In this document: positions 1-33,785 of the stretch, piece after piece | How the letters are laid out: the number at the start of each line of letters is the position of its first letter | How positions within the stretch are numbered: the stretch's first letter is position 1 | NCBI GenBank assembly: GCA_027013295.1 | Contig: JALUXP010000117.1 | Coordinates: forward strand, 1 to 33,785 | DNA length: 33,785 nt | From: Sulfurimonas sp. | GTDB lineage: Bacteria; Campylobacterota; Campylobacteria; Campylobacterales; Sulfurimonadaceae | Direction of reading: 5' to 3' | Made by a program: the position numbers and the translations under genes | Notes under the pieces: model-generated | Databases searched by the model: none | Seen by the model: only the letters and a program-made list of their open reading frames with translations | What the model was told of the DNA's origin: nothing

Positions 1-350
1 TTCTTAAATGTCATTTTAGAGAGTATCTCTTGTTGTATTGGTCTATTGGCTTGAAAGAACTCTACCTTTACATTATCCAGTACAAACTTTATCATATACT
101 CATCAGGAAAGAGTCCAGCCATTCTAAGTGCAGTTTCATGTTCATCTTTTATTTTCGTAGCTCCTAGAGTACTCATTTGAGAGATTATCACTCTATGGTT
201 GAGTTTTGAAGCGGAAACTATGTCTATATCTTCAGAAATACGGTGATTAAGATAATATGCGAGAGCTGTACCTCCAGTGAAGTACAGCTCATCGTTAAAT
301 ATTTCGTTGTTATAGATTTTTTGTAGTACTTGTTTTACATTAACAGTCAT
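1..350 (-). CDS. Nucleotidyltransferase, AbiEii/AbiGii toxin family (3' end cut by window edge)
   Basis: The frame is open from an ATG at 350 to the window edge (116 codons), so only the N-terminal part is present. It contains FTGGTALAYYLNHR followed by SEDIDI, the GG(S/T)-x-L ... HR-x-S-x-DxD signature of the DNA polymerase beta-type nucleotidyltransferase fold in the AbiEii toxin family (type IV toxin-antitoxin systems). Family members transfer nucleotides to RNA acceptors; here that role is inferred from the family only. The start overlaps the 3' end of the upstream HTH gene by 11 bp, so the two are probably translationally coupled, antitoxin first. The C-terminal half lies outside the window, so intactness cannot be judged. 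Confidence 0.82.
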   Translation of the reverse strand, partial: MTVNVKQVLQKIYNNEIFNDELYFTGGTALAYYLNHRISEDIDIVSASKLNHRVIISQMSTLGATKIKDEHETALRMAGLFPDEYMIKFVLDNVKVEFFQANRPIQQEILSKMTFK

Positions 351-789
351 TTATCATGCCTAAGATCTGTTTATATGTTTCGTTATGCTCATATCTACCA
401 CTAAGGGGAATATCCATACCATTGGTTGCTATATAGCCTTGTGCATACATTTTTTTATACTTCTCTTTAAGGACACTTTTGACAAGGTTTTTACCAAACT
501 GTTGGCATAGATTTTTTATGTCCTGTTGATTCAAGGTTGAGAGATAGTTTGAGATAATAGCATATACTTTTTGCTCACTTTTTTCATTGGTTTGCCAAAA
601 AAGATTACGAGAGTAGTGATGTGGGTCAAATATGATGACATCATTAAGGTCAACTGCACCAATTTTCTCTTTTGCATCACTGTATTCTAAAGACTCTAAA
701 AGATTATAGAGTCTATGTCTATTCTGTTTCCAATCTCTAAGTGTTCTGTCTGGTACATCTAAGAGTTTACTTATTTGTTGTTGAGTCAT
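340..789 (-). CDS. HTH-containing probable antitoxin partner of the AbiEii-like toxin
   Basis: A 149-residue protein. Residues 1-25 (TQQQISKLLDVPDRTLRDWK) read as a helix-turn-helix of the kind that picks a site by a terminal recognition helix; the rest is a charged alpha-helical domain I do not recognise. It sits directly upstream of, and overlaps by 11 bp, the AbiEii-like toxin gene, the usual place for the cognate antitoxin. It does not resemble the classical AbiEi winged-helix antitoxin in length or motifs, so it would be a different partner type. Upstream is a consensus promoter with a palindrome in its spacer, consistent with self-repression. A GG-containing Shine-Dalgarno (AAGG) lies about 10 nt before the ATG. 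The antitoxin role is inference from position and the HTH. Confidence 0.68.
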   Translation of the reverse strand: MTQQQISKLLDVPDRTLRDWKQNRHRLYNLLESLEYSDAKEKIGAVDLNDVIIFDPHHYSRNLFWQTNEKSEQKVYAIISNYLSTLNQQDIKNLCQQFGKNLVKSVLKEKYKKMYAQGYIATNGMDIPLSGRYEHNETYKQILGMINDC

Positions 790-814
790 TACATTACCTT
801 ATTGTAGTAAATGT

Positions 815-843
815 ATTATAGGCGATAATCGCCTGAATGTCAA
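815..843 (-). promoter_or_regulatory. Consensus sigma70 promoter with palindromic operator for the AbiEii-type TA operon
   Basis: Read on the minus strand, TTGACA (843-838) and TATAAT (820-815) are separated by exactly 17 bp, a full match to the sigma70 consensus. The spacer contains the perfect inverted repeat AGGCGAT-T-ATCGCCT (834-820), which reaches the first base of the -10 box. A repressor bound there would block polymerase. The gene begins about 26 bp further on (ATG at 789). Campylobacterota promoters usually lack a good -35 box, so this one stands out. Binding by the product of 340-789 is inferred. Confidence 0.75.
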
Positions 844-1044
844 TATTATATATTTGAATCAGTCCTTGGAGGACTTATTGGATTAATCTCATCTTTCTTA
901 ATTTAGCCTATAAACAAGGGCTTTAAGGTTTGGAAATTTAAAGTTTTACTACATTTTTGATACCTAAATCATGATCAAAAGAGCATGTTAAAAATCAAAG
1001 AGATTTTACGACTAAAATGTGAAGCTAAACTATCCAACAGAAAG
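844..1044. other. Gene-free stretch between the TA promoter and an IS relic
   Basis: No reading frame with coding character is visible on either strand. The only structure seen is a short hairpin, AGTCCT-TGG-AGGACT, at 861-875, without a following T-run. The stretch lies between two probable mobile modules and is most likely decayed DNA. Confidence 0.4.
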
Positions 1045-1345
1045 TATACTACCCTATAAAATTCAAACAACAATTTTTAAATTTTTATTCTAAATAAGCT
1101 AAAATAAGAAAAGAAAAAGAGAGGGTAATATTATGAGTAGAAAGAGAACAGTTTATACAGCAGCATTAAAATCAAGTGTGGAGTACAGATATCACATATA
1201 TCAAGATAGCTGGTGGGATGGTTTATCTTGTTATGTATTTGAAAAGCTCGGTATTATTTTCGCAAAAAGCATAACCCAAAGGGTGTATGTTTTTCATAGC
1301 ACTATCCATACTTTTACGCAGCTTCTAGCCCAAACTCAACTTTAA
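1045..1345 (+). mobile_element. Relic of the left end of an insertion sequence (IS3-like), with truncated transposase ORF 1133-1345
   Basis: An ATG at 1133, preceded by a good ribosome binding site (GAGAGGG), starts MSRKRTVYTAALKS, which resembles the beginning of IS3-family OrfA transposases (basic N-terminus, then YTA-x-FK-type motif). After about 14-17 residues the similarity stops; the remaining 50 residues look like out-of-frame sequence, and the frame runs 32 bp into the 3' end of the convergent antitoxin gene. About 70 bp upstream, 1045-1060 reads TATACTACCCTATAAA, similar to IS3-type terminal repeats and nearly identical to a sequence at 15238-15253. I read this as the left inverted repeat plus the first codons of orfA, the rest having been lost. 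The family assignment is tentative. Confidence 0.42.
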
Positions 1346-1682
1346 AATGAGTCGCTTTAACCTCTGGTACAAGAGCATTGTTTTGCTTATGCAATTCTAC
1401 TATGCCATATCGTTCCAGTGTTTTGAGTGTACGAGATAGATTTGACTTTGCTCTACCTGTCAATTCTTCTAGCTCTTTGAGTGATTTAGGGTTGTTATCA
1501 AGTATCACTTGAAGTAAGTTCTGATTCTCATTGGAGAGTATCTGAGCCATAGACTTGACAGACTCAAACCAAACCTTAGGTTCATCTTTCTTTGGCTTGT
1601 AGATACCCTTAGCTATCGCTATAGTTCGTTCTTTGTATTGTTGCATTGACATAATGCCAACTCTTATCGTTTTCATTTTCAT
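1314..1682 (-). CDS. TumA-like HTH antitoxin / MarR-type DNA-binding protein
   Basis: A 122-residue protein with a winged-helix domain at about 45-110: SLKELEELTGRAKSNLSRTLKTL is a typical helix-turn-helix, followed by a wing containing ERYGIVEL. It matches the small MarR/HVO_A0114-type DNA-binding proteins found beside DUF6516 (TumE-type) toxins. Its start overlaps the stop of the toxin gene in the arrangement TAATG, so translation is probably coupled. An internal ATG at residue 13 (MQQYKERT) is a possible alternative start. It probably represses its own operon. The order is toxin first, antitoxin second. Function is inferred from family and context. Confidence 0.7.
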   Translation of the reverse strand: MKMKTIRVGIMSMQQYKERTIAIAKGIYKPKKDEPKVWFESVKSMAQILSNENQNLLQVILDNNPKSLKELEELTGRAKSNLSRTLKTLERYGIVELHKQNNALVPEVKATHFKVEFGLEAA

Positions 1683-1969
1683 TAGTTATTCTCCATGTAG
1701 TATTGCGTACTTTTCCAGAAGTCTTCGAGTAGCTGTGACGCAGATTCAAACTCATAAGCGACTATATCCATCTGTTTGTGAATATGGTCATATGATTCTT
1801 TTCTTGCTCCATACTTCTTGGATGATTTAAAGCTATGCGCATTGTCATAACCTATGACTCTTTGGTTGCTTTTGTCATGCAAGGTCAAAGAGTATCTGAT
1901 ACCATGAGGTATAGATGAACTCTTTTCTACTTGATAAGCCTCAAACTTAACCCAGTATCCGTTATCCAT
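1682..1969 (-). CDS. TumE-like toxin (DUF6516 family)
   Basis: A 95-residue protein. Features of the DUF6516/TumE family are visible: a HGIRYSLTLHD strand pair, the VIGYDNAHSF motif (Y/R-x-DNA), a later KESYDHIHKQM segment with the H-x-H pair, and the C-terminal F...QLLEDFW helix. Family members are toxins with a suspected RNase-like activity; that is not proven by this sequence. The ATG at 1969 is preceded by GGAGAAG at good spacing, and an in-frame stop lies seven codons upstream, so the start is secure. It overlaps the antitoxin gene by one base. No strong promoter is seen; the DNA immediately upstream is decayed. Confidence 0.7.
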   Translation of the reverse strand: MDNGYWVKFEAYQVEKSSSIPHGIRYSLTLHDKSNQRVIGYDNAHSFKSSKKYGARKESYDHIHKQMDIVAYEFESASQLLEDFWKSTQYYMENN

Positions 1970-2081
1970 AGGGAATACTTCTCCATGTAGTTAAGTAGGT
2001 TTTCTAAATCATCCACTTGCTTCCTTTGTAATCATCTAATGATAACATAATTCTTTTAACTTCTTATAAACTCTCATTTTA

Positions 2082-2440
2082 TTACCTACCCTGTACTAGA
2101 TAAGTAACCACATAATAGTTGATAACTGAACCAAACAACACCTCTATAGCCCTCTTGATAGTTTTACCACTCTGTATAGTGAGTTCTCCAAATATCTGAG
2201 CAGATGTATCATTTAGTAACCTATCTTTGATTTTCTAAGTGTAGTTTATTTGTAGAGATGATAGTTACTATCTTATTTACCTTAGCTGGTTTTAAATCTT
2301 CAATATAAGATTTATGAGTGGTGTAATCCTCTCTAAAATAATCAAACCCTAAAAGAGCATTTATATGTATATGCTTTACCACTACCTGCACCCGCACTTA
2401 TGGCGAAACTTTTTTGTATTGTAAATTTATTTAGATTCAT
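2082..2440 (-). pseudogene. Frameshifted remnant of a UvrD/Rep-type helicase
   Basis: An ATG at 2440 inside the end of the ATPase gene opens MNLNKFTIQKSFAISAGAGS, continuing GKAYTYKC: the N-terminal Walker A of a superfamily I (UvrD/RecB-like) helicase, with Thr after GK changed to Ala. The frame then breaks. In a second frame the sequence continues LLGFDYFREDYTTHKSYIED and then LKPAKVNKIVTIISTNK, which corresponds to the region up to motif Ia (normally ITYTNKAA). A stop and a further frame change follow, and a third open stretch ends at 2082. At least two frameshifts and several stops make this non-functional. The gene was probably co-transcribed with the upstream ATPase. Identity of the last third (2082-2235) is unclear. 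Confidence 0.6.
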
Positions 2441-3704
2441 TTTCTTGCCCTTTTTGAAATATAAACTGTTCTAAACTCTCTATTTCAATATCGTTTTCAA
2501 TTTTGGTTTCATCATAAGTAATTACATAGTGTTTGCACTTGCTTTGAACATCTAAAAACCTAAACGCATCTATCTCTCTTTTTCTAGTCTTTTCATCACT
2601 CATATCATAAGAAACTTGATAGAGATAATCTTTGCATTTAAAATCTATCTCTTTAGAATCTTTGAGATATGTAAGCTCATTACAACTTTGATTTAAAATG
2701 TTAAAGACCATATTTTCAAGTCTATTTCCAAAATTTTTAGAGTTTGATGAGGCTATTTGTAAGAAGCCATTATCTAAAGTATAGATTTTTTTACTTGATT
2801 TTATTCTCTCTTTTTGTTTATTATGAAACTTATCCATCCGTTTTAGTAAAAATACATCTTCAAAATAGTTAATATACTCTTTTATGGTCTTATCACTCAT
2901 ACTAAATGTCTTGGAGAGTGTTGTGTAGTTTAGAACCCCTGTTATACTGTTGAGAAGATAAAAAAAGAGTCGCTCTAGTATCTCACTATTTCGTATAGAG
3001 TATCTTGGGATTATGTCTTGGTAGATAATATTTTTTGCATACGCTATTAAAATTTCTTTTTTTACTAGTTCATCTTTAACTTCGAAAACTTCATAAAAAC
3101 CACCCCACTCAAGATATTCATCTTTTGCTCTTGCTATGTCGATTCTATTTTTTACTCTGTTAAGCTCATCACTATAATCAATCTTTTTATAGTCTAAAAA
3201 TTCAGTAAAGTTAAAAGTGTTGAGATGGATATTAAGACTTCTACCACTTAAAAGTGTATTTAGCTCATTGGAGAGCATAGAGGAGTTTGAACCTGTGATA
3301 ATGTACTTTATATCACTGCTCTCATATTTGCTTTTTATATAGACTTGCCAGTTCTCAAAGTATTGTATCTCATCAAACAAACAGTAAACTTTCCCTTTTG
3401 GATTCATCAACTTTAGATACTCTTCATAAATGGTATCTAAAAAATCTGGATTATGCTTATGCTCTAAAAATAGAGGATTTTCAAGATTTATAAAAAATAT
3501 ATTTTTCGCTTCGATTCCACTCTCTATGAGATAATTTATAGCCTGTTTAGCTAAAGTACTTTTACCACATCTTCTAATACCTGTAATAGTTATGACTTGC
3601 CTTAGAGGAAGATATGAGATGAGCTTAGATAAAGCCTCTCTTTTTACACTTTCATATAGCTTCTTGCCCCAGTGTATGTTTTGTTCAATAAGTATATTTT
3701 TCAT
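2427..3704 (-). CDS. AAA ATPase with DUF4143 / nuclease-like C-terminus
   Basis: A 425-residue protein of the AAA_14-DUF4143 family. Walker A is GIRRCGKST at about 43-51, Walker B is YCLFDEIQYF at about 107-116, and the sensor-like segment is YIITGSNSSML. A winged-helix region near 260-290 (TLSKTFSMSDKTIKEYINYF) is followed by the C-terminal PD-(D/E)xK-like domain with GNRLENMVF and KEIDFKC...YQVSY. The family is widespread and its role is unknown; membership of defence or TA-like modules has been suggested. The start ATG at 3704 overlaps the stop of a small upstream frame (CGATGA), and its 3' end overlaps the start of the helicase remnant. It looks full length and intact amid decayed neighbours. 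Confidence 0.85.
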   Translation of the reverse strand: MKNILIEQNIHWGKKLYESVKREALSKLISYLPLRQVITITGIRRCGKSTLAKQAINYLIESGIEAKNIFFINLENPLFLEHKHNPDFLDTIYEEYLKLMNPKGKVYCLFDEIQYFENWQVYIKSKYESSDIKYIITGSNSSMLSNELNTLLSGRSLNIHLNTFNFTEFLDYKKIDYSDELNRVKNRIDIARAKDEYLEWGGFYEVFEVKDELVKKEILIAYAKNIIYQDIIPRYSIRNSEILERLFFYLLNSITGVLNYTTLSKTFSMSDKTIKEYINYFEDVFLLKRMDKFHNKQKERIKSSKKIYTLDNGFLQIASSNSKNFGNRLENMVFNILNQSCNELTYLKDSKEIDFKCKDYLYQVSYDMSDEKTRKREIDAFRFLDVQSKCKHYVITYDETKIENDIEIESLEQFIFQKGQENESK

Positions 3705-3985
3705 CGTAGTACCTTATTATCTATTATATTAGGAAGTATATTACCGTATTTATTATTAATATTTGATAATATAGTATTGAAATCATCTTCTTGAAGCATA
3801 TCAGTGCCTTTATCAATTAATTTCTCAGTTTTTCTTTTCTTACAAAGCATCTTTTTCAAGTTGGAGAAAGTATATTTTCATCATTTAAGTGCCTCTCCAT
3901 TTTCCCCATAAGCCTATCAACTCTACCTACTCTCTATATGCTGATCCAAAATGATATGCAACAAGCACTAAAAAGCATTCCTGAT
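3701..3985 (-). pseudogene. Decayed reading frame upstream of the ATPase, with a surviving 49-codon ORF (3701-3850)
   Basis: On the minus strand an ATG at 3850 opens 49 codons beginning MLCKKRKTEKLIDKG and ending at a TGA that overlaps the ATPase start. Upstream, other frames read LLHIILDQHIESR and then RVGRVDRLMGKMERHLND, each cut by stops, as if one gene had suffered frameshifts. I do not recognise the product. The 49-codon frame may be a genuine small gene coupled to the ATPase or simply the tail of the pseudogene; its ribosome binding site is weak. Confidence 0.35.
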
Positions 3986-4022
3986 TAATAAATAAACTAA
4001 ATATAAATCTATAGGGCATCTT

Positions 4023-4028
4023 TTATGA
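4023..4028 (+). promoter_or_regulatory. Possible -10 box for nasA
   Basis: TATGAT, followed by AAAATAAG, lies about 35 bp upstream of the nasA start in an AT-rich tract, the usual look of Campylobacterota promoters that lack a -35 box. No NtcA/NtrC-type or other nitrogen-control operator could be recognised. Confidence 0.3.
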
Positions 4029-4062
4029 TAAAATAAGTAAAAGAAAATGAAAAAGAGTTATT

Positions 4063-6351
4063 ATGATAAAAAAATTAAAAGATTTTCTAGGTTTTGATAT
4101 ACAAGAGAAAAAATATAAACTTTCTCACGACCCAATGTTTGGGATGATAAGTGATGAGAAAAAGCCAGACAAATGGGTACAGTCCGCTTGTGGATACTGT
4201 GGGGTAGGGTGTGGTCTCTACATCGGTGTCAAAGATGGCAAAGCTCTTTATACCAAAGGTGACCCAAAGCACTTTGTCAATAAGGGGACGCTCTGTCCAA
4301 AAGGTTTAAGTGAACATCAGTCCATCAACTCAAAAAACAGAGTGACAAATCCACTCATAAAAGTAGATGGAGTGCATCAAGATGCCTCATGGGATGAAGC
4401 CTATAAAAAAGTGAGTTCAGAGTTTAAACGCATAGCTAAAGAGCATGGTCAAAAAGCTGTTGGTGTTATCTCCTCGGGACAGCTTTTGACAGAGGAGTTT
4501 TACACGCTTGGTAAGTTTGTTCAGCTTGGTCTTGGTACAAACAACTATGATGGTAACACAACGCTTTGTATGGCTTCTGCTGTATCGGGCTATAAGCAGT
4601 CGCTAGGAAGTGATGGACCTGTTAGCTCTTACGAGGACTTTGAAAAAGCAAATACCATTTTTCTCATAGGGGCAAATATAGCAGACAACCATCCCATTCT
4701 TACGCTGCATATCGCCAAAAACAAAAACAAACCTCGCATCATTGTCATTGACCCTCGTGCATCAAAGACTTCTCAGATGGCAGATATTTTTGTACCCATC
4801 AAACCTCGTACAGATTTGGCACTGTTTAATGGACTTGCATATATCGTTATGGAACAAGGTTGGGAAGATGAAGGCTACATCACTGCTAACACAAACGGTT
4901 ATAAAGAGCTAAAAAAACATCTTCAAAACTATCCACCTCAAGAGGTAGCAAACATTACTGGCATCGATGTAAAGATGCTTTATGAACTAGCACGCCAGTT
5001 TGTCTCTCAAGATGCAGTGCTAAGTGCTTGGACTATGGGTGTAAACCAATCTTTTATGGGGACAGATACAGTTAGTGCTATCATCAACTTACATCTTCTT
5101 ACTGGACATATAGGGCGAGAGGGTACTGGACCTTTTTCTATCACTGGGCAGTGTAATGCTATGGGAACAAGAGAGAGTGGATTTACCTCTTCGCTCCCAG
5201 GGTATAGAAACTTTGGTGACCCACTCGTTGCAAAAGAGTATGCCCAGTTAGTCAATGTACCACAAGATATCATCCCAACTGAGCGTGGGCATAAATATGC
5301 AGAGATTGTTGAGGCAATAGATAAAGGGGAGATAAAAGCACTCTGGATAGTCGCAACAAATCCACTTGTTTCTTTTGTTAATCAGGATAAATTGCGTAAA
5401 ATATTTAAAAAACTAGATCTGCTTGTGGTTCAAGATGCTTTCTATAGTGATACTGCTCGTATGGCGGATGTGGTTTTTTCAGCTGCTACTTGGGGTGAAA
5501 AAGAGGGGACCTACACAAACTCTGAAAGAAGGTGTAATAGAGCTAACAAAGCGGTAGAACCTATTGGAGATACAAAAAGTGACTTTGACATAATTGTGGA
5601 TTTTTCAAAGTATTTTTACGGAGTACATGAGCTTTTATTTAAAGAGTGGGGAAAGCCTATAGATGCTTTTAATGAGTTTAAGAAAATTACGAAAGATCAA
5701 CTTTGTGATTATTCAGGTATAACCTATGAATTACTCGAAGAAAATGGTGGGATACAGTGGCCTTGCAATGAGCAGAGACCACTAGGAACAAAGCGACTCT
5801 ACTCTCCAGATATCGCTTTTAGAACTAAAGATCAAAAAGCAAAACTTTTGTGTTTAGATTGGTATCCGATGGCAGAACCTCAAAATGCAGATTTTCCACT
5901 CATCTTAAATACAGGGCGAACAGTGGAGCAGTGGCACACCCGCACTAAAACAGCTGACATAGGGATACTCAATGACTTAGCCCCAGAAGCGTGGGTTGAC
6001 ATCAACCCAAATGATGCAAAAATTTTAGAAGTTAAAAGTGGAGATAGGATAGCACTCTCATCCAAAAGAGGTAGGATAGAAGATGTCGTTGTACGAGTAA
6101 CGGGTAGTGTTGCCCCATCAAATGTGTTTGTACCATTTCATTTCAATACACAGCTCATCAACACTTTAACTAACGATAGTTTCTGTCCAAAATCGGGTGA
6201 GCCAAACTTCAAGCAAACTGCTATACAACTTCATTCTAAGGCAAAACCAGATGGTTTAGAGTTTCAAGAACAAGTGGTGAGTGGTGAGATAGAGCATATC
6301 AAAACAGTTTTTGAAGGTGTAAAGCTTCACGAGCTATCCAAAGTTGTATAA
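4063..6351 (+). CDS. nasA: Assimilatory nitrate reductase, catalytic subunit (NarB/NasA type)
   Basis: A 762-residue molybdopterin oxidoreductase that reduces nitrate to nitrite in the cytoplasm. The N-terminus carries the [4Fe-4S] motif with Cys43, Cys46, Cys50 and Cys78 (CGYCGVGC ... LCPKG). Cys169 in TTLCMASAVSGYKQ, followed by GSDGP, is the expected Mo-ligating cysteine of the nitrate reductase group rather than a selenocysteine or serine. A C-terminal molydopterin-dinucleotide binding domain (about 610-720) includes NTGRTVEQWHTRTK. There is no twin-arginine signal peptide, so it is not periplasmic NapA, and no C-terminal [2Fe-2S] or flavin domain, so electrons probably come from ferredoxin or flavodoxin. 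The ferredoxin-type nitrite reductase follows 83 bp downstream. A formate dehydrogenase is the main alternative but fits the Cys169 region less well. Confidence 0.87.
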   Translation: MIKKLKDFLGFDIQEKKYKLSHDPMFGMISDEKKPDKWVQSACGYCGVGCGLYIGVKDGKALYTKGDPKHFVNKGTLCPKGLSEHQSINSKNRVTNPLIKVDGVHQDASWDEAYKKVSSEFKRIAKEHGQKAVGVISSGQLLTEEFYTLGKFVQLGLGTNNYDGNTTLCMASAVSGYKQSLGSDGPVSSYEDFEKANTIFLIGANIADNHPILTLHIAKNKNKPRIIVIDPRASKTSQMADIFVPIKPRTDLALFNGLAYIVMEQGWEDEGYITANTNGYKELKKHLQNYPPQEVANITGIDVKMLYELARQFVSQDAVLSAWTMGVNQSFMGTDTVSAIINLHLLTGHIGREGTGPFSITGQCNAMGTRESGFTSSLPGYRNFGDPLVAKEYAQLVNVPQDIIPTERGHKYAEIVEAIDKGEIKALWIVATNPLVSFVNQDKLRKIFKKLDLLVVQDAFYSDTARMADVVFSAATWGEKEGTYTNSERRCNRANKAVEPIGDTKSDFDIIVDFSKYFYGVHELLFKEWGKPIDAFNEFKKITKDQLCDYSGITYELLEENGGIQWPCNEQRPLGTKRLYSPDIAFRTKDQKAKLLCLDWYPMAEPQNADFPLILNTGRTVEQWHTRTKTADIGILNDLAPEAWVDINPNDAKILEVKSGDRIALSSKRGRIEDVVVRVTGSVAPSNVFVPFHFNTQLINTLTNDSFCPKSGEPNFKQTAIQLHSKAKPDGLEFQEQVVSGEIEHIKTVFEGVKLHELSKVV

Positions 6352-6392
6352 AAATTATCCAAATTTAAATAAATTTATGCCTAAAAAATAGC

Positions 6393-6398
6393 TATAAT
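6393..6398 (+). promoter_or_regulatory. Putative -10 box for nirA
   Basis: TATAAT in the 83-bp gap between nasA and nirA, 37 bp before the nirA start, with no clear -35 box. nirA may therefore have its own promoter as well as reading through from nasA. Confidence 0.4.
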
Positions 6399-6434
6399 AA
6401 TAAAAACTATGCAATAGAAAGTAAAAATGGACAG

Positions 6435-8342
6435 ATGATGCAAGCATTACAAAACGCCTACGATGCAAGAGCAAAAAAACTCAATAAGATAGAACAAACA
6501 AAACAGTTAAAGTCTCCAAGTGAGGCTTATGAAAAGTTACAATACTATGCGAAAGAGGGGTATGGCTCAATCCCTGATGAGGATAAAAAATACTTTTTAA
6601 AATGTTTTGGTATCTATGATAGACCTGCTACTCCTGAGCGTTTTATGCTTAAACTTCGTACTTCTGGTGGATTTTTGACTGCAGATCAAGTAAAAGTTAT
6701 TGGTGCGTGTGCTAAAGAGTTTGGACAAGACTACATAGACCTTACTACAAGACAGCAGTGTGAGTTGAGGTATCTACGCATAGAAGATCTACCAACGGTC
6801 ATAAAAAGGCTTGAAGAAGTGGGACTAGATGGGTATCAAACAGGGGTTGATAATATCAGAAGCATCATGATAGATCCTCTTGATGCAGAGGCATTTGACA
6901 ATGTCCTCCCTTCGCATAAAATAGTTCTGAAACTTCAAGAGATGTTTCTTTACAAAGAGGAGTGGATATCGACACTTCCGAGAAAGTTTAATACCGCTAT
7001 CAGTGGCTCTTATTCTAATAGATGCAATGTGTTTTGTCATGATATCTCTTTTGCTTTGGCACAAAAAGATGGTATCTACGGTTTTAATATGTATCTTGGT
7101 GGAAAAGTGGGCGTAGTGGGAAAGAATGCAGATATCTTTTTAAAAGATGAAGAAGAAGTTTTAGAGGCATTTGGAGCTACGATAGATATTTTTAAAGAGT
7201 ATGGTTTTCGTGATAACCGTAATAAAAATAGACTCCACTTTCTCATCGAATCTGTGGGAGTAGGGGAGTTTACAAGAGCAATTAGAAAAAAAGCACATAG
7301 AGAGTTCGCAACTGCTGGAGTGACGATGACTCAGATAGACTTTAATGAGCCAGACCAAGGTCGAGTGCAACTTCGTGATGGTAGCTTTGCTGTCCATGTA
7401 GTGGTTCCATCAGGTGTCTTTACTGGAAGTGCCATGATAGAGGTAGCCCAGCTTGCCCAAAAATATGGCAATGGCAATATTAGACTCGATATGGAACAAT
7501 CTCTTTTTATCATGGGTATAAATGATGTAGCATCTCTTTTAGAAGAGAGATTCTTTGAGACTTACAAAAGTGTGAATACTCCATACCTCAATCACCTTAT
7601 CGCCTGTGCAGGAACCGAGCATTGCCCTTTTGGCGTGATAGAAAATAAAAATGACGCCATCAATATGGCAAAATATCTTGATGAAAAAGTACCACTCAGT
7701 TCTGGACGCTTAAGAATGTATTGGTCAGCGTGCGTGAAAGGGTGTGGAATACATGGCTTAGCAGACATCGGTTTTGAAGGATGTAAGGCAAAAATAGATG
7801 GAAAAACAGTAGATGGAGTGAATATCTTTATGGGTGGAAAACTTATCTCTGAGGGGCAAGAGGGACATACTGTTATCAAGTCAGCGCCACTTATTTATGC
7901 AAAATACTATATAGAATCCATCATGATTGAGTATAAAAAACAAAGAAAGAAAAATGAAAATTTTGAAGCCTATAATGATAGGGTGCTTTCTCAATACTCC
8001 TTGGCAAATGTAGGTTTTGTAATGAAGTTAAATGCCTACTTAAGGAGTAAAAGCATAGATGCCCATCTAAGTTTCAGTGAAAAGGCAAATACTGGAAAAA
8101 ATGAGGAGTATGAACTCTTTGAGTTTGCTCGTAAATTTTACTATCAACTTTCAAAAAGAGAAGCCTACTCCGCCTATGAGCGTTTTACAAATGTGATTAA
8201 ACATGAAAAACTTGAAGATATCCGTTCTTTAGTAGCAGATATTGATGAAAATATTGCCTTAATGTTAGAAGCAGTTCTCAAGCCAAAAGAGGATAAGAGA
8301 GCTGTGGTTTTTTCAGAAATAGAAAAGTTAATAGCTTTATAA
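6435..8342 (+). CDS. nirA: Ferredoxin-type nitrite (or sulfite) reductase with C-terminal extension
   Basis: A 635-residue siroheme/[4Fe-4S] reductase. Both repeats of the nitrite/sulfite reductase fold are present; LTTRQQCELRYLRIED and the GVDNIRS segment belong to the first half. The cluster and siroheme ligands are Cys391 and Cys397 (CAGTEHC) and Cys433 and Cys437 (CVKGC), the canonical C-x5-C ... C-x3-C pattern. It should reduce nitrite to ammonium with ferredoxin; adjacency to nitrate reductase favours nitrite over sulfite. The protein is about 100 residues longer than typical NirA: residues from about 500 on form a charged, mostly helical tail I do not recognise. Two adjacent ATGs (6435, 6438) could start it. 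No nitrate transporter gene is next to the pair. Confidence 0.85.
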   Translation: MMQALQNAYDARAKKLNKIEQTKQLKSPSEAYEKLQYYAKEGYGSIPDEDKKYFLKCFGIYDRPATPERFMLKLRTSGGFLTADQVKVIGACAKEFGQDYIDLTTRQQCELRYLRIEDLPTVIKRLEEVGLDGYQTGVDNIRSIMIDPLDAEAFDNVLPSHKIVLKLQEMFLYKEEWISTLPRKFNTAISGSYSNRCNVFCHDISFALAQKDGIYGFNMYLGGKVGVVGKNADIFLKDEEEVLEAFGATIDIFKEYGFRDNRNKNRLHFLIESVGVGEFTRAIRKKAHREFATAGVTMTQIDFNEPDQGRVQLRDGSFAVHVVVPSGVFTGSAMIEVAQLAQKYGNGNIRLDMEQSLFIMGINDVASLLEERFFETYKSVNTPYLNHLIACAGTEHCPFGVIENKNDAINMAKYLDEKVPLSSGRLRMYWSACVKGCGIHGLADIGFEGCKAKIDGKTVDGVNIFMGGKLISEGQEGHTVIKSAPLIYAKYYIESIMIEYKKQRKKNENFEAYNDRVLSQYSLANVGFVMKLNAYLRSKSIDAHLSFSEKANTGKNEEYELFEFARKFYYQLSKREAYSAYERFTNVIKHEKLEDIRSLVADIDENIALMLEAVLKPKEDKRAVVFSEIEKLIAL

Positions 8343-8354
8343 GCCATTTAAAGA

Positions 8355-8360
8355 TATAAT
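8355..8360 (+). promoter_or_regulatory. Putative -10 box for the pyrH operon
   Basis: TATAAT, 45 bp upstream of pyrH and only 13 bp after the nirA stop. It probably marks the start of the housekeeping transcription unit that runs on to amiA. Confidence 0.45.
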
Positions 8361-8371
8361 CCGCGAAATAG

Positions 8372-9115
<744 letters not shown>

Positions 9116-9146
9116 TAGTAAAATGAAAATATAAAAGGAAAATAAA

Positions 9147-9371
9147 ATGATGAAAACAGAAGAATTAACAGCAAAAGTTTTAAAAGACAATCCAGTTATG
9201 GATAATTACCAATTAGCATTAGCGGTAGCTAAAAGAATGGATGAGCTTTTAAATGGTGCTACAAGTAAACTCAATATTGATCCAAAAAGTGTAAAAGCAG
9301 CAGACTTAGCACTGATGGAAATTGCAGAAGGCCTTGTAAGTGTAAAAGGCTTTGTTGATTTAGAGGACTAA
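9147..9371 (+). CDS. rpoZ: DNA-directed RNA polymerase omega subunit
   Basis: A 74-residue protein with the RpoZ pattern: a helix with NYQLALAVAKRMDELLNGA, where other omega subunits have R(F/Y)-x-LV-x-VA-x-RA-x-QL, and a later KAADLALMEIAEGLV helix. Omega stabilises the beta-prime subunit and forms part of a ppGpp site in some bacteria, which gives its position directly before spoT added interest. AAAAGGAAAATAAA precedes tandem ATGs (9147 and 9150); either could be the start. It ends 3 bp before the spoT start. Confidence 0.92.
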   Translation: MMKTEELTAKVLKDNPVMDNYQLALAVAKRMDELLNGATSKLNIDPKSVKAADLALMEIAEGLVSVKGFVDLED

Positions 9372-9374
9372 GTC

Positions 9375-11525
9375 TTGGGACTGAGTCAAGCTGACATTGA
9401 GAAAGTAAAACACTTCCACTCTATTGACTCTGCAACCCAGTATCTTTACTCACATTTTGAAGAAACTTCTAGCTTAGAAGATGCACTTAAATACTCAATC
9501 CATGCCCATGAAGGGCAACAGCGAAAGAGTGGCGAGCCTTATGTAATCCACCCCATTTTAGTCTCTGCTATTGTAGCTTCTATAACAAATGATATATCTA
9601 TGTCTATCGCAGCACTTTTACATGATGTTGTAGAAGATACAGAGATTACGATCGAAGAGATTATCCATGTTTTTGGCGAGGATGTAGCGCATCTTGTTGA
9701 AGGGCTTACTAAGATTGATAAAATTCGTGATGATGAACTCAGCCCCTCGTCTTCAGATGAAAAACTAATCGTTTCTGCTCTCTCTTTTAGAAAAATGCTT
9801 TTAGCCTCTATCAAAGATGTACGCGTCTTGGTTGTAAAACTATGTGACAGACTGCACAACATGCTCACCCTAGATGCTCTTTCCTCACATAAACAGATAA
9901 GAATAGCAGAAGAAACTTTAGTGGTGTACGCCCCTATTGCACATAGACTAGGGATAAGCTTTTTAAAAAACATGCTTGAAGATCTTAGTTTTTCTTACCT
10001 TTTTGTTGAAGAGAAAAATCATATAGACAGTTATCTCGATACAAACTATCATGCTATCGAGATGAAGCTAGATGAGTTTAAAAAAACTATCAATACGATA
10101 CTGATGAAAAATGGTTTTTGTGAAGATGATATAGAGATTCTCTCTCGTGTGAAACACAGTTACTCTATCCATCTTAAGATGCAAAGAAAAGGGATAAGTA
10201 TTGATGAAGTTTTAGACCTTTTAGCTGTGAGAATCCTCACAGATGATAAGGTGAAATGTTACACCATTCTCGGACTTATCCATCTTCACTTTCAACCGCT
10301 CTCATCAAGATTCAAAGATTATATTGCTGTGCCTAAAGATAATGGTTATCAGACTATTCATACCTCAGTTTTTCACGATACTGCTATTTTCGAGATACAG
10401 ATTCGTACTTTTGAGATGCACCAAACTGCTGAATTAGGTGTCGCTGCACATTGGAAATACAAAAGTGGAGCAGATGCTATTAACCTAGATTGGCTCAATA
10501 ACCTAGGTTACCAAAATGAGTCAGTAGAAGACTTTTATGAGCTTATCAAAAATGATTTGTACTCAGAAGACATCTCTGTATTTTCTCCAACGGGAGAGCC
10601 TTTTACTCTTCCTCGAGGTGCCGTAGTATTGGATTTTGCGTATGCTGTGCACTCTGAAGTTGGAAATAAAGCAACTGCAGCCCTCATTAATAAAACAAAA
10701 TCATCACTTCTTAATGAACTCAAAAATGGGGATATTGTTAAAGTGATAGTTTCAGATGAGAACATTACCCGATGCTCTTGGATAGATGCTGTCATCACTT
10801 CTAAAGCAAAAACAAATATGCGATACAACTGTGGTGCAAAGATCAAAGATATAAACTCAAAAAGTGCTATCAATATCATAGCAACTGCTATGAACTTAAA
10901 TAACTCTCGGGTTGAGGAGTGGTATAGAACCTCAGGGTGTACAAAACAGGCGACAATCCCAGCAGACATAGACCATCTCAAAGATGTCGTCAATAAATAT
11001 ACTTTTGATATCTCAAAAAATAATCGTTTTACAGGGTTTTTATCGCGTCATAGATTTAAAATTCGTCAATTTTCTCATAAAGGGATTACAATTTACTCAA
11101 CTCTTGGGGTAAGTGATGTTGTTTTTGACTATTGTTGTCATCCTAAAATGGGTGATGAGATAATGGGTTTTATAGAAAAAGGGAAGGTTTATGTGCATCA
11201 TAAGATGTGTCAAAAGGCTTATGCACAACTTGCAAATGGTGATAAAATGGTTTTTGTGAAGTGGGAGAAGGAAAATATTTATGAGTATAATATGATTATC
11301 TCTCTTCATAGTGGTAAAGGTACGCTTGCAGAATTTTTAAATTATCTTGTAAAATTAAATATAGATATTAGTTCAATCGAATTAGGAAAAAACAAAAGTG
11401 AGTCAACTCGTTATTGTGAGATGGGATTTGAGTCAAAAGAGGCTGATATTAATAAACTTCGTGGTAAAATAGAGCAAAAAATAAAAGTAATCCATTTGGT
11501 GCGAGCCGATGATGCTTATCGTTAG
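9375..11525 (+). CDS. spoT: Bifunctional (p)ppGpp synthetase/hydrolase (Rel/SpoT)
   Basis: A 716-residue RSH-family enzyme. The hydrolase HD domain shows AHEGQQRKSGEPYVIHP, with the His-Asp pair in LLHDVVEDT at about 81-89. The synthetase domain has RFKDYIAVPKDNGYQTIHT; its RFKD matches the RxKD motif of bifunctional enzymes, not the ExDD of RelA. A TGS domain (SVFSPTGEPFTLPRGA, about 395-455) and a C-terminal ACT domain follow. It should be the cell's main long RSH enzyme for stringent control, making and degrading (p)ppGpp. The start is TTG at 9375, 3 bp after rpoZ, with AGAGGA inside the rpoZ end as ribosome binding site, so translation is probably coupled to rpoZ. Confidence 0.95.
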   Translation: MGLSQADIEKVKHFHSIDSATQYLYSHFEETSSLEDALKYSIHAHEGQQRKSGEPYVIHPILVSAIVASITNDISMSIAALLHDVVEDTEITIEEIIHVFGEDVAHLVEGLTKIDKIRDDELSPSSSDEKLIVSALSFRKMLLASIKDVRVLVVKLCDRLHNMLTLDALSSHKQIRIAEETLVVYAPIAHRLGISFLKNMLEDLSFSYLFVEEKNHIDSYLDTNYHAIEMKLDEFKKTINTILMKNGFCEDDIEILSRVKHSYSIHLKMQRKGISIDEVLDLLAVRILTDDKVKCYTILGLIHLHFQPLSSRFKDYIAVPKDNGYQTIHTSVFHDTAIFEIQIRTFEMHQTAELGVAAHWKYKSGADAINLDWLNNLGYQNESVEDFYELIKNDLYSEDISVFSPTGEPFTLPRGAVVLDFAYAVHSEVGNKATAALINKTKSSLLNELKNGDIVKVIVSDENITRCSWIDAVITSKAKTNMRYNCGAKIKDINSKSAINIIATAMNLNNSRVEEWYRTSGCTKQATIPADIDHLKDVVNKYTFDISKNNRFTGFLSRHRFKIRQFSHKGITIYSTLGVSDVVFDYCCHPKMGDEIMGFIEKGKVYVHHKMCQKAYAQLANGDKMVFVKWEKENIYEYNMIISLHSGKGTLAEFLNYLVKLNIDISSIELGKNKSESTRYCEMGFESKEADINKLRGKIEQKIKVIHLVRADDAYR

Positions 11526-11537
11526 GAAAATATATAC

Positions 11538-12737
11538 ATGTTAGATGTTGCGTTGAACGAGATAAAAAGAGGAACTGCTGAAATCATTGATGAAGAGAGG
11601 ATTGTAAAGCTTCTCAAAGCATATTATGATGAGGGGAAAACCTATACCGTAAAGGCTGGTTTTGATCCAACTGCACCTGACTTGCATTTAGGTCATACTG
11701 TATTATTGCAAAAACTTGCAATATTTCAAAAATATGGTGGGAGGATTCAGTTTCTCATCGGTAATTTTACTGCAGCTATAGGTGATCCCACAGGCAAAAG
11801 TGCCACAAGAAAGGTACTGACTGAGGAAGATATAGCAAAAAATATCACTTCTTATACTACTCAGGCATTTAAGATTTTAGATGAGAGTAAAACAGAGATT
11901 GTTTACAATAAAGAATGGTTAGAGAAGCTCGGTGCTTTAGGGATGTTGCAATTGGCTTCAAATCTTACAGTTGCTAGAATGTTAGAGAGAGATGACTTCT
12001 CTAAAAGATATGCATCACAAACGCCTATCGCCGTAAGTGAATTTATCTATCCATTACTTCAAGGCTATGACAGCGTGCATCTTCAAAGCGACATAGAGAT
12101 AGGTGGAACTGATCAGAAGTTTAATCTCCTCATGGGTCGTCAACTTCAAAAAGTTTATGAGATTAAAAAGCAACAAGCAGTTTTAATGATGCCTATCTTA
12201 GAAGGTTTAGATGGTGTTCAAAAGATGAGTAAGTCTCTTGGAAATTATATTGGTGTGACAGATGAAGCCAATGATATGTTTGGCAAAGTGTTAAGCATCT
12301 CTGATGCGTTAATGTGGCGATATTTTGAGCTTCTTAGTACAAAAACACTTGAAGAGATTGCTGAGATAAAATCTGGTGTAGAAAATGGTTCATTACATCC
12401 TAAAAAAGTAAAAGAGGATTTGGCTTTAGAGATAACAACAAGGTTTCATACTGAGGAGTTAGCACATGAGGCAAAAGCTGAGTTTGAAAAAGTACATGCA
12501 AGAAGTCAAATTCCTACCGATGTAGAAGAGTTTTCATGTGAAGGGGAGATTTGGATAGCAAAAGCTTTGGTTGATTGTAAGATAGAGTCATCAACTTCAC
12601 AAGCTAGAAGAGATATTAAGCAAGGTGCTGTTAGAATAAACCAAGAAAAAATCTCTGAGATAGATTTGCAACTAAGTGTTGGTGAGTATGTGCTTCAAGT
12701 TGGAAAAAGAAAATTTGCAAAGTTAAAGGTTAATTAA
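11538..12737 (+). CDS. tyrS: Tyrosyl-tRNA synthetase
   Basis: A 399-residue class I aminoacyl-tRNA synthetase charging tRNA-Tyr. The HIGH-type motif is HLGHT (residues about 51-55) after FDPTAPD, and the KMSKS loop is present exactly as KMSKS near residue 231. SEFIYPLLQGYDSVHL and IGGTDQKFNLLMGRQLQ line the tyrosine pocket. The last 65 residues form an S4 RNA-binding domain (TSQARRDIKQGAVRINQEKI). AGGAAAATATATAC precedes the ATG, 12 bp after spoT. Its stop overlaps the fabX start (TAATG). Confidence 0.97.
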   Translation: MLDVALNEIKRGTAEIIDEERIVKLLKAYYDEGKTYTVKAGFDPTAPDLHLGHTVLLQKLAIFQKYGGRIQFLIGNFTAAIGDPTGKSATRKVLTEEDIAKNITSYTTQAFKILDESKTEIVYNKEWLEKLGALGMLQLASNLTVARMLERDDFSKRYASQTPIAVSEFIYPLLQGYDSVHLQSDIEIGGTDQKFNLLMGRQLQKVYEIKKQQAVLMMPILEGLDGVQKMSKSLGNYIGVTDEANDMFGKVLSISDALMWRYFELLSTKTLEEIAEIKSGVENGSLHPKKVKEDLALEITTRFHTEELAHEAKAEFEKVHARSQIPTDVEEFSCEGEIWIAKALVDCKIESSTSQARRDIKQGAVRINQEKISEIDLQLSVGEYVLQVGKRKFAKLKVN

Positions 12738-13828
12738 TGAGTTTCAACAAACTAAAAATCGGAAAATATGAGATAAGTAAACCTATAGTTCAAGGTGGAA
12801 TGGGTGTGGGAATTAGTTGGGATCAACTTGCTGGAAATGTATCTAAAGAGGGTGGACTTGGTGTTATCTCAGCTGTTGGAACTGGATACTATGAAGATAA
12901 AAAATATGCAAATAAACTTGTAGAAGGCAAACCACTTGATGCTTTAGGTTTTTACTCTAAAGAGGGTTTCGATGCTATCATCAAAAATGCTAGAAAAGTA
13001 TGTGGAGACAAACCTCTTGCTGCAAATATCCTTTATGCTATCAATGATTATGGAAGAGTTGTTAAAGATGCATGTGAGAGTGGAATAGACATTATCATCA
13101 CAGGAGCAGGACTCCCTACAAATATGCCAGAATTTACAGAAGGGTATCCAGATGTTGCTCTAGTGCCTATCGTTTCTTCTGCAAAAGCACTCAAAATTAT
13201 CTGTAAAAGATGGCAAAAAAGATACAACAGACTTCCAGATGCAGTAGTGGTTGAAGGTCCAAAATCTGGTGGGCATCAAGGTTTTACCTATGAACAATGT
13301 AAGCTACCAGAAAACCAGTTAGAAAACATTGTCGCACCAGTTGTCCAAGAAGCTGCTAGTTGGGGTGACATCCCTGTTATTGCTGCTGGTGGTGTTTGGG
13401 ATAAAAAAGATATTGAGCAGATGTTGAGTCTTGGGGCACGCGCAGTTCAGATGGGTACTAGATTTATCGGTACACATGAATGTGATGCGCATGAAAACTT
13501 CAAACAAGTCCTTATTAACGCAAAAAAAGAAGATATTGTGCTTATGAGCTCTCCTGTGGGATACCCAGCACAAGGGGTTAGGACAAATCTTACTGCGTTA
13601 GTAGAAAAGCGTGAGGGTCCTGCTATCAAATGTATCTCAAATTGTGTAGCACCTTGTAATCGTGGTAAGGAAGCTAAGGTTGTTGGCTTTTGTATAGCTG
13701 ATAGGCTCTCAGATGCGTATGAGGGTAATCTTGAAACTGGTCTTTTCTTTTCAGGAACAAATGGATACAAACTTGACAAACTTATCAGCGTAAAAGAGTT
13801 GATGGATAAATTGATACAAGGCGAATAG
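12737..13828 (+). CDS. fabX: FabX-like decanoyl-ACP dehydrogenase/isomerase (nitronate monooxygenase superfamily)
   Basis: A 363-residue FMN-dependent TIM-barrel protein, usually labelled nitronate monooxygenase. Length, gene position after tyrS and sequence features match H. pylori FabX (HP0773), which makes unsaturated fatty acids in bacteria lacking FabA. Visible features are PIVQGGMGVG (FMN/N-terminal loop), the active-site His180 in GPKSGGHQGF, IPVIAAGGVWD and RAVQMGTRFIGTHE (FMN phosphate binding), and a cluster motif Cys299, Cys303, Cys307, Cys319 (C-x3-C-x3-C-x11-C). The cysteine set fits the [4Fe-4S] cluster of FabX and is absent from ordinary nitronate monooxygenases and FabK. It overlaps tyrS by one base. 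The assignment is by family and synteny, not by measured activity. Confidence 0.85.
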   Translation: MSFNKLKIGKYEISKPIVQGGMGVGISWDQLAGNVSKEGGLGVISAVGTGYYEDKKYANKLVEGKPLDALGFYSKEGFDAIIKNARKVCGDKPLAANILYAINDYGRVVKDACESGIDIIITGAGLPTNMPEFTEGYPDVALVPIVSSAKALKIICKRWQKRYNRLPDAVVVEGPKSGGHQGFTYEQCKLPENQLENIVAPVVQEAASWGDIPVIAAGGVWDKKDIEQMLSLGARAVQMGTRFIGTHECDAHENFKQVLINAKKEDIVLMSSPVGYPAQGVRTNLTALVEKREGPAIKCISNCVAPCNRGKEAKVVGFCIADRLSDAYEGNLETGLFFSGTNGYKLDKLISVKELMDKLIQGE

Positions 13829-13835
13829 TCATAAG

Positions 13836-15221
13836 ATGATGCACTTTTTTGTTGTATTGGTATTTATTACCACGACTTTGTTTGGACTCAGTAATAATGA
13901 GATTCTAAATCGTGCTAATATCTATATAAAAACAGATACAAAAAGTAATCAGTTTCGAGCTTATAATGACTTTAAAAATCTTTATCTTCGTTCTATTATA
14001 CATGATGATGAAAGATTAAAGAAAAGTGCTCTTAAAGGGATTATTCATAGTGGAAAAAAACTTCATATTGATGTAATACAGTATGAAAAAGAATATGCCA
14101 GCTTAACTAAAAGATCTTCCTATCAAAAGCCAAAATTAATAACAAAGAAAGTTTTTAAAAAAGCTAAGCAGATAAAGATTACATCCTCACATAAACTGAA
14201 AAATATCTCTTGGTACAACGATAAACTTATCCTTAAGTTTGATAAAAAATTAAGAAAAAATCAAATTAATTATTTTACTCTGTATAATCAAAAGAAAAAG
14301 AGTTATAAATATGTTTTTGATATCCATGCTTCGATGCTTTCAAAAAGTCAAATGCTAAGAAGAGAGGGGATCAAAAGGATAAAAATAGCACAGTACAGAC
14401 TAAACACTCTTCGTCTTGTAATCGAAAACAATAAAAAAGTCAAGATTAGATTTAATAGAAATATGAATAAACTAACTATAGAAATGACGATACAATCAAA
14501 GAAAAAAAGGTCTAAAAGAATTTATACCCACATCACAAAAGATAAAAAGAAAATAATAGTGATAGATGCAGGGCATGGCGGTAAAGACCCTGGAGCTATA
14601 GGGTATAAGAGGTATAGAGAGAAGGTAGTTGTGCTTAAAATCGCACAATACTTAAAAAAAATATTAAAATACAGAGGCTATAAAGTATACATGACAAGGG
14701 ACTCAGATAAGTTCATAAAACTAAGCAATAGAACGGCTTTAGCCAATAAAAAATCTGCAAATCTTTTCATCAGCATACACGCAAATGCAGTCCCTAAACG
14801 AAATGCAAAAAAAGCCTATGGTGTTGAATGCTATTTTCTTTCCCCCTCTCGTTCTGGTAGAGCTGAAAAAGTTGCAGAACAAGAAAATACTGCAGATATA
14901 TCTGAGATGAATAAGTATTCAAAACATAGTCTTTTTAAGTTTTTAAATCATGCAAAAACTATAGCATCTCATAAACTTGCCATAGATTTGCAACGAGGGA
15001 TGTTAGGTTCTTTGAACGCTCACTATAAAGGTGTCAATGATGGTGGTGTTCGTGAAGGTCCTTTTTGGGTTCTAGTTGGTGCACAGATGCCAGCTGTTTT
15101 AGTAGAAGTTGGTTTCATCACTAACCCAAAAGAGGCAAAAATGCTAGTGAACAATAGCTACAGAAAAAGAATGGCTATGGGGTTGGCTGATGGAGTAGAG
15201 AGGTACTTTGAAAACAATTAA
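13836..15221 (+). CDS. amiA: Periplasmic N-acetylmuramoyl-L-alanine amidase
   Basis: A 461-residue zinc amidase that cuts the bond between MurNAc and the peptide stem, needed for daughter-cell separation. Residues 1-17 form a signal peptide. The very basic middle region (about 120-220) is compatible with an AMIN-like beta domain for envelope targeting. The Amidase_3 domain starts near 238: His247 in VIDAGHGGKDPGAIG, Glu262 in YREKVV, His315 in FISIHANAVP, and the catalytic Glu in VLVEVGFITNPKEA, so all zinc and catalytic residues are kept. It lies 7 bp after fabX, as in H. pylori (HP0772). Tandem ATGs at 13836 and 13839 are possible starts. Confidence 0.92.
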   Translation: MMHFFVVLVFITTTLFGLSNNEILNRANIYIKTDTKSNQFRAYNDFKNLYLRSIIHDDERLKKSALKGIIHSGKKLHIDVIQYEKEYASLTKRSSYQKPKLITKKVFKKAKQIKITSSHKLKNISWYNDKLILKFDKKLRKNQINYFTLYNQKKKSYKYVFDIHASMLSKSQMLRREGIKRIKIAQYRLNTLRLVIENNKKVKIRFNRNMNKLTIEMTIQSKKKRSKRIYTHITKDKKKIIVIDAGHGGKDPGAIGYKRYREKVVVLKIAQYLKKILKYRGYKVYMTRDSDKFIKLSNRTALANKKSANLFISIHANAVPKRNAKKAYGVECYFLSPSRSGRAEKVAEQENTADISEMNKYSKHSLFKFLNHAKTIASHKLAIDLQRGMLGSLNAHYKGVNDGGVREGPFWVLVGAQMPAVLVEVGFITNPKEAKMLVNNSYRKRMAMGLADGVERYFENN

Positions 15222-15235
15222 GCAATACAAGGAAT

Positions 15236-15300
15236 ATTATACTGCCCTATAAATGCTTTGGAAGTTTCCTTGAGTTTTCCGAAGTTTACAGTAGTATAAT
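15236..15300. repeat. 65-bp element bounded by inverted repeats, similar to the IS relic end at 1045
   Basis: Bounded by perfect 8-bp inverted repeats ATTATACT (15236-15243) and AGTATAAT (15293-15300). Its left end, TATACTGCCCTATAAA (15238-15253), differs at one base from 1045-1060 beside the transposase relic. Inside are GGAAGTTTCC, a short self-complementary box, and no coding frame. It may be an internally deleted IS or MITE-like remnant. Its right end also supplies a TATAAT that could act as an upstream promoter for proC. Confidence 0.42.
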
Positions 15301-15376
15301 GTTATAATGTCATAAAAAATGCACAACTTTAATTTGTAGGATTTATATTCTTTTCAAAATATAAAGCCCATTAAAT

Positions 15377-15382
15377 TATAAT
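15377..15382 (+). promoter_or_regulatory. Putative -10 box for proC
   Basis: TATAAT 24 bp before the preferred proC ATG. Two more TATAAT boxes occur at 15295-15300 and 15303-15308, so the gene may have tandem promoters in the gap after amiA. Confidence 0.4.
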
Positions 15383-15405
15383 TGTGTAGATGTAAATGGA
15401 AAACA

Positions 15406-16164
15406 ATGCAAACAATCACTTTTATAGGAAATGGGAATATGGCCTTGAGCATCGCAAAAGGCTTAGTAGGTGAGTACACGATAGAAGTAGTTGGTCGTAA
15501 CATGCAAAAACTTACCCAGTTTGAAGATGCTCTAGGTGTTAAAGTAGAAAAATACCTCATAGACAATTTTGATATGAAGGAAAAAACAGTTATGTTTTGT
15601 GTGAAACCTGCAAATGTTGAGAGTGTGGGTGTTAAACTTAAAGGCAAAGCAAGAGTAATTTACTCTGTGTTAGCTGGGACAAGTGTTAAAAAGCTCAAAG
15701 AGAATCTAAGCACAGATGCAGTGGTAAGAACAATGCCAAATCTTGCTGCAAGCGTGGGATTATCTATGACTACACTTACTGGTGATGAAAGCTTTAGAGC
15801 TGAAGCCCAACAGCTCTTAGGGGCTATAGGGGATACAAGATGGTTAGTAAGTGAAAAAGAGTTAAATATCGCAACTGCCTTGGCTGGAAGTGGTCCTGCT
15901 TACCTAGCCCTTATCGCAGAAGCTTTAGCAGATGGTGCAGTCAAACAAGGGCTAAAACGAGATGATGCTATGGGGATTATGCGTGGGCTTTTCGGTGGTT
16001 TTGGTGCTTTGATCCAAGATATCCATCCAGCTCTTTTAAAAGATGGTGTAATGAGTCCAGGAGGTACGACTGCCGCAGGTTATGCAGCTTTAGAAGATGG
16101 TAATGTAAGAAGTGCCTGTATTAACGCTATAGATGCTGCTTATCAACGCGCTACAGAACTCTAA
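15406..16164 (+). CDS. proC: Pyrroline-5-carboxylate reductase
   Basis: A 252-residue enzyme reducing 1-pyrroline-5-carboxylate to proline with NAD(P)H. The Rossmann motif is FIGNGNMALSIAKGL at the N-terminus; FCVKPANVESV follows at about 65, and RTMPNLAASVGLSMTTLTGD is the conserved mid-protein signature. The C-terminal ProC signature MSPGGTTAAGYAALEDG binds the product. I place the start at the ATG at 15406 (MQTITFIGNG), preceded by GGAAAAC; an upstream TTG at 15382 would add eight residues before the Rossmann strand and is unlikely. Confidence 0.93.
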   Translation: MQTITFIGNGNMALSIAKGLVGEYTIEVVGRNMQKLTQFEDALGVKVEKYLIDNFDMKEKTVMFCVKPANVESVGVKLKGKARVIYSVLAGTSVKKLKENLSTDAVVRTMPNLAASVGLSMTTLTGDESFRAEAQQLLGAIGDTRWLVSEKELNIATALAGSGPAYLALIAEALADGAVKQGLKRDDAMGIMRGLFGGFGALIQDIHPALLKDGVMSPGGTTAAGYAALEDGNVRSACINAIDAAYQRATEL

Positions 16165-16175
16165 TTAGTCATTTT

Positions 16176-17063
16176 TTGTTAAAAAATTTAGACCGAGGCA
16201 TACTTTTTATGCTCCTTAGTGCCCTCATCTCTGCTTTTAATGGTGCTATAGCAAAAATACTTTCCGATGATATGAGTGCTTTGGAGATTGTATTTTTTAG
16301 AAATATTATTGGTATAGGGCTTATACTTTATGCTCTCAAACTCAAACCACCCAGCCTACTAGGTGGCAAATTCCATCTACTTTTTATGCGTGGTTTATTT
16401 GGTTTTATAGCTATGATATTGTTCTTTTATACGATTACTGTGATACCTTTAGGCGAAGCGATAACACTCAATAAAACCTCCCCTTTATTTGTATCTATCT
16501 TAGCATTTTATCTACTTGGAGAGCATCTTAGTAAGCGAACGATACTCGCTCTGCTCGTTGGGTTAGGTGGTATCATACTCATCACTAAACCCTTTGGTAT
16601 GAGCATCTCTTATGAGCATCTCTTAGGGATACTCGGAGGATTCTTCGCTGCTCTTGCTTATGCAACCATCAAAAAGATCAAGGAGATCTATGACTCTCGC
16701 ATTATTGTTTTATCTTTTGTAGTGATAGGGACTATTATTCCAGCTATTTTATTTAGTATATCGCCTTATCTAAGCATTTCCCCATCATTAGAATTTTTAT
16801 TTCCAGAATTTATACTACCACTTACTTCCAAACTTTGGTTGCTCATAGTGTTCATGGCTATTATCTCAACTCTTTCACAATGGTTACTCACAAAAGCATA
16901 TTCAGCTTCAAAAGCGAGTATCATCGGTGTGATTAGCTATACAAACATACCCTTTGCTATAGGCTTTGGTTTTTTACTTGGAGATAAATTTCCAGATTTT
17001 TGGACTTTTTGTGGGATAGGACTGATAGTCCTAGGTGGAGTGTTGGTTAGTAAGGCGAAGTAG
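16176..17063 (+). CDS. EamA-family (DMT superfamily) membrane transporter
   Basis: A 295-residue integral membrane protein with about ten hydrophobic segments arranged as two EamA repeats of five; each ends in the typical GGIILITKPFG or GLIVLGGVLVSKAK pattern. Such permeases export or import small metabolites; the substrate cannot be read from sequence. The frame starts at a TTG (16176) with no clear ribosome binding site; an ATG at 16209 would shorten the first membrane helix, so the TTG is preferred. It follows proC by 11 bp and is probably co-transcribed. It converges on thrC. Confidence 0.82.
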   Translation: MLKNLDRGILFMLLSALISAFNGAIAKILSDDMSALEIVFFRNIIGIGLILYALKLKPPSLLGGKFHLLFMRGLFGFIAMILFFYTITVIPLGEAITLNKTSPLFVSILAFYLLGEHLSKRTILALLVGLGGIILITKPFGMSISYEHLLGILGGFFAALAYATIKKIKEIYDSRIIVLSFVVIGTIIPAILFSISPYLSISPSLEFLFPEFILPLTSKLWLLIVFMAIISTLSQWLLTKAYSASKASIIGVISYTNIPFAIGFGFLLGDKFPDFWTFCGIGLIVLGGVLVSKAK

Positions 17064-17067
17064 CTTA

Positions 17068-17233
17068 ACGAGCCAGTGTAGTTGGCTCATTCACTGTACT
17101 TTTACGGGGATCATTTTTTCTTTGAAAAAACGAACACCTCCAAAGTACGAGCCAGTGTAGTTGGCTCATTCACTGTACTTTTACGGGGATCATTTTTTCT
17201 TTGAAAAAACGAACACCTCCAAAGTACGAGCCA
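17068..17233. repeat. 79-bp palindromic unit in tandem (two copies plus 8 bp) between convergent genes
   Basis: Unit 17068-17146 is repeated without change at 17147-17225, and the first 8 bp (ACGAGCCA) recur at 17226-17233. Each copy contains a small hairpin, GAGCCA-7 nt-TGGCTC, and an imperfect 53-bp palindrome (17096-17148; 17175-17227). The palindrome's arms begin GTACTTT and end at TTTTTTC-TTT-GAAAAAA; 19 of 25 positions pair. The second copy is further enclosed by GTTGGCTC (17160-17167) and GAGCCAAC (17228-17235), the latter reaching the thrC stop codon. Confidence 0.9.
17175..17227. terminator. Probable bidirectional terminator of eamA and thrC (duplicated at 17096-17148)
   Basis: An imperfect palindrome whose apical stem is TTTTTTC-TTT-GAAAAAA, placed between two convergent genes. 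It would fold in RNA from either strand. It is not a textbook GC stem plus U-run, so termination is an inference from position and structure. Confidence 0.4.
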
Positions 17234-17234
17234 A

Positions 17235-18707
17235 CTAAAGAAACTTCAAGATCTCTTTGGATATATCTTTTTTATCTATGATGGTACTATGAACTATATC
17301 CTTGTTAAAGAGCTCTTTTATCATAAATGGTATGTCTAAATTTGCCTCTTTAGATATAGACTCTAATGCTATCATGTCTTGTGCATCTTCTTCACCTGTC
17401 AGGGCATTGGCAATAACTGGGGAAAATTTAGTCCATTCGGCTGTTGAGTAGGCGATAGTTTTAATACTAGGATCGCTGCATGTTTCATAAGATTTTAGGC
17501 ATGTGGCAGTATGAGGGTCCATAAGGTATGCATCTGCATCAAAAATCTCTTTAATATACTTTTTACCCTCATCCCCTGTACAAAAATCTGCATCGAAAAC
17601 CTCTCGCAAAGTATCGAGTTCCTCCAAAGTTAATTCATAAAATTGATTGACTTCAAGGTCATTCATCAACTCTCTTGTGCGAACATCACCAAACATGTCA
17701 AACAAAACTCTTTCAACATTAGATGATTTAAGTATATCCATAGCTGGGGAAGTTGTTCCCACTACTTCACAATCTCGTAAATCATATTTTCCAGTTTGAA
17801 TCAACTTTGTTAAAACATTATTTTCATTTGAAGAGATAATAATTTTTTCAACCGGCAAGCCCATTTTCCAAGCATAATACCCACCAAGAGCATTACCGAA
17901 ATTCCCACTTGGGACATTCAGATAGACTTTTTCTCTTTCTTCTATTGCACCTTGGCGTAGCAACTCTAAATAAGAGTGAATGTGATAAATGATTTGAAAA
18001 ATAATACGACCAAAATTGACTGAATTTGCGGCTGATAAAGAGGTGTTGTGCTCTTTTAATGAGCTCTTAAATTCTTCTGAAACTAGAAGCATCTTTAAAG
18101 CATTTTGAGCATCATCAAAAACGCCATGAATCCCTATTACTTTTAGATTATCAGCATCCTCTGTGACCATTTGTAAACGCTGAACATCACTTGTTCCACC
18201 ATCAGGGTACAGGCAAGCCACCTTGACATTAGGACGATTTTTAAATGTCTCCAATGCCGCTGGACCAGTATCGCCACTTGTAGCTGCAAGTATGAGATAG
18301 TTTTCATCTTTTTGCTGAGCAATAGAAGAGAGAACAACTCCAAAAGGTTGCAATGCCATATCTTTAAAAGCACGAGTTGGACCATGATAAAGTTCTGATA
18401 TATATAAGTTTTCTTTTATTTTGACAACAGGGACAGGATTGTTTGCATCATCAAAACTATCGTAAAGAGCTAATGCTTCATTGATCACTGCATCATCTAT
18501 ATCTATCTCAAATCTCTTTAACATATCGTAAGCTAATGTTTTATAATCGCTATGGAGGTGTTTTGCTAAGAACTCGTTACCAAGGTTAGGTAGTTCCTCT
18601 GGCACATAAAGTCCACCAAAAGAGGCGATTGGGCTTAATATAGCTTCTGAAAAAGTTACAGTTTTTTGTTTAGATTCATCTATTCCACGAGTTTGTATAA
18701 AGTTCAT
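17235..18707 (-). CDS. thrC: Threonine synthase
   Basis: A 490-residue PLP enzyme converting O-phosphohomoserine to threonine. The N-terminal MNFIQTRG and GGLYVPEELP are typical of the long E. coli/yeast-type ThrC. The PLP lysine is Lys115 in HGPTRAFKDMALQ, followed by AATSGDTGPAALE (phosphate-binding loop) and VPSGNFGNALGGYYAWKMG. Length fits the family. AAGGAA lies shortly before the ATG, and a TATAAT box lies 40 bp upstream. It stands alone, convergent with the EamA gene. Confidence 0.96.
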   Translation of the reverse strand: MNFIQTRGIDESKQKTVTFSEAILSPIASFGGLYVPEELPNLGNEFLAKHLHSDYKTLAYDMLKRFEIDIDDAVINEALALYDSFDDANNPVPVVKIKENLYISELYHGPTRAFKDMALQPFGVVLSSIAQQKDENYLILAATSGDTGPAALETFKNRPNVKVACLYPDGGTSDVQRLQMVTEDADNLKVIGIHGVFDDAQNALKMLLVSEEFKSSLKEHNTSLSAANSVNFGRIIFQIIYHIHSYLELLRQGAIEEREKVYLNVPSGNFGNALGGYYAWKMGLPVEKIIISSNENNVLTKLIQTGKYDLRDCEVVGTTSPAMDILKSSNVERVLFDMFGDVRTRELMNDLEVNQFYELTLEELDTLREVFDADFCTGDEGKKYIKEIFDADAYLMDPHTATCLKSYETCSDPSIKTIAYSTAEWTKFSPVIANALTGEEDAQDMIALESISKEANLDIPFMIKELFNKDIVHSTIIDKKDISKEILKFL

Positions 18708-18746
18708 TTTATTCCTTACAAATTACAATAAAAAGTATATTTTGAA

Positions 18747-18752
18747 ATTATA
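18747..18752 (-). promoter_or_regulatory. Putative -10 box for thrC
   Basis: TATAAT on the minus strand about 40 bp before the thrC ATG, in an AT-rich tract. No leader peptide or T-box-like structure is visible in the short untranslated region. Confidence 0.4.
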
Positions 18753-18779
18753 ACCAAAAATAAACTAATACCAATCTAA

Positions 18780-19997
18780 TTATTTAAAAAGCCTAATAGG
18801 GTTAATATGATACGACTTTTGTGTTACTTCAAAGATAAGCTCATTATTAACTCGTCCTATGGTATAACCTTTTTTTATTTTTATACCTTTTTTGATGCTT
18901 GGTGAAATTTGACTTAGATTTGCATAGATAGTATGCAAACCATTTTTGTGCTGAACAATAACTATATTGTTAAGGATTGCTGTTTTATCTGCATAGATAA
19001 CTTTTCCATTGAATACTGTTTTTACCTTTGCATTTTTATTTTTTGGTTTCATAGAGATAGATTCGTTGAAAATCTTTATACCATATATAGGATCTGTATA
19101 AGTTCCATATTTTTTAGTAATGGTATATGCATTAAGAGGAGCTATTGTTTTTCTACCACGATATTTTTTTGTTTTTACACTTTGGTAAGAGCTACCAGGT
19201 TTTTTTACTTTTGGTAAGTTTTTATTGGAAGTTTTTTTTGCAAATGCCTTGCGTCTTGCCTCATCTTGTCTTGCTTTTCTCAACCTATCTACTTTTATAA
19301 TTTTAAGTTTTGCTAATGTTTGCTTAATGGAGTCTTGTTTTTTAATAAGCTTTTTTAAAGCTTTTTTATATGCTTTTTCTAGTAAAACTAACTTTTTTAA
19401 AGATTTTTTATTTTTTCTTTGTGTCTGGAGAAGATTCTTCCTCTTTGTATCAATACTAGATATTGACTTTTCTAAAGAGTGTGTCTGCTCATCAGTTCTT
19501 TTAAGAACAAGAGAATTTTTATAGAACTCATCATTTAACTTTTTTGCTTTTGCTTTTGTTTTTGCGAGCATAGCTTTAATCACTTCAAGTTCGATTAAAG
19601 ATTCCTCTGTTTGAGCGTTGTTTTCATCTAAAACCACTTTAAGAGAGATGCTTTTGGCGATGGTAAAGATCAACTCCTCCTCTATAGCATCTTGTGCATT
19701 TTGGAGTTCTTGTTGCTTTGTTTGCAATTGTTTTAATTTTTTAGAGTTTTCACCATAACTTTGTGCTTTTAAATTCAAAGATTTCTTAAGTTCTATTAAA
19801 TACTTTTGTTGTTTGAGTATCTCTTGTTTTTGTCGCAAAATATCTTTAGCATTTCTTGCCATCTTTTTGTTGATAGAGCCATATGATTTTGAAAAATTTT
19901 TTAAATTTGCACTTGTTTTTTTAATCTTTTTATCAATGTCATTTTTTGCATTTACGCAACTAAACAATAAAAAAAAAGTCAGAAAAACTTTTATCAT
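18780..19997 (-). CDS. EnvC-like septal amidase activator with degenerate LytM domain
   Basis: A 405-residue secreted protein: signal peptide (1-17, MIKVFLTFFLLFSCVNA), a long lysine-rich coiled coil (about 20-260), then a LytM/M23 domain (about 285-405). The metal ligands of active M23 peptidases are missing: the usual YAHLS reads YANLS, LHFEV reads LIFEV, and HxGIDI reads YGIKIFN. It should therefore not cut peptidoglycan itself but act like E. coli EnvC, which is held by FtsEX and activates amidases. The gene overlaps ftsX by 4 bp (ATGA), the same order as C. jejuni Cj1275c-Cj1277c. The likely client is AmiA, encoded at 13836; this link is inference. Confidence 0.85.
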   Translation of the reverse strand: MIKVFLTFFLLFSCVNAKNDIDKKIKKTSANLKNFSKSYGSINKKMARNAKDILRQKQEILKQQKYLIELKKSLNLKAQSYGENSKKLKQLQTKQQELQNAQDAIEEELIFTIAKSISLKVVLDENNAQTEESLIELEVIKAMLAKTKAKAKKLNDEFYKNSLVLKRTDEQTHSLEKSISSIDTKRKNLLQTQRKNKKSLKKLVLLEKAYKKALKKLIKKQDSIKQTLAKLKIIKVDRLRKARQDEARRKAFAKKTSNKNLPKVKKPGSSYQSVKTKKYRGRKTIAPLNAYTITKKYGTYTDPIYGIKIFNESISMKPKNKNAKVKTVFNGKVIYADKTAILNNIVIVQHKNGLHTIYANLSQISPSIKKGIKIKKGYTIGRVNNELIFEVTQKSYHINPIRLFK

Positions 19998-20818
19998 ACT
20001 TCTTCTTTATGACCTAAAACAATCATCGAAGCTAAAATAATAGAAAGAACAATAGAGATACCAAAAAGGATGAAAAAATCTCCTACATTATCAAAAATCA
20101 CTACACTAATATCTATATTTTTAAATTGATTTAATATCCAATTTGATGAAGACAAAACGGTAAAAATAGCAAAAACTATCATACTTGAGATGATGGCATC
20201 AACTATGGAGAGTCGAAATAAAACAGCCGAACGCAACCAAGTTGGCGCACCAAACAGCCCCATTATGCTCATCCTTTCGTTATGTTTAAACTGCCAAATT
20301 CTAAGTTCCTTAAGGATGAGAAGCATTGTTACGATGGAAACCACAGCAGCAAAAACTAATACAACATTTTTAAACAATACAAGTAGTTTGTAGATAGTAT
20401 CATGAGTATTTGAAAAATCTTCTACCTTTGTTATAAATCTGTTATTTAGCAGATTTTTCCTAAGTCTTTTAATCTCTCTTGGTGATGGATAGCTTTTGAG
20501 ATGCAACTTGTAAAATTTTGGTAAAGTAAGCTTTAAAAACTCCATGTTGCTTTTGTCGATATCCGAATTTAAACGCTTGATGACATTATCTGGTGAGAGA
20601 ACTTTAACTTTACTAATGAGTTTATTTATTTTAAAAAATTCTTTTTGAGTGATTGCTTTTTGTGATACCACAACCACCGAATAATTATTGGCAAGATTTT
20701 GTTTATAAGCATCTATAGATCTCTCTACTATAACAAAAATCTGTATCGAAAAGAGTATGCTGACAAGTGCCACAATCAGTGAGAGATGATTTTTAATTGA
20801 TTTCATTAATAGTGCCAT
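19994..20818 (-). CDS. ftsX: Cell division protein FtsX
   Basis: A 274-residue membrane protein with the FtsX layout: one N-terminal membrane helix (about 12-32), a periplasmic loop of about 100 residues (35-140), then three helices near 145-167, 195-222 and 243-268. FtsX partners FtsE in the divisome and passes ATP-driven movements to EnvC-type activators through the periplasmic loop. It overlaps ftsE upstream (26 bp from the first ATG, 14 bp if the ATG at residue 5 is used) and envC downstream by 4 bp. The sequence is weakly conserved, as usual for FtsX, so the call leans on topology and neighbours. Confidence 0.88.
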   Translation of the reverse strand: MALLMKSIKNHLSLIVALVSILFSIQIFVIVERSIDAYKQNLANNYSVVVVSQKAITQKEFFKINKLISKVKVLSPDNVIKRLNSDIDKSNMEFLKLTLPKFYKLHLKSYPSPREIKRLRKNLLNNRFITKVEDFSNTHDTIYKLLVLFKNVVLVFAAVVSIVTMLLILKELRIWQFKHNERMSIMGLFGAPTWLRSAVLFRLSIVDAIISSMIVFAIFTVLSSSNWILNQFKNIDISVVIFDNVGDFFILFGISIVLSIILASMIVLGHKEEV

Positions 20819-21464
20819 ATTCTATATGAAAATGTTTATAATCAACATTGAGTGAAGTTGGTATATGGTGAGTAACTACTATAACTGTTGTCTCAAGTTG
20901 CGTATTTGCACCTTCGAGCAGTTTCCATATAAGTTCAGATGAATACTCATCAAGATTTCCGGTAGGCTCATCTGCAAGGATTAAGATAGGATTATGAGAC
21001 AGAGCTCTTGCCATTGCAACGCGTTGTTGCTCTCCCCCACTCAGTTCCAATGGGTATTTTCCAGCTTGATGCTTTAGTCTTACATGTTTGAGAAGTGATT
21101 CAACTTGATTTGTTGTCACACTTTTTTCATACCCATTGATGATGAGAGGCATCATGATATTTTTCTCTATAGTCCACTCTTTGACAAGTTTATAGTCTTG
21201 AAATACTATCCCTATATGGCGTCTTAGAAAGTTCAGTTTAGAACGAGAAACCTTACTTAACTCAACGCCACCCACAACTAAACTTCCCTGTTTGAGCTTG
21301 ATAGCACCAAAAAGAGATTTTAAAAGTGTTGATTTACCACTACCACTTGCTCCTGTGATAAAGACAAAGCTTCCTGAGTTGACACTAAAGTTTGCCTGAT
21401 TGATGATAGTTTCATCTGCTGTGTATGAAAGAGAAACATTTTTAGCCACTATAACTCTATCCAT
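20793..21464 (-). CDS. ftsE: Cell division ATP-binding protein FtsE
   Basis: A 223-residue ABC ATPase. Walker A is GASGSGKST, the Q-loop is VFQDYKL, the ABC signature is [15 protein letters not shown], Walker B is [12 protein letters not shown], and the switch His is in VVTHH. It binds the inner face of FtsX. I choose the ATG at 21464 ([12 protein letters not shown]) because GAGG sits 6 bp before it; an ATG at 21476 would add four residues. The start lies inside the end of trmB, so translation is coupled. LolD-type transporters are similar, but the following ftsX and envC genes decide for FtsE. Confidence 0.93.
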
Positions 21465-22629
21465 TGAGTACCTCATCTAAAAATTTATGTGCCACTAGAT
21501 TGCTTTTTGAGCGAAGTGGTAAAGAAGGGTAATAACGAATTTGTTTGCCCTGTATGATAATATAGAGATGCTCAGGTCTATCAAAACTCCCCATTGAAAC
21601 GCGTAGCATGATACCATCATCTAAAGTATAAGCCCTTTCAAAATGGATAAAACCACTCTCAAATTTTTTAGTAGTTGCATGAAGAGTCAAAAGTTCTTGC
21701 GCATCTTTTGTAAATGCAGAGAAAGTAAAGCCTCCCTCTATGTGAAGTGGCTCAGAATCTATCTCATTTATCATTGTAACATCATAGATATTTTTTTCCA
21801 TGAGCTTCCATCTATCTTCATATTTGGAACTAATAGCAATATCTTTATTTTTATTGATTTGTAGAGAGATCTTATTAAAAGCTATAAAGGTTTCATAAGA
21901 GTAGGCATAGTAGTTTTCACTATCTGTGCGAAGTTCCAAACGACCGTTTATCTTAAGTACCCGTTGTGACTCCTCTATGAAAGATGTTGAGATGACACGC
22001 CGATGAGGCTTTTTGTCCCAAGGAACTGGAAAATGGACAAAAATCTTACTTACTATATTTGAAGGGACTAACTCCATAAAAAGTCGTGCATCATAATCTA
22101 GGATGAGTAAGTTGTCTAACTCTTGAATGGTAATCTGCTTCAGCACTTGCTCTATGGAAGGACGATGAATCTCTATCCCAATAAAAAGCGTCTGAGGGTT
22201 TTCTTTTGCTTGATGCAAGAGATGCCTACCTGAGCCAAAACCCACTTCAATAGCCACATCTTGTGCATCAGGAAAATTCTGTGCAAAATATTCTATATTT
22301 TTAAGTGCTGTCACTTCTTGAAGGTGTATATTTTTCGCATTATCAGGTACATTTGATCCTAAGATTTCTAAACCTGCAACTTTGGCATAGGCGAGTAAAC
22401 ATTTGTGTACATTGTAGATTGAAGCTGGACGAGTAAGTTTATCGGTTTTTAAAAGGCACTTATGTTCATCTTCTCGGACTAACAAAAAGAAGTCTTCCCT
22501 TTCAATCGTTGTTGAAATAACTTTATCATCACTATGGTTTGCATTTTTAGCTAAAAAGTTAAAACGAACTCCATCTTGTACTTTAGGAAATTCTATACTC
22601 TTAAATTCTTTAATATGAAGATGTGGCAT
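21457..22629 (-). CDS. trmB: tRNA (guanine-N7-)-methyltransferase, long Campylobacterota form
   Basis: A 390-residue SAM-dependent methyltransferase making m7G46 in tRNA. The catalytic core is at about 120-290: the SAM motif is [18 protein letters not shown], then [13 protein letters not shown], and the TrmB signature reads [16 protein letters not shown], where most bacteria have FPDPWxKKRHxKRR. Typical TrmB is about 220-240 residues; here about 120 residues precede the core and about 100 follow it. The same long form is known from C. jejuni Cj1278c. It overlaps ftsE downstream and shares TAATG with the lipoprotein gene upstream. Confidence 0.9.
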
Positions 22630-23912
22630 TAAATATCTTTTGGTTTTTTTGCAGCAGGTTTTGTCTCTAACTCTATCTCAATGCTAGCGTTTGAACGAAT
22701 ACCATCTTTATCAACTGCGTAAACTTTAAAGTAGTAAGTTGTATCTGCTTGTATCTTTTTATCTATATATGATAAAGATCTAATACCATCAAACTCTTCT
22801 GCAACTTCATTAAACATACTTTTTTTATATCTTTTAGAAACTATATAAGTTTTTGCTCTATCATCAGTTTTATTCCACCTAAGTACAATTGTATTATCAA
22901 CAATTTTAGCTTCTACTAGAGCTGGTGGATTTGGTTTTACTACACTAACCCCTTGAGCAGAATAAAGGTCGTAGTTACTTTCTAAAGCATCTTTATCAAG
23001 AACGCTTACTCGGTAAAAATATTTTGCTCCATCTTCATCAATCTTATCTATATATTTATTTGTTTTTGTTTGTGCTATGAGATCATACCCTCCATCTGCA
23101 CTTTTTGAGCGATATATATTATATTTTAAAAAATCTTTTAAATCTGATTTTTGCCAAGTGAGTATGATTTTTTTGGGTTGATTATCTGTTGCTTTGATAT
23201 TTCTCACTTCCGTTGGTCGCGCTTTTGTTGTTATCTGTACCTCTTTACTCGGTTTTGAGATGATATTGTTATATGTCAAAGCATGGACAACATAGATGTA
23301 GGTATGTTTATCTGCAAGTCCAGTATCTATATATTCTGCCCGCAACCTTCCATCTAAGACTGCAATGCTCTTCCACTCTTTTTGCTCAAGTGTTCGTCTT
23401 TTTATCTCATAACCATTTACAATCTTATTTGTATGTGGACGCCAAATGATTTTGGCACTTCTTGGCATATCTTTGAGAGCATGAATCCATGTAACAGAAT
23501 CTAAAATAGGATTTGAACGGACTACAGTTGTCGCACTCTTAAGACCTTCTGCTGTTTTACTGTATGTTTTAAAATAATAACTATATCTTGAATTTGGTTG
23601 TATCTGTGCATCTAAAAAGTGTGTAGAAAAGCGATTGTCAATAGTAACATAATATGCATTATCATCTACCTCTAACTTATTATTATCTAAAGCCATTCTA
23701 TAGATATATATACCCTTCACTCTTTTATCATTGAACGCTTTCCATTCAAGAGCGATAGACTTCATATCTTTTTTGATACCATTTGCTGTCAACTCCACCT
23801 TGGGCAAAGAAGAATCAATAGTTGCATCAAGATTTGGTTTTGGTGTACCACATCCACTAAGAATCAATATGAGTGAAAGACTTACTAATGTAGTTAGGGT
23901 TGATAACTTCAA
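22629..23912 (-). CDS. flpA: Fibronectin type III repeat lipoprotein, FlpA-like
   Basis: A 427-residue lipoprotein. The signal peptide ends in the lipobox LSGC (Cys21), so it is lipidated and envelope-anchored. The body is about four FnIII domains, recognisable by repeated tails such as [44 protein letters not shown] and [17 protein letters not shown]. By position (between rluD and trmB) it corresponds to C. jejuni FlpA (Cj1279c), a fibronectin-binding adhesin. In a free-living autotroph host binding is unlikely to be the role, so the ancestral function is probably in the envelope; that is inference. Its start lies 56 bp inside the end of rluD. Confidence 0.85.
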
Positions 23913-24831
23913 CTATACTCTCCGTATTAAATTTATTGTCAATAAAACCAGTCATATACTCATCCATAGGGGCTACAAAAGAACATAATTTTTTAGTGCT
24001 AGGATGGATAAAATGTATCTCATAAGCATGGAGCAATATTCGTTCCGATTTGTCATCTTTTTGAGTATTTCCATAGAGGTGGTCACCAAGGATATGACGG
24101 CTCATAGTTTCAAGGTGAACACGAATCTGATGCGTACGCCCTGTAAAGAGTTTACAAGCTATAAGTTGCATAGTTTCATCTTCACTTAATGCCAAAAAAC
24201 TAAAAGCAGTTTTTGCACTTTTACCACCATTTTCACAACCCATTTTTAAACGGTTTTTTGAACTTCTTTTGATAGGTTTTTCAACTATGGTAATATCTTC
24301 TTTTAGAGGAGGCACAACTACAGCAAGATAATACCTACCCATACTTTTATCTTGAAGTTGTTCTGAAAGAAACTGATGTGCCGTATTGTTTTTTGCAACA
24401 ACCATCACACCACTTGTCCCTTTATCAAGACGATGGACAATCCCATGTCTCTCTTCGCCACTTATGGTAGAGAGTCGTATATTTTTGTGTTTGAGCCACT
24501 CTACCAAAGTAGCATCTTTGACACTAGGAGCAGGATGGACTGTTAGGTTTGTTGGTTTATTGATCACTAAAACATCATCATCTTCATAAAGGACTTCTAC
24601 ATCAAAGTCTATCTCAAGAGCCTTTGCAATCTTCGCCTCTGGAAAATCAACCTTAACCTCTTGACCTATTTTCAGTTTGACGCCAGCACGCGAAACTAAC
24701 TTTTCATTAACATATACACACTCTTTTTTTATAAGTTGTGCTACTTGAGAGCGTGTTTGCTCTATCACCGATGCTAAAAAAACATCTAATCTTTGTTCAC
24801 TTTGACACACAAAGCTTTGAATATCACTCAT
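23857..24831 (-). CDS. rluD: RluD-family 23S rRNA pseudouridine synthase
   Basis: A 324-residue protein with an N-terminal S4 domain (about 8-70, including RLDVFLASVIEQTRSQVAQL) and a pseudouridine synthase domain. The catalytic Asp is in GIVHRLDKGTSGVMVVAK, and the later signature is FTGRTHQIRVHLE. It converts specific uridines of 23S rRNA helix 69 in the family archetype; the exact sites here are unknown. The start is the ATG at 24831 (MSDIQSF), preceded by AGAGGTATATTA; an upstream TTG would add eight residues. It heads the minus-strand operon and is divergent from mrdB. Confidence 0.93.
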   Translation of the reverse strand: MSDIQSFVCQSEQRLDVFLASVIEQTRSQVAQLIKKECVYVNEKLVSRAGVKLKIGQEVKVDFPEAKIAKALEIDFDVEVLYEDDDVLVINKPTNLTVHPAPSVKDATLVEWLKHKNIRLSTISGEERHGIVHRLDKGTSGVMVVAKNNTAHQFLSEQLQDKSMGRYYLAVVVPPLKEDITIVEKPIKRSSKNRLKMGCENGGKSAKTAFSFLALSEDETMQLIACKLFTGRTHQIRVHLETMSRHILGDHLYGNTQKDDKSERILLHAYEIHFIHPSTKKLCSFVAPMDEYMTGFIDNKFNTESIVEVINPNYISKSFTHIDS

Positions 24832-24858
24832 TAATATACCTCTATTATGATACAATTC

Positions 24859-24866
24859 TATAAAAT
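24859..24866 (+). promoter_or_regulatory. Putative -10 region for mrdB
   Basis: TATAAAAT in the 52-bp divergent gap between rluD and mrdB, 18 bp upstream of the mrdB TTG. The very short leader leaves room only for the GGAG ribosome binding site. Confidence 0.35.
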
Positions 24867-24883
24867 TTTAGGAGTTGTATAGT

Positions 24884-25996
24884 TTGTGGAGAATTGATAA
24901 GCGCATTTTAGCACAATTTGACTTTATTTCTATTATTCTTTTGCTACCTCTCATCTTCACATCTAATTGGCTGATCAATGAAGCAGTTCCAGCCCTTGCA
25001 CAAAAACAACTAGCATATATTGGGGTTGCTACACTTACCTTTGTATTTGTATTTTTACTTCCTATCCGTCGGATGAATTGGCTTATACCTCTTATCTATT
25101 GGGTCAACATTTTATTACTTTTGGCTGTTGAGTTTGTCGGTCATTCAAGACTTGGTGCACAAAGGTGGTTAGAGATCCCCTTTGTCAATGCTACTATCCA
25201 ACCATCAGAATTCGTTAAGCCTGCACTTATCCTAATGCTTGCTTATCTCATACACCGCAACCCTCCACCTAGAGAGGGTTATGGTCTTAAAGATTTTTTA
25301 AAGTTAAGTGCCTACATACTTATACCATTCTTTCTCATAGCTAAAGAGCCAGATCTAGGTACTGCACTAGTTTTACTACTCATAGGCTATGGAGTCCTGT
25401 TTTTCATAGGTGTAAACTGGAAAATATGGGCTGTTATTGTTGGTGTTGTAGCCCTTCTTGCACCCATTGGTTACAAGTTTGGACTGCATGATTATCAAAA
25501 AGTTCGCATTACTGACTTTATGAGTGAAAAGCCATCTTATCATGTACAACAGTCCATTATTGCTATTGGTTCGGGAGGGCTCACAGGTAAAAGTAAAGAT
25601 GAAGCAACACAAACTCAGATGAAGTTTCTCCCCATTGCGACAAGTGACTTCATCTTTGCATTTTTAGTTGAAAGAGCTGGATTTCTAGGTGGTTTAGCTA
25701 TCATCCTTGTCTATGTATCACTTATCTTACATCTTTTTAGTCTCAGTGTATTTAGTGCTGACTACTACATAAAAGTTGTCACAATCGCAATATCTTTTAT
25801 GATATTTATTTACACAGGAGTCAACATCTCTATGACCATAGGTTATGCACCTGTTGTAGGTGTACCGCTACCTATGTTTAGCTATGGTGGAAGTAGCTTT
25901 TTAAATTTTTTATTACTCTTTGCTATTATGGAAAATCTCATTACTTTTCGCTTTAAAGACCTCTATGATGGTCGAGGAACAAAAAGTTTCATATAA
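24884..25996 (+). CDS. mrdB: Rod-shape protein RodA/MrdB, SEDS-family peptidoglycan glycosyltransferase
   Basis: A 370-residue polytopic membrane protein with about ten helices. SEDS features are visible: HSRLGAQRWLEIPFVNATIQPSEFVKPALI, here named by its key residues R, W, Q-P-S-E and K-P; then KEPDLGTALVLL; QSIIAIGSGGLTGK; FIFAFLVERAGFLGG; and the C-terminal PLPMFSYGGSSF. RodA polymerises lipid II strands for cell elongation together with PBP2. I place the start at the TTG at 24884 (MWRIDKRIL), with GGAG 9 bp before it; a TTG at 24875 would sit on that ribosome binding site. Confidence 0.93.
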   Translation: MWRIDKRILAQFDFISIILLLPLIFTSNWLINEAVPALAQKQLAYIGVATLTFVFVFLLPIRRMNWLIPLIYWVNILLLLAVEFVGHSRLGAQRWLEIPFVNATIQPSEFVKPALILMLAYLIHRNPPPREGYGLKDFLKLSAYILIPFFLIAKEPDLGTALVLLLIGYGVLFFIGVNWKIWAVIVGVVALLAPIGYKFGLHDYQKVRITDFMSEKPSYHVQQSIIAIGSGGLTGKSKDEATQTQMKFLPIATSDFIFAFLVERAGFLGGLAIILVYVSLILHLFSLSVFSADYYIKVVTIAISFMIFIYTGVNISMTIGYAPVVGVPLPMFSYGGSSFLNFLLLFAIMENLITFRFKDLYDGRGTKSFI

Positions 25997-26029
25997 AAAA
26001 AAGATGACAAAACTCTTAAAACTTATCTT

Positions 26030-26100
26030 TATAAGTTCCTCTCCATAAATAACTTGTATGTTCTTTTTTTCTAGAGACATGAAATGTAGAGGCACTTATA
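26030..26100. repeat. Inverted repeat downstream of mrdB
   Basis: TATAAGTTCCTCTCCAT (26030-26046) pairs with ATGTAGAGGCACTTATA (26084-26100) at 15 of 17 positions, with a 37-nt loop. A second, overlapping hairpin AACTTAT-CTTT-ATAAGTT lies at about 26020-26037. Neither is followed by a clear U-run on the plus strand; it may terminate mrdB or be a small mobile-element relic. Confidence 0.5.
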
Positions 26101-26134
26101 ACTCATGTAGCAAAATGATTTAAGAATCTTTAAG

Positions 26135-26140
26135 TATAAT
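26135..26140 (+). promoter_or_regulatory. Putative -10 box for the AAA ATPase gene
   Basis: TATAAT 54 bp before the ATG at 26195, in AT-rich DNA. The ATG is preceded by GTAGGAATAG, a fair ribosome binding site. Confidence 0.35.
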
Positions 26141-26194
26141 GTAATAAACAATATATTACAATAATGCTTAATGTGATATACAGTAGGAATAGAT

Positions 26195-27385
26195 ATGCTA
26201 GATAAACTTTTTGAAAAATCGAATCAAATACTGAAGCTTCAAAATTATGAATACAAAAGATACTTTTATCATACAATTAACTTTAATGATAAGATGATTG
26301 GAATACTTGGAAGTCGAGGCGTTGGAAAGACCACAGTAATAATTCAATATTTAAACTCTTTAGATTTACCAAAAAGTAAAAAATTGTATTTTAGTGCTGA
26401 TAGTATCATTACAAGTTCTATCTCTTTATATGAGATTGCTGAGCAGTTTTCCAAAAGTGGCGGTCAGGTACTTGCTATTGATGAGATACACAAATATAAA
26501 GATTTTGAAAAAGAGTTAAAAGAGATATATGATTTTTTAGATTTAAAAGTCATTTTTAGTGGATCTAGTGCCTTACAGTTAGAACATAAAAAAGCCGACT
26601 TAAGTCGAAGAGCCGTTTTATATAGAGTCAAAGGTTTGTCTTTTAGAGAGTTTTTAGAATTAAAACTTGATATGAAATTTAAAAGCTACTCTCTTGAGTC
26701 AATAGTAAAAAATCACATAGATATTGCAGATGAAATTACTAATATAGTAAAACCATTTGAGTATTTCAAAGAGTATCTGCAATATGGGTACTTTCCATAC
26801 TATTTTGAGAATCATGAAACATATAGTATAAAGCTTGAAGAAACGGTAAATACAGTAATTGAGAGTGATTTACCAATTATTTTCAATATTGAGCCACAAA
26901 GTATTCAGAAGCTAAAGCAGCTTGTAAATTTAATATGTTCGTCAAAACCTTATGAATTAAATATTACAGCATTTTCTAAAAAAATAGGTATAAATAGAAA
27001 TACACTTTATCAATACATTCACTACCTAACAATGGGAAATATTTTTTCTAGTTTAAGAGCGAAGACAAAAGGAGATAATATTTTTTCTAAACCACAAAAG
27101 CTCTATCTAAATAATCCTAATCTAAGTTTTAGTTATTGTCAGTCAAACGAGATAGGAACTATAAGGGAACAGTTCTTTTTAAATATGCTAAGTCAGGAAC
27201 ATGATGTTTCATATCCTAAAGTAGGTGATTTTTTTGTTGATGAACAATATACCTTTGAAATAGGTGGAAAAAATAAAACTTTTTCTCAGATAAAAGATGT
27301 CGAAAATAGTTTTATAGTTGCTGATGATATTGAAATAGGATTTGGTAATAAGACTCCATTATGGCTGTTTGGTTTTTTATACTAA
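26195..27385 (+). CDS. AAA_14 family ATPase with nuclease-like C-terminus
   Basis: A 396-residue ATPase. Walker A is GSRGVGKTT (about 38-46), Walker B is VLAIDEIHKY (about 91-100), and the sensor segment is VIFSGSSALQLEHKKADLSRR. A helix-turn-helix-like region (AFSKKIGINRNTLYQYIHYL, about 263-282) is followed by the C-terminal domain with GTIREQFFLNML and TFEIGGKNK, the family's PD-(D/E)xK-like motif. It belongs to the same broad class as the ATPase at 2427-3704 but to a clearly different branch; the two are not recent copies. The gene stands alone between mrdB and pabA, flanked by repeat-like DNA, which suggests insertion of a mobile cargo gene. Its biological role is unknown. Confidence 0.82.
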   Translation: MLDKLFEKSNQILKLQNYEYKRYFYHTINFNDKMIGILGSRGVGKTTVIIQYLNSLDLPKSKKLYFSADSIITSSISLYEIAEQFSKSGGQVLAIDEIHKYKDFEKELKEIYDFLDLKVIFSGSSALQLEHKKADLSRRAVLYRVKGLSFREFLELKLDMKFKSYSLESIVKNHIDIADEITNIVKPFEYFKEYLQYGYFPYYFENHETYSIKLEETVNTVIESDLPIIFNIEPQSIQKLKQLVNLICSSKPYELNITAFSKKIGINRNTLYQYIHYLTMGNIFSSLRAKTKGDNIFSKPQKLYLNNPNLSFSYCQSNEIGTIREQFFLNMLSQEHDVSYPKVGDFFVDEQYTFEIGGKNKTFSQIKDVENSFIVADDIEIGFGNKTPLWLFGFLY

Positions 27386-27828
27386 TCCCTCTCTATCCCC
27401 CTGAATACTATGCTATTTTAGGGTTTCAGTAAGAATAATTTTCTTTATAAAACACACTAAAACTCAATAAACTACATTAAAAAGAGTTCCTTCTAAAAAA
27501 GTGTGGGTAAACAACCACCTAAATCTCCCTAAATTTACTATTAACCAAAGAGAAATCTAATTTTCCAGTTAATAGATATACGATAATCTTATAATTCTTA
27601 AATGTCTTGAAAATAGTGGATGTTTATCTTGTTAATTATCATAAATAGTTATGAATCTGACCCCTGTTTTTTTCATTAAGTCTATTTTGATATAATTTCT
27701 AAATAAAATTAGATTTAAAAGTTAAAAAAATATTTTACGGTTAGAAATAGGTTAGAAAAATCTAAATTCAAAAAACTTATATTTTATAGTATCCCTTAAA
27801 ATAGGGGCTAGTTAGGGGGTTCTCAAAA
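27386..27828. other. 443-bp gene-free stretch with REP-like hairpin
   Basis: No coding frame is seen. At 27639-27654 TCATAA-ATAG-TTATGA forms a hairpin, joined to GAATCTGACCCC (27653-27664) and a T-run; the reverse strand reads GGGGTCAGATTC, a motif that I recall from REP/RAYT-associated sequences in environmental bacteria. A TATAAT at 27691-27696 could start transcription of pabA with a leader of about 125 nt. That leader contains the arms TTAGATTT and AAATCTAA, able to form an AT-only stem. Confidence 0.45.
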
Positions 27829-28398
27829 ATGATTTTAATGATAGATAATTATGATAGTTTTACTTACAACATAGTCGAATACTGCAAAGAACTCGGTGCT
27901 GATTTAAAGATAATTCGTAACGATGAGATGAGTGTAAAAGAGATTGAAGCATTGTCCCCCGAAAAAATCATTATCTCACCTGGTCCAGCTTCCCCAGATG
28001 AAGCAGGCATTACTTTAGAAGTTATAGAATATTTTAAAGATAAGCTACCAATACTAGGTATTTGTTTAGGTCATCAGAGCATTGCGCAAGTGTTTGGTGC
28101 TGATGTAGTTCGTGCTAAAAATATGATGCATGGAAAAACTTCTATCATGAGACAAAGTCAAACTTGTGCAATATTTAAAGATTTACCACAAGAGTTTATC
28201 GCAACGCGTTATCATTCACTTATAGTTAAAAAAGATACATTGCCAAACTCTATTGAAATAACAGCATATTCTACAGATGATGAAGAGATTATGGCCTTAA
28301 GAATAAAAGATAAAGATATCTATGGTGTCCAGTTTCATCCTGAGTCTATTATGAGTGAATATGGCCATGAAATGATAGGAAACTTTTTAAAATTATGA
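27829..28398 (+). CDS. pabA: Glutamine amidotransferase of anthranilate/aminodeoxychorismate synthase
   Basis: A 189-residue class I glutamine amidotransferase that feeds ammonia to chorismate for tryptophan (TrpG) or folate (PabA) synthesis. MIDNYDSFTYNIVEY is the N-terminal signature; the oxyanion loop is ISPGPASPDEAG, the nucleophile Cys is in LGICLGHQSIAQ, and the His-Glu of the triad is in GVQFHPESIMSEYG. No trpE or pabB is adjacent, so the two roles cannot be separated; one protein often serves both. TTAGGGGG lies before the ATG. Its stop overlaps the next gene by 4 bp. Confidence 0.92.
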   Translation: MILMIDNYDSFTYNIVEYCKELGADLKIIRNDEMSVKEIEALSPEKIIISPGPASPDEAGITLEVIEYFKDKLPILGICLGHQSIAQVFGADVVRAKNMMHGKTSIMRQSQTCAIFKDLPQEFIATRYHSLIVKKDTLPNSIEITAYSTDDEEIMALRIKDKDIYGVQFHPESIMSEYGHEMIGNFLKL

Positions 28399-29582
28399 GA
28401 TATAAGATCATCTTTTTCCTAATATTAGGGTTAGATGCACTGAACCTATTTTTCCAAACTTCTGAGTTGTCTATAGCATATAGAGAAACACTTGTCTTAT
28501 ATGGAGACACTTCTCCTTTAAAGCTTCTCATAAAATTTTCTATACTCATGTTTGGTCAAAATGATTTTGCCTTAAGATTACCTATGATAGTAACACATCT
28601 TCTGAGTGTTATCCTTTTTTATAGTATATCAAAAGAGTATATGAATGAACGAAATAGACTCTGGAATGTATTGATATTTATCCTTTTACCAGGAGTATTA
28701 AGTGCAGCACTATTGATCGACAGAGCAGGGCTTATTCTTTTTGGTTTATTACTTTTTATTTGGGTGTATAAACAAGGCTATAAAGTTTCTTATTATTTGC
28801 TTTTGGTCTCTTTTGCATTTTTAGACAATAGTTTTATCTATCTATTTTTGTCTTTAAGTGTATATGCTATTTATAAGAAAGATAGAAGTTTCTTTTTGTT
28901 TAATATGTTGGCATTCTTTATCTCAGTATTTTCTTTTGGCATAGATGCTCATGGCGCTCCAAATGGACATTTTTTAGACTCGCTAGCATTGTATGCTGCT
29001 ATTTTTTCTCCCATAGTATTCATATATGTTGTATTTATACTTTATCGTAGATACCTTTTAAAGCAGATAGATATTATTTGGTTTATATCTACCGTTACTT
29101 TTATTATCTCTTTATTATTATCTTTTAGACAAATAATACCAATAGAACATTTCGCCCCTTACCTTATTGTATCCCTACCATTAGCTACACAAACATTTGT
29201 AAGTTCTTATCGAGTGAGGTTAAAAATGTTTAGGCGAAAGTATAAACTTATATTTGCAATTTCCTTTATTCTATTAATAATCAATGTTCTAACAGTTATT
29301 TTCAATAAAGATATATATAGGTTTATTGAAAACCCAAAGAAACACTTTGTATATAAATACCATGTAGCAAAAGAGTTAGCACAGCTATTAAAAAAGAGAT
29401 CTATTCCTTGTGTCAATACTGGGTACAAAATGCAACAGCGTTTATCCTTTTATGGTGTTACAAAATGCGACAGCTATAAACTCAAACAAGTAAAAAATAA
29501 AGATAATAAAACACATAATGTTACTATAAGTTACATAAATCAACCTGTCTATTTTGCTAATGTTACAAAAATAAACAATTAG
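28395..29582 (+). CDS. Multi-spanning membrane protein, glycosyltransferase family 39-like
   Basis: A 395-residue protein with about nine or ten hydrophobic helices over residues 1-300, followed by a soluble tail of about 95 residues. Early features ALRLPMIVTHLLSVILFY and the helix after RNRLWN resemble the ArnT/PMT (GT39) fold of lipid-linked sugar transferases, but a clear catalytic Asp motif in the first loop is not evident, so substrate and activity are open. It overlaps pabA in ATGA fashion and must be translated with it, an odd pairing of chorismate metabolism with an envelope enzyme. The soluble tail (AKELAQLLKKRSIPCVNTGYK) is typical of the C-terminal part of such proteins. Confidence 0.6.
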   Translation: MRYKIIFFLILGLDALNLFFQTSELSIAYRETLVLYGDTSPLKLLIKFSILMFGQNDFALRLPMIVTHLLSVILFYSISKEYMNERNRLWNVLIFILLPGVLSAALLIDRAGLILFGLLLFIWVYKQGYKVSYYLLLVSFAFLDNSFIYLFLSLSVYAIYKKDRSFFLFNMLAFFISVFSFGIDAHGAPNGHFLDSLALYAAIFSPIVFIYVVFILYRRYLLKQIDIIWFISTVTFIISLLLSFRQIIPIEHFAPYLIVSLPLATQTFVSSYRVRLKMFRRKYKLIFAISFILLIINVLTVIFNKDIYRFIENPKKHFVYKYHVAKELAQLLKKRSIPCVNTGYKMQQRLSFYGVTKCDSYKLKQVKNKDNKTHNVTISYINQPVYFANVTKINN

Positions 29583-29625
29583 AGCATCTAGATTATAAAC
29601 TAATCCTCTCTAAGAGTATTCATAG

Positions 29626-29633
29626 TATAAAAT
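29626..29633 (+). promoter_or_regulatory. Putative -10 region for aclBA
   Basis: TATAAAAT 38 bp before aclB; a second candidate, GGTAAAAT, follows at about 29636. AGGGAG 5 bp before the ATG is one of the strongest ribosome binding sites in the window, fitting a highly expressed carbon-fixation operon. Confidence 0.35.
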
Positions 29634-29671
29634 GTGGTAAAATGCGTGCAAATTAAAAATAGGGAGTTGCA

Positions 29672-31003
29672 ATGGCTCAAAAAGCGATACGAGAATACGA
29701 TGGTAAAGCACTTTTTTCTAAACAATGGGAAAATTATTTTAGTGGATTCCATTATGGATTTAAATCTGTTCTAGTTACTAGTGGAGCAGAACTTTTAGCA
29801 AAAGCTAAAGAACATGGCTTTGAATGGTTAAAACAAGAAGCATTAGTTGCGAAACCAGATATGTTGTTTGGTAAGCGTGGAAAGAATGATTTAGTTCTTT
29901 TTAAAACAAATAAGCCTGGTGATGTTACATTAGCTGATGCAGCAAAATGGATTGATAAAAAAATCTCTCATACGACTACGCTCCTTACTGGTCAGCATGG
30001 TACGCTAAGTCATTTTATAATTGAGCCATTTACTCCTCACTCTCAAGAACAAGAATATTATATCTCTGCAACATGTGTTGGTGAAGATGATGTGTTGTAT
30101 ATGTCTGCTGAAGGCGGAATGGAAGTAGAAGAGGGTTGGGATGAAAAAGTTAACGAAGTAGTTATTCCCATTGATATGTCTGATGCTGATATGGAACATG
30201 CAATTAATGCTAATATTCCTGCTGATATTCCTGCAAAAGATAGAGCTAAATTTGAGTCATTTGCTGTAGAGTTTTTTAAATTTTATAGAGATATGAACTT
30301 TGCATATTTAGAAATTAATCCTATCGTAGTGCTAGAGAACAATGAGATGGCTATATTGGATCTCGTTGCCCGTCTTGACGATACGGCAGGTTTTCTTATG
30401 AAAGATACTTGGGGAGATATTGAGTACCCAACTGCTTTTGGTATGGAAGATCAGTCTCCAGAAGAAAAAGCAATCGCAGAAGCTGATAGTAAATCAGGTG
30501 CCTCACTAAAACTTACTATTCTTAGCCCTATGGGTAGAGTATGGACTATGGTTGCTGGTGGTGGTGCTTCTGTTGTTTATGCAGATACTATTGCTGACTT
30601 TGCTGAAGCAAATGGTGGTTCTATCGCAGACCTTGCTAACTATGGTGAATACTCTGGTGGTCCAACTACAAGTGAAACAAAATTTTATGCAGATACGATC
30701 ATCGACTTAATGACTCGTCACAAAGACCCTAAAGGTCAAGATAAGATTATGATTATCGGTGGTGCTATTGCAAACTTTACTGATGTTGCAAAAACATTTA
30801 CAGGTATTATCCAGTCATTTGAAGAGAATGCTGAGAAGATGAAAGCACATAATACTAAAATTTATGTTCGCCGTGGTGGACCAAACTATGAAAAAGGTTT
30901 AAAAGATATTAAAGAAGCTGCAAATAGACTCGGTCTTTTTATCGAAGTTTATGGACCAGAAACACATGTTACAGACATCGTGCGTATGGCACTAGAGAAG
31001 TAA
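29672..31003 (+). CDS. aclB: ATP citrate lyase, beta subunit (AclB)
   Basis: A 443-residue subunit resembling the ATP-grasp plus CoA-binding beta subunit of succinyl-CoA synthetase. Visible features are FGKRGKNDLVLFKTNKPG (nucleotide-binding strand), the acidic FAYLEINPIVVLENNEMAILDLVARLDD (metal-binding region, named by its NPIVV and DL residues), and GGGASVVYADTIADF with GEYSGGPT in the C-terminal half. With AclA it splits citrate with ATP and CoA into acetyl-CoA and oxaloacetate, the key step that lets the TCA cycle run in reverse for CO2 fixation. It lies 9 bp before aclA. Confidence 0.95.
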   Translation: MAQKAIREYDGKALFSKQWENYFSGFHYGFKSVLVTSGAELLAKAKEHGFEWLKQEALVAKPDMLFGKRGKNDLVLFKTNKPGDVTLADAAKWIDKKISHTTTLLTGQHGTLSHFIIEPFTPHSQEQEYYISATCVGEDDVLYMSAEGGMEVEEGWDEKVNEVVIPIDMSDADMEHAINANIPADIPAKDRAKFESFAVEFFKFYRDMNFAYLEINPIVVLENNEMAILDLVARLDDTAGFLMKDTWGDIEYPTAFGMEDQSPEEKAIAEADSKSGASLKLTILSPMGRVWTMVAGGGASVVYADTIADFAEANGGSIADLANYGEYSGGPTTSETKFYADTIIDLMTRHKDPKGQDKIMIIGGAIANFTDVAKTFTGIIQSFEENAEKMKAHNTKIYVRRGGPNYEKGLKDIKEAANRLGLFIEVYGPETHVTDIVRMALEK

Positions 31004-31012
31004 GGGGAAAAG

Positions 31013-32827
31013 ATGGAAAAATTATATACTAAAGAAACACAAGCGATTTTTTGGAACAACAACACAACTGCTATCCAAAGAATGCTAGATTATGATTATA
31101 CAATTAAGCGTGAAACTCCTTCTGTAGCTGCAATCGTTGCACCAACAAGCGGAAATAAATTTGAAAAATTCTTTTGGGGACCAGATGAGATAATGGTTCC
31201 TCTCTATAAAAGTACAGCGGCCGCAAAAAAAGAGCATGCAAATGCTGATGTTCTTTTAAACTTTGGATCATTTAGAACGGCATATGATGTAACCATGGAA
31301 GCTATTGAACTTGGCGGATTTAGCTCTATTATGGTGACTGCTGAAGGTATCCCTGAAAGACTTGCAAGAAAAATGAATAATACTGCAAGAAATGCTGGTG
31401 TTACAGTCATTGGACCAGCAACTGTTGGTGCTATTGCTCCAGGTGCATTTAAAATAGCTAACATTGGCGGAACGATTGAAAACATCGTAAACTCTAAACT
31501 TCACCGTGCAGGTTCATGTGGACTTGTAACTCGTTCAGGTGGTCTGTTTAATGAACTTTCAAACATCATTGCTATAAATGCAGATGGTATTGCGGAGGGT
31601 GTAGCTATTGGTGGAGATAGATTTGTAGGATCAGTTTTTATTGATAACATGCTTCGAATGGAATCAAATTCTGAAGTTAAATACATGGTTCTTTTAGGTG
31701 AAGTTGGTGGTACTGAAGAGTACAAAATAATAGAAGCCATTAAAGATGGTAAAATCACAAAACCAGTAATCGCATGGTGTATTGGTACAATCGCTAAGCA
31801 CTTTAGTTCAGGTGTTCAGTTTGGTCATGCAGGTGCAAGTGCAAATGCTGATGCTGAGACAGCTGCTGCAAAAAATAAAGCAATGGCAGAAGCTGGTATC
31901 TATGTCCCTAAATCATTCAATGATTTGCCAGGTACAATTAACAAGGTATATGAAGAGTTAAAAGCAAATGGTACTATAAGTGATATTTCAGAACCAGATA
32001 TGAACCTTGTACCAAAATTGCGTCGTTCAAAAGAGTTTATTTGTACAATTTCAGATGATAGAGGTGAAGAGTGTACATATGCTGGCTTTCCTATTTCTAG
32101 TGTAGCTACTCCAGATACAGGTAAAGGTATTGGAGATGTTATCTCTTTATTGTGGTTCAAAAAACAGTATCCAAAATGGGCAACTCAGTTTATTGAAACT
32201 GTTATGAAAACTGTTGCCGATCATGGTCCTGCTGTTTCAGGTGCACACAATGCGAAAGTTACAGCTCGTGCAGGGAAATCGGTTGTCGAGTCATTAGTAA
32301 CTGGTCTCTTAACAATTGGACCGCGTTTTGGTGGTGCCATCGATGGTGCGGCAGAACATTTTAAATATGCAGATGATAACAACTTAAGCCCTGTAGAATT
32401 TTTAGGTCACATGAAAAAAGCTGGTATTCCAATCCCTGGTATTGGACATAGAATTAAATCTCTTAAAAATCCAGATTTAAGAGTTGAAGGACTAAAAAAA
32501 TTCGCTAAAGAATTTTTTCCAGCAACACCATTGCTAGATTATGCACTAACTGTTGAGCAATTAACAACATCGAAAAAAGAAAATCTGATTCTAAATGTTG
32601 ATGGTACAATCGGTATTTTAATGGTAGATATGTGGAGAGCATTAGGTTACTCTGAAGAAGATATTAACGAGTTTATCTCTTCAGGAACTTTAAACGCATT
32701 CTTTATTGTTGGTCGTTCTATTGGTTTCATTGGGCATATCCTTGATGAAAAGCGTCTTGCAATGCCAATGTATAGACATCCAATGGATGATATACTCTAT
32801 GATGTTCCAGAAGCAGAAAAATTATAA
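31013..32827 (+). CDS. aclA: ATP citrate lyase, alpha subunit (AclA)
   Basis: A 604-residue protein with two parts. Residues 1-about 330 match succinyl-CoA synthetase alpha, with the phospho-accepting His272 in QFGHAGASANAD. The C-terminal part (about 340-604) is citrate synthase-like, with GPRFGGAIDGAAEHF and the active-site His in PIPGIGHRIKSLKNPD; this is the citryl-CoA cleaving domain. Length and order match the aclBA operon of Sulfurimonas-type autotrophs. AGGGGAAAAG precedes the ATG. The unit ends with a clear hairpin 12 bp downstream. Confidence 0.96.
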   Translation: MEKLYTKETQAIFWNNNTTAIQRMLDYDYTIKRETPSVAAIVAPTSGNKFEKFFWGPDEIMVPLYKSTAAAKKEHANADVLLNFGSFRTAYDVTMEAIELGGFSSIMVTAEGIPERLARKMNNTARNAGVTVIGPATVGAIAPGAFKIANIGGTIENIVNSKLHRAGSCGLVTRSGGLFNELSNIIAINADGIAEGVAIGGDRFVGSVFIDNMLRMESNSEVKYMVLLGEVGGTEEYKIIEAIKDGKITKPVIAWCIGTIAKHFSSGVQFGHAGASANADAETAAAKNKAMAEAGIYVPKSFNDLPGTINKVYEELKANGTISDISEPDMNLVPKLRRSKEFICTISDDRGEECTYAGFPISSVATPDTGKGIGDVISLLWFKKQYPKWATQFIETVMKTVADHGPAVSGAHNAKVTARAGKSVVESLVTGLLTIGPRFGGAIDGAAEHFKYADDNNLSPVEFLGHMKKAGIPIPGIGHRIKSLKNPDLRVEGLKKFAKEFFPATPLLDYALTVEQLTTSKKENLILNVDGTIGILMVDMWRALGYSEEDINEFISSGTLNAFFIVGRSIGFIGHILDEKRLAMPMYRHPMDDILYDVPEAEKL

Positions 32828-32838
32828 TTAGTTTTTTC

Positions 32839-32867
32839 ATTGAGCGTAGGAACTTTTTACGCTCAAT
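32839..32867 (+). terminator. Rho-independent-type terminator of aclBA
   Basis: ATTGAGCGTA pairs perfectly with TACGCTCAAT (10-bp stem, 9-nt loop), 12 bp after the aclA stop. A pyrimidine-rich tail follows, and a TTTTTT run precedes it, so it could also work in the opposite direction. Confidence 0.8.
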
Positions 32868-32896
32868 TCTCTTACTTTCTCTTAATAATTTTATTT

Positions 32897-32902
32897 TATA
32901 AT
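32897..32902 (+). promoter_or_regulatory. Putative -10 box for the prepilin-like gene
   Basis: TATAAT 22 bp before the ATG at 32924. The transcript would start only about 15 nt before the gene, and no ribosome binding site is visible, so initiation may be on a nearly leaderless message. Confidence 0.4.
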
Positions 32903-32923
32903 ATATTTTGATATACTGTGCAA

Positions 32924-33637
32924 ATGAAAAAATCTTTTACTCTCTTAGAACTTATTTTTGTTATAATTATTATTGGTGTATTAGCAGTATTTGCTTTGCC
33001 AAAACTTCGAAAAAACAATCTACCAAAAGCTGCTGCGCAACTTATTTCACATATTCGATACACACAACATCTTGCAATGATAGATGATAAATTTAACTCA
33101 TCAACAGGAACTAATTGGTATCAAAGTAGGTGGCGTATTTCTTTTTCTAAAAGTCTTACAGATACGAATAATAAGTATGCGTATACAATATTTAGTGATA
33201 CAGCTGGTGGGTCGGCTGGAAATCCAGATCCACAGGAAGTAGCAATAAACCCTTTGGATAAGAACAAAAAGTTAACGGGAGGAGCAGCTGGTGCGAGTAT
33301 GATTCATACTGGTGATAGTATCGCTACAAATGAAATGAATATAGGTGAAGAATATGATGTGCTAGATGTAGATTTTTCAGCAAATTGTCGAACTGGAACG
33401 ACAAGTAAAACTATTGCATTTGATCATATAGGAAGACCAATTAGAGGTGCTTTATCTAATTTTGATTCTGCATACCATTCATCTTCAACAGGTACAAATA
33501 TTCTTATATCTGGTCAATGCGTAATTGATTTGTGTAGTGTTTCAGACTGTAAAGCCGCTAATGTAGATGAAATTATATCTATAGCAATTGAGCCAGAATC
33601 AGGTTATGTTCACCTACTGAAATATTTGAATAAATAA
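32924..33637 (+). CDS. Type IV prepilin-like / type II secretion pseudopilin
   Basis: A 237-residue protein with a prepilin N-terminus: MKKS then FTLLELIFVIIIIGVLAVFA. Phe is at +1 and Glu at +5, followed by a hydrophobic helix, so it should be cut and methylated by a PilD-type peptidase and assembled into a pilus or pseudopilus. Residue -1 is Ser rather than the usual Gly, a variant seen in this phylum. The C-terminal domain has four cysteines (CRTG, QCVIDLCSVSDC) that could form disulfides. I start at the ATG at 32924; a GTG two codons upstream is possible. No other pilus gene is in the window. Confidence 0.82.
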   Translation: MKKSFTLLELIFVIIIIGVLAVFALPKLRKNNLPKAAAQLISHIRYTQHLAMIDDKFNSSTGTNWYQSRWRISFSKSLTDTNNKYAYTIFSDTAGGSAGNPDPQEVAINPLDKNKKLTGGAAGASMIHTGDSIATNEMNIGEEYDVLDVDFSANCRTGTTSKTIAFDHIGRPIRGALSNFDSAYHSSSTGTNILISGQCVIDLCSVSDCKAANVDEIISIAIEPESGYVHLLKYLNK

Positions 33638-33785
33638 TAAAAATGAATATAAATTCAAAAACTTCCAAAATTCCCCCAATACATTAAGAAACAATAAAGC
33701 AACAATTCCCTATAATTCCCATCCACAAACAAAGAGACCTAATGTTTAGGAGCCTCGCTAACTGTTTGAGATCATTGAAAACTAA
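33638..33785 (+). other. Possible rRNA operon promoter and leader (runs off window)
   Basis: TATAAT at 33711-33716 follows an AC-rich tract. Downstream are a hairpin CCTAA-TGT-TTAGG and the end sequence GATCATTGAAAACTAA, which resembles leader boxes preceding rRNA genes in low-GC bacteria and, from memory, in this phylum. No rRNA gene itself is inside the window, so this is only a suggestion. Confidence 0.33.

Follow-up and report, generated by a model that had tools for sequence, protein, structure and literature searches.

A tandem hairpin pair between eamA and thrC belongs to a dispersed Sulfurimonas family with covarying stems

The 79-bp unit repeated in tandem between eamA and thrC is a member of a dispersed, clade-limited Sulfurimonas family of hairpins of ~65–88 bp. 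The family comprises two subfamilies, termed type 1, which includes this unit, and type 2, its larger sister. The stems of both covary: their arms change together, and their bulges stay constant. Here we describe the array, the family and its hosts, the sites it occupies, and the explanations that may account for it.

The array at the eamA–thrC junction

We analyzed a stretch of 33,785 nucleotides (the window) from a draft Sulfurimonas genome of 2.06 Mb in 134 contigs. Positions 17068–17233 consist of 79 bp repeated exactly twice (17068–17146 and 17147–17225) plus 8 bp. Tandem Repeats Finder gave a period of 79, 2.1 copies, 100% matches and a score of 332, the top of nine rows in the window, and the exact self-match in the array is 87 bp, which corresponds to the 8-bp overhang. 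The sequence ACGAGCCA is present three times, at 17068–17075, 17147–17154 and 17226–17233. The junction is convergent, as eamA (+) ends at 17063 and thrC (–) at 17235. An exact tandem duplication at a convergent junction had been claimed in an earlier note made from the sequence alone, and the analysis bears this out; the exact identity of both copies fits the recent origin proposed there. The features are as follows, with the names of the two flanking genes as in the earlier note.

16176..17063, + strand: eamA-like transporter gene, left neighbour
17068..17146, + strand: first tandem unit, 79 bp, an exact repeat; its type-1 hairpin lies at 17081–17156, with the outermost right arm missing
17147..17225, + strand: second tandem unit, 79 bp, with the same sequence as the first
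17154..17241, + strand: complete type-1 element (model R2 positions 1–88, 85.2 bits); outer stem TAGTTGGCTC/GAGCCAACTA, 7-nt 5' bulge ATTCACT, stem GTACTTT/AAAGTAC, internal loop, apical stem TTTTTTC/GAAAAAA
17226..17233, + strand: 8-bp overhang, in which the direct repeat ACGAGCCA recurs for the third time; likely the homology used in slippage
17235..17237, – strand: thrC stop codon TAG, base of the outer stem
17235..18707, – strand: thrC (threonine synthase), right neighbour
15320..15396, – strand: probable type-1 element in decay, located in the proC leader 11 nt past a TATAAT and absent from sister species G123

Of the two copies, only the second is complete, being closed by TAGTTGGCTC..GAGCCAACTA with the thrC stop TAG at the stem base. 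We also recovered, from sequence and fold, the inner 53-bp palindrome capped by TTTTTTC-TTT-GAAAAAA and the outer 76-bp palindrome GTTGGCTC/GAGCCAAC (17160–17235) that reaches the thrC stop, both as first noted. Folded as DNA, the 88-nt unit has z-scores of –5.3 (+) and –6.1 (–), and none of 200 shuffles was equally good. The array region also folds well as RNA.

Two subfamilies, their shape and their hosts

A DNA search of the source genome revealed a second tandem pair, on contig C30, with a period of 89, an exact self-match of 113 bp and a 24-bp overhang. It likewise lies at a convergent junction, between genes that we take, from their protein sequences, to be murB and an outer-membrane-like gene. 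(The names murB, purB, nrdA, carB, proC, rpsP and kdsA are all our assignments of this kind.) Relatives of the unit, sought genome-wide, are dispersed across genomes of the genus. Two single relatives in genome G051 were aligned with the source copies. In this four-row alignment, stem pairs that keep standard pairing change on both sides, never on one, and one cell is unpaired.

Covariance models extended the family (counts refer to 135 same-genus genomes). Model R1, for type 1, matched 16 of the 135 at E up to 0.1, and model R2, built from 37 sequences, matched 18 at E up to 0.05. Two genomes matched by R2, G135 and G036, carry the second subfamily only; type 2 was discovered via weak R2 matches. 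Model R3, for type 2, matched 21 genomes at E up to 0.01, namely all 16 type-1 genomes plus G135, G036, G025, G008 and G134. The source genome has nine R3 matches and G051 the most, 22, a number that includes some type-1 elements and opposite-strand repeats. The shared hosts of the two types may reflect a clade effect as well as a common factor.

For the alignments, 23 of 77 rows of set A3 were removed (the weak proC row and 22 rows that were partial or duplicated on the reverse strand) and 54 kept. From these 54 we chose the 37 elements of A4, excluding tandem duplicates, poorly aligning elements and type-2-like ones.

Both subfamilies share one layout: an outer stem, a one-sided 5' bulge, a second stem, an internal loop, a bulged T and an A+T apical stem. 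Type 1 is up to 88 bp long and type 2 ~65–75 bp (their models have 88 and 74 positions). The type-1 pattern is AAGTAC-N-outer stem-(7-nt bulge, WTTYAYT-like)-GTAATTT-(loop)-GGGC-N-CA-A+T stem-loop-..-GC-T-CC-(loop)-AAATTAC-outer stem-N'-GCAAA. The type-2 consensus is close to CAGAGTAAATC-TTTT-CTTT-TCCGGC-T-AAACATTT..AAATGTTT-GC-T-CGTC-AAAG-AGATTTACACTA. By eye on the alignments, the end tags are KTAC..GCA for type 1 and CAGAG..CACTA for type 2. An A–C mismatch at the type-1 end is retained in 26 of 37 elements.

Covariation is extensive. For type 1 (A4), 26 of 32 pairs show double changes, in 175 cells versus 46 after a shuffle that ignores relatedness, and most of the signal was gone when the pairing partners were slid. 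For type 2 (A7), 23 of 26 pairs show double changes, in 189 cells versus 42 shuffled; this count used 57 distinct rows, three opposite-strand ones among them, and leans towards the model's structure, to which A7 was fitted.

The host range appears narrow. A phylum draw of 397 genomes, same-genus ones included, gave six matching genomes, all of the same genus, in a scan that is insensitive because only 11 candidates were scored per genome. A core-pattern search of named records returned six stretches, all from Sulfurimonas or Sulfurimonadaceae MAGs. Among phages there was one weak, chance-like match only; plasmids gave no match to the element, and one core pattern had no exact match in IMG/VR. 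Blast matches at twelve loci (L005–L007, L009–L015, L017 and L018) looked, on inspection by eye, like short chance or coding similarity and were excluded.

The family is apparently uncatalogued and undescribed so far, and the open-access literature searched holds no report of it. The names Sulfurimonas, Thiomicrospira, Helicobacter and Campylobacter did not turn up in a term search of PMC2267715. In PMC12306157, palindromes of Sulfurimonas gotlandica are counted as a table row, and the passage concerned names no family.

Occupied and empty sites, and their position at genes

Relatives of thrC occur in 121 of the 135 genomes. Source genome aside, a single element lies at the thrC end in G142 and G051, and none is seen in the other 27 of 30 thrC loci read by eye. 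Together with many other loci that hold single elements, this makes it probable that the ancestral form was one palindrome of ~76 bp, as the earlier note had supposed. Its idea of an unstable locus likewise fits what we found: the copy number is two in the source genome, one in each of G142 and G051, and zero in sister species G123. The last is the closest relative (thrC 93% identical over 417 columns). There the element is missing, the genes overlap convergently, the thrC C-terminus is different and the frame runs into eamA (L119:250–400). This points to loss at the site, probably by deletion.

Other pairs of close species also differ. The proC-leader element spans 77 bp in the source genome versus 1 in G123 by eye, at a gap that the alignment program did not place there; BLAST pieces gave 79 bp versus 4. 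This element is weak, with E values of 0.115, 0.0098 and 0.02 and a DNA fold z-score of –2.2, eight of 200 shuffles being equally good. Two type-2 sites differ between G030 and G047 (91 bp versus 11, and 94 versus 10). These two genomes are a close pair, with 86–96% DNA identity in the stretches compared, and are well suited to tracing where elements of either subfamily have come or gone. By eye, target-site duplication was not evident at proC, at the two G030/G047 sites or at eamA–thrC, the flanks at these sites being ~88–96% identical; this is a weak test for a MITE, because each of the differences other than that at eamA–thrC may be a gain or a loss. None of the compared sites demonstrates gain, which counts against mobility.

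The purB site is occupied in G047, G030, G002, G015, G164 and G051, and half elements or remnants were seen there by eye in G030, G015 and G173. In G105 the site is empty; the purB genes of G105 and G047 share 98% identity. With the C30 junction as DNA query, six of seven genomes matched, partly through the elements themselves, and murB neighbours were retrieved; no clear empty site appeared among the seven, and G123 gave no match.

A thrC tree, which is not a species tree, was built with 69 rows from 70 loci (G020 was dropped, its protein not having been recovered). Carriers were defined as the 18 R2-matching genomes, 16 of them in the tree; G025, later found to have type 2, was scored as a non-carrier. 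Carriers cluster (8 changes versus 14.6 shuffled), and G000, G123, G142, G051 and G151 group together (98). The tree, in which thrC splits into two deep groups, conflicts with purB similarity, and two thrC matches were obtained in each of G107 and G142. The deep groups and double matches suggest transfer, duplication or mixed assemblies.

Tandem arrays are found elsewhere in the family. G123 has two 80-bp units that are 96% identical (contig C116), G135 has three near-identical 74-bp units and one partial (C46), and G051 has two units whose apical stems differ (C117). Diverged neighbouring copies occur at purB in G030 and G051. At the start of the eamA–thrC (C117), C30 and G135 arrays stands an incomplete right end of the element (8, 24 and roughly 23 bp, respectively), as slippage or unequal exchange between short direct repeats would be expected to leave.

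Elements are located after stop codons, in leaders or between successive genes. Among 50 elements (46 type 1, 4 type 2), a stop codon lies –4 to +12 nt from the outer stem in 21 cases in minus sense versus 3 in plus sense. The independent number is smaller, as several are the same locus across species; by our count, it is ~10 loci versus one or two. A gene start lies just downstream in 15 of the 50 rows, in both orientations, and the best –10 hexamer precedes the 8-bp stem by 15–17 nt in 7 of these 15 leader-type elements. For type 2, 25 of 54 elements are followed at 13–21 nt by a plus-sense start codon; a minus-sense start within ~80 nt is seen in 8 of 54. Orientation to genes is thus non-random, as expected of a function in mRNA, which counts against a DNA element.

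Several observations were made on individual sites. In G051, the intergenic region preceding carB has two type-1 elements that face opposite ways (C204; L076:1685–1906); at this site, G107 and G173 have the first element only and G142 the second only. In the source genome, murB ends in an element-like stretch (L019:1938–1978). The purB C-terminus is ..RVFAKNS or ..RVFGKN, versus ..RVFK in many relatives (L204, L205, L207).

Nature of the element and relation to known repeats

If one transcribed strand were under selection, G–U should outnumber A–C. We counted 21 G–T and 28 A–C among 1172 cells for type 1, and 23 and 25 among 1352 for type 2 (54 rows, three reverse and three identical rows having been removed). 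In a control of 33 distinct tRNAs from loci of same-genus genomes, 58 of 702 pairs were G–T, ~8% versus ~2% in the elements; only ARAGORN-drawn pairs were counted there, so the A–C count of 0 is perhaps by construction. The low G–T share relative to tRNAs suggests a DNA hairpin. Counting against this, 11 leader elements of A4, read in mRNA sense, have G–U over A–C by 10 to 3; for 19 stop-type elements, the ratio is 5 to 7.

On balance, we think it probable that the array arose by tandem duplication of a single REP/BOX-like, non-autonomous element that is recognised as a DNA hairpin. Some enzyme would recognise the single-stranded form, as the fixed one-sided bulge, the end tags and the few wobble pairs suggest, perhaps in the manner proposed for Y1 transposases acting on REPs. 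At eamA–thrC, replication slippage or unequal exchange between the direct repeats ACGAGCCA flanking the hairpin would have doubled the 79-bp unit, presumably after the split from the G142 lineage.

The strongest competing account is a structured RNA at mRNA borders: a transcribed hairpin, bound by a protein or RNase, would set stability, processing or translation, and selection would keep each site. The oriented placement beside stop and start codons, the spacing from the –10 hexamer and the G–U excess in leaders all speak for it, as do the compensatory changes, which keep the shape even among same-site copies such as those at thrC. That elements share sites in well separated species (purB, thrC, carB) also counts against a mobile element. 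Yet G–T is not in excess of A–C overall, nor in stop-type elements; close species differ in presence and absence; and in the leader of the MGIPQ.. gene the element points one way in G002 and G107 (plus sense) and the other way in G015 and G051 (minus sense). Rfam gave no gathering-score match in the whole window, a result that argues only against an RNA already catalogued. (At lower scores, the array was hit by two microRNA models, with E of 0.11 and 0.28; in a scan of eight loci, microRNA models hit other repeats in L056 and none of the elements.) We regard an RNA hairpin as a serious but unlikely explanation, and a DNA hairpin as more likely, though not proven.

The remaining accounts fare worse. 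A neutral quasi-palindrome, in which template switching between arms maintains complementarity without selection and slippage duplicates the unit, would produce double changes with few one-sided intermediates, as observed, and could leave the half elements and remnants seen at purB. However, correction between arms should erase the one-sided bulge, the A–C end mismatch and the internal loop, all of which are conserved at many loci, making this account improbable. An assembly artefact, a single copy doubled by the assembler, is suggested by the fragmented draft and by exact copies at two loci; but the overlap at eamA–thrC is merely 8 bp, G135 has three units, and in other genomes (G123 and G051) the tandem copies are not identical to one another, so we consider it very improbable. 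Hardly credible at all is a bidirectional terminator serving eamA and thrC. The junction is convergent and the hairpin strong on both strands, but no T tract follows the stem, and members also occur in 5' leaders and between co-directional genes. The earlier note had named a terminator among its possibilities; an ordinary Rho-independent one was rejected too: there is no G+C stem with a T run, the T run being inside the stem, and no terminator-like site was found in 16900–17400.

Returning to the DNA hairpin, a broader picture can be drawn: a two-subfamily system of shape-conserved hairpins that would move as single strands, in set orientation at gene borders, one enzyme serving both subfamilies. 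A common enzyme is proposed because all 16 type-1 genomes also carry type 2. We offer this as a speculative extension that is rather doubtful as it stands. If true, the system would represent a class of small mobile hairpins in which selection acts on DNA shape, not on sequence. To our knowledge, small palindromic repeats are common in bacteria, and their mode of spread has been settled for few. The present family offers two covarying subfamilies, presence/absence pairs in close species, tandem arrays and a strict gene-border position, making testable whether selection acts on a DNA or an RNA hairpin and which enzyme, if any, moves the element. It also shows small elements rewriting gene ends, namely the stop codons and C-termini of thrC, purB and murB.

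The earlier suggestion of a REP/MITE-type element holds insofar as the family is dispersed, intergenic, palindromic and present or missing between close species; judged by four sites and by the Y1 genes, it does not extend to a classical MITE, nor does it extend to a GTAG/CGTC REP as described. Like REPs and BIMEs, the Sulfurimonas elements are dispersed extragenic palindromes with conserved short end tags, often in dimers or clusters. They agree with the general definition of REPs given in a passage of PMC12306157 (extragenic, palindromic, short and repeated, i.e. mutually similar with several copies per genome), except for its length of ~14–50 nt. The part of PMC3733652 that deals with the GTAG and CGTC families gives 20–40 bp, as against 88 and 74 model positions here, and describes head-to-tail dimers as scarce, whereas Sulfurimonas copies are direct head-to-tail. 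Moreover, our elements have neither GTAG nor CGTC at the hairpin foot, and their arms vary by compensatory change. Palindromic CGTC..GACG repeats resembling CGTC REPs were seen separately, at L056:1047–1237 (G114:C39), where one pair 98 bp apart is 97% identical, and at L079 beside thrC (G142:C35).

An association with Y1 transposases (RAYTs) is unsupported in current genomes. PF01797 had no match in the source genome or in five carriers (G105, G030, G047, G107 and G113), and none of the 12 Y1 loci fetched contained an element. The domain occurs in 72 of 135 genus genomes, and other carriers (e.g. G051, G142 and G151) have Y1 genes. A parent insertion sequence was not found in a search limited to Y1 genes.

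BOX elements, according to the relevant passage of PMC3049150, have tandem boxB modules and vary in length, and our family is likewise a structured repeat with a variable number of tandem modules. BOX is a boxA–boxB–boxC composite, whereas the Sulfurimonas tandem unit is the whole hairpin. With ERIC and other MITEs the elements have in common that they are palindromic, near genes and non-coding. ERIC is ~127 bp and is said to duplicate TA, whereas the Sulfurimonas elements show no evident target-site duplication. For MITEs, effects on mRNA via RNase III and RNase E are covered in part of a review (PMC10969869). The hairpin also recalls the attC site in its one-sided unpaired bases, although by eye no cassette arrays were noticed around the Sulfurimonas elements. 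Integron attC sites work as single strands of DNA in folded form, with some bases left unpaired on one side.
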